From: Amylostereum areolatum
Lineage: Eukaryota > Basidiomycota > Agaricomycetes > Russulales > Stereaceae
Assembly (NCBI GenBank): GCA_012932865.1
Contig: SAXG01000028.1
Span: forward strand, 186,001 to 250,000
Length of the DNA: 64,000 nucleotides
Reading direction: 5' to 3'
Part shown: positions 1 to 64,000 of the stretch, piece after piece
Position numbering within the stretch: position 1 is the stretch's first letter
Layout of the letters: the number at the start of each line of letters is the position of its first letter
The notes under the pieces: model-generated
Database searches by the model: none
Told to the model about the DNA's origin: nothing
Seen by the model: the letters and a program-made list of their open reading frames with translations, nothing else
Translations under genes and position numbers: made by a program

Positions 1-96
1 ATTCGTGGTTTGGAATTCGTCGGTCCAGCGCTCAGAGCAGTCCCTGCGCGTCCCTCGCCCGTAGCGCCCGTACGTCCCCCTTCTCTCTTCCCACAA

Positions 97-119
97 CCAA
101 CCAACCAACCAACCAACCG
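97..119. repeat. CCAA microsatellite in 5' leader
   Basis: A short run of CCAA units lies in the pyrimidine-rich leader about 65 bp before the first gene's start codon. Positions 1-183 are C/T-rich, look like promoter and 5' UTR, and hold nothing else I can name. Confidence 0.7.
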
Positions 120-183
120 ACCACCTCTCATCTTCACCTCCATCGCACGCCCAGCGACCGCCCCCGCCTGCCCCGCTTCCCTC

Positions 184-3028
184 ATGGAGTCCCCAGACTT
201 CGTCCCAATGTCGCCGATTGGCGGCGGGAGCATGCGTCAACGGCCGCGCAACCCGCTGGGCCCCCGGAGCCGCATGCGTGAGGCCGCCACCCAATCTGCC
301 AGCACACCGCTCTCGCTGCCCGCCATGCCCTCCATGCTGCCCCCGCCCCCTCCGTTATCCCTCCCGCCGCCCTCCAACCCTCTCCCGCACCGACTCCCGC
401 CCTCCCCGTCCCCCTCCGCCCACAGAGCCTTCCCCGCCCCCCAATCGACCCCAACCCCGCCCACACCCGTTTTCAGCCTTCCCCAGCCCCCCTCCTCCGC
501 CTCCAGAGGTCCCGAACAGGACTCCAAAAGAGACTCGGAACCCTCCCGCGGCCACTCCCGCCAAGGAACCACCTCCGTTCCTCCCGCCTACACCCCTTCC
601 GAGGCCGCCCTCTCCCCACCCCACACCCCCAACACTGCCCATTTCCAGCCCTCGTCCGATCCTCACCGAGCGTCTACCTCCACCGACGGCTCGCTTCTTC
701 CGGGGCCCGCCGCCCCCCACACCCCCTCTTCCTCCCCGAGGTACAGCCCCACCCCTCTTCCCTCCGCCCCGCCCACTCCCGCGCCCACGACGCCCACAAG
801 CTCCCGCCCACCACCCAGCAGGGCCGCCAAGCCCGTCACCCTGCCCACCCCGCCCCCGATCACCTTCCAACCGCCGGCGCTGCCCGTGAAGCACCTCACG
901 CTGGACGCGGCGCAGTGGACGCTGACCTCGGCCGAGCTCCAGGGCATGGTCAGCCTCGCGATCCGCGAGAGCGCGAAGGAGAAGTGCATCCAGCTGCTCG
1001 CGCCCACCACCGAGGCCAGCATCCGCGAGGACGAGGCCCGGCTCGAGCGCGAGTGGGCGGGCACCGTCGGCCGCTGGCGGTTCGAGGCCGGGCGGCGGAA
1101 CATGCTGCTCAAGGGCCTGTCCGCGCTCGCGCCCACCGTGGACGATCCCGAGGCGGTGCAGGCCCTGCTCGCCCAGCTCAACGCGACGCTCATCAAGCTC
1201 GACGCCTCGACCGAGGCCCTGCTGCACGTGGCCGGGCAGCGGGCGCAGCTGCAGGCCGCGCGCGACATGCACCGCGCGAGCGCGCTCGCGGTCGCGCTGC
1301 GCAAGCTGAACGCGAGCTACGCGCGCCGGACGCGGGAGCTCGAGAAGGAGCGCAACAAGCGCCATATCGCGGAGGGCGAGGTCGAGGAGGCGTGGAAGGT
1401 CGCGGAGGAGGTCGCCGCCGAGGTGGACAAGCTGCGCGCGCTCGAGGCGGCGAGGATCCTGGAGGCGGAGGCTGCCGCCGCCGCCGCCGCCAACGGGGAG
1501 ACGTCGAACGCGCTTCCTTCCACACTGGTCACCTCAGCGGAAGAAGAAGACGCCGACCTTGCGTCGTCCGAAAGCGAGCAGTGGCTCGGAGGCCACGCGC
1601 TGGCCGTCGACGGCGACATGACCCACATGTCGCGCATCTCCCGCGTCTCCGAGTTTTCGCAGGCGGAGGTCGTCCCCGTGGTGGGCACCGCCGTCCGCAC
1701 CCCCGCCCGCGCGTTCTTCGCCCCGGCGGCGACGCTGGCCTACCTCGGCGACGGCGCGAGCGAGGACGGCGCGAGCGCGCGGGACTCGGACGCGGGCAGC
1801 GTGGCGACGCGGGAGAAGGACAGGAGCAAGCGCCTTTCGACCGCGAGCCAGGTGTCCAAGGTCAGCGCCGCGAGGAAACGCAGCATGCGCGCGTCCAAGG
1901 CGAGCTTGAGGATGCCGCAGGCCCCGCGGTCGCGGGCCAGCTCGGCGGTGCGAGGCAGGCCCACGTCCGACTCCTTCGAGGCCGCCCCGACCAACGGCAA
2001 GGCGCGGAGCAGGAGTCGACGTGGTCGGGACCGGGACCGGGACCGTCAAAGTGAGGAGCGACCGCCGCTACCGCCGCTTGCCCTTGGCGGCGGCGAGGCT
2101 GAGGGGAGCTTCTTGGAGATGGAGGCGCGCTCGCCGAGCGGAGAGAGGGAGCGCGAGGACTATGGCGAGAAGGCCGATGAGGGCGAGGAGGAGGAGAAGG
2201 AGGAGGGGAACAAGGAGAAGGAGAAGGAGAAGGCAGAAGAAGAGGACTCCCCCGTGCTGGGTATGTTCTAAGTCCCTTTCTCGTTCTACGTCTCCACCGC
2301 TGACATCCCCGCGCGTTCCAGCCTACCGATACTCGTCGCCCTACCCTCCACAGTCGACCGCACCCTCCCCCACCGGCCCAGAACCCCCCAAACCCCCCGC
2401 GAAGCGCCCCCGCTCGCCCACCTCGCTGAACCTCCTCGCGTCCTACGCGCCCCCGCCCGCCTCCGCCTCCGCCTCCGGTTCGGAATCGGTCCCAGCCTCC
2501 GCCTCGTCCTCCACCGCCGCACTGTCGCGCGGCTTATCCTCCCCGTCGCTGTCCCCGCCGCTCCCCCGCCCGCCCCCGCTCACGGCGCCCCACGACGTCG
2601 CGTTCGGGCCAGACCCGGACGCGACCGTCGTCCGACGCACCAAGGGCAAGGCCCGCGCGTCCGACCCCACGCTCGGACGCCCCGCGACCGCGCCCGCGCT
2701 CGGCAGACGGGGCTACTCGCTGGAGCTCCCCCCGGACCGGGACGACGGCCGCGACGGGCTGGACCCGGACGATCCCCGCGCGGGCAAGCCCCGCGGCAAC
2801 CCGCTCCGGCGGAGCATGAGCGAGCTGCTGAGGATCGGGCTCGGGAAGGGCGCGCGGGGGCGCCGGCGCGGGAGCGTGCAGGTGGCGGGGTCGATGGCGG
2901 CGGCGGCGCCTGGGCTGGTCTTGGGCTTTGGGAGGAAGAGCGGGGAGAGCGGGCGGAGGAGCGGGGAGGTGGGCAGGAGGAGCGGGGAGAGCGCGAAGGA
3001 GGGCGTCAAGCCTGATAGCCGATATTGA
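184..3028 (+). CDS. Proline-rich coiled-coil protein, function unknown
   Basis: Two exons, 184-2260 and 2322-3028, joined across a 61-nt GTATGT...CAG intron give 927 aa. I chose ATG 184 (MESPDFVPMSPIGG) because the open frame upstream has no ATG and reads through leader-like C/T-rich sequence. Residues 1-230 are low-complexity Pro/Ser/Thr. Residues about 240-440 form a charged alpha-helical, probably coiled-coil segment rich in Ala, Arg, Glu and Lys. After that come Ser/Arg-rich stretches, a Glu/L 	ys run just before the intron, and a basic Gly/Arg/Ser tail. No enzymatic motif is visible. The mix of disorder and coiled coil suggests a scaffold, cytoskeletal or polarity role, but that is inference only. 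GC-rich codon use makes long antisense shadow ORFs here. Confidence 0.8.
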
Positions 3029-4004
3029 GGAGGACGGACGAGGGCGCGAAGGCGTAGGACTTGGGCGCGCCCGCGCCCGCGTTCTCTGTCTTTGCGTTTG
3101 GTTGTGTTTCTTCCACCCCCACCCCCTTTTGTGTGTGTGTGTGTGTGCTCGATTTTGTCTTCCGTTTATATCTTTCGCTTTCGTTGTTATAGTGTGTGCT
3201 TCATATGCCGTTCAATGCGCCGCCCGCCTTACATACAGCTTGCTGGATACACCCTTCCCCCTGATCCCCGTCCGATCTTACTTACCTACGCCAGGATCTC
3301 CATCCCGTCCCTTCGTCCCTCGGAATCGCTCACCTCATTTTCTGATATGTTTGTCTCCTCCCATCTACGCCGCGCGTCGTCTGTATTTCCCGCTAGTGCA
3401 CTTCCGTCCCCTCTTTCCCTGTGTTGTTACATCTGTTTTTTTCTTCTTCTGCTCCGCTCACGTTCCTTTGGAGGCCGCTAAGTTACGCATCGCCTTTTGC
3501 GTTGCATGCCCCGCTAATGTTGTGGAATCGATACCTGTTTCCTTGGGCGTTCTTCGGGGTATCTGGGTGGAAGATAGCAGTGGGGCTTCAAGCTTCAAAG
3601 TGCCAAGTTCAGAACAGTGCCCCAAGTTCCAACTTGACTCGGATAAGTAATCTTGCTCTGCTAAGTACTGACATTCGATGATCTCGAAGTAAGTAACGAT
3701 GCATGCTATCCCCATCCTTGCCAGCCACGCTCCGGACGACTGTACTCGCCTCTGGTGACTTTTCTATGACAGTACAGTCGAGAAATACTGGGCCGTCGCC
3801 CAAGATGGTTCGGGGGAACTGAAGGCAAGGTTTAAGCCGGCTGCCGGGCAGACGCGCAATGTCACGTGCTGGGAAACCATGACGATCCCCTCGATGACGT
3901 CGCGCGACGCAGAGTCTGCAACTGAATCTTCTTCAAGCTTCTCTCCCCGTCCCCAAGTTTACATAAATAAGCACCCCTTCTAACCGCTTAAAATCCCAAA
4001 TATC
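3029..4004. other. Intergenic: 3' UTR, TG repeat, promoter of next gene
   Basis: This holds the T-rich 3' region of the first gene, a (TG)n tract near 3130-3147 and, further right, the promoter of the FMP52-like gene. An ACATAAATAAGC element at about 3961-3972 is a plausible TATA-like box about 40 bp before that gene's ATG. The small ORFs here show no family signal. Confidence 0.5.
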
Positions 4005-5124
4005 ATGTCCGGTATGTTCTCCATCCACTCATCCGACAAAACGTGTCCAGAAACCCTCACCGCGCTTGTCGATTCACAGGAAAAACCGCCCTCCTCCTTG
4101 GCGCGACGGGTCAGACCGGCGCATACCTCCTCCAGGAACTGCTCAACTCCCCCACCTACACGCGCGTGCTCGAGGCCGGCCGCCGCGTCACGCCCGCGGA
4201 CAAGCTCCCCGCGAGCGCGAAGGACAAGCTCGAGCAACGGGTGATCGACTTTGAGAAGTTGGACGAGGCGAAGCTGGGCGAGGGGTTCGATGTGGTCTAC
4301 GTGACGTGCGTCTTATCTACCCTCTACGTGTCTCATCAAAACCCGGCTGACGTTCGTTGATGGGTGGGTGCGGGTAGGCTTGGGACGACGGCGAAGCAAG
4401 CTGGCTCGTCGGCCATGTTTGAGAAGATCGATAGGGAGTGCGTCTTTGGTCTCCTACATACCGCGCCATTCTCCCACCCTGACCTGCCACATGCGCAGAT
4501 ACGTCGTGAACGCTGCCCGTGCCGCAAAGTCCTCAGAGACAACCCGGTCCCAGCGGCTGGTATACCTCTGCGTTCGTGTCCTTGCTGCTCCCTGTATACG
4601 CCACCCCTCACCCCTACCCAGTCCCAGGCGCCCAATCCCAAATCGATGATCCTCTACTCGAGGAGCAAGGGTCTCACCGAACAGGCCCTCGCCGAGCTCG
4701 GGTACTCCGACACCATCATCTTCCGCCCGGGCTTCCTCGCCAACACGAGCAGGCCAGCCTCGGACTCGCGCCCGCTCGAAAGCATGGCTGGGTGCGTCCC
4801 CCCCTCTCTTCCGTTTCCTCTTCTAGATGAGCTCAACTTTTCCCTCTTCCACTCCCCTCAGCCCTATTGTAAGCCTCGTCTCGAGGTTCACGTCGAGTGT
4901 GGCGATCAACGTACGCCTTGTTGCTCTCGGATGACGCCACCCGCATAAACTGACCACTGCCTCCGTAGATCGACACGCTCGCGAAGAGCATGCGCATCGC
5001 GGGCACGCTCGGCTCGGGCGCGCTCCCCGCGGCTGCCGCGGCGTACAAAGCGAACTGGGGCGGGAAAGAGTTCACCGTGGTTGGGAACAACGGCGCGATA
5101 CAGCTGGCGAAGGAGGACCACTGA
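4005..5124 (+). CDS. FMP52/HTATIP2-like NAD(P)-binding reductase, copy 1
   Basis: Seven exons (4005-4011, 4080-4305, 4378-4437, 4499-4571, 4622-4791, 4862-4910, 4969-5124) join in frame to give 246 aa. The protein is an atypical short-chain dehydrogenase of the FMP52/HTATIP2 (TIP30) type. The N-terminus has the Rossmann dinucleotide motif GATGQTG, and the middle carries the Y-S-R-S-K form of the YxxxK active site followed by FRPGFL. In yeast Fmp52 is mitochondria-associated; whether that holds here is inference. The first exon is only 7 nt, so start assignment rests on the splice. It lies tail-to-tail with a second copy about 190 bp downstream that shares most exon lengths exactly. The exon 5 acceptor could instead be six bases later, dropping two residues. 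Confidence 0.87.
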
Positions 5125-5313
5125 GCAAATGTTATCACAGATACTTACTAAGATAGAGACGTCGTGCGCCGGGTGCTTTATCCCGAGCGTTCCTGTTGTA
5201 CCCCCGGTATCACAGCGTTAGAAAAAAAAGCATGGTATAAATCCGAGTCCGTCGGAATCCAACGTAAGTACACAGCGCTACAATAGAGAAACACCGTCCG
5301 CGAGCACGGGTTC

Positions 5314-6472
5314 TCACAGGTTCTCCTTTGCGAGGAGAACCGCGCTCGCGTTGTTGACCACCGTGAACTCGTCCTTGTCCCAGCTTGTCTTGGTCGCGTT
5401 GACAGAGGCCGGGAGCCCCGCCGAGCCGACCGTGCCCGCGATGCGCATGCTCTTCGCGAGCTTGTCGACCTGGAAGCGTCGCGAACCCACAGCAACTGTC
5501 AGCCCCGGCCACCGTTTGCCCTTACCAGCCGAACGGGAAAAAGCACGCACCCCGATTTCGATGTTGTTCGAAAAGTGGCCGAGCACGGTCGACAAGGGCC
5601 TATTGTGCGGTGTGTCAGCGTCAGGCGCCGGGAGCAAGAGGGGGGACGGAAACGGAGCGGGCTCGACGCACCCAAATACGACCTCGAGGGGGCGGAAATC
5701 CTCACGCTTGGCGCCTCTCAGGAAGCCCGGGCGGAAGATGATAGGGTCGGCGTAGCCCAAGCTCGCGAGGGCCTGTTCGGTGAGGCCCTTGCTTCGTTGA
5801 TAGAGAGACGAGCCTTTGGGGTTCGCGACGTTGGTCTGCGGCAGAGGGCTGGGTTAGCGACGATAAGGGAGCGGGGGAGGAAGGGGGGACACGCACGCAG
5901 AGATAGACGAGTCGCTGGGGACGGTTCGGGTCCGCGACCTTGGCCGCACGAGCAGCGTTGACGACGTATCTGGGGATACAAACGGTGTCGGCGGGGCTGG
6001 AGAAGAGGGGAAAAGGGTCAAGGGTCCGACGACGCACTCGCGATCGATCTTTTCAAAGTTGGCCGACGAGCCCGCCAGTTTCGCCGTCGTCCCTAGCCTG
6101 TGGAGAAGAGCAGACGGCGTCAGCGCGGCGGGCCTCCTGCGACGTGCCGCGAGCGACGCACGTTATGTACACCACGTCGAAGCCCTCGCCCTCGCCCAGC
6201 CTCGCCTCGTCCAGCTTTTCAAAGTTGATCACCCGCTGCTCGAGCTTTCCCCGCGCGCTCGCGGGCAGCTTGTCCGCGGGCGTGACGCGCCGTCCGGCCT
6301 CGAGCACGCGCGCGTACTTGGGCGAGTCGAGGAGCTCGCGCAGGAGGTGGCCGCCCGTCTGGCCCGTGGCGCCGATGATGAGCGCGGTTTGTGCTGCATA
6401 GCGAGCGAGGTTCAGAGCTGGACGCTGCGACATCGAGAACAAAAAGGAGGGGGAGAACGTACCAGATATCAT
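5314..6472 (-). CDS. FMP52/HTATIP2-like NAD(P)-binding reductase, copy 2
   Basis: Minus-strand paralogue of the neighbouring gene. Exons 6472-6463, 6393-6162, 6097-6038, 5969-5897, 5835-5672, 5599-5551 and 5469-5314 give 247 aa. Exons 3, 4, 6 and 7 (60, 73, 49 and 156 nt) match copy 1 exactly in length, so the pair arose by inverted duplication with introns retained. It keeps GATGQTG near the N-terminus, Y-Q-R-S-K at the active site and FRPGFL. The C-terminal third is the most diverged part. Both copies appear intact, so redundancy or subfunctionalisation is possible. The two 3' ends are only 189 bp apart, so the transcripts may overlap. Confidence 0.87.
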
Positions 6473-7071
6473 GGAGGAGAAGGGGTTAGGGGGGACTGGT
6501 TGGGTTGTGGGCCCGGGGGTGCGTGGAGACGGGGGTTTTGGATAGGGTCCAGTAGACGCCGTTCTCTGCTATACTTATGCATTCTGTAGGGCGTCTGTTG
6601 ACGCATGGGTCACGGAGCGTGGTGGGTGTTACAGATTGGTTAGCTGCCGCTACGGGTATTACGGTACGCGCCATGGAGGAGTGGGTCCAGCCTGGACTTC
6701 GAGGACGCTCATCATCGTGGTCGTCACGTGCGCTTCACTTCAAGATCTTCAACTTCAAGCGGCCGTTTAGTGGATCGGTATGGAATGCCTCCGCATGAAA
6801 AGGTAAGGAATTATATTATTTAAATGATTGTATAGGACGGACGAGGACCAGCGCTGTCGATACATAAACTGGACAATATTGTGGCTTGCCTAAGGTACTT
6901 ATGTAAAAGTACACACATTTTAGCTGCCGCCCAAGATATACAACTTCAAACGCATACAAGAAGGATACATCGGTCGCGATTACAGATCAAAGCTACACTC
7001 CAAGAAATACAGCGTCAAGAAAACCAGGCTGGTGCCGTCTCCGCAGTGTTCGTCCACATAAGTAAACGCGG
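6473..7071. other. Intergenic, no gene recognised
   Basis: This contains the upstream region of FMP52 copy 2 and the 3' flank of the broken F-box gene. An AT-rich patch lies at about 6805-6830. Small ORFs in several frames show no family resemblance. Confidence 0.5.
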
Positions 7072-9059
7072 TCATTGATCGTCATCTTCATCATCGGTGA
7101 GATCCCCGCCCCAACCCTGCATCGTGCGGTTCCGGAAATTGCCCAGCCACACATTGTCCTCCGTTTGACAGCCTTTCATGTGAACGCGCGCCAAAAAAAA
7201 GCCATGGTCATCACGAGTATGAAGGGCGTTCAAGAGGACGTCATGAAAAGGAAGAGGAGGCGATGATGTGGCTGCGTCGAGGTCGACGTCCTCGCAAAGA
7301 TAAAATGTTGAGGACAGGGAAGAAGAAAGTCCCGGCATCTGGGGAGTCGGCGTTTGGAATTGGGGTCGACTGCACCAACGGCATCGGGAAACGAATTGGC
7401 GACGGGGCCCACGATGCGAAGGACGCGCACCCAAGGAAGCGTGGAGCCAAACACGTCTCGCCAGCTGTGCTGGTCCCAAATGTCGTATTTGGACGAGACA
7501 GCGAGGTAGCGCACAGTTTTCGACCGGAAGCGCGGTTAAGATGCGTGTTATTGCGGCGGTGTACGAGGGCTTGTGCGTCGTCGCACCCACCCAGGAGAAA
7601 TCGAGCTGTAGGATGGGAGGCGCGCCCTTCGGCCTCTTCGACGAGAGGTGGGCCGCACTATCGAACTTTGCGCAATCCCAAGCGGTGACCCGCAAGCTGC
7701 GATACTCCTCCTGGAGCCGAAAGAAAAGCGCAACGGGTTGAGAGCTGCATTGCGTGGCCCTGGACGACATGTGGTCGGAGACCCAGGGAAGGGTGGCGAA
7801 TAAAGGCTGTCCGTCGATATCTTCGGAGGCCGAGAGACATGTTATGCTGAGGAACGACGTCGGTGCGATTGATATGTGGGAGAGCGCTGCGGCTATCTCT
7901 TCGACGTTGTCGACGACGTAGAAACACGCCAAATGTTCCAACACTACGACGCGATGCGCACGAGAGGAACCGGCCGACGATGGTAGGCAACGGGTCAGCC
8001 TCAGTTCCTCGAGCCCTCGTACTTGCTGGAGCAGATCAAGGAATTCCTCCAAGGAAGGTCGAAACTGATTGTACGAACGGTCGACGAAACCGTGATTTCC
8101 GGGAGCCAGATCCGGCCCGTTTCCGAAGTGAACGGCGAACGAAGTAAGGTTGGAAAGCACGGGCGACGTCCACGGAACCGTGCATCCACGAATGTCGAGG
8201 TGGCTCAGCACGGGCGCGTCCTTGGCCAGAAATTCTGCTGGGAGATGAATGATGGCAGGCGGACGCGGGTTGACTACCATGGTCACGACGCGCGTAGGCT
8301 TGATGATCAGCTTCTCCAGCGCCTGGGACGGGGGAGGTCATCTCCGCCATGAGCGTTCGCACGTCCCTGTACGAGCCGTGGAGGGTGAGGGCCGATATGT
8401 GGGACATGTGGCGCGAAACGACCTCGCGCGTCCAATCCGCAGAAGGGAAGAAGTCCAGGGTTCCAGAGAAGGGAGGGGAGGACATGACGAGGGATATGTT
8501 GGCGTAGCTTTGCGCGCGACAACATCTCGTCCGCCCAAGCACGTCCGGCATCAACAACGATATCTGTCCAAAGGGCTGGGTGAGCGAGCGCCGCATGCCG
8601 CCAGTACCGACAGATGTGGGTGACGGTGGTCCATGCGAGGTCGCGTTTGCCCTTCGCCGCCCTCGCTCGAATGTATTCGTGTCCCCGGTGGTTTTCCGAG
8701 CGGATGGTCTTCATCGTGTTTCGAGTGAACGAGAATATATGGGCCAGGATATCGGAGGGGATGCGGCAGGCGAAGGACGAGAGCGCGTTCCTGCGCGACG
8801 CGAGGGCGGAGCAGACAGTGCGGACTGCGTAGAGCTCATCTTCGAGTAAGGATTTGAAGGTGTTATCGTCGGTGGAGATGGTATCTGACGTATGTGCGGA
8901 GGATACATCTCCGATTCCTTCGCCCAGCGTATCTTTCGCGATGGCCCAATATTGCTCGATCCTAGCAAATAAGGTAAGGAGGTGAGTAAATTCCTGTGGA
9001 AAGACGAATAAAAACAAGAGGGGAACCGATATGGTTGCGTACTTAGAGTGAGAGCTCAT
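7072..9059 (-). pseudogene. F-box/LRR-like protein gene with about five +1 frameshifts
   Basis: The minus strand reads as one typical Agaricomycete F-box protein only if the frame changes several times. The start (9059) gives a helical N-terminus and the F-box core (IPSDILAHIFSF), followed by RYWRHAALAHPALWTDIVVD. The frame moves on at about 8505-8515 (AAA), 8330 (CCCCC), 7515 (AAAA), 7370 (CCCC) and 7300 (GG), each time consistent with one extra base. The last frame ends at 7072 with an acidic tail. The protein sequence is conserved-looking on both sides of every shift, so splicing does not explain them well. It is either a young pseudogene or a stretch with homopolymer over-calls. The true 5' end may lie further upstream, since a short intron could precede 9020. 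F-box proteins recruit substrates to SCF ubiquitin ligases. Confidence 0.65.
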
Positions 9060-9551
9060 CCCAAAATGTTGAAACCCGTCTGCTGTGAGACCAAGGTCCG
9101 TGTCGTGGGCAAATGAGGGCTGAAACTTGCACGACAGTGGTTGTGTTTACGGGTAAGTAGTAAGATACAAGCAAATTTGAATTTGATGGATTTAGGATCC
9201 GTGATAGCGATCGGGAGAGGAATAAGTAGAGGCCCACCAACTTCAAGATGGCAGAAAAACGTGTATGTGGATTTCGAAGTCCGACTTTCCCACGATAGAC
9301 ATTGTTCATATAACCACGCGATGAAACCCGCGCGTCGTTGACTTACACGAAAAAGTTGAAGAAATCGAAGATCGATTTGACCCATCAGTAGTAGAAGTAG
9401 GTCAGTGTGCCGGCGAAAAAACGTCTGAGATCCATGCAGTCATGTATTGTACAGAGTGACTCTTCTTCGGATTTTCCCCTTTACACTTGCTCTTTAAGCT
9501 TGATGCATGATGTCGTACTGCGCGTATATCGGGCCAAACAGACAGGCTAAG
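9060..9551. other. Intergenic between F-box gene and MYND gene
   Basis: This stretch holds the 5' flank of the F-box gene and the 3' flank of the MYND gene. It may contain a first exon of the F-box gene, but I could not settle one. No repeats or RNA genes are seen. Confidence 0.4.
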
Positions 9552-10817
9552 TTAGAGCTCGATAGAAACAGCGGAAGGGAGATCACTGTTTACCTTCATT
9601 TCGATCGTGGTGTGTACCGGTTTCTTAGCAGATAGCGCATACAGCCGCGGCTTCAACTCGATCTGCGTCGCCTCCTCGAGGTATTCCATAAGACGTCCCT
9701 CCATCGCCGCGCGGTGTAGCAGAAGAGGTTTCTGATCTGGACGTTCGAAGTACGCGCGATACAGTTTCTTGAGCCTGTCCCGGTCCTCTGCGGTCTTGCA
9801 GTTCTTGAACCCGTAATCGGCCTCGAAGGTTGGATGAGGTTTCGACATCCCCACACCCGGCTTGTAAGGGAGTAACCGCGTGACATGTTCTTGCAGGCCC
9901 CAGACGGACTTTTTGGTCTTGGAAGGGTCGTTGAGGACGTCCAGGATAGGATGGTCGGGTGGGAATACCCACACCCGTTTATCGCGAAACAGCGTCACAA
10001 GGTTCGCATCGTCATAGGCTGTACAGAACTCGTCAAAGGTGCATTGCTTGAGGAGGGCACTGTAAAGGTCCATCAGCCCATTGATCTCCCTCGGCGACGT
10101 GCAGGTGCTGAAGCCGAACGCGCGCCATTCCAGGGACTCGGTGCCAGGCTTCCGGTTCTCGAGGATGTCCCCATATAAGGTGGTGCAGACTCGATGCCGA
10201 ACTGGCAGGCGCTGGAACTCGGAGCGGACCTGTTCCGGCGTCATCCCTGGACGTCCCCCCATTGCCTCCCAAAGACGAACTCCTGAATCCTTCGCTCCAT
10301 CAAGTGTCGTAGAGAAAAGTTCCGAAACTTTGGGCGCTCGATTTCTTCCGCCCAGCCCCTCGAAGACGGCCTTGTTCTGTAGGAAGAACGAATAGTGCAC
10401 CCCGCGCGCGTTTGAGGGGAGCCTCTCATAGGCCTTCTGGATCTCTTGCGCGAGGACGCCTGCTTCACGCGCCTTGTGTACCGCCTGAGCTTTGAACTGC
10501 AGCAGGTAGAAGACGTCGCCGTATACGCTGACAAGTTTCAAGGGGGTTGTGGCCATGGACGGATGGGAAAAGCCGTAATCGAGGAGAGTTTGGATATCGG
10601 TGGGCATGCCCCCCTGAGATAGCGATAATACAAGGCGATCGGCGGTGGTGATAGGTCGCTTCGGATTGCAGTCGAAGATGTGTTGCACCCAGTCCTTCTT
10701 CTGACACTGCGCGCTGCAGTACCAAGCCTTGTCGCATCCGGTACAGCGCCGCACGCTCATCTTCATACAAAGAGAACACTTGCGATCGTTCCCGCCCATC
10801 GTCAGCTTCCTGCTCAT
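9552..10817 (-). CDS. MYND-type zinc-finger protein
   Basis: Intronless gene of 421 aa starting MSRKLTMGG. A MYND zinc finger fills residues about 14-50: CSLCMKMSVRRCTGCDKAWYC followed by the Cx3Q..DW..H...C half, giving the full set of Cys and His ligands. The remainder (residues 60-421) is a mostly helical region with no SET or other catalytic motif, as in many fungal MYND-only proteins. MYND fingers usually bind proline-rich partners, so a protein-interaction role is likely but the target is unknown. An alternative ATG seven codons downstream is also in frame. Confidence 0.85.
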   Translation of the reverse strand: MSRKLTMGGNDRKCSLCMKMSVRRCTGCDKAWYCSAQCQKKDWVQHIFDCNPKRPITTADRLVLSLSQGGMPTDIQTLLDYGFSHPSMATTPLKLVSVYGDVFYLLQFKAQAVHKAREAGVLAQEIQKAYERLPSNARGVHYSFFLQNKAVFEGLGGRNRAPKVSELFSTTLDGAKDSGVRLWEAMGGRPGMTPEQVRSEFQRLPVRHRVCTTLYGDILENRKPGTESLEWRAFGFSTCTSPREINGLMDLYSALLKQCTFDEFCTAYDDANLVTLFRDKRVWVFPPDHPILDVLNDPSKTKKSVWGLQEHVTRLLPYKPGVGMSKPHPTFEADYGFKNCKTAEDRDRLKKLYRAYFERPDQKPLLLHRAAMEGRLMEYLEEATQIELKPRLYALSAKKPVHTTIEMKVNSDLPSAVSIEL

Positions 10818-11603
10818 CTATCAAAACAAGGTTCTGATCCGGGAGTAAATTCGGTACGCACGAGTCGAAAGTTTGTCGCTCGGTAAGTATATGGTTTGAT
10901 CAGCCGGAGAAATCGGCGTGCACTGAAGATAAGGCGATGTTAGAAGAGCCGCCGGCTAGCAAGAAAAGCGAATAACATTACCGCGAGGAAGGAAGTTGGT
11001 AGGGGTGGGTCGCGTGAGGGGCCGATGGAGAGCTGCTCTTATACTGCCTTTCTGCACCCGGTCTTCTTTGCGATCCGGTCTGTGCACGTGAACACACGAG
11101 CTCATAGAACAGACCACGAGAAAGGTGCGAAGCAGTGGGACCTGACGAAGGTGAGGCACATGGGAGGAGACGTCGGGGAAAACGCCCAGATCGGGACTTG
11201 GTTATCTGATGCTGACAAGTATGCTCATCGGGCGCGATGATTCTAAACATACATCAAAGTGAGTTAGCGAAAGAGCGTATAGACGCGAGGTGCTCTCTTA
11301 CCGAGGTGAAGCCTGATTGAGAACTGCTGCAGTCAAGATATGCCCGAACAAACCGCGAGGCTGGACGGATTATGGCAAAACGTAACGGCGTCCCATTTGG
11401 AGAAAATAGACCTTCTGATATGGGACCGTTCATTTCAGCTTCCCGACAACTGCAGTATGACCATCAAGCTGTATTCTCATCCTAGCATTACTCTTGTTAG
11501 AGCACAAATCGCTGATAAATAGGTACCTTTTCCATCCGTCACTCTCTACCGCCATCGTCGCAATCATTTCCGTCCCTCCATTGCACTTCATGTCCTGCAA
11601 GAT
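10818..11603. other. Intergenic, no gene recognised
   Basis: About 790 bp lie between the MYND gene's start and the 3' end of the Abp1 gene, both on the minus strand. Short ORFs only. I see no RNA gene, repeat or mobile element. Confidence 0.5.
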
Positions 11604-14147
11604 TTACTGTACGAGTTCGACGTAGTTCGCTATTCATAGACGACATCAGTACCGACGCAGGGACACGACAAAGCGATAAGACGCACCAGGGAAGAGTCCG
11701 ATGTTCCCGTGCTGATCCTTACCCTGCCACCAATCATCCGACGCAGCCTCGATTTCAACGATGCGATCGCCTTCACGGAAGGACAGCTCGTTGTCTTCGG
11801 CCGCATCATAGCTACGAGAAGAGAACGATGTACCGGTCAGAAAGAAAGACGGCGGGACTTCGGGAAGGACCTACTCGTATTGAGCGATGGCAACGACTCC
11901 TTCATCAGCAGTCGGCTCAGGCTCAGGCTTGGGGGCGGGAGGTGCAGCCGGTGCTACAGGTGGAGGCTATAACGACGTTGAGAAGAAGGCAAACGAAGGC
12001 AAGGCGTGGACTCGTACCGGTGGCGGTGGCGGCGGGGGAGGAGGAGGGGGAGGAGCCTCCTCTTCCGGCTCAGGCTCAGGCTCGGGAGCCTGTTCAACGA
12101 TCTCAACGTAGTTCGCTAAAGATGCACCCCGTCAGCCACTTCAAAGGTAGTTTGTACGCGAAGGTCTCACCAGGGAATAATCCGCTCTTGGCACCACCTT
12201 GACCAACACCGCTCCACCAGCCCTCGTCGAGCTGCTCGATCTGTTCGATGTACTCGCCCTCAAAAAGGGACATCTCGTTGTCTTCCGCCGCTTCATATTC
12301 GTAAAGGACCACAGCAACGACGCCTTGGCCACTGGGGACCATTGCAGGCGCCGGCGGTTCAGGTTCAGGCTCGGGTTCGGGCTCATGGATGGTGAGATGC
12401 TCCATCTACAAAGAAAAGTGAGCTGCGATCCGACGTATGGAGGAACACCATATTCATACCTGAGCGACCGGGGGTGGAGGTGGCGGCGGAGGCGGCGGAG
12501 GTGGAGGCGGAGGAGCAGCCTCTTCGTATTCGGGCTCGAACGCCGCTGCAGGGGGTGGCGGCGGCGGAGGTGGTGGGGGTGGGGGTGGGGGTGGGGGTGG
12601 GGGTGGGGGAGCCTGCACTGTTGATTAGCATGCTATAACAATGAAAGGATGGGTTGGATAAACACACCGGTGCAGCCTCTTCTTCGGGCCATTCTTCTTC
12701 TTCAGGCTCTGCAGCCTCCCTCGCAAGCAAAGCACCAGCACCGCCAACAGCAACGCCACCTACAGCGACAGCGGCCACCTTTCCGGCACCAAACGACGGA
12801 GCCGGAGGCGCGGCGGGGGGTGGTGGAACACCGCGGTCGAATGACGGCGCGGCGGTCGGAGCACTCCTGTTGAAGGCCGGGGCAGAGAAGGACGGAGGTT
12901 GTACACTGGCCGCCTTACTTGCGACCTCTTCCTCCTCAGCACGTTTCTTGGCTTGCGCCTGGCGTTCGCTCCACGTCAACTTCCCACCGGTGTTGGCTGC
13001 AGGACGCGAGGGCGGAACTTGTGGCTGCTGCTGCTGTTCGAACGCTGAGAAAGGGTTCTTCAATTTCTTCGGGGCCGGGAGTGAAACAGGCGTGTAGTTG
13101 GTGCCCTGAACACGATCAATCAGTATACGGTATACTAGGGAAAGAAGATAACATACGACAGGTGCGATACGGTCATCTTCGGTGGGCTTCGTAGGAATCT
13201 TGGATTCTACAACGGGAGCGGAAGCCGCAGGCGAGAAACTAGGCGCGGGGCGTGCTGCTGATACCACTGGCGGGCGCGATGCCGCTGGGGGAGGGGGAGG
13301 TGCAGCAGCAGCAACAGGGGCCTGAGGTGCATCATCCCATGCAGGTGCGCGTCCAGCCGCGCCGAAATTTGCTGTCCTAGAAGCTGTGGCAGTAGGGACG
13401 GGGCGAGGAGCAGCGGGGACCGAGGGTTTGGGGGCCATGGACGCCGGTGCGGCATTCCGTCGAATCTCTGCGAGGTCAACCTTTCCGACGGGTGTGTAGC
13501 TCGTTCCAACCGGGGCGATGGGTTCAAACTTGCGCGCCTGCTCCTTGTGCGAGGAGTACTTTGCACCCGAGGCAGACTCGACCTTGGACATGATCAAAGC
13601 AGGGGTGACGTCGGACTGGTGGAATGTCAGTGGAATATCAGTAAAGGCATCGGTGACGCATTAGCGGCAACTTGCCTCGTTACGCGCGTTGTGAACAACA
13701 TGTGCGCCACGTAGGAACCGCGCGACCGCGGAAGAGTGGGTGTGAAAGAGACCCTTCTTGGCCTCGGGAACGCCGTCACCACACCAATTAATCTGAACGA
13801 ACTTGGGCAGTTGACTCTATATCGTTGTATCCGTGAGCACACAGTGTATGGGGATGCCCTCGGATCGACATACATTGGGATCCGTCACTCGAACAAAAGC
13901 GTATTGGATCCTGCACCGCATCATCGACGTCAAACCCGCGTTCATGAGCGTGCTCGATCGTGACGCACCTTCCATCTGAAAACTCTTCTTCGAGTTCCTC
14001 CAGTCCATCGCCTCCGGTGCTCTGCACCTTTAAATCGTTGGAACCCTTCTCATAAGTGAAGACAGCCCAGTCGATTCCACGCGCGTTGAGGACATCTTGA
14101 TATGCCTTGCTGATATCCGGACTGGCGATGTTGACCTGTAGAGACAT
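11604..14147 (-). CDS. abp1: Actin-binding protein Abp1 (ADF-H plus two SH3)
   Basis: Eleven exons (14147-13969, 13910-13874, 13816-13676, 13615-13157, 13105-12668, 12612-12460, 12405-12171, 12115-12018, 11966-11875, 11811-11687, 11629-11604) join to 660 aa. The N-terminal ~130 residues are an ADF/cofilin homology domain, including FVQINWCGDGVPEAKKG and the HTHSSAVARFLRGAHVV block. A long Pro/Ala-rich and acidic middle follows, with polyproline runs. Two C-terminal SH3 domains close the protein, each with ALYDY-like (VLYEYEAAEDNE, IAQYDYDAAEDNE), a WW and an NYVE motif. Yeast Abp1 has one SH3; drebrin-like and many basidiomycete versions vary. It acts at cortical actin patches in endocytosis, activating Arp2/3. 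Intron 3 (13675-13616) has a GC donor (GAG|GCAAGT). Confidence 0.92.
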
Positions 14148-14585
14148 GATCTCCGCGGACAGTTAACCTTTACTCAGGATGCCACGGATGTTGTCGCGAC
14201 GAGAGCAAGGGTGGACGTGGATGTGGTGTGTGAAGATGGCGGTGGGGGCTGCGGCCATTCGGGTTGGGCGGGGGGTCAGGTGATACGTTCCCACGCCTTC
14301 ATTTTCTGAAGGCTGGTTCAGGAATCGACTTGTCCGACTACTTACTTACTAGTACTACACAGGCGATTCCCCACAACCCACCCATTTCCCACTCCACTTG
14401 CCAGCTCATTCTCAGTCAGCGTCCGCGGATCTGCCTGGAGTCTTCGCCAGCACGGCATCGACGGTAAGAGCATCATGGGAAGCCCTTGGCCACCTCCTGT
14501 GGACAATAAGTCCTCGACGTATTTAGTCTGGTACGGCCGCAGTCCAACCCTCAACCTCCCAGAGCGAGCATATCGTCCGTCCAAC
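14148..14585. promoter_or_regulatory. Divergent promoter between abp1 and SRPBCC gene 1
   Basis: A 438-bp region separates two divergently transcribed genes and must hold both promoters. I see no clean TATA box on either strand. Confidence 0.45.
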
Positions 14586-15257
14586 ATGAGCTCGACCGGC
14601 TCAGGTGTGCTATGACAATTCATTATATCGCCCAGTATACTAACGAAGCTGCAGTGTCGGTAGGAGTATTCTCGGTTTATGCTTCTAGCGTCATCGATGC
14701 TCCTCGAGACACGGTTTGGAAGGCCTTGTTGGACTTCCAGTCCTATGGAGAATGGTGCGTTGTAAATTATTCTTCCTTCACACGCTTTGACTGAATCTAT
14801 CTTAGGAACCCGTTTGTGTGCGCGTCCTTCCACCATGATCATTCCCTCCGTTCCCTCACCCACCTCTAGTCGGTCCCAGATGCTGACGGACAAGTCCATG
14901 AACACACTCCCCGATCAGAACATCAAGCTCTCCGTCGGTCAATACCTTCGTCTTGCTGTGCACATACCACCGACCATGGACGACAGCGCAAGTACCCAAC
15001 ACTCCGACGAGATCGTCTCCGAATGCGATCACAACAATTTCCGAGTCTCATGGACGTACATCCCGCCTGTCCCTGGGATCATGCGCGCCGAGCGCTGGCA
15101 AATGCTCACCGAAGTCGACGGCAAGACCAAATACGAAACCCAGGAGACGTTCGGTGGATTGCTAGCGTACCTAGTGCGCTTCCTCATGCAGAAGAACTTG
15201 CAGGCTTCGTTTGACGCGATGGCCGACTCGTTAAAGCTAAGGGCCGAAGAACAGTAG
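14586..15257 (+). CDS. START/SRPBCC-like small protein, copy 1
   Basis: Four exons (14586-14604, 14655-14754, 14806-14817, 14870-15257) give 172 aa. The sequence fits the polyketide-cyclase/START (SRPBCC) fold common in basidiomycetes: an initial strand (VFSVYASSVIDAP), the helix VWKALLDFQSYGEW, then NPFVRSQ split across a 12-nt micro-exon, the strand-rich core, ERWQMLTEVDGKTKYE, and a long C-terminal helix (FLMQKNLQASFDAMADSL). Such proteins form a hydrophobic ligand pocket. The ligand here is unknown. A paralogue follows about 160 bp downstream in the same orientation with the same micro-exon, so this is a tandem duplication. Confidence 0.82.
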
Positions 15258-15420
15258 GCTCAATGTTCTACGCCTTCTCAGCAGTAGTCCCCAGTACCCT
15301 TCCGACTACCCGCCCCACTTCCAATCTTACTGTGTCTTCGCCCATATATGTATAACTTTATGCCATCTCTCCCGTTATAAACCTGTTGCTCTACATAACG
15401 TTCATCTCAATCCAGTCTTC

Positions 15421-16048
15421 ATGGGCGAGGGTGTATTCTCCGTCTGGTCCTCCATCTCCATCAACGCCCCGATCGACGTCGTTTGGCGTGTTATCCTTGA
15501 CTTCGCTTCTTATGGCGAGTGGTGCGTTTTCCATCTAGCCCACGTCCCTCGACTTAGAACTCGATTGCTAGGAACCCTTACATGTAAGACCAAAAGAAGC
15601 TCTTCTCTGACGAGCCTCTGATCCTCTACCACTAGCCACGCCCAAGTGCTCGTGAACGATTCCAATCAACCTCTCCCTGATCAAAATCCCACGGAGGGGC
15701 AACGTCTCCTTCAAAGTGTCCACATCCCACCAACCCTGGATGGCAAAGCCAAACCAACCCGCAACCTCGAAATCCTCACGCATGTCGACCACCGTGAACG
15801 CTGCCTTGCTTGGCGCTTCGCCTCTCCAGCGCACTGCCTTCTCCGCGCCGAACGCTGGCAAACGCTCCACATATCAGCGTCGGATGGATCAACACGGTAC
15901 GAAACGTGGGAGGTGTTCGGCAGGGCTGCTCGCATATCTCCTCCGGTTCTTCATGCGCGACAAGCTGGAAGAGTCGTTCGAGGCGATGACGATGGCATTG
16001 AAGGCGCGAGCCGAGCAGACCAATGAGGAAGGTAACCCTTCTGTATGA
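15421..16048 (+). pseudogene. START/SRPBCC-like small protein, copy 2, frameshifted near C-terminus
   Basis: Tandem paralogue of the preceding gene. Exons 15421-15521 and 15572-15583 (again 12 nt), then a third exon from 15636, give MGEGVFSVWSS..., a NPYM block and a conserved RAERWQTLH segment. At about 15920 (GGCAGGG) the frame that matches the paralogue (GLLAYLLRFFMRDKLEESF) moves forward by one base. The unshifted frame reads an unrelated tail and stops at 16026; the shifted one stops at 16048. A single inserted base would explain this. If the base is a sequencing error the gene is intact; if real, the last helix is lost or replaced. Confidence 0.6.
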
Positions 16049-16697
16049 GTGTCTTCATGTACATAGTAACATATGGACGACGGTCGACTGCGATATGCTG
16101 GTTTCACGTTAGATCGATTCATGAAACTGGTATAACTATACATATTCATGGCGGATACTTTTCTGCGTATTCACGTTACGCGGAAGCCCCCTTGTCCTCG
16201 TAGTGTAAGGAAGCATCGACAAACGACTATCAGGTTTCACGAAATCACCACACACAAAACATATATCATTGTCCGCGCATGAAGACATGTATTTCCATAA
16301 CTAACTTGAAAGTCGACATGAGAATACGAACTCCCTTGTACTCGAGGGGTTCCTTCTGAGGACCGAGGACGTCGAGGACCAGATGTACGTCTTCCCGGGC
16401 TGCCTATTCTGACGCCGAAAGTGAGCCCGTGCCAGACGCCGCACCCGGCGTCGACAATGATCTTTGCAATTGCAGCCACTCAGAACGGGTCCTAGGGGCG
16501 CCAGGGCTTGGGGCTTGCGGTGGATTCGGATCGTAAACCTTCCTCCCTGAACGAACCTTTGGCTGACTATAATGCAACAATCTCCCTTCGTGAATCTTCG
16601 GGTGCTTGCCATCTTTCGACTGCGAGGGGATGTATCCCGAGGAAAGTTCAGCGGAGGTGCCCCGAGGCGCGGGGTGGCTCCTGACTGGTATGATTTC
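16049..16697. other. Intergenic, no gene recognised
   Basis: This is the 3' flank of the SRPBCC pair followed by about 500 bp with only short ORFs. Nothing further is supported. Confidence 0.4.
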
Positions 16698-17152
16698 CTA
16701 CGCCAAATCGTTACTCGTCGGGAATTCGCACAGATGCAAAGAGGGGACAATGACGCACTGCATCATGTTCTCCGTGCTTCCGGTTATGTATCCACGTTCA
16801 TCGCGAGTCTGCAGCGGGTAAAATGAGACAACATTTAGTTCTTGGAGAGAGCACATGTACATACGCGAGAGCGCCCGTAACCGTATTGAACAGTCCCCGA
16901 ATGGATGGAAGACTCGGGGGACTGCTTCGCCTCCGTGGCTTTCCGTTGCATGCGTTCCTGGCGATAAAGGCGACTTATGTGATTATCGTCTCTGGTCGCC
17001 TGGTCCAAGGCCGCCTGCAATTCTCTCTTCTTCTCGCGCGTGGCGGCACGTTGCTGAGCGAGCGAGGGGCCTTGCGCAGATGGAACCTGCGACGAGCCTG
17101 GGACCGGTACATAGGGTTCTTGGTTATTGACGCTGATAGTGTTGTTATCCAT
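16698..17152 (-). CDS. Small hypothetical protein
   Basis: Two exons, 17152-16865 and 16808-16698, give 132 aa starting MDNNTISVNN. The joining intron has a GTATGT donor and a CTGCAG acceptor. A TATATAA box sits at about 17213-17221, some 60 bp before the ATG. Residues 30-80 are Gln/Arg/Lys/Glu-rich and probably helical (QQRAATREKKRELQAALDQ). No family is recognised. Without a homologue the second exon is less certain than the first. Confidence 0.42.
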
Positions 17153-18614
17153 GAGTGAGACGACGGAGGGGGGAGGAGATATGAACGACAACTAGAGGCT
17201 TGTGGCGGACGTTTATATAACACATGGAGAAACTACTAAGGGGTAATCGCGTGAGCACTAAGTGAGAAGAGACACGAGGCGTGCCACCCAAGTATCGCGA
17301 TCCCTATACACGCTTCGCATGCGGGCGAGGAAGTTGGAGGTGACACCAGAGCTGCGGACGTGCCACTGGGTGACGGACTCAAAATGCAGTACAGAAGAAG
17401 AAAAGCACCTAGAAGTCCATGCTTGTGCGCCGTTGCCACGATGAGATCAGAAACTTCGCCGCCACGAAGCCCGACGAACCGCGATGCGATTGAGTGCGTC
17501 CTTCTCTGCAGTGGATCGACTCCAGGAAGTTTCTTGCGGTCTACTTTGCGGGGATCGAGAGAACCTCGAAATAACGTGGATAGGACGGCATCACGCACAT
17601 GGAAGTCAATATACGTATTAGTCGTGGACCGGGACCAGAGGGGGGGTAAGTACGGACCTAAATATCACAGTCCCGCAGAATTCCACGATATCCCATGGAC
17701 AAGCCTTCATATCAGTGCACAGGACCAGCCCCGACGTGGATGCCGGAGAAAAAGCCAACTTAGGGACGCGGGTAGACAATAGATGGCCACGAGACGTATA
17801 CCCCAGTACGTGATAGGACCAGTACTCTTCCGTGGAATACTGATCAGACAAGGCTGCACACAGCAGAAACTTCCGAGTCTTGATGGTACCTCCGTGACGA
17901 AAGTTGAAGCTAAAATTGAGAAGTTGAGGTCGTCCATAAAGAGTACAAAGGCGGCACACGGGAGACTGGCCAGAAGGTTTGAGAGAGTGAATACAGCACC
18001 ATCGCCACGTCGAACTTGAGATAAGGTTTTGAAGCTAGTAGCTCGTACCTGCTTGTGTCTCATGAAAAGCGAGCTTCGTCACCAGTGGGCGAGGAGGATC
18101 GCGAAGACCGGGACAATACAACCATCACACGAGGACGACCGGTGTCAATGCCTCCTTCTGGTCTGAATTCCTGGGAAAGGAAGTGTATGTTACAAGGAGG
18201 AAAAGAAAACGAATCGTACCCGCCGGTGTTTCGCTGGCCAACGTACCACCCTTCAAATGTTTTTGACTTTGTGTCGCGGGTGTTGCTGTGGCATTCCTGT
18301 GACGAAAACGTTTCCAGGGAGAGCCGGCGGGTGGGCGAAGCGGAAAACGCCGAGAGCAGCCTCCGGGGGGATCGCTGACGTAACGGCGCGTGGCCAGTTG
18401 AACCTGGGTCCTGGTTGGTCCTGGCAGTGGAGGCGGCAATACATAAATCAAGCTTCCTCTTTCTTTCGCCCACTATCTTCTCCTCCTGCGCCTTCTCCTC
18501 GACAGTGTCTCATACGACCTCCTTCCTTTCTATTAGCACACCAGAACCTAGCTGTATTCCCTCCCCCGTTCTCGGCGAACCCAACCCTCACGCACACCGA
18601 CGAAAAACGCAGAG
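17153..18614. other. 1.46-kb region without a confident gene
   Basis: Minus-strand ORFs at 17236-17598 and 17618-18063 look weakly protein-like, with hydrophobic stretches and a few basic ones, and could be exons of an unrecognised gene. I could not join them into a convincing model. The right end, from about 18430, is the C/T-rich leader of the next plus-strand gene. Confidence 0.35.
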
Positions 18615-19466
18615 ATGTCTGGCTACTCCTCGATTTTTTCCTCGGGTCTCCTCGCCACCCCGCGCCCCAATCGCAGCAGTGGTGACGACGATTCGTCCAG
18701 AATGGACATCACACCGACGCGCAAGGTCCATCTCGGCACCGGCTTCACCACACCTTCGTGCGACGACGACGAGGACATGGACCGGGATTATTTCAATACT
18801 CCCTCTCGCAGTCGTTCCTCCAGCACAACGTCCATCGAGTCGTCGGCATCCGTCGCCAACGGCTCTATCCGACTTCGCCGTCGTCGAAGCAGCTTAACAG
18901 TGTCCACCTCACCCATTGCCAACATCCGCAGCCCCATGCGTAGCGCTGGCGTGGCATACCAACGTACCATGCTAAGCCCAGGAATGGGCTCGCGAGCGCG
19001 GAGCGGAAGCCTCAGCGGTGAAGGGGGCGTCGGTTCAGAGGAGAATATCAAGGGAAGGTCACGGAGTGGCAGCCTCGGAACGGCTCTTCGGTGCGTTCGG
19101 TTTCCTTGTCTTCCATAAGGTTGGGTTCTCTGACGTCGCATCCATGATTTCGGTTCATTTCACAGCCCTCGTCGAATGGTTCGCAAAGCCGCGATGTCGC
19201 CCCCTCCGACGGCACCCCTCCCCGCCCTTCCTCCTCTCCCTGCCATGTCGATGACCGAACAGGGCCTCCGTCGCCCCCTCATACATCGCTCGAGCACCTC
19301 CGAAAACTACTTGTCCTTCGGATCGGCGATACAAGCACACGGCACTTACCTCACCACGGACTTTGCCAGCAAGCTCCACGCGGCGCTCACCACTCCGCCC
19401 GGGAGCAACCCGTCAAGTCCCATCGACGGTGGCCATTTCTGGCAAGATGGCGCGAAGGAGAACTGA
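18615..19466 (+). CDS. Ser/Pro-rich disordered protein ending in KEN
   Basis: Exons 18615-19090 and 19166-19466, across a 75-nt intron, give 258 aa starting MSGYSSIFSSG. The sequence is almost entirely low-complexity Ser/Pro/Arg with many S/T-P sites, an acidic DDDEDMDRDY patch near residue 55 and an RLRRRRSS basic patch near residue 95, which could act as a nuclear signal. The C-terminus is compact (STSENYLSFGSAIQAHGTYL) and the last three residues are K-E-N, the core of the APC/C degron. It resembles a phosphorylated cell-cycle or regulatory protein, but that is inference. No family is recognised. Confidence 0.75.
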
Positions 19467-20095
19467 AGAAATGCGCGCGGCGCGTAGGCGCGACTGTTCT
19501 ATATGATTTGTTCGTCATGGTTGTATTTTTTGGTGAACTTGCTCGCATGTACATTTGTTTCCGTTTTGTCACGACTATCCCGGCTACGGCCTCCCTCTTC
19601 CCCCTTTCCTCGCTAATGGCTTCGTTTTTTGCTATGGGGTTTTACAGTAATTAGGCGTCTATTTCCTTTTCGAAGTGCATACACCTCTTCGTCCGTCCCT
19701 CCCCTCACAGACTCTTCTCTGCTCCTACATCATGTCCGCCACTCTACGTCCCTCCCATGACCCTTGCTCTCATCTACCTAATATTGCACATAACGTATTG
19801 CCTGTATTTAGAGCGTACCCGGGCAGGTCCCCCGTGACTTTAATTTCCACTCCTTTTTTACACCGTACTTTGATAGTTTGTGTGCGGGATCTTATCGCAT
19901 TCTTTGCTCTTCAGGCCTTCACGCATCCACCCAGGTTCCACAGACTGAGAAATCCTCGGGCCTCGGGTTCGAGCCTTCCCTGTACCAACGACTACTTGAA
20001 GACGTGATATGGAACCAGCGATGGTCAAACGACTATTCTCTGTAGGTCAAGCTACGGCCACTAGTCATAGGTATACCTTGTGACCTTGAACTTCG
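19467..20095. other. Intergenic, 3' UTR and unassigned sequence
   Basis: This is the T-rich 3' flank of the preceding gene and sequence leading to the tRNA-His. No coding signal is seen. Confidence 0.45.
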
Positions 20096-20175
20096 GTCCC
20101 TGTCGATTAGTGGTCAAATCATCACGTTGTGGTCGCAGCTCCGTGAAGCCGCCGGCTCGAATCCGGCCAGGGACA
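20096..20175 (+). tRNA. tRNA-His (GTG) with 8-nt intron
   Basis: The acceptor stem GTCCCTG pairs with CAGGGAC, followed by discriminator A. The D arm carries TAGTGGT. The anticodon stem TCACG/CGTGA encloses TTGTGG and the anticodon GTG. The T arm is GCCGG-CTCGAAT-CCGGC. The anticodon loop is 15 nt rather than 7, which fits an 8-nt intron after position 37. A T6 run at 20196-20201 is a likely Pol III terminator. Confidence 0.75.
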
Positions 20176-20195
20176 TGTAGCAGAATATTGTCCTC

Positions 20196-20201
20196 TTTTT
20201 T
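20196..20201 (+). terminator. Pol III T-run after tRNA-His
   Basis: Six T residues 20 bp downstream of the tRNA 3' end. Confidence 0.5.
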
Positions 20202-20266
20202 GCCCATGCATCCCAAGTACAGCTTGCACTCACAGAGTTACACCCCAATGCCCATTGCCCAATGCC

Positions 20267-20274
20267 CATAGGGG
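20267..20274. repeat. Left target-site duplication of MITE
   Basis: CATAGGGG, identical to 20947-20954. Confidence 0.8.
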
Positions 20275-20946
20275 TAGTGTTCAACAAATTATAAAGTATA
20301 CTTAAATATAATCGTATTCATACAAAAAAATACCGATATATTATGGCTTCTACGTATTCTGTTCGGCCTCGATATGGTTGAGTACAATATGTTATATTAC
20401 GAGTACGATACAGTACGCACCTGATATTTAATTGTAATACAAGTATGCCAGGAACACGGCTACTTACCCGGTCTACCGGCTTCAAGACGGTCTTGCGAGT
20501 CCGGAATAGATATCCAAATCGAGAATAGCATCTCCGGCAATAGCGGGAGCTGTCCGGGACCCTGCCGATGCTCAGTCCCATTCTCAGAAGGTGTGCCGCC
20601 GCTGTTTCCCACGACATGCTGCCAATCCCAGCGGCCAGTATCAGCACCCCGTCACTGCCAATGGTGGTAGGCTCAGTATCTCAACTAAAGTCCCAATAAA
20701 CATGCTCTTGGGGTACATGGTTAGCTCATTAATGAGGTTGGACATAGTACAGAAAGTTCATTAGGTCTAGTTGAGGTCTAGAGCAATAACTTCAATTAGA
20801 TACAAGTAAATAGGAAGATCTGACAAATACGATACAATATAGTACAGGTACGAGTAAATATTGGAATGGCCGCCTTCGTAATACTGTAATACGTATTCGA
20901 TATAATATGGTCGGCCAGCATATTTACTCGTATTTGTTGAACACTA
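20275..20946. mobile_element. hAT-like MITE, 672 bp, with 8-bp target duplication
   Basis: The element starts TAGTGTTCAACAAAT and ends with the exact reverse complement ATTTGTTGAACACTA, a 15-bp perfect terminal inverted repeat. Immediately outside, CATAGGGG occurs at 20267-20274 and again at 20947-20954, an exact 8-bp target duplication. The interior is AT-rich against a GC-rich background, full of short TACGAGTAAATAT and GATACAATATAG type motifs, and has no transposase ORF. TAGTG-type ends and 8-bp duplications are classic for hAT elements, so this is best called a non-autonomous hAT MITE. Other 8-bp-TSD superfamilies remain possible. Confidence 0.8.
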
Positions 20947-20954
20947 CATAGGGG
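20947..20954. repeat. Right target-site duplication of MITE
   Basis: CATAGGGG, identical to 20267-20274. Confidence 0.8.
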
Positions 20955-22167
20955 CCTATTACTTAGGGCCATACCCAAATTCCCCGCCAAACTCGTGAGT
21001 CCCAATCCCGCCAGATCATCATCATCATATAATACCTCTTCATTGCCAACTCAACCATCCCCGACTCTCGCTAGGACGAGTCTCCTACACCTCCAATACT
21101 TAGGATCTACATCTCGCCTGACTTCCCCGTCTCCAAACTCCATTCCATATACCTCGGCCAACCCTGACCCCGACTTCGCCCCGCTGTATCGGTTTCCGCC
21201 TACACCTGGTATACTTACAGGAGACCGGGCTCTGATACAGGTTTGAACAGTGCCCGCACAGGACAACTTGCTATTTCGACCGCGCACCACTATATATGCC
21301 TTCACCGCATCGGGCGCCTGCCACACGCCAAGAGCAGGAAGTTTGCAAGCGCGTAGAGAAATTGCTCAAGATGACACGCATCACGGAGCGGCAGCGGCGA
21401 CAGCGTCCACATCGGTTCGTACGATTCGTATCCTGTTCGTCGCTGCTCTGATTCTGATAAAGTGAACTTGTAGGTGGTCTCTTTGCTCACGCCTGCCAAC
21501 CGCCACGAGCCCGATTCAGAAATATGGACACTCAACGAAGCCGGCATCATTTCCGGTATATCTACAATGTGTGCAAGCATCATGATCGACATATCGCCAC
21601 CACTCGGGCCTTGTTCTCGTCGCCTTGCCGTGCATGTGCGCCCGTTGATGTCGCCCGTTGTCCACGCTGTTTCAGGTCCAAGAAGGGAAGGAGGAGGTGC
21701 GTGTATCGCTGGTCGGTTTAGTCTCGTGGCGAATTGTGTGCTCATTTTCTCAGGATCATATCATGGAGCACTCGCTCTAACGACAGGTACTCGGCGAGAC
21801 AGTGTTTAGTGGTTCAATTCCGGGAGCTCCGACGCTCCAGCTCACACAATGTCGCTTCAAACAGCATGGAATACACTCCGTCAACGACAGGGCTCGCTTG
21901 AGAGATGCTCGGATTCAGATGCCTGTGCGATCTGGATCGTGGACGAGTCCATCTTTCACCATCATAACACTTGTACTAACAGAAGGGATGTGGAAGATTG
22001 CCTCGTCGACTCGTCCCATGGGGCTCATCAATCTTTGAAGCATCGCACTTCGGCGCCTCTTGTCGATATACCTTCGAGTATAAAGAGGGTCTCAATCGCA
22101 CAAGAACTCCCACAGGCCCTTGACCCCCTCTTCCATCTTATTACTTACTCCCACTTCCACTTCTTCT
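20955..22167. other. 1.2-kb region without a confident gene, then promoter
   Basis: Only short ORFs lie here. 20995-21246 reads as an 83-residue Pro/Ser-rich peptide, probably chance. At the right end, TATAAAG at 22079-22085 lies about 85 bp before the secreted-protein ATG. Confidence 0.4.
22079..22085 (+). promoter_or_regulatory. TATA box of con-13-like gene
   Basis: TATAAAG about 83 bp upstream of ATG 22168, followed by a C/T-rich initiator region. Confidence 0.55.
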
Positions 22168-23178
22168 ATGCTCGCGTTTGTCGCTCTCGCCATCTCCTTC
22201 TCGGTGGCTTCGGTACGCGCGGACCTGGGCAAAACTTCTCTTTTTACGAACGGCTTGCACGACCCGCTTAGCGGCCTGGACAACCTTCGCGTCCCCGCGA
22301 GCTCTGTGGTCAGCGTAACACCCCCCGACCTCTGCGTCCAGCACGCCCAGGACAACAGCTGCGACACGTCCTCGCTCCAGGCGTTTACAGTCACCTACGA
22401 CGACTGCACAGAGCCGTGGACGATCTGTCGCTGCAGCGATGCGCAGATGGAGTGCGTACAAACCGTCGTCTCTTAGACTTCGTCTGTAGCTGACGCGCGC
22501 AGTCAAACGACGTTGATCAATAGGTTCGGTCAGATCCCGCCCGGTGTGCGCAGTTACGTCGGCAGCGCACTGGCCGTTCAGGCCGGTAGCTGCAGTGCCG
22601 GCAGCGGTGGCGATTTCATCGTCTTTAGCGGTGATTGCTCCGAGAGCGTATTCGATCATGAGTCGTACGTCTTGAATCACCTTCATCTGTGAGACTTTTC
22701 CGATGTATGCAAACTACAGGGGACACTCTCTCGACCAGAACACTTCGCCGTCCCAGACTTGGGCCGACGCTCTCGCGGGCTCGACCTGCGTGCCCGATGA
22801 CTACGCCGACACTTCCACCGCGGAGGACTTCGCGCAGGTCAACGTCTTGTACACCTACCAGACGAAGATCGCGCCTATTCCTGCGGACACGAGCTGCCTG
22901 CAGCCCCAGCTCGACGTCTTCTCGAACACGCCGCGCATCGCGAACGCCCACTCCACCACGACTTGCACCGCGAGTGTTCGGCCGTTCGATCTGTACGTCC
23001 CCTATTCCAGCGTCCGATGATGCGGTGCTGACGGTAGCGAATGTGTAGGTCGACTGATAGTAATGTCAGTCGCAGAGATGCAACCTACGTTCCCATCAAA
23101 CTCAATTACTTCCACCCGAACCCAAGGGATGCGACTTACGTTCCCATCAAGCTTCATCGTTTCGAGCGGGGTGTTTGA
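22168..23178 (+). CDS. Secreted con-13-like protein with HExxH motif
   Basis: Four exons (22168-22451, 22503-22664, 22720-22992, 23049-23178) give 282 aa. The N-terminus is a signal peptide (MLAFVALAISFSVASVRA). Cysteines are frequent (CVQHAQDNSC, DDC, TICRC, GSC, DC, STC), as in a disulphide-bonded secreted protein. The arrangement TYDDCTEPWTICRC..., a short GQIPPGVRSYVGSAL block, HES-GH-SLD and a TCVPDDYADTSTAEDFAQ block resembles the conidiation-specific protein 13 family found across fungi. The HESGH zinc-protease-like motif is created across an intron. The last exon encodes a tandem ATYVPIKL repeat and is the least certain part. A metallopeptidase activity is possible but unproven. Confidence 0.75.
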
Positions 23179-23424
23179 AACCCGATAGTGAATTTACTAG
23201 TAGTATGGTCTTGCGAGGTTAGTTAGTACCAGCCACATAGGTTCCTGTACCGAGTCCGTAATTCATTCGTATGAGCGCGACAAAGCCTTACGAAGCCTGA
23301 ACATTGCTTGGGGTCCCCTTTTGCATGGAATAACTAGCCGAGCAATGTGAAAACCACTGTCAATCCCGTTCATGCAAATGAACAAGTCGTCGGGTATCAA
23401 TTGAATACGTAGTCAAATCTGCAT
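23179..23424. other. Intergenic before tRNA-Ile
   Basis: 3' flank of the con-13-like gene; no feature seen. Confidence 0.4.
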
Positions 23425-23498
23425 GGCCGACTAGCTCAGCTGGTTAGAGCGTCGTGCTAATAACGCGAAGGTCTTGGGTTCGATCCCCAAGTTGGCCA
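23425..23498 (+). tRNA. tRNA-Ile (AAT), intronless
   Basis: GGCCGAC pairs with GTTGGCC (one G-T and otherwise Watson-Crick or compatible pairs), then discriminator A. D arm AGCTCAGCTGGTTAGAGC, anticodon stem TCGTG/CGCGA with loop CTAATAA (anticodon AAT), and T arm TTGGG-TTCGATC-CCCAA all fold canonically. Confidence 0.93.
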
Positions 23499-23501
23499 TC
23501 A

Positions 23502-23508
23502 TTTTTTT
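23502..23508 (+). terminator. Pol III T-run after tRNA-Ile
   Basis: Seven consecutive T residues four bases after the tRNA 3' end. Confidence 0.7.
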
Positions 23509-23979
23509 ACTACTACCTAAACAAACACTTCTTCATTCATTCAAGTTTGAAGTTTTCAAGAACCAAGTTTCAAACTTTCAACCAGTTACTCCGACTCTCA
23601 TGAGTAGCACTATGTACTCCTTACTAGATAGTACGACTGACCAGACTCTTCCATGATCCAACACCCGTATCCAGCAGAGAGTGGCAAGCGCAGCGGATGT
23701 CATTCTCGTCGTAGAAAGTTGGAATAAGTACAGCGACGCGGCGTATGCCAGTGCGCGCGCGGACGCTAGCGGTAAGATAGAGTTATGGATAGCTGTAGAC
23801 AGCCAGGTCATGCAGATAAGTATAGGTGTGCGGGTAGGTAAACATTTCGATGCGACTCCCCGGTTGGTGAAGTGGAGATGAAAAGGTAAGCTGTAGGGGA
23901 CAAACTGCCCCCATAAATATGATAAATAGCAAAGAAGAAGGGGTGATGAGCGTCGAAGGGGGCGTGGCCAAACGATCGA
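23509..23979. other. Intergenic, no gene recognised
   Basis: Sequence between tRNA-Ile and the 3' end of the minus-strand disordered-protein gene. Short ORFs only. Confidence 0.4.
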
Positions 23980-25578
23980 TCAAAAACGCCTGCCCACGAG
24001 GATATCTTCCCCGTCGGCACCGCTGCTGCGTCCGGTGCTGTACCCACTCCGACTGGAATGCGTACGCGTACCAGAGCTCATCGCGCGGATCATGTCTTTC
24101 ATGCTTCCGAGGCTGAGCTTGGGCGGGCGCATGGCTGCCTTACGAGGGCGTATCGGGGAGTCTTCAGGTGGAGTCAACGGCGCAACGGGACGCGTCGGGA
24201 ACGCGCCGACGTCGAGCGCGGGCGCGTGGTAAGACTCCTCGAGGAATGCGATGCGCGCAAGCCGCGCGTCCGCAGGCGAGTTGCTCGGGATCTTGGTGTT
24301 CGAGCCAGGGAGGGGAAGCGCGAGAGGCGCGGGCCTGCGGCGCGTCGCACCCTTGGAACGAGTGAGCTGTACGCGTTGAGGAGACAGAGGGGAGGCGGGG
24401 CTGAGAGGGACGGTGAAAGCTTCGGCGTCGAAGTATGATGCCTTGCGGAGATGCGCGGCGCGTCGGCGAGAGCGGGCGGGGATGGCGAGGACGGACAAGC
24501 CAGGAGTGGACTTGCCGGTCGAAGCGCCTCCACTGTCCGGAGACGTCGCCTGGCTGGTATGCTCCCATGGGTTGGAAAGCTGGTAGCGCGGGTCGAGGGC
24601 CGATTCCTGCGAGTACACGCTCTTGTCGGGCGACGACTGCGGCGTCGAGTTAAAATCTTCCCACTCCTCCGACTCTTCGTAGTCCATGATGAGACGGGCG
24701 AACTCCCACTCCTCGTCCTCCTCGAAGAGCTCGCGCGGTGCATTGTCCTGCTCAGGCTTAGCAACAGCAGCGGCCACGGACGAGCGGTCCATCGTCAGAC
24801 GACGAGTCTTCCCATCCGCGGGGCCGTCGACGAGCGTGAGCATGAGCCGTTCGCTGGCCAGCGGTTGCGAGTACTCTGTCCGTTTCTGAATGGCCAAGCG
24901 TGAGGCGCGGATCCCTGGCGATTGCGCGACGCGAGAACGGCGACGGGATTTGGGCGAGGCAGAGTGCGCGCGCAACTTCTTCGCCGCGGCGGTTTGGAAG
25001 GTGCGCAGACCACCGCTCCTGGCTGAGGACGACGGGGATGGCGTAGGCGATGGGGTAGGGAGCGGCGCGCGCACGGGCGCGGACTTCTGCGCTGCCTTGG
25101 GTGACGCCCGGGGACCTTTCGGCTGTTTGGGCTGCGGGCTGCGTGCGGTGATGGAGAACTCGGACTTGAAATGTTTCAGGAGCGGTCCTACGAGCGTCGG
25201 GCTCTCGAGGCGGAGGAAGGACATGGATTGGCCTGCAGCGTGCACGACGGCGGATTCGGGGCTGCGAAGGCGCGAGAGGGCCATGAACTTCTGCGCGAGG
25301 GCGGGCGTGCCGGCGGTCGAGGGTGGACTGGGGAGAGCGGGCGATCCTGGCTGGACGTGGGTAGCCCAGGAGACGATGACGGACGGACGTTTCAGCTGGG
25401 CGGGCTTGGAGACATAGCCGTGGGCGAGGCTGGCACCGCCCGAGAGCGGGCTGAGGGGGCTCATCTGCGGGCGTGAGGGGAGAGGGGTCGTAGGAGCGCG
25501 TTTCTGGGGCGGTGGGCGGGTGAGCATGATATTGGGGCGGGCGAAGGTGCGAATCTCGGCGGCGACAGGAGAGGTCAT
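23980..25578 (-). CDS. Disordered WATHVQPGSP-family protein, copy A
   Basis: Intronless 532-aa gene starting MTSPVAAEIRTF. It is mostly low-complexity Pro/Ser/Arg, but conserved islands recur in the same order in a second single-exon gene at 43.7 kb: WATHVQPGSPA-PSPP near the N-terminus, a basic Arg/Ser block with an RLAIQKR-like segment, an acidic EEWEFARLI...EEWEDFNSTP block, LDPRYQ, and LAIPARSRR-AAHLRKASY near the C-terminus. These islands look like short linear motifs in a disordered scaffold. The tail is basic with phosphorylatable serines. No enzymatic or membrane signature is seen. Function unknown; regulation or cytoskeleton is a guess only. Confidence 0.78.
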   Translation of the reverse strand: MTSPVAAEIRTFARPNIMLTRPPPQKRAPTTPLPSRPQMSPLSPLSGGASLAHGYVSKPAQLKRPSVIVSWATHVQPGSPALPSPPSTAGTPALAQKFMALSRLRSPESAVVHAAGQSMSFLRLESPTLVGPLLKHFKSEFSITARSPQPKQPKGPRASPKAAQKSAPVRAPLPTPSPTPSPSSSARSGGLRTFQTAAAKKLRAHSASPKSRRRSRVAQSPGIRASRLAIQKRTEYSQPLASERLMLTLVDGPADGKTRRLTMDRSSVAAAVAKPEQDNAPRELFEEDEEWEFARLIMDYEESEEWEDFNSTPQSSPDKSVYSQESALDPRYQLSNPWEHTSQATSPDSGGASTGKSTPGLSVLAIPARSRRRAAHLRKASYFDAEAFTVPLSPASPLSPQRVQLTRSKGATRRRPAPLALPLPGSNTKIPSNSPADARLARIAFLEESYHAPALDVGAFPTRPVAPLTPPEDSPIRPRKAAMRPPKLSLGSMKDMIRAMSSGTRTHSSRSGYSTGRSSGADGEDILVGRRF

Positions 25579-28544
25579 TGGAGAGTACTGAGAGCGGGGA
25601 AGGTGGGGAAGAATATGGCCAAGAAACTTCTGGACGCGCCGAGTCTGTCAGCGACGTCCCCCGAATGCGAGGCGGCGATTACTCACGATAGACGTTGGAT
25701 CGCTCCGTAGGTCGTAAAGGCAAAATCACAGCAGACAGAAATAAGAAACGGAGACGCGACGAAAAAGGAGGGGGATGTTGGTACAAAGAAACCGCCCAAA
25801 AAAAGAGGAAGAGAAGAAAGACGAAAAATGAAGGATCAATGCAGACCCCCGAATGCCACTGGGGGGCATGGACGACGACGGTAGGGGTATATGAATCCCT
25901 CAGCGACCGCGACTGTGCCGCAATTGATCTGTCGAGCGCTGTTGACAGCCCTTGGCGCTGGCGAGACCCTGCGACGCGGAGACCCCCGCAGCCGACGCCG
26001 ACACTGACAACGATGACGTCCCTGTCACTCCCCATTTCAAAACATCGTGTAAGTAGTGTAGGACCTGTGTACGCGTCTACGGCAGTCGACCTAGCAGTCG
26101 ACACCTACTTCGGCAGCAAAAATCCATGGAGAGAAAGACCTGAAAACCACTCACCGCGATTGTCTGAAAGATGCTGCCAGTTACTGCGTCTCCTGCAAAT
26201 GCGTGCCATGGCCGTGGGCATCTATGTATGTCGATCGCGATCACAATATTATGATGAATACGACACCCACGCTCCAATAAAACCATCACTGTCTCCAGCA
26301 CAGCTTCTCACTGTCACAAGTCCGGATCCGGATCTCTGTGGCGGTGCGATGACGGGTCTACATAAAATACGTACTTCGCCTCGCGCTCCCACTGCGTCAC
26401 AGGCCGTCAATCAGATGTAAGTACTGTGGACGGACCGGGACTGCTCGGAGTAAGTACAGACTTCCAAGGATAACATGGGGTATATTACTTATAGGTTTGT
26501 CTGAGGGCACCCGGGGTCATGCATGCATGCCTCGAGGCCGGTAACAACGCCGTCGACCAACCACCCATTCCTTCTCGACGACACTGCCAATGGTACTCCC
26601 AGGACCTTGATCCTCGGCGGTTCGACAAGCATGTCAACACATGCAAGATGAAATACGTCAGCCAGAACAAGCGACTTGCGGCTTGCGCTGAAGAAATCCG
26701 TCCAGTGGCAACACGGAGACGTCGGGCACCGGATGAAGGCTTCGTGGATTGTAGCATACCGCTTGAGAACGGGGAAGACGAGTTGTCGGCAGACTCTGTG
26801 GTACGCCGCCTTTCTTATAACGGGATTCCCAATATCTGAATGGCATTGTAGATCCCCGTGGATCCATTAGACCGCGAGGAAGAGAAAAGTTGTCTGCCAA
26901 TGGGCGGAATAGACGCGACATGTACGCAAATTTGGCCAATCTGTTGAATGCAGCATCTTACGCGTGGTGAATAGCTGCTGATCGTCCAGAAACACCCGAA
27001 ATGTACATCAAAGTTGTGCCGCATCCACATAGTCCCGTCGCAATACCGCTAGCGGTTTGCGTTACTTCCGTTTTGCGGTCCCCGAACGGTGTTCCTCGGA
27101 GCGTGACGTCTTGAACGGTATGGTGCGCATCATACGTGAGCTTGCGAAGGCGTGATAGCATTTTGGAGGGGGTAAACCGCCTGGATGCTCTGTGTTTGGC
27201 GAGCTCTGGAGGGTTTGCGACATGGGAGTATTTTTGCCGCACGCAGCGAGCAATGTTCATTGGAGCCTATCAATGCGTTTTTTTTCGAGCCTCGGATATA
27301 TGGAAGATACAGAGATACGTACCCAAATGTTCCCTCTGTTTTCCAACCATCACGATATCTCATGAACCTGGTAGTGGCCGGTGTCAGAACGAATTGCGTC
27401 CAATGCAACCTGCCACGTACCTCGGGAGCTCCAGGCCGGAAAACTCTGCACAATCCGACGAACCATGGAAAGAGCGGGGGTACGGCGTGTTGATTCAATG
27501 TCGTTGAAGAAAGGGTTGTTTGAGTCGAGGTTGTTAATGACGACGGAATCGCTCCTCGTCAGGTTGATGGCCATGGCGAAGTGGGTGTAATGCCATGGAT
27601 CGAAGAATATCATGAATACGGAAATAGGATGAGAGTTCCAATAAGAGTATGTTGTCAGCCGCGCTCTCTGGTATGATTTAGAGGACGCACATCTAATGTT
27701 TCAAGGCCTGACAGGCTTTTGCGGCGAACGACCATGATGTCCTTCCTCTCAACGCGCTCCACTGCCTTGCGAATGGCATCCGGTAGAAAGGTAACAGGCC
27801 TTCGAGAGAGTTATCCTCGGAGTGCGACCCTGCTGCTGTCGATGGCATTGTGCGAGCCCTGCGTGTTGACGAGGGCCTGAGATTCCGAGAGAGTTGGAAG
27901 GGCGGACTCTGGATTGGTCTTAGAAGCGGCGGCGTCAGGCGACGTAAACTGTCGGTAGATCATGGTTCAAGCTGTAAACGGGTTGTATAGGAGGCCCTAA
28001 CCTCGCTTATGTCGAGCATACTTATGTGAGAGGAAGGCGACGATGAGTAGAGGAAGAGGTCGGAAGGCGATGTCGAGGGTCGCGCACCGCGGCCATTGGC
28101 CCCAGGTGACGTCACCGAGTAATTTCGCGGCAAAAGCGATTTTTCCGGGAGGCGCCCGTAATTGGCCTCTCTTATAAAAGGCTTGTAACCCTCTATGCGA
28201 GCTTACATAGACCATTACAAGCCTTTTATAAGCGCCTTATAAGGATTTTCTGAGCTTATAGTGCTTCTAAATTGAGAGAACTAATTAAAAGGCACTTTCC
28301 GGTTTTCCGACACATTATCATATGCGTCACGTGATATTTCCTCATCTGGCTCTCCAGTGCTGTGGGTACTTAACTTACCTCCTTCCTCACTTCTTAGGCA
28401 GTTACTCTCGCCGACCTTCTGCGCGTCTTTCCTTCGATTTCGTTTGAAGAGCAGAGCCTGAATTTCCAAGTGTACCGGAAACGGAAGTACGTGTTGGCCT
28501 TGTGCGACCGCCTGTTCCAACTTATTTTCGTTTGCAGAACCCCC
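25579..28544. other. 3-kb gene-poor region
   Basis: The left end is the 5' leader of the minus-strand gene. 26.5-28.0 kb contains several minus-strand ORFs, such as 27350-27613 (87 aa with FFDPWHYTHFAMAINL) and one starting at 27963 (MIYRQFTSPDAAASK). They may be exons of a decayed or unrecognised gene, but they do not join cleanly. A strong hairpin lies at 28171-28232. The right end is the leader of the F-box/WD40 gene. Confidence 0.4.
28171..28232. repeat. 18-bp perfect inverted repeat
   Basis: CTTATAAAAGGCTTGTAA at 28171-28188 recurs as its exact reverse complement at 28215-28232, leaving a 26-nt loop. Each arm contains TATAAAAGG, so TATA-like elements face each other. A further small palindrome CCTTATAAGG lies at about 28235-28244. 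Confidence 0.75.
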
Positions 28545-30669
28545 ATGGCCCCGTTCTCCCCAACTACATACCCTTCGTCGGGATCTATACTCTACAATAA
28601 CGTTCGCCCACCGACACCAGCTCCTTCTCCTCCAATATTGGAATCGTTTCCCCACCAAAGTCCTGCCATATCGGTAGCCTTCGATGACCCCTCTCCAAAT
28701 CCGTTCAAGCACTTGACCCCTGCCGACTTTGTGTCGAACTTCGCTCAACTTCCCTCTCATCTCCGTCTCTCCACGCTCTATGGAATAATCCCCATCCTCA
28801 CCCCTGCGGAACTTACGGACCTTCAAATCCGAGTTGCACCCCTGCTCAAACGCGATTTCCTCAACGAGCTTCCCACCGAACTCGCCCTCCATGTCCTTAC
28901 CTTCCTCGACGGTCCCAAGACGGTCGCCACCGCAGCGCGGGTGTCTCGGAGATGGAACTCTCTTATCAAGGACGAGCACATTTGGAAAGCGTTGTGCGCT
29001 AATGCGGGATTCGAGTGGCCAGACGTAGACTCGGATCTATTCGATGGAATCATACCGCCCCCGACGACCTATCGATCCTTTTACAAGTATTCCTACACGA
29101 CAGGTGAGCGATTAGGCTTGGGTGTTTTATCCTCTGTTGACGTTTGATCAGTGCGCAACTGGAAATGTCACCCTCGCCTACTCCGAACCCACCGCTTGCC
29201 CACACACACCGACGAACCGAGTGTCAACACCATCACATCCGCCGTGCTCTCGCCCGCGCACCTCGTCGCCGGCCTTGCAAATTCCAAGATCCACATCTTC
29301 AACGCCTCCAACGGCACCACCCTTCGTACCCTCACTGGCCACGCTAACGGCGTTTGGGCCGTCTGTCTCGTCACCGCGGGGGGAGCCCTCGATCCGCGTC
29401 ATGCTCGCTTGCCTCTCGCCGACGTGCTTGGCAACCTCGACCGAGTCCCCGAGGTCGCTGCAGGCCTCGAATGGCAGCTACGGCACAATCGCCAGCCGAG
29501 TGGATGGGACGTTAGCGACCCGCTTGGACTGGACCATCTCCTGCCGCGAACGATGCGGGAGGCGCTTGGCCTCGGTGCACCACAACATTGGATGGAGGAG
29601 TCGCCTGAAGGGACTACGAGGGACAGAGTGCAGCCGGGCGGGGCGTCGCGGGGCTGGGGCCAGCCGGGCGCGCTGGTCGTGAGTGGAGGATGCGATAAGG
29701 ACGTGCGAGTGTGGGACGTCGAAACAGGGTATGTGTCTTCGTTCTTCCTTGGTTAACTTTTACTGACGGCGATCGCAGCCTCTGTATCTACGTCCTCCGT
29801 GGGCACACCTCGACTGTGCGGAGCCTGCGCGTGCTGCACAATCGTCCGATCGCGGTCTCGGGCGCGCGGGATGGGACACTGAGGGTGTGGGATATTCAGC
29901 GGGGGCGCATGATGCATCGGCTGCACGGTCATACGGGCAGCGTCCGCGCGCTCGAAGCGTGCGGGAACCAGGTCGTTAGCGGGAGCTACGACAGCACCTG
30001 TAGGGTATGTTGCCGTTTCCCCTCTATCTCCCTCTTTAGACCACTGACATGGGAGCGACAGCTTTGGGACGTTGACACAGGGCAATGTCTGCAGGAGTTC
30101 GTCGGCCACATCCATCAAATTTACTGCGTCGCCTTCGACGGGGAGCGCCTCGCGAGCGGCGGCGTGGACACAACCGTGAGAGTGTGGGATGCGCGCAGTG
30201 GGTAGGTTATGTCCCTCACACACGTTTGGACGCGCCTGATTGACGTCTTTCGCGCAGGCAATGTCTCGCCATGCTCCAGGGACACACCGCGCTGGTCTGC
30301 CAGCTGCAGATGACGCCGAGCATGCTCATCACAGGCGGGGCCGACGGACGCGTACACCTCTTCTCGATGGCGCGTTCTCCCGCCAGTCCGCGTGGCTTGG
30401 CCATCTCGATCATGAACCGGATCCCAGCGCACGATTCGTCGATCACCGCGCTTCAACTTCAGTGCGACGACCGCCTGCTCGTCACGGGCGGCGCAGACGG
30501 GAAGGCTCGGCTGTGGGAGGTCGAGACGGGTCAGTATGTGCGGGAGATGAGTGAGGGCGGGGAGGGCATATGGGGGCTTGCGTTCCGGAAGGAGGTCGGT
30601 GCGATCTTGTGCAGGCGGGCGGGGAAGATGGTTGTGGAAGTTTGGAGTTTTAAGGGCGTCGTGGACTGA
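28545..30669 (+). CDS. F-box/WD40 substrate receptor (Cdc4/Fbw7-like)
   Basis: Five exons (28545-29103, 29152-29728, 29779-30004, 30062-30201, 30258-30669) give 637 aa. ATG 28545 begins MAPFSPTTYPSSG. A Pro/Ser-rich head is followed by an F-box at about residues 105-150 (FLNELPTELALHVLTFLDGP, then RVSRRWNSL and IWKALC). From about residue 200 there are WD40 repeats with GH...WD spacing: SNGTTLRTLTGHANGVWAV, KDVRVWDVETG, LRGHTSTVRSL, TLRVWDIQRG, LHGHTGSVRAL, LWDVDTGQCLQEF, TTVRVWDARSG, LQGHTALV, ARLWEVETG. This is the layout of SCF receptors Cdc4, Met30 and Fbw7, which bind phosphodegrons with the propeller. An insertion with many Arg/Pro sits between the first and second repeats. Which SCF receptor it matches is not determined. 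Confidence 0.9.
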
Positions 30670-31286
30670 CAGCGAGGATACTTGGTCGAGTGCATTTTTG
30701 GACGAATGTTGAGTGCACCTTGTTGACATTTGTTCCCATGACCTTGTGTGGTCTCCCCCTTCTCCGTGTTGTTGTGCACAACTAAACTAGTCGCCTTGTC
30801 AGAATTGTTCCTTGCGCTCATTGCGGTCTTGCTTGACCTACCTGTGCATACGAGGAATCTATATGATGCAGATGTGGGAAGAAGCAGAACTCCCGGTGAC
30901 ATGGCGTATAATTCCTCCCGAGACAGCGCCTCTTCGAGCCACAGCAAAGTCGAAGGAATTCAGGTATTGCCAGAGGTATCGCTTAGCCTTGGTTCCCGCA
31001 AGCCTGAACGATCGCTAGTAGTGCCAAGAACGAACGTCGGCGCGGCCATTGGTTATCATTTGGGCCTACCGTGTATTGAATGCGATCACTTATGAACTCA
31101 TACCAGCCGGCCGCGGTGTAAGTGAAAATCGTGCATATAATATATCATTTCAATGAGAGCTATTGGTCTAATCTTCGTGACGTGCACAGGATCACCTTCA
31201 CACTTGGCGGGCCCTATTGTGATGAATGATTGGTCAATCTTTGCACCAGAAGGCATATAGTAGTTGAACGACTCACGGCGTCCTGT
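30670..31286. other. Intergenic, no gene recognised
   Basis: Between convergent genes. Contains short ORFs without family signal. Confidence 0.45.
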
Positions 31287-32727
31287 TTACCAAGCTCGGA
31301 ATCTTCCTCTGACCGCAGTGTCAAGGTTGTGGAGATGGCCAGCAGGACAAAGCGTATCGATAAGATTTGCACCATTGTTACCCGGCGCGTTCGCAGAGTG
31401 GTCGATGGCTGCAAAGCTTAATCCCGCGATTACATCCACCACCTCAGGCTCCTGATAATCGTGCCAATCACTGACAACCAACTTCTGATCGCCGGTCATC
31501 ACGAAGACAAATATATGCTTCCCATTCGTCCAGAACCCCCATTTAACATTGAAAAACTTGAGTTCAGACCAGATCTGCCAATCGCGCAAGCGGCAAGATA
31601 AGTCAGAGTGTTCCGGGCCCGTGAAGACTGATTACCACCACTTGCCTGTTTCATCATGTTATGGATCCAGGACGATCGTTCCCAGTTAAAATGTGCGCCA
31701 TTGGTGAGGTGACGCATCCCCGTGAAGAATCTAAAGGAATATGACCAGTACACCTTTACTTCGTACAAGGCGACTTGGGATTTTTCTTCCATGTCGAAAA
31801 ATAATAAGCCGTCTGGAAGCCCTGCCTTCTTGAGCTGGTTCCCAGGGTTATGGACTCCCTCTTCAGGCTGCTCCTCAGGCTGTTGATTATTTTGGATGCC
31901 GGCATATATATGCCCTTTCGGAACAGGGCCTCCCCAAACCGGGTAGAAGGGAGCGTCCCGAGAGTTCTGGAGATCGGGGTGCACGGAAGGATCGCGCTCG
32001 TTCCACTTCGCTCCGGCCTCGCTCTGATTCCTGTATCTGGTCTTTGCGACAGGCAATTTTAGACCAACGTGCATGCATTTTACTTGATCACTGAACTCAC
32101 CTTTAACAACGAGTTCACAATGTGAATGATATCCCTGTCGACGAGAATTGCCATCTGCATTTCTGTGTCCACGAGCCGTTCTGTCGTCGTCCTGTTCATG
32201 TGGACGTATCCAGGGAGCAAGATATCTCGAAGCGCCCACCCTTGTTGATCTGCTGGCGCAACTGCAAACCCGGAGTCGTTATCGTCGTTGGGAACGAATT
32301 GCCAGGTATCTCTGTTCGCAGATCCGACGCCCGGACGGCGCTCTGTGTAGCTCTTGAGATTGTTCCAGAGTACACTAGACTTCTGCAATTCGTTCATGTG
32401 AGAAGGGATAGGAACGTGGGGGTCGGGCGGCGCGTCTTGTGGATGATTCATTTCACGGACTTGTCGGGTAGGGTTCGTCCTCGATCAATCCTCCGTAGAC
32501 ATGCCTCCGGGACGGCGGCGAACACCACCTAAAACCCATTGGCGTGTAGGTTCTTCCGCCAGTCCAAAGACGTTGTTCCCGGGAGCAAAAGGGTCTCGGA
32601 TGAAGTGAGGGAAACCATTCCATAATATGTCTGCATTTCCGGGCCTTTGAACAGGTGGTCCGTGTGCAGGAGGAGGGTTTGCGCCTGCAAATCGACTGGG
32701 AAGGAGAAATCTACTTTGAGCGGCCAT
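31287..32727 (-). CDS. Hypothetical protein with four exons and a GC-AG intron
   Basis: Exons 32727-32529, 32459-32101, 32041-31646 and 31574-31287 give 413 aa starting MAAQSRFLLPSRFAGAN. A TATA-like AGTATAAATATT lies about 70 bp upstream at 32795-32806. Exon 3 ends CAG|GCAAGT, a GC donor, and the next exon begins ATCTGG; a GT alternative three bases later does not restore frame. Residues 1-60 are Pro-rich. The rest looks globular, with aromatic-rich blocks such as KVYWSYSFRFFTGMRHL and KWGFWTNGKHIFVFVMTGDQ. No family is recognised. It sits immediately upstream, divergently, of a kinase-like paralogue cluster, and might be a lineage-specific gene. Confidence 0.65.
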
Positions 32728-33460
32728 GACAAGGATACCAGAAGAGGATGAAGTGAGGATGCGTTGAGCTGGTTCAAATTGCTGACCGTGTTCAATATTT
32801 ATACTCGCGAGCAAAGCGCATGAAGTTCACGGCAGTGCCAGTGGATAACAATAAGCATCCTGATTGCGGTGCTATTGGAGAGAGAGGGCGCGAGATCAGA
32901 ATGCAGATACTGAAACAAGCGGAGGAAATGGTCGGCATCGCCGCGGGATGTCGGCGACTCCAAGTCGGCGTCGTGACTCTGGCGTAAATCGCAATGCTGC
33001 TCGCAGGTAATGCTTTACATAAACTGTAAGCGATTATAAGAAAGGACAGATAGCGGGAACCAAACCACATGCGTTATGTCAATTTTGAGCATCGCCAGCT
33101 TTTGAGACCTGAGAACGAGCCTTGAAGCTGGAAAGGCCGATGTCAACGCACGTACTCAATACCGAGTTGTTTATGTCCGCCAAGGTACAGCTTAGAGAAA
33201 CAACTCCCTTGGTATTCTGGCCGAGTAGCTAGAAAACAATAGAGCACGGAAAGTGCGCAGAAAACAATTGGACCGTGACGCTTTTGACTGCTGTGCTGGT
33301 ACGTAAAATCAAGCTTCAAAGGTTTATAAGGTGGACGTCAAATCTCAAATTGCATTCGAGCTTCGCCCTCCCTGCACTCGCTCAACCCCTCAGATCTCAA
33401 GTTTCAAGTCTTCTCAAACTCCATTTTCACCTAGTACTGCTGCTATACGCACCTTTCGCC
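32728..33460. promoter_or_regulatory. Divergent promoter region
   Basis: About 730 bp between the hypothetical gene (minus) and kinase-like gene A (plus). Apart from the TATA-like box at 32795-32806 for the minus-strand gene, no clear element is seen. Confidence 0.4.
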
Positions 33461-34512
33461 ATGGAACAAATTGTATGCTGGGATTTTTTACGTCATGCTG
33501 CTGTTTAGTAACAGCTTTCCCTCGCGCACAGGCTCCGAATACTCTGCAGGCCCTCTCGCTGAAGGGCGACCTCGGGAGAGGTGGCTTTTCTAGCGGGAAT
33601 GTCTATCTTAAAATGGGAAGGAAGAATTTTCCGCCTTCCCAGCCTAATCTCCCTCAGGGCAGTCAAGACACTCAGAACTTTGCTCAAGGCGCTCAGAATG
33701 CTCAAGACGCTCAGAATACCGAAGGTGATCAGGGTACTCAAGATGATCAGGCTCAAGATACGGAGAAACCTTCGAACATCTTCCACGACATGTCTTTGGC
33801 GCTGAAGATCGGAATGATGCTGGGACAGGGTCATTCTGGAGTTGTCTTCGACGTCTCACCAGACACCGAGGATGGGTTTACATCCACCGACTTGCCTGAA
33901 AGCGCCATTCCTCCGCTCGTCGTCAAGATTGCGCGCCGCGAACACGAGGTGGACATAGATCGTGAAGCGTGGTTCTATAATCACATGGAGTCGATCCAAG
34001 GCTCGGTCATCCCCCGCTGCTATGGATATTTTATCACCACAGATTTTAAAGTCGAGGCTGTTGACTCGAGATATGATGGTACCCCGGGGTCAGGCAGCAT
34101 CGGAGGTTTCAAGACGGCCACCCATCTTCTCCTACTGGAGAAGCTCTCCGATGAGCGTCTCCCCAAGTTCATAAGTTACATCAATACTCCCTTGGAGTAC
34201 GTATCCATTATCTTCATGAAGCTGCCCATTAAACCACGGCCTGTTTTCAGGGCAGAGATATGCGCTCTATTTGAAGAGTTGTGCGCCTTCAAAGTTCGAC
34301 ATAGGGACATTTGCTGGAGGAACATCGCGAAAGTGCTCCCTGGAACGAAAGACTCTGAAATGCCCACCTCGCATAGGACATCGCGATATCGTGTGTTCGA
34401 TTTCGCCTTATCGGAAAGGGTTTCTCATAACGAATTTGTCGAGCTGAACGACGTATGTTACATGCTCGATGGCCTCGAGGGTGGTATGGAGCTTTCTCCA
34501 AAGTCGGATTAG
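33461..34512 (+). CDS. Kinase-like protein, family member A
   Basis: Exons 33461-33472, 33532-34196 and 34251-34512 give 312 aa starting MEQIAPNTLQAL. After a Gln/Asp/Asn-rich linker (QNAQDAQNTEGDQ), a small protein-kinase-like domain has a glycine-loop analogue GQGHSGVVFDV, the ATP-lysine in PLVVKIAR, REAWFYNHM with the C-helix glutamate, RHRDICWRN as catalytic loop (HRD and Asn retained) and FDFALS in place of DFG. It lacks a recognisable C-lobe beyond about 60 residues, so it is short for a true kinase. Two relatives lie at 34.8 and 45.8 kb, sharing LDREAWFYNDL and QGSVIPRFYGYF. It may be active, but the missing glycine of DFG makes this doubtful. Confidence 0.72.
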
Positions 34513-34781
34513 AGGAGCCTGTTATATGCTTATATTGACTCGACGAGTAAATCGTTTGTCAGTGCGCCAGGATGCCGCAGCGATGCACGAGTGACGAGAA
34601 GCAGATGGAGGGGATGTCATGTGACTCTGGCACTGCCACTAAGTAATGAAATAACGACCTGCAGAGTCCAGACTGCTTCGACGTTCAACGGTTTATGTGC
34701 CCGTTTAACAACATTCAGGTCTGAAGCCACCTCTCCCACTATTCGCCATCATATTTAGGAGGAAATTTTACGGGAAGCGAA
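34513..34781. other. Intergenic
   Basis: Short spacer between kinase-like A and B; no feature seen. Confidence 0.4.
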
Positions 34782-35835
34782 ATGGTGCAGTAATTGTATT
34801 CGTTTGTCTTTGCTTTGGAAACTGACCATGTCATCCTTCGCGGTGTCTTGCAGGACCAATCGGGGGAGGATATGCCCCTCAGGTTAAACAGAGCCACACC
34901 GCAGGAGGTCACTCCATGCCTACCCAACCTGCCGAAGAATGCAGTATCTCCATACCCAAGAGTGTCAAGGAGGACCTCGACCTGCCACCTCCTCCTCACG
35001 ATCTCCGGGTTTTCGACATTTCACTTGGTGAAAAGCTGGGATCCGGACGGCTAGGCTTTGTGTACAGCGCAGTAGCTCATTTCGGAGAAGGTTCACAGAC
35101 ATCATCAGATATTGACGCCACCGGAGTTCCGCCTCTCGCCGTGAAGATCGCGGGGCGGTCGATGAAAGATGCCTTGGATAGAGAAGCTTGGTTCTATAAC
35201 GATCTCCGAGACCTCCAAGGCTCGGTGATACCAAGATTTCACGGTTATTTTGACGCAGTCGTACCTGAAGATGCAACTTTCAAACTCTGGAATATGGCGC
35301 CGATGGACCCAGATCATAGATGCCTATGGAGAGCCTACAGATGTAGATTGGGATTCATATGACGATGGCGAGCACTGGCGCGGATGCGATCGGACAACAG
35401 TGGCGAGGAAGAGGGCGACGAGGAAGAGAGTGAGGCGCTCTCGAATACTAAGGTCTCCATCTTACTTCTAGAGAGGCTTTCAGGCGAATTCCTGCCCTTT
35501 GGCCCGGGCAAGTTTTCCGGCCAGGAGAGGTACAGCAGGCGTCTCTTTACTACATGGTACAAAGACTAATCTCCCGGGTTCACAGAGCGCAAATACATCG
35601 GCTTTACGAAGAATTGTGCCAGCTCAGCTGCCATCATCGCGACATCCGCTACGATAACATTGTCCGCGCGCTCAACTCCCCTCCGGGGCTACCTGGGACT
35701 CAGGCGCCATTCTCCAAGGAGGTTTTTCCCTACCGTATCATCGATTTCGACAGTGCGGAAAAGGAGCCCGGGAATCCCTATACATCAATCGGGACCCACG
35801 AGAGCTTAGATCTCCTCCTCGACGGTCTAGAGTGA
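34782..35835 (+). pseudogene. Kinase-like protein, family member B, frameshifted
   Basis: Paralogue of member C, with ATG|GTGCAG intron layout like C. Blocks in order are QDQSGEDMPLRLNRATPQEV, then DLPPPPHDLRVFDISLGEKL, GSGRLGFVYSA, LAVKIAGR, DREAWFYND, SVIPRFHGYF, SILLLERLSGEF, a spliced YEELCQL, HHRDIRYDN and YRIIDFDSAE. To read all of it the frame must change near 34913 (minus one), about 35306 (plus one) and about 35380 (minus one). Indels of both signs point to a genuine pseudogene rather than a systematic error. The catalytic loop still reads HRDIRYDN, so it was probably functional before breaking. Confidence 0.65.
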
Positions 35836-36114
35836 TCGAGCCTTGCGAGTAGTGAAGACGTACTTCGTCAAACTACACCGATGTATTCCTCCTCCATAAA
35901 CTTCCAATAAATTCCTTTCATCGTGCCCATACGTTGCAACAAGACAGCCACTGCAGTCGCCCGTTGAACGTTGAACTTAAACGTCGATACCTAGCACGTG
36001 ATCGTGGGTTACAGGCATTGTCGAAGGATCGAAGGAGTCCGATTTGTCTTTGATTTTGCTTCTCGTGCTAACTCTCACGACTAGGGCTTACTTCTAAACA
36101 CTTCCGCGTTCTCT
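35836..36114. other. Intergenic
   Basis: 3' flank of kinase-like B and promoter of the zinc-finger gene. Nothing specific recognised. Confidence 0.4.
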
Positions 36115-37301
36115 ATGTCGTCGAAACGCGTACATTCTCCTCCAAGCTCTCTCCAAACATCTCCTGTCCACAAGTCTGCCCGCGCGACGACGACGACTGA
36201 CACACCGCCGCTACTCTGTACCCTCCCACCGACATGTAACAAGGGCAAGGGAACACCACTCGACGGAACGCGAGATCTAGAAGCACACTACGCCAAATAT
36301 CATGCCCACGTCTGCTCCGTGCCGGGATGCGAGTGTGTATTCCCCGATGCTCGTTTGCTGGAACTGGTGCGTAGATCGAATTCCTTTCATCTGCGGTCAC
36401 GTCTGAACACCGTCATCCTCTATCGTTTTAGCATCTCACGGAGTGCCACGATCCACTGGCTGATGTGCGTAAAGAGCGTGGCGAAAAGATCGTGTGTAGT
36501 CGTCGCTCGTGTTCCCCGTCCTTCCCTGTCGCTCATCGGGGGCAATCGCAGTTTGCGTGCCACCTCGCCACATGCCCGCAATACTTCCGCTCTCCCAAAA
36601 ACAGACGTCTCCATCTCATCCAAGCGCACGGATACCCCAAGGAGTACTTCTTTGCGGTGACAAACAAGGGCGTTGGCGAACTCCTGAGGAAGTGGGGCGA
36701 CGGCGCAAGCTTAGTGCGTGGAACATGGAAGGCACGCGACCAAACCAACGGAAACAAAGACGACTCGGACGACACAGACGACACGGATGAGATGGATCAT
36801 GACGCGGTGGATAACGCCCATGCGAAGAGGGGCACGCCGACGCCCACCCAAACCTCGACATCCCAGCGAGACACAAGATCGGACGACGTCGACGCCCTCG
36901 CCAACGGCATGTCCTCCCTCAGCCTCGTCCCTTCCTCCATCCGTTTTGGCCGAGGAGCGAAGAGCGCTGGTCACGTTGGCCGCCACGCCCATGGACCATC
37001 CCACCTCGGGCCCCAGCCCACGACCGGCGTCAACCCCCCTCCACCTGCGCAACCTGCTTCTTCTCCCATTCTCCCCAGGGCGACTGCGGCAGATGTGACG
37101 GATATGGACGAAGACCAGTCCGAAGACGAAGAAGAGCGACCTGCAATCCCTGCCATGCTGCCGGCGCGTGGCCGGGGAAGGGGACGAGGGTTGGGTCGCG
37201 GTGGACGCGGTAGGGGCAGGGTGCTTGTTCCCCCTCGTGGTGGTCCGGGAATGCATAGGGGGATGTTTGCACCAAGGGGAGGAAGGGGACGAGGTGGGTG
37301 A
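36115..37301 (+). CDS. C2H2 zinc-finger protein with RGG-rich tail (ZNF511-like)
   Basis: Exons 36115-36366, 36432-36491 and 36552-37301 give 353 aa starting MSSKRVHSP. Three C2H2-type fingers fill residues about 35-130: LLCTLPPTC...HYAKYH, CSVPGCECVF...HLTECH (split by the first intron) and FACHLATCPQYF...HLIQAH, the arrangement of the ZNF511 family. Then follow an acidic DDSDDTDDTDE run and a C-terminal RG/RGG-rich region (RGRGRGRGLGRGGRGRGR), typical of RNA binding. The second intron, 60 nt, stays open in frame, so a version retaining it is possible. Nuclear RNA- or DNA-binding is likely. Confidence 0.8.
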
Positions 37302-37843
37302 ACTGGGCCGACGCCGTGTCTAACTTGTATCTGATCTAGTTCTTGGTGCGTTCTCGATATCTGGGAATGCTCTGTGTATCATACACAACTTTGTATCGTT
37401 ACGTGGTGACCGGATTGAATGTATCCCCAAACTTTTTTTCACCCCCTTCCGGCCCTCTTTCCATCCCACCGGAGATCTCCTGGCTCTGTGGGAGTCTCTT
37501 GACCTTTTTCTCTTCGACAACGTTGACTGCTGACCTCGACAGGCCACAGAACCTCGCCGTCCACATGCCTCCAAGAAGCCACTAAACATGTTATCTCCAG
37601 GCGGCCGATATAAGGACCGTGGAGCTGGCCGCGACCAACATCATCAACGATGCGCTGGCTCCTATCGAGCACGTTATGGATTACATCTCTTGGAACTGCA
37701 AGTGCGCGGAGGCTCTCACATTTTCGACCTCTGGAACACCTTCTGCCTGTGCCCAGGGACGCAACAGCTCCCAACGAAGAACGCTTCATTGATGTCAGCC
37801 TTTTTACTGTCGCACTATATTAAAAACTGACGAGACTTTGAAG
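37302..37843. other. Intergenic; possible unassigned exon
   Basis: A stretch at about 37600-37700 reads as an amphipathic helical peptide (RTVELAATNIINDALAPI) and might be part of an upstream exon, but I could not join it. TATATTAAAAAC lies at about 37815-37826, about 20-30 bp before the peptidase ATG. A signal peptide for the peptidase was not found. Confidence 0.35.
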
Positions 37844-39753
37844 ATGCCCATAGATCACTTTGGAAACACGACGGGCACGTTCAAGAATCGCTATTGGATC
37901 AATGACACCTATTACGAGCCAGGTGGTCCTGTTTTCCGTAAGTCTTCTTGGTGCTCCAAACCTTGCCCTGCATTGACCGGCGTAACCCAGTGTTCGACTC
38001 TGGAGAACAGGACGCGGAGCCGTTGCTACCTTACTATCTACAGGTGTGTTTCCCTTCGATCAGCTATCTGTGGACAAAACTGAGCGAAATCCTTGGCAGG
38101 AATACCATGGTTTATCAGCTACAATGCGTCTGGCGAAGCGGTACAAGGGCGTCGCCGTGCTTTGGGAACATCGCTTCTATGGTGTTTCGCAGCCGTTCCC
38201 GGTCAATGTGCGTCCTCCGACCTTCTTGCCACTTCTGTCTAGTCTGACTTCCTCCCTAGAGCAAAATGACTGCCGCGCAATGGCAGTTCCTCACCACGGA
38301 CCAAGCCCTCGAAGACGTCGTCTTCTTCGCCAACAACTTCGACCTTAACCTTTCAACCTTCGGTTCTAACTCTACTCCATCCTCCGTGCACCCTTCCCAA
38401 ATTCCCTGGATCTGGCTTGGCGGCTCTTACCCAGGCATCCGCGGCGCCCTCCTCCGCGTTCGGAACCCATCCACCATCTTTGCCGTGTGGGCTTCCTCCG
38501 CGCCCGTGCACGCTCAAATCGACATGTCGGCGTACTACGCCGCGGCCGAGCGGAGCCTCACGCGCAACTGCTCCGCAGACTGGGTGGCGGTGACGAGGGA
38601 GGTGGATGGCGTGTTGGCGAACGGGACGCAAGACGCGCGGGTGGAGATGAAGCAGAGGCTGCTGCAGGCGAGGGCGAACGGACCTGGAGGTTCGAGCTCG
38701 GGGACGATCTCAAGGGAAGAGGCGGGAAATACGAGCAATGCGCAGGCGGCAGGCGTGCTGATGGACCCTCTGGATTTCTATCAGGTAGGTTCCGTCCATT
38801 GTCCAGACTTGGTTGTGCTGATATCGGGGATAGTACTATGGGTTCCAAGCGTCGCTGTTGCCATTCTGCAATGTATTGGAGACGAGCAACTTCACGCAGG
38901 ACCCGCTCGAGTCGGGATTGGCGGCGGCACATGGCGCCGAGGTCGCCCTTGACGCTTTCTTGGTGGCGCTCGCAGAGGTCGACTACGATTCCATTCCAGG
39001 AGGACCCCCTGATCCGGTCGCCGACCGCTCGTGGATGTGGCAGTACTGCTCCGAATACGGTACGTATCCTCGTCTTTTGTTTGCAGTATACTGACCGGTT
39101 GGTATGTACCATCGTTTAGGCTTCTATCAGCGTGGCGATCCTACCAATCCTCTCTCCATTGAAACGTCCTTCGAATCGCTGGAACTGTTTCAAGAGCAGT
39201 GCAACTCGGCCCATCCCCAGGGGCTGCCCGAAGCGCCGCAGGTGGATCACGTCAACAAGTATGGCGGGTGGAACATGTCGCCGTCGAATGTTTTGTTCAC
39301 TAACGGGGAATGTAAACATCGTCGTTTCCTGACAAGCATGCATGCGAACTGATCGAAGATGCCATCCTTGCGTAGTTGATCCTTGGAGGACCATGGGTCT
39401 TGCATCGATCGAATCTAATTCTCCGCAACGCCAGCCTAACGTTGCCGTTCCCGCGTACGTGCCTCCATCCTATAGGCTGTGGATCTCTCTAGAGTTTTCG
39501 TCTGACTTGAAGTGTCTTCTCCGTCCCCAGATGCAATGCAGCCCCGGAGTTCCCCTCATTCTTCGGTCTCACCCACGCAAATATGGTCCACGTCTCCGAC
39601 ATGCGCGTGCTTCTTACCCCCGACGCGAATCACACGGACTTCAAAACCGTCGGGTTCTACAGCCCGATCTCTCAAGAGCCATTTTATTCGGGCCTCGCGC
39701 TCTTCGAGCAGGCATTGGACGAGTGGCTGCCATGCTTTGTGAAAGATGGGTAG
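37844..39753 (+). CDS. Serine carboxypeptidase S28-family protein
   Basis: Eight exons (37844-37937, 37991-38043, 38100-38207, 38260-38784, 38834-39059, 39120-39311, 39376-39454, 39531-39753) join exactly to 499 aa, starting MPIDHFGNTTGTF, close to the conserved IDHF start of the mature S28 domain. Motifs in order are WEHRFYG, the nucleophile block GGSYPG near residue 140 (Ser in GxSxxG), SSAPVHAQ, a FDPWRTMG block with the likely catalytic Asp near residue 400 and MVHVSDM near residue 443 with the likely catalytic His. S28 enzymes cleave after proline and are normally secreted. No signal peptide is visible, so the 5' end is either truncated or an upstream exon is missing from this model. Confidence 0.82.
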
Positions 39754-40038
39754 AGGGGGTACTATCAGAGCCATGCGCGGAAAGAGCAACTTGATTTATG
39801 CGTGGTGCAAGCCAATTGGGCGTGGGATTGCACCAGTGGAACTTGAGCGTGCTTTCTTCCGCGTATCTTGTTGGATGTATGCTGCTTGCAATTTTACCGT
39901 TCTGCTCGTGGCGTAGACAACAAAAAGCTTCATGGCGACTCCACGGTGGTGGTGAGTACCTACAGCGTCCGTAGGTAAGGGGCGTTGTCAATCTCCATCG
40001 GATGACTCCTGCGATAAACCAGTGCTCCTACGTTCCCC
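39754..40038. other. Intergenic
   Basis: 3' flank of the peptidase gene up to the tandem duplication; no feature seen. Confidence 0.4.
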
Positions 40039-41506
40039 ACTAGCATAGACCCATGCATTGCACTCATTCAAGTAGCAAGGCTGTGGTGATTGTATTCAAA
40101 TAAGCAACAAATAAGCATAACTAAGTACTAAGCATGAAGTGTAGAAGATTCAACTCGCAGTCCGATAGTAGGAAAACTGTAGCCGGGATGCCTAGAGGGG
40201 TTTGTGACGGTCCCAAATGCTCTCGCTCGTGTCGGGCTCTCTTGGCAATCTGCCATTTCGATAGCAGAGTGGGTTGTTCTGTTCCTTGAGGGTTCAGAGC
40301 TGGAGTCCTTGGGGGCGTAGGAAGCAAGTCGCTGAGGGCCGAGTAGGCCTGCGAATATGCAATGTCGATGAGGACATATCACCTGTGATATGGATAACAA
40401 AAGGATCAGTAAAGCCTTTACTATCACATTGATTGATACTGTATGCACGTACCATCTATGAAAGCTCCGTTCGAGGCTTGCTGGTTGGTTGGGTTCTTGC
40501 ATTATCGTGTCGCCTGTTGTTGATTCGGACGTGGACGACACAATACAATGCTGTTGCGGACCTTCAGGATCCTGAGGATGTCGTTGTGCTCGCACTCAAG
40601 ACCGGCGGTGGCCAATGGCGTCAGCCGAGGAAAGCTGTAGACAACAATATAGTAAGCAAGGACATTGATCAGTTTGTTAAGGTCAGTCATACCTGGACGG
40701 CCGTGTTCTCGTTCGCTTGCGAGGAGGTTGAATGGGCACTGTTTCTGGGGGCTGCATCTTGGACGGAATCAGTGGACCTGCGTTCCTGCTCGGTGCACCA
40801 TCCCAATGGCCAGCCAATGTCACCCCCAACTCGCATAGATTCTTCTGCACAAATAGTACATGTCAGTTCGTCTCGCAAGAGAGAAAGAAAATGCGCACAT
40901 GATCCAGATGAATGCACCGAGATGCACTGGATGCAGATGACAGGGTGTGCTGTACTGTGTCGTGTCGGGTCGTGTCGTGTCGTACATCACTCGAGCTCGG
41001 GACCACCACGCCTCATCCGAGCACCGAGGAAATTTCCCGAAAAATCTCTAGATATATAAATAAATCCAATCAGGGGGGGTGGGAGCGACGCGGTCATCGT
41101 GACCGAAGCGACAAAACACGTCCGTGTTGCTGCACAAACATTGCTTTGGAGGAAAATTGATTTGAATTTGTTTTCTGATATACAAAGTAAAAGGTATAAG
41201 TAGGGCTGTGCCATGGAGGCTACTTTGACGCTAACGGCGGTGCGTAGAGGTGCCATAGAGAGTGGGAAGGTATGACGGTGGCCAAGTACGTGGTGGAGGT
41301 CAAGACGAAGAGCGACGCGGCGACCCGGCCGACGCGCAAGCCTAGGATGACGCAAGCAGCCACGTGCATTTGTCAACGCGACCTGTCACGTGTCGCGTTA
41401 CGATGACGTGGCTGTTGTCCCACAACCAATCAGAAAGCTCACTTGTCTCGCGGTTTGTGTCGTGACGTGACGCAGCGCTCCACCGCGTCTCTCTTTGTAT
41501 TAAAGG
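40039..41506. repeat. 1,468-bp tandem duplication, copy 1
   Basis: This unit begins ACTAGCATAGACCC and ends TATTAAAGG, and is followed at once by copy 2. Apart from one visible substitution (T at 40518, C at 41986) the two look identical. It contains ORFs in both directions, none with a family signal; a minus-strand intron GTATGACTGACC...CTACAG near 40640-40690 hints at part of a gene. Near its right end it has CACGTG, a CCAAT motif (AACCAATCAG) and TATTAAAGG, so it includes a promoter-like end. Confidence 0.85.
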
Positions 41507-42974
41507 ACTAGCATAGACCCATGCATTGCACTCATTCAAGTAGCAAGGCTGTGGTGATTGTATTCAAATAAGCAACAAATAAGCATAACTAAGTACTAAG
41601 CATGAAGTGTAGAAGATTCAACTCGCAGTCCGATAGTAGGAAAACTGTAGCCGGGATGCCTAGAGGGGTTTGTGACGGTCCCAAATGCTCTCGCTCGTGT
41701 CGGGCTCTCTTGGCAATCTGCCATTTCGATAGCAGAGTGGGTTGTTCTGTTCCTTGAGGGTTCAGAGCTGGAGTCCTTGGGGGCGTAGGAAGCAAGTCGC
41801 TGAGGGCCGAGTAGGCCTGCGAATATGCAATGTCGATGAGGACATATCACCTGTGATATGGATAACAAAAGGATCAGTAAAGCCTTTACTATCACATTGA
41901 TTGATACTGTATGCACGTACCATCTATGAAAGCTCCGTTCGAGGCTTGCTGGTTGGTTGGGTTCTTGCATTATCGTGTCGCCTGTCGTTGATTCGGACGT
42001 GGACGACACAATACAATGCTGTTGCGGACCTTCAGGATCCTGAGGATGTCGTTGTGCTCGCACTCAAGACCGGCGGTGGCCAATGGCGTCAGCCGAGGAA
42101 AGCTGTAGACAACAATATAGTAAGCAAGGACATTGATCAGTTTGTTAAGGTCAGTCATACCTGGACGGCCGTGTTCTCGTTCGCTTGCGAGGAGGTTGAA
42201 TGGGCACTGTTTCTGGGGGCTGCATCTTGGACGGAATCAGTGGACCTGCGTTCCTGCTCGGTGCACCATCCCAATGGCCAGCCAATGTCACCCCCAACTC
42301 GCATAGATTCTTCTGCACAAATAGTACATGTCAGTTCGTCTCGCAAGAGAGAAAGAAAATGCGCACATGATCCAGATGAATGCACCGAGATGCACTGGAT
42401 GCAGATGACAGGGTGTGCTGTACTGTGTCGTGTCGGGTCGTGTCGTGTCGTACATCACTCGAGCTCGGGACCACCACGCCTCATCCGAGCACCGAGGAAA
42501 TTTCCCGAAAAATCTCTAGATATATAAATAAATCCAATCAGGGGGGGTGGGAGCGACGCGGTCATCGTGACCGAAGCGACAAAACACGTCCGTGTTGCTG
42601 CACAAACATTGCTTTGGAGGAAAATTGATTTGAATTTGTTTTCTGATATACAAAGTAAAAGGTATAAGTAGGGCTGTGCCATGGAGGCTACTTTGACGCT
42701 AACGGCGGTGCGTAGAGGTGCCATAGAGAGTGGGAAGGTATGACGGTGGCCAAGTACGTGGTGGAGGTCAAGACGAAGAGCGACGCGGCGACCCGGCCGA
42801 CGCGCAAGCCTAGGATGACGCAAGCAGCCACGTGCATTTGTCAACGCGACCTGTCACGTGTCGCGTTACGATGACGTGGCTGTTGTCCCACAACCAATCA
42901 GAAAGCTCACTTGTCTCGCGGTTTGTGTCGTGACGTGACGCAGCGCTCCACCGCGTCTCTCTTTGTATTAAAGG
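41507..42974. repeat. 1,468-bp tandem duplication, copy 2
   Basis: Direct second copy of the unit at 40039-41506, with one base difference seen. Its right end is the promoter-like segment abutting 42975. The near identity argues for a recent event, gene conversion or an assembly artefact. Confidence 0.85.
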
Positions 42975-43725
42975 ATGTGCAACCCTCTCCTGCGAGTTCC
43001 CCATGAAACAAGCACAATGTTCTTTTGATTTCACGAGAACAATGACCCGGCAATTGCCGAGAACCAACAATGGCCGGCGCGCGAGATTGTTGCTCTTGAC
43101 TTTTCCCATCGCTTTCCTTCTTGCCACCACAACAATCCTCTCGACCTCCCATTGAGTCTTCGTAATGTATCAACGCATATACTTGCTAGACTGGAGTGAG
43201 CCTTGTCGGCAAGTATATGCGCAGAAAACGCGGATGCAAAAGCTCCCGAAGGCCTTTGCCCGAGTTGTGGGTCCCAGTTTGCACGCGCTTGGCACGGTTG
43301 GAGGCGTGGACGAATCAATGGTCTCGCGCTCTATTGTCCCCTCCTCATGGTCGCCCAACCTCATTGTCCCCGCGTGTTCTTAAGCGGACGCTCGATGGCA
43401 GGAATTCTCCAGCCTGTCAGCTAGTGTCGCACAGCTTTCTCCCCTCGGTCTTCACACATTCCAGTCATACCTTGTGCCGTCACCTTTCCTCCGGCTCAGA
43501 CCACCGTCTCCAGTTTCTCCGACCTCGTCCACTGTATCCACTAGTCCTCCATTTTCGCACCTGACTCACCTTCGATTTTCCGTTTCGTCCATCCTTGTCC
43601 AGGAAACGTCCATATCACCGCCTGCTCGCAGCTGCCCCCGCGTCGTGCGTTTCCTTTTGCTAGCCATCTTAGGACGGCGGCTGACGTCTATCATTCTTGC
43701 AGCGCATCTCTCTACTCTTATAAGC
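42975..43725. other. Intergenic with a small ORF
   Basis: A 50-codon ORF with ATG at 43003 and stop at 43153-43155 has a basic front and a hydrophobic end (LLLLTFPIAFLLATTTI), about 30 bp after TATTAAAGG. It could be a tail-anchored micropeptide or chance. The rest is the C/T-rich leader of the next gene. Confidence 0.35.
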
Positions 43726-45252
43726 ATGTCTGTCGTCGTCGAGAACCAGAACGTCAACCTCCCCTACGCCTTCCTGGCGCACCCGCCGCAAAAGGCCCGC
43801 CCCACGCAGTCCCCTCCCGTGCGACCCCCCAGCTTCCCCGTCGTCCGCAGACGCTCGTCTGGGACCTCCGGGATTGCCCTCTGGGCTACGCACGTTCAGC
43901 CAGGCTCCCCAGCGGCGCCAAGCCCCCCGCCTTCGGCGTGCAAGCCCTGCATCAGCCCCCGTCGACCCTCGCGTCGTCCGTCGGTCACCTCCAGTCGCGT
44001 CCCTTCGGCGTCCTTCCTGTTCATTGAGACCCCCTCCGCCGCGACCCCGTCCCTCAAGGAGTTCAAGCCGGACCTTACCGCGCTCGGATACACCTACGCC
44101 GTCGTCCCCCTCCCTCCCACACCCATGACGGCCGCCCCGCGTCTGGAGAAGACCAGGCCTGCCAAATCGATGGCATCTCCCCCATCCCCATCGGCGAAGA
44201 AGGGCGGATTCATGTCCCTGTTCAAACGCCCTCGCGCCAAGTCGGACGCCGCGCCGCCCAAGAGTCCCATGCGTCGCCGTGCGCGCTCCGTGCACTCTCC
44301 ACGCACCCGCGCGTTCCGCATCGCCGATGGCAAGAAGCGCAAGTACGGGCCCACGGTCGAGCCGCTGAACAACGAGATCGCGCTCGCACAGCTCCTCGAC
44401 GGGGGCAGCACCGAGGACAACATCCGGCGCCTGCAGCACCGCCAGGCCGAGGACGCATCGAGGCCGAAGAACGGCGGGCGCGGGGAGGTCGTCGTCGGCG
44501 AGTTCTATCGCGACGAGCAGGGCGGGGTGTGGCGGGACGCGGACGAGGAGATGGAGTTCGAGCACCTGCTCGAGGGCGAGCAGCCCGGCACGCCGGAGGA
44601 CGCGGACTGGGTCGATTTCGACGCGGTCGACTCGGAGCACCGTGGCAGCGTGTCGTCGACGCCGGACTCGGACCTCGACCCGCGGTACAAGATGGAGACG
44701 AGCTCGGACGGCCACGCGGCGAACCCGCCGCCGCCGCCGCCGCCGCCGGTGTCGACGAAGCCCCAGGCGAAAGCGGCGGGCCTCCCGCTCCTCGCCATCC
44801 CCGCCCGTTCGCGGCGCCTGGCGCCTCACCTTCGCAGCGCTGGCTACGTCGTGGACGCGCACACGTTCTGCGTGCCCAAGTCGCCTCGCGCACCCAAGTC
44901 GCCCAGGGGGCATCCTCGCGGAAAGGCCCGTCGTCGTCCGACCCCCCTCAACCTGCTCCCGCCCGCGACGCCGACGCAGTGCCCCACCAACTCGCCGGCG
45001 CTTTCGGCGTCGCCTCGGGCTGCATTCCTCGCGGACAACTTTGTGCCTCCTGTTCCTGCTCTCCCTGCTGCTGTCGCCACTCCTCCGCCCGCACCTACTC
45101 CCGTCGTTACCCCCGCCCCTGTCTCTCCCATGCCTCCCACGCCGTCTCCGCACGTCTGGAAGCCTCAAATTCTGCCCGCGATGCCTCCGCGCGCTATTGC
45201 GAAGAAACCGTCCCGCATGAACGTCCGCGCGTTCTTCAAGCGGAAAGACTAA
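43726..45252 (+). CDS. Disordered WATHVQPGSP-family protein, copy B
   Basis: Intronless 508-aa gene. ATG 43726 (MSVVVENQNVNLPYAFL) is chosen because upstream in-frame sequence is leader-like and lacks an ATG. It repeats the conserved islands of the gene at 23980-25578 in the same order: ALWATHVQPGSPAAPSPP, RAFRIADGKKRKYGPTVEP, MEFEHLLEGEQ...WVDFDAVDS, DLDPRYKME, LAIPARSRRLAPHLRSAGY, and adds a Pro/Ala-rich tail ending RAFFKRKD. Opposite strand shadow ORFs up to 499 aa arise from its GC-rich third positions. It is a dispersed paralogue in the opposite orientation, about 18 kb away. Function unknown. Confidence 0.8.
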   Translation: MSVVVENQNVNLPYAFLAHPPQKARPTQSPPVRPPSFPVVRRRSSGTSGIALWATHVQPGSPAAPSPPPSACKPCISPRRPSRRPSVTSSRVPSASFLFIETPSAATPSLKEFKPDLTALGYTYAVVPLPPTPMTAAPRLEKTRPAKSMASPPSPSAKKGGFMSLFKRPRAKSDAAPPKSPMRRRARSVHSPRTRAFRIADGKKRKYGPTVEPLNNEIALAQLLDGGSTEDNIRRLQHRQAEDASRPKNGGRGEVVVGEFYRDEQGGVWRDADEEMEFEHLLEGEQPGTPEDADWVDFDAVDSEHRGSVSSTPDSDLDPRYKMETSSDGHAANPPPPPPPPVSTKPQAKAAGLPLLAIPARSRRLAPHLRSAGYVVDAHTFCVPKSPRAPKSPRGHPRGKARRRPTPLNLLPPATPTQCPTNSPALSASPRAAFLADNFVPPVPALPAAVATPPPAPTPVVTPAPVSPMPPTPSPHVWKPQILPAMPPRAIAKKPSRMNVRAFFKRKD

Positions 45253-45773
45253 TGCTAATCACACACTTTCGGACTTCATACGACCCTTACAAGATATCTT
45301 TACGCTTTCGACCCTGGCTGGTCACTTTCACGTCTCGTCATCCATCACTGTATCCATACGTTTTTTCTCGCTTTAATCTGTATTCTGTCCGGACAGCTTC
45401 CGTTCCCTCGCCCCCCGTTTTCAGTTTGTATTGCTTTGCGACTTCGTTGATTTAATCTGGGTGCCATGGTTCCGGCTTGTTTGAAGATCACCCCTCAATG
45501 TCGCCGCCCCACAACGCTGATGTACAGACTACCATATAGGCCCGGACGAGTGCGACGTCAGGGTGACGATATTGCCTCGCGAAATCAACCTTGCCAACAC
45601 TCGTGATTCGGTTGGCCGTCGCGTATCACGGTTGAAGCTGACGGTGGAGAAACGTAATTCGAACCCTCATCAAGGCCTGCCGGTGACTGGCCAGCCAGGT
45701 TGAACACGACTTCCCTCTTTCCCCTCCAAGCTTCGTCCTTCGGTACCTTCAAGACTCTACCAACGTTTAGACT
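45253..45773. other. Intergenic
   Basis: 3' flank of copy B and upstream of kinase-like C. Nothing recognised. Confidence 0.4.
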
Positions 45774-46877
45774 ATGGTGCCGTATTTCTCACCGTTGCAG
45801 GCGGAGTACGTGCACTGACCGTATGCATACAGCATCCACGTACTCTTGAAGCTGTTGTCCTTCACGGTATATTGCAAGACGCGTCGGGAGAGAACATCCC
45901 TCTTCGGTTCAACAAGGCCACGCCAGAGGAAGTGACGCCGTGGAAGGAGGAATCCCCAGTATCCCCCGACGATGCCAACAAGAACATCACCGTGATACCT
46001 GCCATGGACCTTCCCCCTCCTCACGACCTCGTTCTCGAGATGTCATTGGGCGAGAAGCTCGGAACTGGTGACGTTGGATTCGTATATGGCGCAGCTCCCA
46101 TCCTCGGAGGATCGACCTCTCCTGCTCTCTGCCAGCAGTCAATGACGGTTCCACCTCTCGCCGTAAAGATCGCCGGGCGAGCCAGGAAGGTTGCTTTGGA
46201 CAGAGAAGCCTGGTTTTATAACGATCTCCAGTGCCTGCAGGGCTCTGTCATCCCCCGCTTTTATGGGTACTTTGAAGCTGTCGTACCCCCTGACGCGGTT
46301 TATACGCATTGGAGCACCGACAAGCATTGGGAAAGTCGCGACTCGACCGCCGGCCTATCACGCCGGCCTGCCACGGACTCGGAGGCGAGCGAGCCTGAAC
46401 CCTACGATGCTCCGTATATAAAGGAGGACCGTGTTGTCTCGGACAAGATTTCCATCTTGCTCCTGGAGCGGCTTTCTGGGGAGTTCTTGCCGCTCTACTA
46501 CAGATTCAACGCCGATGAAGAGCAAGTCCAGTCCAGTCCGGCCCCTCCGACGAGTCAAAAATGCTGATATAGGGCCCATATATAGGCGAGAAATCAAGGT
46601 TTTGTACGAAGAGCTGGCCGGTATGCGCGTTGAGCATTATGACGTCCGCCATAGCCACATCGTGCGCGTCCTGGACTCCCCTCCTGGACTCCCTCCGATG
46701 GCAACGCCTGCTCAAAAATCCCAATCACGCTATCGGTTAATTGACTTCCAACACGCGTTAAAGACCGCCGACAGGACATGGGCCTGGTCCCACATGTCAG
46801 ACTGGACAAACGTACAAGTCCTCCTAGAGAACCTGGTTACTAGCCGAGTGTACGAGCTCAGAGATCTGCCCCCTTGA
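45774..46877 (+). CDS. Kinase-like protein, family member C, degenerate catalytic loop
   Basis: Best model: exon ATG 45774-45776, exon 45833-46530, exon 46586-46877, 330 aa. The second junction (donor GTCCAG) is weak. It carries GILQDASGENIPLRFNKATP, DLPPPHDLVLEMSLGEKLGT, GFVYGA, LAVKIAGRARK, DREAWFYNDLQ, QGSVIPRFYGYFEAVV, ISILLLERLSGEFL and LYEELAGM, all shared with A and B. The catalytic loop reads EHYDVRHSH instead of HRD...N, and the DFG position is IDFQHALK, so essential catalytic residues appear lost. It is probably a pseudokinase or a dying paralogue, though the frame is otherwise intact. Confidence 0.68.
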
Positions 46878-47700
46878 TTTCATGTTCATGCATCATGATA
46901 GAATAGTATGGTCAGTGTATATGCAATCAGTATGCGCGACGTTAAAGTTATTCTAATAGTTTCATTGCAGCGGAATACATTTGAGACCATGGGTGGTACC
47001 GTTGGGATGCATGTAACGACGGAGTGACAGAGATCGGGGATTGGTAACGATAACTATGTCTATCTGCACCCACAGGTACACGATACGACTGGCACATTAC
47101 CCTCGACGAAGCTCATTTACTGCTAGTCCCCTGGCGTCCAAGTCGTCGTTGTCGTAAAACTGCTTGTGGAGCTGTTGCAGCGTATGAGTACTTATCAAAA
47201 GTTCGAAAACTTGAGTTGATGTCGACGTTACTTTAGACTCGTGAGTTAGGAATTGCAAACTAGCATTGCGGGCCCCAAAACATAGTAGTACCGTTGAGTT
47301 GACTCACGACTTCAAAACAATATGCACCGCGCGGCCGGCATGTCCCGGCCGTCGTGCCGAATATCGAACAATGTAACGGCCCTGTAGACGAGCCGGTCCT
47401 TGCTCTTCACCTCCACCACATCCGACTGCACCCCACTCGCAACAAGCTCCCCGCCAACCCACAAGGCGTATTTAGCAAGCAGCGTTAACGCAGCATGTCC
47501 TTGAATAATGCGATTTACCACAGACGAGACGTAGACAACGAGTCTCTAGGGCTGTCTCGCAACCCCGAGTCGCATGTTCCTGCCACTACTGGACGTCCAG
47601 GTCCTCGGGACCTAACCCCAGGGATACAAAAGTGTGAGTCTCTTCCTTCACAGTTTCTACTCGGCGCTGCATCAGTGTAAGCTGATGCGATTGTTACTCA
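46878..47700. other. Intergenic with an unassigned minus ORF
   Basis: A minus-strand ORF at 47312-47521 (GHAALTLLAKYALWVGGEL) may be part of something, but I cannot identify it. A plus-strand stretch at 47495-47640 runs toward the FunK1 fragment but has no FunK1 motif. Confidence 0.35.
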
Positions 47701-47703
47701 AAC

Positions 47704-48430
47704 AGACATCGACGCGGGCAACATTGCCGTCGGGAAGGATAACACTCGTAGGGGGATGCTCATAGACTGGGATCCGCATGTTGCGCGTCTACCTGCGTCA
47801 CCATGTCGCAAATGGAGAAACGTAAGTTCCTCATGCACATCTCACTGTTCCAATGTATCTTACTTCTCCCTACTGACACAGCAAGCCTTGGAATTTACAT
47901 CCGCCGAACGGCTCATGAAACCCTCAGTTTTCTTCCGGAGCCTCCTCCGTGATGACCTCGAGTCCTTCGTCCATGTCCTCTTCTACCACATCCTTCGTTA
48001 CCGCCCGGCCGGATTCCATTCGGTTCGACTTGCGCGGGACCTCCACGATATCTTCGACTGGCCCCCTCTAGCGGATGGCCATCATTACGAAGGACACGTC
48101 AAGGCAGCTTATCTTAGTCTGGGGTTTTATTTCGGTCCGACAACTTTGATCAACTCGACGCTGCCTCCGCAGCTCGTCGCTTTGATGAACGCGCTTCGCA
48201 AGCCTTTTTGCATGTTTTACCTAGATCCTGATCTCTTGCAAGAGTTTTCCCCGATCGTTGTCCGGAAGGCGCTGGCTGCCCTCGACACAGCGGACGAATT
48301 TACGGCCATTTTCAAGGCGCATCTCGAGGTTGATGGCTGGCCAGAAGACGACGGTGCAGACGACCAGCTGCGACCGTTCGATCCTACAAGGACGACGGGA
48401 CGTCGGTTCGCACGGCGCTTCGATTACTGA
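47704..48430 (+). pseudogene. FunK1 kinase fragment (C-lobe only)
   Basis: The visible part begins in the catalytic loop (DIDAGNIAV, then MLIDWDPHVAR with the metal-binding Asp of LIDWD). A short intron (47821-47881, GTAAGT...CAG) is followed by EFTSAERLMKP, LLRDDLESFVHVLFYHILRYRP, PPQLVALMNALRKPF, ALAALDTADEFTAIFKAHLE and a charged tail, ending at 48430. All match the complete FunK1 gene 2.3 kb downstream. No N-terminal lobe, glycine loop or lysine is present upstream, so it is a 5'-truncated duplicate or relic. Confidence 0.68.
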
Positions 48431-49332
48431 CGTTCTACGCGGAGGTGTTCCCTGTTTGGAGTTCTTTCCATATTCAGTCGTACTCCGTTTTTTGCTTCCA
48501 ATTTCTTCTATACTTCATAATGAGTGTAATTCGCTACCGAATCTTCGTTTACGAATTGTTGGCATAGATCGCAAAATGAACGTCCGCCGTCACCGCATAC
48601 TGAGATATAATCATCGGCACGGAAACGCTAGTGTAGTAGCCGTGCCGTGGCTGTGCGAGTCCCAGTCCCCTGATCTCGTGAGCTCGAACGGTACCGTACT
48701 CAGGCTTATGGACGGCGTTCAATCGCTCGCGGGACATTGAACAAGTCTGTATTAGCCACAAAGTTCCATGAATACGCTTATCCATTGATCGATGATCTGC
48801 GATAAGGACGTTCAGGATGAAGCTTGAGGGACCACCGCGACACACCGCATACTTACTATTCTGGACGTACCACTGGCAAGTCGTGCCGCCGATGTGAGCC
48901 GATGTGGGGGTCGAAATGCTGCGCGTCCGTGACTTCGTCCTACGGTTAGATTTCAAAAAAAGCGAGCGGCTCGTATTCAAGATACATATAATACTGGACG
49001 TGTACTCGACACCGAGAGGGAAGGGACCTACGCACGGTGGGGGGGGGGACTGGCAAGTCGCGTGAATTCGAGTCTGCCCGCGCGCCGGCAGCCTCTCGCC
49101 TCCCGGAAACTGACCGGAACAGTGGTCCGATGGGGATGCGTGAAAGGGAGAATAAAGCCCAGTTGCTTATTGTCCTTCTGGTTTTAATTCCACGGGCTGT
49201 GGTTTGGCGGAAAACAGGAACGGGAGCAAGGCGTCGAACCAAGTTGCGGGTGATGTGACACCACGCGGCAGTCACATATTGCCTAATTGGGCGGAACACA
49301 ATCCAAGTTGAACGCGACGCGGACTCACTTCA
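48431..49332. other. Intergenic, no gene recognised
   Basis: About 900 bp between the FunK1 fragment and the LINE target duplication. Only short ORFs without family resemblance. Confidence 0.45.
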
Positions 49333-49346
49333 CCTCGCTCTTGACT
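49333..49346. repeat. Left target-site duplication of LINE
   Basis: CCTCGCTCTTGACT, repeated exactly at 49975-49988. Confidence 0.78.
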
Positions 49347-49974
49347 TTTTTTTATTTTTATTTTTTAAATACATTTATATCCCGCGTCAAGTACCTATGA
49401 CTAAATGCGGCAGCAGTATGGTAGTGCGGAAGGGAGGCGGGTTGTATGAGTAGGACAAGTTCTATGAGGGTCGTTGTATTGTAGGAGGGGTGAGATGTAG
49501 TTAATGGTAGAGTAGTCTAATAGAATCTATCCTGGGTCCACGTCGTCTGGTTCGGGGGGAGGGGGGGGAGGTTCAATCGGGGCTACCTTGGCAAAAGCGC
49601 GCGTTGCACCGACGAACTTGGCGAGGGCCGACAAACCGGTTTGAGTGCCTAGGATGAAGGGGGTGGAAAGAGTGCGCGAGGCGGTGCGGAGGTGGTGTCG
49701 ATGGTCTTCGAAGAGTGGGCAGTCGGCAAGAATGTGGTCTCGGGTTTGGATGGGAGCGTTGCCGCACGGGCAGGCAGTTGATTCTGTGGGAACGAATCGG
49801 GCATAGTAGTCGCCACGGAATCCATGGCCAAGGACGGTTTGGATGATGCGGGTGTGTACGTCGCGGGGGCCGTCAAAATTGCGATGGAAGGGGGATAGGT
49901 TGGTGGATGGAGGATGTCGTAGTGCAACTGATGCGAGGTTGTTGTGTGGGCGGGCTGCCCATTCGGATCTCCCC
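49347..49974 (-). mobile_element. 5'-truncated LINE (non-LTR retrotransposon) fragment
   Basis: A 628-bp insert bounded by 14-bp duplications. On the minus strand it ends in an A-rich tail (T-rich on plus at about 49347-49370). Its ORF, minus-strand 49974-49527, encodes the 3' end of a LINE ORF2: RDVHTRIIQTVLGHGFRGDYY, then CPCGNAPIQTRDHILADCPLF, the Cys/His-containing RNase-H-distal region of Tad1-like fungal elements. The part of the open frame beyond 49974 (to 50018) is host sequence. No reverse transcriptase is left, so it is inert. Confidence 0.82.
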
Positions 49975-49988
49975 TCGCTCTTGACTCT
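49975..49988. repeat. Right target-site duplication of LINE
   Basis: CCTCGCTCTTGACT, same as 49333-49346. Confidence 0.78.
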
Positions 49989-50061
49989 CACCGCCGCATT
50001 TCGCATTCCGCAGTTCATCTTTCACAGAGATAGCCCAAAGTTTTCTCCGGACCATCGCAAC

Positions 50062-50070
50062 TATATAAAT
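50062..50070 (+). promoter_or_regulatory. TATA box of FunK1 gene
   Basis: TATATAAAT about 80 bp before ATG 50151 and about 75 bp downstream of the LINE target duplication. Confidence 0.6.
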
Positions 50071-50150
50071 CGATTATTTTCTCGGTAAGGACCCCCACTT
50101 CGTTTCCCCCCGCCACCGACGCTCACTCCCAACTCACTCATCCGCTCGTC

Positions 50151-52714
50151 ATGTCGCAACACAGCACCCCAGCCCGCGCTAAGCCAGCTCAAATCCAAGA
50201 GCACGCCGTACGCAGCAAAATCAACGCCAAAGATCACTATCCCAAGCTCAGTGCAGACATGGACGGCCACTTCGTGGGGCCAATGGACCCCGAGCTCTTC
50301 CTCACCACCTTCCTCCCCAAGGCTCCGACACCACGTCCAGGACACATCGCGTTCACAGGAGGAACATCCGAGGACCCATTTGTACGTCGTCGTCGTTTGG
50401 AATTTTCTTACGCCTGTCTGACCGCATTTCACGTCAGATCGAGGCTTTCAGCCCCTTCTGTCCCGGGATGGGGTTGAGGAACACCACAACAAGAGGCGGG
50501 AGAAGCACTAGCGGAATATATCGCAAACCGGACGTGTCGTGCTTTGACGAGGCCGACATTCCCCCAGCCTCCGCATCCCCAGCCTCCGCATCCCCAGCCT
50601 CCGCATCCCCTGCCACCGCGTCCCCTGTCCCAACCACCGCTTCGCCAGCCGACGCCCTCCCAGCAGGAGCTTCCCCCGTGGGCACCCCACCCACCGCCGC
50701 TCCATCCCCGGCTGCTTCTACACCTGCTCCTGATGATGAGGGCGACCAAGACGAAAACCCCCTCCTCAACAGCTTCTTCCGGCTCCTTCAAATGTTGTTC
50801 GAATTCAAACCGACCGGTCAGGACCCATATGTCGATCCCAAGAACCTCGCCCACCGGAAGGGCCGCGACCTGCAACACTGGACCAACGAAGCGGTCCATG
50901 CACGTGGCCAGACGGTTTCGTACGCGCTCGCCATGTTTGAGAGCATTCCCCGAGTGTTCTGCTTTTCGGTCGTCGTCATGGGCAAGACTGCTCGCTTTGT
51001 GCGCTGGGACCGTGCCGGCGCGATCGCCTCGGAGAAGTTCGACTGGACGTCGAGTGGACTGATGGAGGAGTTTCTCTGGCGGTTCAGCCACATGTCCCGG
51101 GCCCAGCGCGGCTTCGACACCGCGGTCTCCCCCGCGTCCCCCGCCGAGACCGAGATGGTCCGGCGCGTCTTCAACCAGGCGGAAAAGGACGACCACGACA
51201 TCCCCCTCCCCTCCAAGGACGAGACGTTCTCGAAGTTCCTCGTGTGGGATCGAGGCGGGGACGTGCATGCTGTGATCGCAGGGCGCCCTCAAACGCGCGC
51301 CTGGACGCTCGAGGGACGCTCGACCTTTGGATACGTCGGCGTGGATGCCGAGACGGAGAAGATCGTGTACTTGAAGGACACCTGGCGCATCGCAGTGCCC
51401 GGGATGTCGAAGGAGGGCGACATCTACGCCCGCCTGCAGAAGGACCCGAAAGTCACTCATCTTCCCGATTTTCGCTATGGTGGAGACATCCCCATCACCG
51501 ACATGGAACCTCTTCCGGTGCCTTCCCCCGACACTGTACCTCCCGAGCCTCCCAAGCCCGCGCCCAAGCCAGGGGAAGAACCCGCCAAAGTCCCCCCCAC
51601 GGACTTCCCGTCCGTTCAGCGCACGGTGACGCAAGACTACGCGAAATGCACCTGGGCATGCGAGACGGTAGAGCTCGTGGAGCATGTGCACCACCGGATC
51701 GTGCTGGGCAAGGTCGGACGGAAACTCAACGCGTTCAGGTCCACGAAGGAGCTCTGCCAGGTTCTCTTTGACGTACTCCTATGTACGCCCATCTGCTATA
51801 TTTTCTTTTGTCGTCTCTGACTTTGGCTTTCGTTCGCATTTCGCAGGCCACACGGCCGCGTACAAGCTCGGCGTCTTGCAGCGGGATCTCAGCGCGAGCA
51901 ATATCCTGATCGATGAAGACGGTCGAGGGATACTAATTGATTGGGATCTGTGCTTGGATATGAATGCCCCCCAAGAGCCGCGTTGGCAGTGGAGAACTGT
52001 ACGTTTTCTTTTACCTTCTTCACATCACAAGCTTTCTCATCCTTGACTTTGCAGGGAACATGGCAGTACATATCGGCGGAACTCCTGATGAAGCCTTTCT
52101 CCAGAAAGCACCTCCTCCGTGACGACCTCGAGTCTATCGTTCACGTTCTTTTCCACCACGTCCTTCGCTACCGCCCCGCCGGGTTTGACACCGCTGACCT
52201 GGCGCTAAATCTCGAACTTATCTTCGACACTCACATTGTCGTGAATGGCCAATCTCGCGGAGGACGCCAGAAGGCCCTCCACATCGGTGGACAGGGCTGC
52301 TTCGGCGTGACGGATATGGTCGACTCCACCCTGCCTCGGCCGCTTGTCGCTTTGATGAACGCAATTCGCCGACCCTTCCGCATGTTCTATCTGGAGCGTG
52401 ACATCCGAGATGACTATCCCCCATCTGTTATTCAGAAGGCGTTGGCCGCTCTTGACACGGCGGAAGTATTTACGGCTATCTTCAAGGCGCATCTCGAGGT
52501 CAACGGTTGGCCAGAGAATGATGGGGCGGTTGACCAGCTGCCGCCGGAAGCGCTCCCGACGCAGAACGGTCTCACGGCCACCAACAACTACGAGGGGAAA
52601 CGCAAATCGGCCCAAGAGGGCGGACGCATTTCAAAGGCCAGGAGGCAATCGGAGCATTCGTCTGTGTCGCAGGCTCTGAGATCGGTTGAGGAGAGTCAAC
52701 AACCCACGGCGTGA
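50151..52714 (+). CDS. FunK1 protein kinase
   Basis: Exons 50151-50381, 50438-51782, 51847-51998 and 52055-52714 give 795 aa, the usual length of Agaricomycete FunK1. An N-terminal region (DMDGHFVGPMDPELFLTTFLP) precedes a Pro/Ala/Ser-rich insert with repeats of PASAS, then the N-lobe (HARGQTVSYALAMFESIPRVF, RFVRWDRAGA). The C-lobe carries GVLQRDLSASNILIDEDGRG, ILIDWDLCLD, GTWQYISAELLMKP, LLRDDLESIVHVLFHHVLRY and ALAALDTAEVFTAIFKAHLE. In the catalytic loop the usual HRD histidine is Gln (LQRDLS), while Asp and Asn are retained, so activity is possible but non-canonical. The tail is basic. FunK1 kinases are fungus-specific and much expanded in mushrooms; targets are unknown. Confidence 0.9.
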
Positions 52715-53237
52715 TGGACTTCTTCCTGTGTACTTTCTACTACTATAATCGTTTCATGCTACGTACTCTGCGCGTCCTACCTCTCCTGCTATTCCTTTCT
52801 GTACTTCGCTTTTACTCTCCCAGTCTCTCTGTACTCACATTGTTATCGCATGCTATGTAATCGGACCCCATTTCCTCGCCGTGTTCCTGTTTCGCACTTG
52901 GATTGGTGGTGACGAATCCGAGCCTGCTCAGTCTTAGGATAGCGTTCAAGTTTGAGTTGTGGAAAGTAGGTTACACGCTGTAGCTAATGTGCCGTCGCTC
53001 GACCGTCGCTGAGGGCGCTGAGGCCTGAGGCCTGAAGCTTGAAGGGCTCTCTGGGCTACCTGCCAGTGTCGGCTCGTGATTGCTAGTGAATGTCTCCAGA
53101 ATCTGCGTTGATGTATCGGTGTATGTACATACTACTATGCTACTAGCATGTTATAGAGACAGGGGTGATGATTTCAGTCGATACATATATTCGTTTTCGT
53201 CGTCCTCGTCTTCACTCCTTCACCCGGCTCGTCGTCC
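52715..53237. other. Intergenic between convergent genes
   Basis: About 520 bp with T-rich 3' flanks. No gene recognised. Confidence 0.45.
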
Positions 53238-55217
53238 TCATTCGGGACCATCACTGAATTCTGGCAGCACCGTCACATCCGCCTCTTGCGCGAACCGGTA
53301 CGAAACTTGGATGCATCTCATAAGCGTGCTGAATGGGAAGAAGAAGATACGGGGAAAGAACTCACAGAGACGATTATAACCCGAGTCCAGAGGATATCCG
53401 AATTCCATTTCCTGGTGGTAGGCGTGAGTGGGCCACACCAGGCCGCACCCGGAGTGAGGGCTGTTGCGGGGGAATTTCGCGCGACGATAGCCAGCGTTTC
53501 GTCCGTTGCGGTTATGGGGGCTATCTGTGCTGGCGTACAAGGTCTGTCGTTCGTCGTCCCATAAGAGCGCGCCGACTTCATTGTTGCCTGTACTGATTTC
53601 ATAGATCGACGCTCTGGCTCTGGCGTCCCACACTTTGATCTGTTCCGATGACGTTCCACCAATGATCACGACTGCTCAAACACGTCCAGTCAGAACGTGA
53701 GGATGAGAGATTTGGATGTACGCACAAGGATGATCCCCAATTTGCTCGTAGAGAACGGACTCAATGACTTCGCTCCCGTGTTCAATGGCCCACACCGGCA
53801 CAGGAAGCCGCGAATCAAAGAAGCGAACGCCTCCATCCCGCGCGCCGGTGACGAAGCAGTGGGGATCGGCCGCGTTCGTCCCGAAAGAGTCGACGAAAGC
53901 CCCATGACCGACAAACCGAGAGACGACTCGTTGCGTCTCAAGGTCGACGGACGCAATCGAGTACTTCTGTTTGTACCGGACTAGCATCTGATTCGGATCG
54001 CTCGGGTGGCTCTTCCAAACATCGATGTTGGCCAATGCATCCGAAGTGACCGTCGTGGTGGCTGGAGCTCCCGTCGACGCCTCGATTTCTCCGGACGTGT
54101 AGTCCCGTGGGGTGTCGAAGAAGTCCCAGGTCATCTCTTCACCAATCCGCGTCCTTCCCCTCTCACCGTGCGTGGGCATGGCGTCGATATCCCATATCGC
54201 GATACCCTTTTCGCCCGATCGAAACAATTTGGCGCCGCCCTCGCGAACAGATATGGCCCCCGAATGATCCCAACTCTTGAGCGTGTGGACTGGCAGGCTG
54301 GTGACAAGTCCGCCGTCGTGGACCGTCCACCGATAAGACTTGATACGCTCTTTATCGGCAAGGTAGACCAACTGGCGAGAAGGGTCCAGGTGGAAATGAC
54401 GTGCGGCATCCGATAGTCGGACGTTCACGTCTTCATAGTCGCTGTTTGAACCTGGCTCGGGATGGTTGAGATTGTACAGCACGAGACAAGGGTTGCGCAG
54501 GCTGTCGCCGCCGACGCCGACAGCAGCAAGAATACCACCGGCCTGAATAAGGCCGATGGAATGGTACGTTCGCCTGGAACGGACTTCGCACCGAGCTTCG
54601 AAAAATGCCTGAAGATGGGGGTTAGGCGAGGGTGGAGGGGATGGTGGAGTTTGGGAGAACAGGGCAAGGGGTGTGGTGTGTACATTGGGCTGACGGGCGG
54701 GGTCGTATGGTTTGACTACGATCTGGTCGTAGACCTCTGCGGTCAATTCGCAGGTTTCGTTGAGCATTGGTGATAAATTTGGGGCGGAGAGGATTCATAC
54801 TGTAGCAGAGGACGCACCCTTCAATTGGTCTTTAGAGATTTGTGGGGATGCCATAGCCATGATCGCGAGGAACTCCTTCGCGTTGCTATCAGCTTCACGA
54901 CCTGGCAGTTAGACATTGAGAGTCGAGTTGACTTGGGATCATACGCACATAAATTGACTTTCACTTCTTCCTTCACGACATTCCCGCAGAACAAAGGGAT
55001 GGTCCCGGTGTCCATCCAGTTCTCCGTGTGCGATCTTTCCAGGATCGTCCTCTCCAAAGTCACCGCGACGTCCACAAGCTCCTCGAGCTCCTCTGCTTCT
55101 AGCATCTCTCCTTCAGTAGCATCGCGCAATGTGTCACATATCTTGGAAAGGAGTCGGTCCCTTGCCTTCGCAACGATTTCGCGCTTGCTAGGTTCTTGCC
55201 TCCGGCGGCGGGCGGGC
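53238..55217 (-). pseudogene. WD40-like protein, 5' exon interrupted by KDZ transposon
   Basis: Exons 55217-54949 (partial), 54901-54818, 54736-53726, 53671-53366 and 53305-53238 join exactly in frame to at least 578 aa. The N-terminal exon reads RRRRQEPSKREIVAKARDRL, an acidic helix (EMLEAEELEELVDVAVTLER), TENWMDTGTIPLFCGNVVKE. The rest contains beta-propeller-type segments: ISVREGGAKLFRSGEKGIAI, SRFVGHGAFVDSFGTN, ARDGGVRFFDSRL, GTSSEQIKVWDARARASIYE, NNEVGALLWDDERQTLYAST. At 55218 it runs directly into the left inverted repeat of the transposon, with no start codon in frame before it. The missing 5' end continues on the far side of the element at 63975-64000 and beyond. MLNET at 54767 is not a start; it lies in an intron. 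Confidence 0.72.
55210..55217. repeat. Left target-site duplication of KDZ element
   Basis: GGGCGGGC, same as 63975-63982. Confidence 0.7.
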
Positions 55218-55218
55218 C

Positions 55219-55515
55219 ACCTGGCCCTCTACGTACTAATAGCTTGTTAGATATCGTGATCCCCCCCCCCTGGCATTATCTAACTAGGTATCAAATGTGC
55301 CCATAAGCCGCCCGCGCGGGCCAGCCCGCGAGGCGCCTTCCTAAATAGGCAGAGGGCAACCGTCAACGCTAAGGGCTCTAGGGCCTCCCGGCTATCCGGC
55401 ACACTGTCCCGACCTCCGTCAGGTCCGTCCCGAAGCCCGCCAGGGCCGTCGGCATCGCCCGCGGAGTCGTCGCCGTCGTTGACGATGAGCGCGACCTCCC
55501 CCGCCCTTGGCTTAT
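55219..55515 (+). repeat. Left terminal inverted repeat of KDZ element
   Basis: Begins ACCTGGCCCTCTACGTAC and runs to about CGCCCTTGGCTTA. Contains a poly-C run and GC-rich palindromes (CCGCGCGGGCCAGCCCGCG). Confidence 0.85.
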
Positions 55516-55836
55516 ATATACAGGACATTGCACATAATATACATATTTCGGAAGCCCTCGAAGCGTAAATCAACACTGTGAGGTTGATAGAGGGCCAAGT
55601 GTCAAGTACAAATTAGTAATTACCCTAGCTAGTGGCCAACACTTGCAACCACGTGACGTTGCAGATTGTTCAGTGCGACTAAGCTAAAGGTACCGTGCCT
55701 GGCCTGACAAGAAAAATGACAAGTCAAGCTTTCAAGTGATGGTTTGAGGCCCTAACTTGATTACATTCAAATCATAGTCTTGATTACATTAAAATCATAG
55801 TGAGCTACTAAAAATGTCGTACTTGACTACAAATGT

Positions 55837-57793
55837 CTAGGTATTATTGATGAAGGTGAAGTCAAAAGAAGGGAGGGCAGACCAGCTATTGTCCCCCAAC
55901 GTCGTCGACGGCACTGGGAGACTAAGCTCCGAGAGATCCCCCATATATACGTCATCAAATGACGTCGACGCGCCCCATGCGGGGTAATTGCTGTCTTCTT
56001 CACCAATCGCCGCAACGTCGTACGTCCGTTTGGTGCCGTGCGAGACGCGGCTGTCCTTGGCCATCAACGCCGCCAGGTCCGATAGCGGCAAGATCAACGG
56101 AGACGCGGGTCCAAGGGTGCGGGACTGGGTAAGTGTGTCGCTGGCGTTCGGTGTTGTCGAGGTTACTGAGGGGGGGGCCGTGAACGAAGTGGCAAGGTCG
56201 GGATGCAAGGGGACGGAGGCTGTGAATGAAGAGATACGTGGGCGCGTGGACGGTGTCGATGTCGTACAAGCAGGTCCTGGAGTTGGGAGCGAGTTGGCGT
56301 GTGTGAATGACGCGGGGACCGGAGGCAATGGGGTGGGGACCAGAGACGACGGGGTGGGAGCTGGAGATGACGGGGTGGGAGCCGGAGACGACGGCGTGGG
56401 GATCGAGAACGATGAGGAGGGAAGCGAAGCGGGGGGGGCAGGAGGTGGGGTGAACTGGGAGGAAGATGGGTCAGGCGCAGCCGCTGCCACTGGAGGCGAA
56501 GGAAGTGCGGGGAGGGCGGGAGACTCGGCTGGCATTGGGAAAAGGCCGCCAGGAGTGGCCCTTTGAATGGCCATTTCCTTGTCCGAGATCCGGTAGAGAC
56601 AGCATGTTCCTGTGAATAGAGCTTGATAGAGTGTGGTCATGTCCTTGCTAGTCTTGATCTCGGACGGGTTGACGGGGGGTCCGTTGAGGGGCCATCCACG
56701 CATGTTGATGTGCAGACGGAGGATCATCTTGACGTACCAATTTGCATACTCGATCCAGACGCCCGCCCTCCCAGTGAGACGGGCTTGACAGGTCGTGAGT
56801 ACAGGAGCAATAAAAAGGACCGAGACATACTCATTTGTTCGTGTAGGATTTCCTGAATTAGCGCCTTCGTTGCGCCCTTCCTATCCTTTCCGGCACTTTG
56901 CTGGGCAAGATGTTTTATTACTCCTGCCAGCCATTGCAGGTAAGCTATCGCAACATGGGAGAGGAAAGACATGAAACCCACCTTGGATTCCAGCGTGTCC
57001 GATGGAAAAGGCCTCGAACCGCTGGCTGACCTCGACGGGCGACATGCGGATTACTTGCAGCAAAAAATCGGCACCCTGGTCGGAGGTATAGACGCTCGGT
57101 GTGCTCAACTGTGTGCCCCTGCTCCGACTCGCCAGAAGAATGAACTCGAGTCCGCTGCGCTGGTGGACACCGTCGAGCTAGACGAAAACAATGAGCCTTT
57201 CTTGCCGACATGAGTGACAGGGCTTCGTACCTCTCCCTTCACCTTCTCCAAGGTCGTCCGGATATCATGAAGTTGCTTCATTGGTTTGCGAACGATGCCG
57301 GTATCCCTTTCCTCGTGGTCGGCTCGGAGAACTTGAAGGAGCACCTCTCGCTGGTCTTCGGAGAGAGTTTCGTGGCCTCCGTTCGCCTCGCCTTCCTTAA
57401 TGATCTCTATGACTTGTTTTTTCGAAGGGTTGTTGGCCCCTGAAAAAGGTTAGTATATGAACCAACCAGACGGAGAACGAGCGTACATTCACCGCGGTCA
57501 ACGCACGCCCAACAAAAGTTGTACGCATTGTATATGTTTGGGGCACGTCGCTCGCTGAATTCCTTCATTGTCAACGACAGGTCCGATGCGACATCGTCGT
57601 AAGCCTTCCGGTGGGTGATGGCGACATTGCTGACTATCTCTCCTACTCTGCGGATGGCGTCAGCGAGAGCTTCGTGGTATGCTTTGTTCGCATCGTGGCG
57701 GGCTTGCCGTTGAGCGTCCTTCTGCTCATCCGATTTCGGCGTGGGCTTCTTGCGTTTTCGAGGGAGAGACGACGAAGTACTACCGATAGTCAT
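55837..57793 (-). CDS. KDZ cargo gene 1, 560 aa, unknown
   Basis: Five exons (57793-57487, 57439-57231, 57108-56982, 56923-56831, 56783-55837) join exactly. The start MTIGSTSSSLPRKRKKPTPK is a basic, NLS-like head. It is followed by a long helical region (HRKAYDDVASDLSLTMKEFS), a YNAYNFCWACVD aromatic stretch, WANNPSKKQVIEIIKEGEAN, a segment with SVYTSDQGADFLLQVIRMSP, LTGRAGVWIEYANWYVKM and a Pro/Ser/Thr-rich C-terminal half ending SFDFTFINNT. No enzyme motif is seen. It lies inside the transposon, so its job is likely linked to transposition or element regulation, but this is inference. I do not recognise the family. Confidence 0.72.
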
Positions 57794-58025
57794 AGGGGGG
57801 ACGGGGGAATTTGGTACAGGGCGTAGAAGAGGGTTACAAATATAAGAGGGAAATAGACGAGCTGCCAGCCCCCCAGACGACGGAGTATGAAAAAATATGA
57901 GGAAAGCAAATATACTACGGCAGAGCTCCATCGTAAGATGCCTAAGTCCAGGCTATTGGAATCAGACAGGGGACGCCATGCTAGACGGAAAAACTCACCA
58001 TCTGAGACATTCACTACCGCCCGCT

Positions 58026-59445
58026 TTAGCCGCGCATGGCACGGACGAATGTGCGTGCGGTTCCGAGGTTGAAGCCTATGGCCATTAGCTCATCTAACTG
58101 TCGCGCTCGCCCAACATTGTTGTATATTTCTTCAACACGTGTGATGACGACGTCGGAAGCTTGAAGCATTTGAAGAAGGTCGATCACGTCGGGGGGGAGG
58201 CTCGTGTATCCATAAGTGCTGAAGACATCTTGATCGGGCTCTGATCGCGGTGGAGCTGTCCTTGACGGACCCGCCGTCTGGGAAGGAAGGGAGGCGGAAG
58301 CGGCCGGTGTACTGGCCCGTGCCGGGACTGGAGACGAGGGCGGCGACATGTCGAAAGGTACAGAGCCCCAGGAGATCGACGAAGGGGCCGATGACAAGCC
58401 CGATAAGAATGACGACACCGACGACGGTCGGAGGCCGCCGATCGAGCTGCGACGGGGCGTGGGCGACGAGGAAGTAGGCTGGGTCGCACTTTTTCCTTTG
58501 CCCTTGTCTGACGGAGCATACGAACTGGTAAAGGGAGGGGGGGGACTACCCGGGAGCGAAAAAGGAGGGAAGGGTGTATCAGGAGAAGGTGTGCGCGAAG
58601 GAGGGGACGGAGATCGGCGCGTCGGCGTCGGTGATGGCGTGCACGGCGGTGACTGCATTGGGGAAGGCGTGTGCTGAGGAGACGGCGGAAAGTCCTGGAC
58701 AACAGGGTCCACACGCATACGCTGGGGATCAATGTACCGCGACGCAACCGCGCGCTGCCGCCAGTCTCGACCAAACATCGGCGCGAGGCGGTCACGGACG
58801 GCTTGCATGATTGCCTCGACGACGCCTTGGAATGCCTCGTTGCCTTGAAGGATGTCGCTGACGGTGAGGCTGACGTTGTTTGCCATCATCCCCGCTGTTA
58901 TGGCCTCCAGACAGAGGTTGGGGTTCAGCTCGCCGTGAACATGCGCGACTATGGTCCCAACGCCACAGACTCGGTCAAGCGCCGCAATCTGAAGCAAGCC
59001 GTATAAGTTGAAGGAATATGTGAGCTCAAAGAAAGGCACATACCAAGTCTCGAATGAGTGCCATGAGACGCAACCGCGTCAGCCGACGATCGCCGGCATG
59101 ACGATCGTACCCTTCGTGCCATCTATCCCTCGGAGTGTGTTGACCGTCGTCTGCCCACCCTTGAACGGCACGCGCCGTTTCCGCCCATAGCGTGGACCGG
59201 CTATCCTGCCATTCGATCTCGAGCGATCGGATGAGGTCCAGGATGCTGGACTCTGTGACCGAGCCCCATGGTTCTCCCGGGATGTCTGCAGACGACGGGG
59301 CCGTTTGATTGCCGTTAGAGGGTGTATGGGGGGTACTGGGATGGAATGGAGTGCCGCCGCGAGGTGTATAGGTGCGGCGATGGGGCGTACCGCCTCGATA
59401 AAAACCTCGTCCATGCTGAGGAGTGCCGCGAGAAGGATTGGACAT
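58026..59445 (-). CDS. KDZ cargo gene 2, 454 aa, unknown
   Basis: Two exons (59445-59044, 58988-58026) give 454 aa starting MSNPSRGTPQHGRGF. The head is Gly/Arg/Thr/Pro-rich (GTPHRRTYTPRGGTPFHPS), then a helical stretch (SILDLIRSLEIEWQDSRSTL, RLTRLRLMALIRDL), IAALDRVCGVGTIVAHVHGE, VSDILQGNEAFQGVVEAIM, a long Ser/Pro-rich disordered part and a short helical C-terminus (FNLGTARTFVRAMRG). No family recognised. It sits between the transposase and the other cargo gene, on the same strand. Confidence 0.7.
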
Positions 59446-59978
59446 TTTGAAAAGAGTGAATGAATAAGAAATGAATAAGAGAAGGAGATTCGAAAAAGAA
59501 GAAGAGGGTGGGCTAGGAGAGAGACGAGAGACGAGGAAAGAGACGAGAGACGAGAGACGGGAGACGAGAGACGGGAGAAAGAGGAGGGATGATGGCGGTT
59601 GAGATCAAGTTGATGGGCGTGCGTCCGAATTCGAGAGTCGATCAGTTGACGCGTCTCTCAACTCGCGCAAGTACTCTCACTTGCATGTCCGTCGCACTTG
59701 TTCTTCCTATCGTCATTCAACATCCTCGCCATATACACACATAAACTATGTAACGGCAGCCGTCTACTAGTAACTACTCATACGATATAAATTGCAGCTT
59801 CTTTTTAATACTTAAAGATCTGTTAACCCTGAGCAATGCAACTTGTCCCGAGTGCAACGCGCGTGCGACTCACATAAGACGGCTTCGAGTCTTGCTGGAT
59901 GTTTGAACCTGACCCTGTACAAGTTGAGTAATGCACGCCAAAGAACGTAGACACGAAACAAAGCGGGATCAATCTCAT
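59446..59978. other. Intergenic inside the transposon
   Basis: Includes a GAGACGAGAGACG-type purine-rich repeat at about 59518-59580, upstream of cargo gene 2, and an AT-rich segment. No gene seen. Confidence 0.45.
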
Positions 59979-62900
59979 TCATTCCAGAAGTGACATTTTC
60001 TGTAAGTATGTATGTAGTGCGTCCAACTCATCACCGAAACGATTGTCCTCGTCGGCGTCCACAAGTGTTTCGTCTACAGCGACACCATCGTCGTCGTCTC
60101 CGTCGTTGAAGCTAGGCCTGTGTTCATCATCGACATCGACATCGGTACCCTTGTCACCACCGAGCGGCCCAGAGACCGCATTCACAGCGATCCCGCTCCC
60201 CCGCGTACCGGTATAGCAACGCACATTTTCACTGATCCATCGTATCCGTGTTCGGTGGACGTGGTTCTGTCGAACCCGGTGGGTGAGCATCTGTTCCATC
60301 TCGTGCGCCAGATGGGAGCCTTCGTGGTGAGCATCTTGGATAGCGGCACGCAACTGGGCCTCTTCGTCGCGCATCCAGGTTACGAGACGCCGTATCTCGA
60401 TGTTCAGACGTTCCCGCTCCTCGTGAGCACGTTCGAGCTTGAGGGTGTAAATAGAAGCCTGGCGGTTAGCACTGTCTGTCCACGGTTGTGCGAGAATGTC
60501 CTCGCGAGTCGTCCGGAGCAGTTCAAGCTCAGCAAGGCTACCGTACGTTGAAATGTCCTTCCACTCGAGAGTGGGCCTGTCAATAGTTTTTGCGGCGGCG
60601 TTGTATTTCTTCAGTGCATTCTGGATGGCCTTGCACCGAGTTTTGAGTGACTTGTTGATATGGGTACGCATTTTATATCCTACGGACTCCTGTGAGTACG
60701 CTGCACCGTGACGAGGGTCATAGTAAATAAAAATACCTGTTCCTGTCATTCCTGCCTTCGCAAGCTCGAACAAGCGTTGCACGACCAGACCTTCGAGCTT
60801 GTTAAGGGCCTTCTGGTAATCGCGCGTTGCCAGATATCGAGCAGCGTCCTTCCATTCTTGCGAGTCGGGTGTCCAGCGCTCGATGCCGCGCTCGATCTCG
60901 AGTTTTTGGAGTACGCTTTGGAGCATCTGCAGTGTTTCAAACGCGTGGTTCTTGAGGATGCCGGTGCGGTCGTTCAGTGTCTTCTTCTTCGATGGGTCGG
61001 CCAGCAAGGCCACAGTCTGATCGAAGATTTGACTAGCTTGCACGTCATTTGATATAGATGGGTGGAAATACGGCTAGCGTACCTTGCTTTCTGATATGAA
61101 ATGAGCAGCTCGACGTACTCGCACGCGAAACTGTCTTCTTCTGACTCCTTCTTCCGGCTTTCAAGGAATTTGTGTTCGGCTTGAAGATGTTGGTGGTAAT
61201 CCATGTTGGTCGGTCCCTTGCCGGATTGCAATGCCGAGATGGCGGTAGGGAGTTCGTCCAACATCTGATCAACTTGCTTATAGTTATTCAACAAGAAAGT
61301 TGCTAAGAATACATCAGACGCGCTGCTGCCTGATGTGCGCGAGAAATGGCTCACACAGTTCAGAATACTTATCGTCATCCCATTGCCGCGCGAACAGATC
61401 AATACTTTGTAAGCGATGGAACGGGGACGAGTACCGGGTGATATTCGCAAGACCGTTGAAAGCAGAGAAGATCCGTTCGCAAAGCTCGAGGTCCTCGATA
61501 CCAAATCCGAGGACATGCATAGCATGAAAAAGCAGCTGACAGAGGCGGTTATGTGCATATCCGTGGAATACAGGCACAACCATACGAAGGCGGCGGAGGA
61601 AAGCCTTTTTTGCGAGAGAACTCTTCTTGATCGTGGCAGTGAATGAGCACCCAATATCGTATCCTAACCCGACGTCGTCGCCGAAAATGTCGAGAATGAG
61701 ATCGACAAGCGCGAGAGGGTATTTAGCCCTGTACAAAAAAAGCGTCAGAAACTCATATACGAGATGAGGCAAGGACCTACAGTTCACCGCTTTCAACCAT
61801 ATCACAGAACCACCAAACCATACCGTGTCGGCACGCAGAAAGGAAGATCCTGGTTTCGCGGTATATTGCCCACATACGTTTGAGGTTGTCGTTCATCGCG
61901 GCCTTCCATCGATCAGTGCATGTAGTGTCATGTTCATCGCCGTTGGCTGCGGTAGCCTCCTGTGCGTCCGCTGTCCATGCAACTGGCTTGTCCTTGTCCT
62001 TGTCAGATGCCTACGACCCTGTTTAGCAATCAACAATAACTTAGTTATGCTAAACGTACTTTAGGCCGCTCGGTCCGGGCCTTGACGTCGTAACGGAAGC
62101 GGTTGACAACTTCCTCTGAGACATGATACGTGCTCTGGAACACACGCGGATCTGCCTCGAGGCCTTCGCGCAGACGCACGCGCTTGAGCGATTGGTTACC
62201 ATCGAGGGCGCCGATTACGGCCACCCGTAGCGGAGGGTCGTCTACAAGCTACGTTATGGTATAAAGATCAGTAATCCAATTGCGTTAATGATGATCAATA
62301 ATGTCGTACCTTGTACTGGCACGACGGGCAGGAATGTGTTACCCGCCAGTTCGGGTCTGTGCGCTTCAAGGCCACGTTAATACGGGTCTCAACGCCGCGC
62401 AAGATGCAGAGGTAGACGTCGAAGGTGTCAGTAAACATTCTCCACATCTGCCGACTGTACGGCATCTAAGGTCCCACCTCATCAGCTGGAAATAGCTTCA
62501 ATCATAAAACAGATGCTTACATTGTGCAGGTCGCAGAGGACGCGAACCCATGCCTGGATGCTAACCCGAGGCTGGCGCGCGCGCAGTCTTCGGTAAAGGT
62601 CCAGGGTGCATAGCGAGATCGCAAACGAAACTGTCTTGGGCGCCGAACTTAAGCAGCCTTGACGGAGGAGCGTAGTGTTCGGATGTGGGCTTTCTGGGAG
62701 CTAGAACAGGGCCTTCTTCGGATTATAGTCTGTGCATGATATGTTAGTAGAGTAGCATGCGCAAAGAAAGGGAATCGCACCGTAAACGTCGACATACGGC
62801 AGCATAAACGTGTCGTGTCCGCCAACCTGCGCACTGGTATGGTCGCCCATGTACCACAGGTACACGTCCACCAAAGCCGGCATTTGGTCCTCCCACGCGT

Positions 62901-63465
62901 GATCGGCGTTCCGAATACGCTCCGACCATGTCTGTGTCGAGCGTCGACGAGGAGGCCTGGAAAAGAATGAGGAGGATATGGCACAATTGAAAAGAAAAAA
63001 CCTACTTCCCATTATACGCACGAAGAAGGCCTGCTTCGCCTCCTTCTGCCGAGAGCTCCACTGACATGTCAAGAGGACTATCATCCTCTTCGTCCTCCCA
63101 GGCATCCCCATATGGGCCTTGATCGTCCATATCTTCCGTTCGCGCTCGTTGGGAGGAGGATGGGTCAGACGGGCCGCCTGCGATGTCGTCTATAACTCGC
63201 TTGTTACTGGCCGAAACACCTAAGATAAAAATAAATTAAATGAGCAGCAGTATGGAGAGAAAGAGAACTCACCTTGAAGGGCTTTACGTGCCCTGTCGTC
63301 GAGCTGCTACATCCATCCATCTTGACCGGCTTGCCCAAGTCGCGAGTGGTTGATGTTGAGGGCGGAGGATCGGGACGGGTTGAAGGCTTTCAGCCCACGG
63401 GGAACGTGAGCATCGACCTTCCTCGATGCCTTGCGAAAGCTGTCGAAAGCGCGTGTATTGGACAT
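59979..63465 (-). CDS. KDZ transposase, multi-exon, possibly broken
   Basis: The minus strand encodes the KDZ arrangement. N-terminal part: TWSERIRNADHAWEDQMPAL, VDVYLWYM; then SAPKTVSFAISLCTLDLYRR, HSCPSCQYKL, GALDGNQSLKRV. Core: AKYPLALVDLILDIFGDDVG, LGYDIGCSF, VVPVFHGYAHNRLCQLLFHA, GIEDLELCERIFSAFNGL, ANITRYSSPFHRLQ, YSEL-STFLLNNYKQVDQML (spliced at about 61347-61294). C-terminal part: GYKMRTHINKSLKTRCKAIQ, NALKKYNAAA, LEWKDISTYGSLAELELL and a helical acidic tail ending MSLLE. Two apparent in-frame TAG codons occur, at 63307-63309 and 62701-62703. An unrecognised splice could avoid either, but if real the protein is broken and the element non-autonomous. Confidence 0.78.
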
Positions 63466-63670
63466 GAAGGGAGAGGGAAGGAATGGATGTGCGCCTCGGA
63501 CTTAGGAGTCGCACTGAACGCGATCAACAATGTCACGTGGTCGTGAGCGTTGGCCACTGGCAGTGGCCAAGACAATTACTACTGACAAATGGGTTCTGAA
63601 AACCTCACAGCTTGAATGTACGAATTAGTAGCTTCAAAAACATATATATTATGTATAGGCTATAGTACAG

Positions 63671-63974
63671 TTAAGCCAAGGGCGGGGGAGGTCGCGCTCA
63701 TCGTCAACGACGGCGACGACGACTCCGCGGGCGATGCCGACAGCCCTGGCGAGCTTCGGGACGGACCTGACGGAGGTCGGGAAAGGTGTGCCGGATAGCC
63801 GGGAGGCCCTAGAGCCCTTAGCGTTGACGGTACCTGCCCTCTGCCTATTTAGGAAGGCGCCTCGCGGGCTGGCCCGCGCGGGCGGCTTATGGGCACATTT
63901 GATACCTAGTTAGATAATGCCAGGGGGGGGGGATCACGATATCTAACAAGCTATTAGTACGTAGAGGGCCAGGT
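63671..63974 (-). repeat. Right terminal inverted repeat of KDZ element
   Basis: Reverse complement of the left repeat with a few differences, ending CCAGGT next to GGGCGGGC. Confidence 0.85.
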
Positions 63975-63982
63975 GGGCGGGC
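63975..63982. repeat. Right target-site duplication of KDZ element
   Basis: GGGCGGGC, same as 55210-55217. Confidence 0.7.
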
Positions 63983-64000
63983 GTCGTGCCTTCGTCATCT
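63975..64000 (-). pseudogene. Distal piece of the interrupted WD40 gene exon
   Basis: On the minus strand this short edge reads D-D-E-G-T-T-P-A in the frame that continues into the RRRRQEPSKR segment at the other end of the transposon, if GGGCGGGC is counted once. It is very short, so the call rests on the target duplication and frame agreement. The start codon would lie outside the window. Confidence 0.55.

Follow-up and report, generated by a model that had tools for sequence, protein, structure and literature searches.

The closest described counterparts of the element analyzed here belong to the KDZ superfamily of DNA transposons, a group that has been called understudied in the available text of PMC8290104. 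In Cryptococcus neoformans, three elements of proven activity (KDZ1, KDZ2 and KDZ3) are described in the accessible part of PMC12810828 as ∼9-11 kb long, with terminal inverted repeats (TIRs) of 139-241 bp, a KDZ transposase domain and a CxC1 domain. KDZ1 is flanked by 8-bp duplications and KDZ2 and KDZ3 by duplications of 4-8 bp, and new insertions of these elements were recovered in FRR1, with introns and exons named as sites for KDZ2 and KDZ3. Going by that text, insertion of a KDZ element into an exon is an already documented type of event and an ordinary mutation. Other members are outlined in the accessible part of PMC12730594, where Kyakuja of Laccaria bicolor has 7-bp duplications, CA..TG termini, no TIRs and a TET/JBP gene, and where Zisupton has TIRs and 8-bp duplications, the latter also being given for Zisupton-1_PGr, which represents a Dileera lineage.

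Our literature search found nothing that joins Amylostereum with KDZ elements. The genus includes the woodwasp symbiont A. areolatum, and we examined a 64,000-nucleotide stretch of its genome (the window, corresponding to positions 186001-250000 of contig C104), together with the remainder of the assembly (57,130,172 bp in 182 contigs). We conclude with high confidence that a KDZ transposon has inserted into codon 40 of a WD40 gene in this window, likely by a cut-and-paste reaction that left a 7-bp target-site duplication, and that the encoded protein would thereby be reduced to a short stub. The element and its boundaries are as follows.

55218..63975, minus strand: KDZ-type DNA transposon of 8,758 bp, defined by its inverted repeats, by comparison of copies and by PF18758
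55211..55217, no strand: left copy of the 7-bp target-site duplication GGCGGGC, identical to 63976-63982
63976..63982, no strand: right copy of the 7-bp target-site duplication GGCGGGC, identical to 55211-55217
55218..55517, plus strand: left TIR, defined against the right arm
63667..63975, minus strand: right TIR, defined against the left arm, with an approximate inner limit

Element ends and relation to known KDZ transposons

The transposon begins and ends with CACCTGG...CCAGGTG. An earlier note on this DNA had reported inverted repeats of ∼300 bp at both ends, and indeed the outermost 141 nt of the two arms are identical, while across 300 nt the arms match at 95.8% when gap columns are included. 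The same note had read GGGCGGGC, seen on both sides of the element, as an 8-bp target-site duplication. Those letters are present at both positions, but the duplication proper is only 7 bp long. Two sister copies, located on contigs C98 and C107, carry the same termini CACCTGG...CCAGGTG and are flanked by 7-bp duplications of their own (AGTTTCG and CGTGAGC, respectively). These copies set the element end one base further out than the 8-bp reading does, which was therefore rejected; the eighth G of the right-hand repeat is the terminal base of the element itself, and the limits were corrected to 55218-63975 for the element and to 55211-55217 and 63976-63982 for the duplication. A 7-bp duplication is thus found in all three copies for which both ends were located, a count that omits single-ended or short matches on C153, C139, C100, C161 and C123. 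The match on C153 (78025-78345) is a lone KDZ terminal repeat that is 92% like the one in the window, and no second end belonging to it was seen in the 16.8 kb of sequence inspected. The copy on C107 (37770-47199) has both ends and its 7-bp duplication, and its transposase gene is broken.

Given its PF18758 domain, and ends and target-site duplications that are defined in each of the three two-ended copies, the element can be filed as a member of the KDZ superfamily that combines Kyakuja-like ends with long TIRs. It shares the 7-bp duplication and the CA..TG termini with Kyakuja. However, the two Laccaria bicolor families, as far as the accessible text describes them, lack TIRs, whereas the present element has arms of ∼300 bp, and no TET/JBP gene of the kind borne by such fungal transposons was found within it. 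Similarly, superfamily membership is shared with Zisupton and Dileera, and TIRs with Zisupton, for which they are reported; the duplications given for these lineages are 8 bp, compared with 7 bp in all three of our two-ended copies. The likeness to Cryptococcus KDZ1-3, judged from the accessible description, lies in the KDZ transposase domain, a similar size, the TIRs and insertion into genes. The differences are the consistent 7-bp duplication, the lack of a CxC match when the C98 transposase model is used as query, and two stop codons in the transposase gene.

Genes carried by the element

The element carries three predicted genes, all on the minus strand.

59979..63465, minus strand: transposase gene, 11 predicted exons with 985 codons before the final stop, from a hand-made gene model
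58026..59445, minus strand: passenger gene 2, two predicted exons encoding 454 aa, open, with no Pfam family
55837..57793, minus strand: passenger gene 3, five predicted exons encoding 583 aa, open, with no Pfam family above its cut-off

The presence of a KDZ transposase, which had been recognized from motifs alone, was confirmed by a match of a single exon, predicted exon 8, to PF18758 (E 3.2e-42; 145.1 bits, where the cut-off is 26.6). The KDZ domain is also matched in predicted exon 7, and a TAG within that match lies in the predicted intron that comes next. When the sister copies were aligned with the hand-made transposase model and read accordingly, the C98 gene proved open along the whole model, which scores 256.9 bits against PF18758 in that copy, and the C107 gene proved to be broken by ∼300 extra bases and by frame changes. 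No CxC family was matched by the full C98 model.

In the window copy, the transposase reading frame is interrupted by two internal TAG codons, one at 63309-63307 (residue 53) and the other at 62703-62701 (residue 204). The first is located in a poorly conserved stretch, where only the two sister copies inform the coding assignment. An alternative model, in which an intron over the second TAG yields a stop-free transposase, was rejected, since this position is read as coding in the sister copies and in other fungal KDZ proteins, and we take the second TAG to be a real stop.

The transposase genes of the window copy and of C98 differ at 12%, 6% and 46% of first, second and third codon positions, respectively, and at 46-47% of intron positions. 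This pattern suggests that the protein was kept by selection for most of the time since these copies diverged. We also considered whether the window copy has decayed by a RIP-like process. Changes private to one copy number 216 in the window element and 214 in C98 for C-to-T, and 121 and 150, respectively, for G-to-A. With the C-to-T counts nearly equal and the G-to-A count lower in the window, RIP-like decay was rejected.

Passenger genes 2 and 3 are conserved in both sister copies, with a protein-like pattern of change in each. For passenger gene 2, differences at the third codon position exceed those at positions 1 and 2 against C98 and C107 alike. Two homologues of passenger gene 3 were recovered among 7,986 candidates scored, both from Amylostereum chailletii (P0125 and P0126). 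Passenger protein 3 is identical to P0125 at 457 of 470 compared residues, a count that leaves out the P0125 tail beyond a frame change in the record; across the whole query the identity is 92% at 87% coverage. The opening of P0126 resembles passenger gene 2, and it seems that passenger genes 2 and 3 were merged into one model in this record. A family search of these two genes found no TET/JBP gene.

The split WD40 gene and its uninterrupted relative

The gene that flanks the element on both sides can be modeled as five exons ending at 53238, which would encode 618 residues if uninterrupted. The insertion point is codon 40, in exon 1 of this minus-strand gene.

64101-63983, minus strand: full 5′ part of exon 1, mostly beyond the window, in the next 10 kb of the contig
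63983..64000, minus strand: right part of exon 1 within the window, 18 bp, continuing to the ATG at 64101-64099
54949..55217, minus strand: left remnant of exon 1, from the joined-frame model and homologue alignment
55103..55105, minus strand: residue 78, the nearest in-frame ATG on the left side, a possible restart giving a 541-aa protein
53238..54901, minus strand: four further predicted exons, open, with GT...AG introns, from the gene model and the A. chailletii protein P0001

The proposal that the host frame carries on past the right end of the element, provided that the duplication is counted once, originally relied on the 18 bp (six codons) that the window holds beyond the duplication, which is weak evidence by itself. 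Sequence past 64000 has now been examined, and the proposal is borne out, as the minus-strand frame stays open and exon 1 extends to the ATG at 64101-64099, the sole ATG between the preceding stop and the insertion site. The native start therefore lies to the right of the element, although the claim that the left side has no start codon is too strong, because in-frame ATGs do occur there, the first at 55105-55103 and later ones at residues 108, 144 and 146. Translation from the native start through the element would give 42 native residues followed by 10 from the element and then a stop, for a total of 52. We infer that the WD40 gene is left without its normal product.

A protein search using the joined WD40 sequence listed four proteins. 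The top match, OF83DRAFT_1158930 (P0001) of A. chailletii, is a 614-aa protein that runs through the site uninterrupted and shares its initial methionine with the joined model. It shares 601 identical residues with the joined protein, with 13 substitutions and four gap columns, three of which can probably be put down to another choice of splice acceptor in our model. A run of 57 identical residues (17-73) spans the insertion site. This protein is a close relative, and probably the orthologue, of the gene that is split by the element in A. areolatum. The other three matches, two from Artomyces pyxidatus and one JGI record, do not show the residues flanking the site on both sides. An empty-site homologue carrying both flanks in one open frame, which the earlier note had named as a comparison to make, is thus available at the protein level.

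Cut-and-paste excision usually leaves additional bases behind. Because a length of 7 bp is not divisible by 3 and the A. chailletii frame is clean, this homologue favours the view that no element ever occupied the site in that species. We infer that the empty site, known here at the protein level, is the ancestral state. Together, the element ends, the duplication, the open flanking frames and the intact A. chailletii protein support the original reading of this locus as a gene-disrupting insertion. The locus is a clean natural example of KDZ insertion, in that the ends are fixed, the duplication is 7 bp long and a related species has an uninterrupted relative of the gene, and the split gene is a candidate natural knock-out or truncation of an uncharacterised WD40 gene.

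Two WD40 paralogues lie nearby. One (∼64278-66433, plus strand) is arranged head-to-head with the split gene, with the two start codons 177 bp apart, and has at least three frame changes within 65380-65720, where there is no space for introns. The second (C104, ∼253.9-255.8 kb, minus strand) has at least two frame changes, also with no space for introns. Among the three cluster members found, only the split gene lacks frameshift damage. Open WD40 matches on C25 and C144 reveal that more family members exist. The paralogue loci on these two contigs (at ∼21790 and ∼145379, respectively) are 99.3% identical over 4,041 bp, and represent either allelic contigs or a recent duplication. Since this nearly identical pair is present, the assembly is not strictly duplicate-free. 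A search of the assembly with both flanks of the insertion gave one place for each flank and hence no second allele, and an intact WD40 allele may exist elsewhere, unseen in the assembly.

The residue-78 ATG could still yield a 541-aa protein that keeps the WD40 region, and two alternative readings make use of it. The better of these, though an unlikely one, holds that the insertion is older and tolerated, with the element end driving expression of the N-truncated 541-residue protein. Under this reading, the lack of stops and frameshifts in the remaining WD40 gene, when the transposase has two stops and both neighbouring paralogues are frameshifted, is the pattern expected of selection on the truncated gene. 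However, a very recent insertion accounts for an intact remainder equally well, and the codons separating the element from residue 78, for which the truncated product would have no use, are preserved too, as part of the identical run 17-73.

More improbable still is that residue 78 is the true start of the gene, which would place the element in the promoter or leader and leave the coding sequence unbroken. The ATG at this position is in frame, the WD40 region would be left whole, and the annotated start of P0002, an Artomyces homologue, lies further downstream. Against this, P0001 begins at the upstream methionine and has its 57 identical residues over the site. The residues leading up to this methionine are conserved in A. 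chailletii, and they can still be recognised both in P0003 of Artomyces and in a divergent neighbouring paralogue; it is therefore unlikely that translation natively begins at residue 78. The earlier note had proposed that a start codon on the left side would overturn the disruption; the methionines there are only residue 78 and later ones, downstream of this conserved stretch. Finally, an assembly artefact joining unrelated stretches is scarcely credible, given that the element ends are exact, the 7-bp duplication matches in length those of two sister copies, the flanks fuse into a known protein (P0001), and each flank occurs at a single place in one contig.

Age of the insertion and source of transposase

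We return to the reading in which the element interrupts the coding sequence at codon 40. In the proposed series of events, an 8.8-kb KDZ element would have been pasted into exon 1 of the WD40 gene by cut-and-paste transposition, duplicating 7 bp of target (GGCGGGC) in the process, and the split reading frame would now specify 42 native residues and a further 10 contributed by the element before a stop. The suggestion that this event is fairly recent is upheld as likely, although no date can be attached to it. A recent insertion is probable in view of the perfect duplication and of a remaining WD40 model that keeps its introns and is free of stops and frameshifts. On the other side, the transposase gene with its two stops shows that some time has gone by since selection last acted on this copy, which could point to an older insertion.

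Less certain is the source of the transposase. Given the two stops, either these arose after insertion or an intact sister copy would have supplied the enzyme in trans. We consider it possible, but on balance doubtful, that a transposase-defective element was moved in trans by the diverged C98 sister copy, breaking the last undamaged gene of a cluster of three WD40 genes. The C98 copy has the same end sequence as the window element and internal DNA that is 72-75% identical. If movement occurred in this way, the C98 transposase would recognise ends that are only ∼83% like its own.

A 706-bp piece of the transposase core matches three places in the genome including itself, the other two being 80% and 82% alike; no recent donor copy was found in the genome. 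The element family is probably older than the split between A. areolatum and A. chailletii, and inherited rather than newly acquired, because passenger protein 3 is about as close to P0125 as the host gene is to P0001. Given this family age, the insertion itself probably took place after the species split, or was a polymorphism. No A. chailletii transposase was present among the 120 of 170 matches listed for the C98 model as query.

Across the genome, the KDZ transposase family has at least 155 matches, counted per exon and thus not equivalent to a number of elements. The TET/JBP family (PF12851) has 27 matches, 13 of them over the cut-off and none of the 27 on contig C104. On contigs C149, C14, C164 and C95, KDZ and TET/JBP matches lie no more than 10 kb apart.
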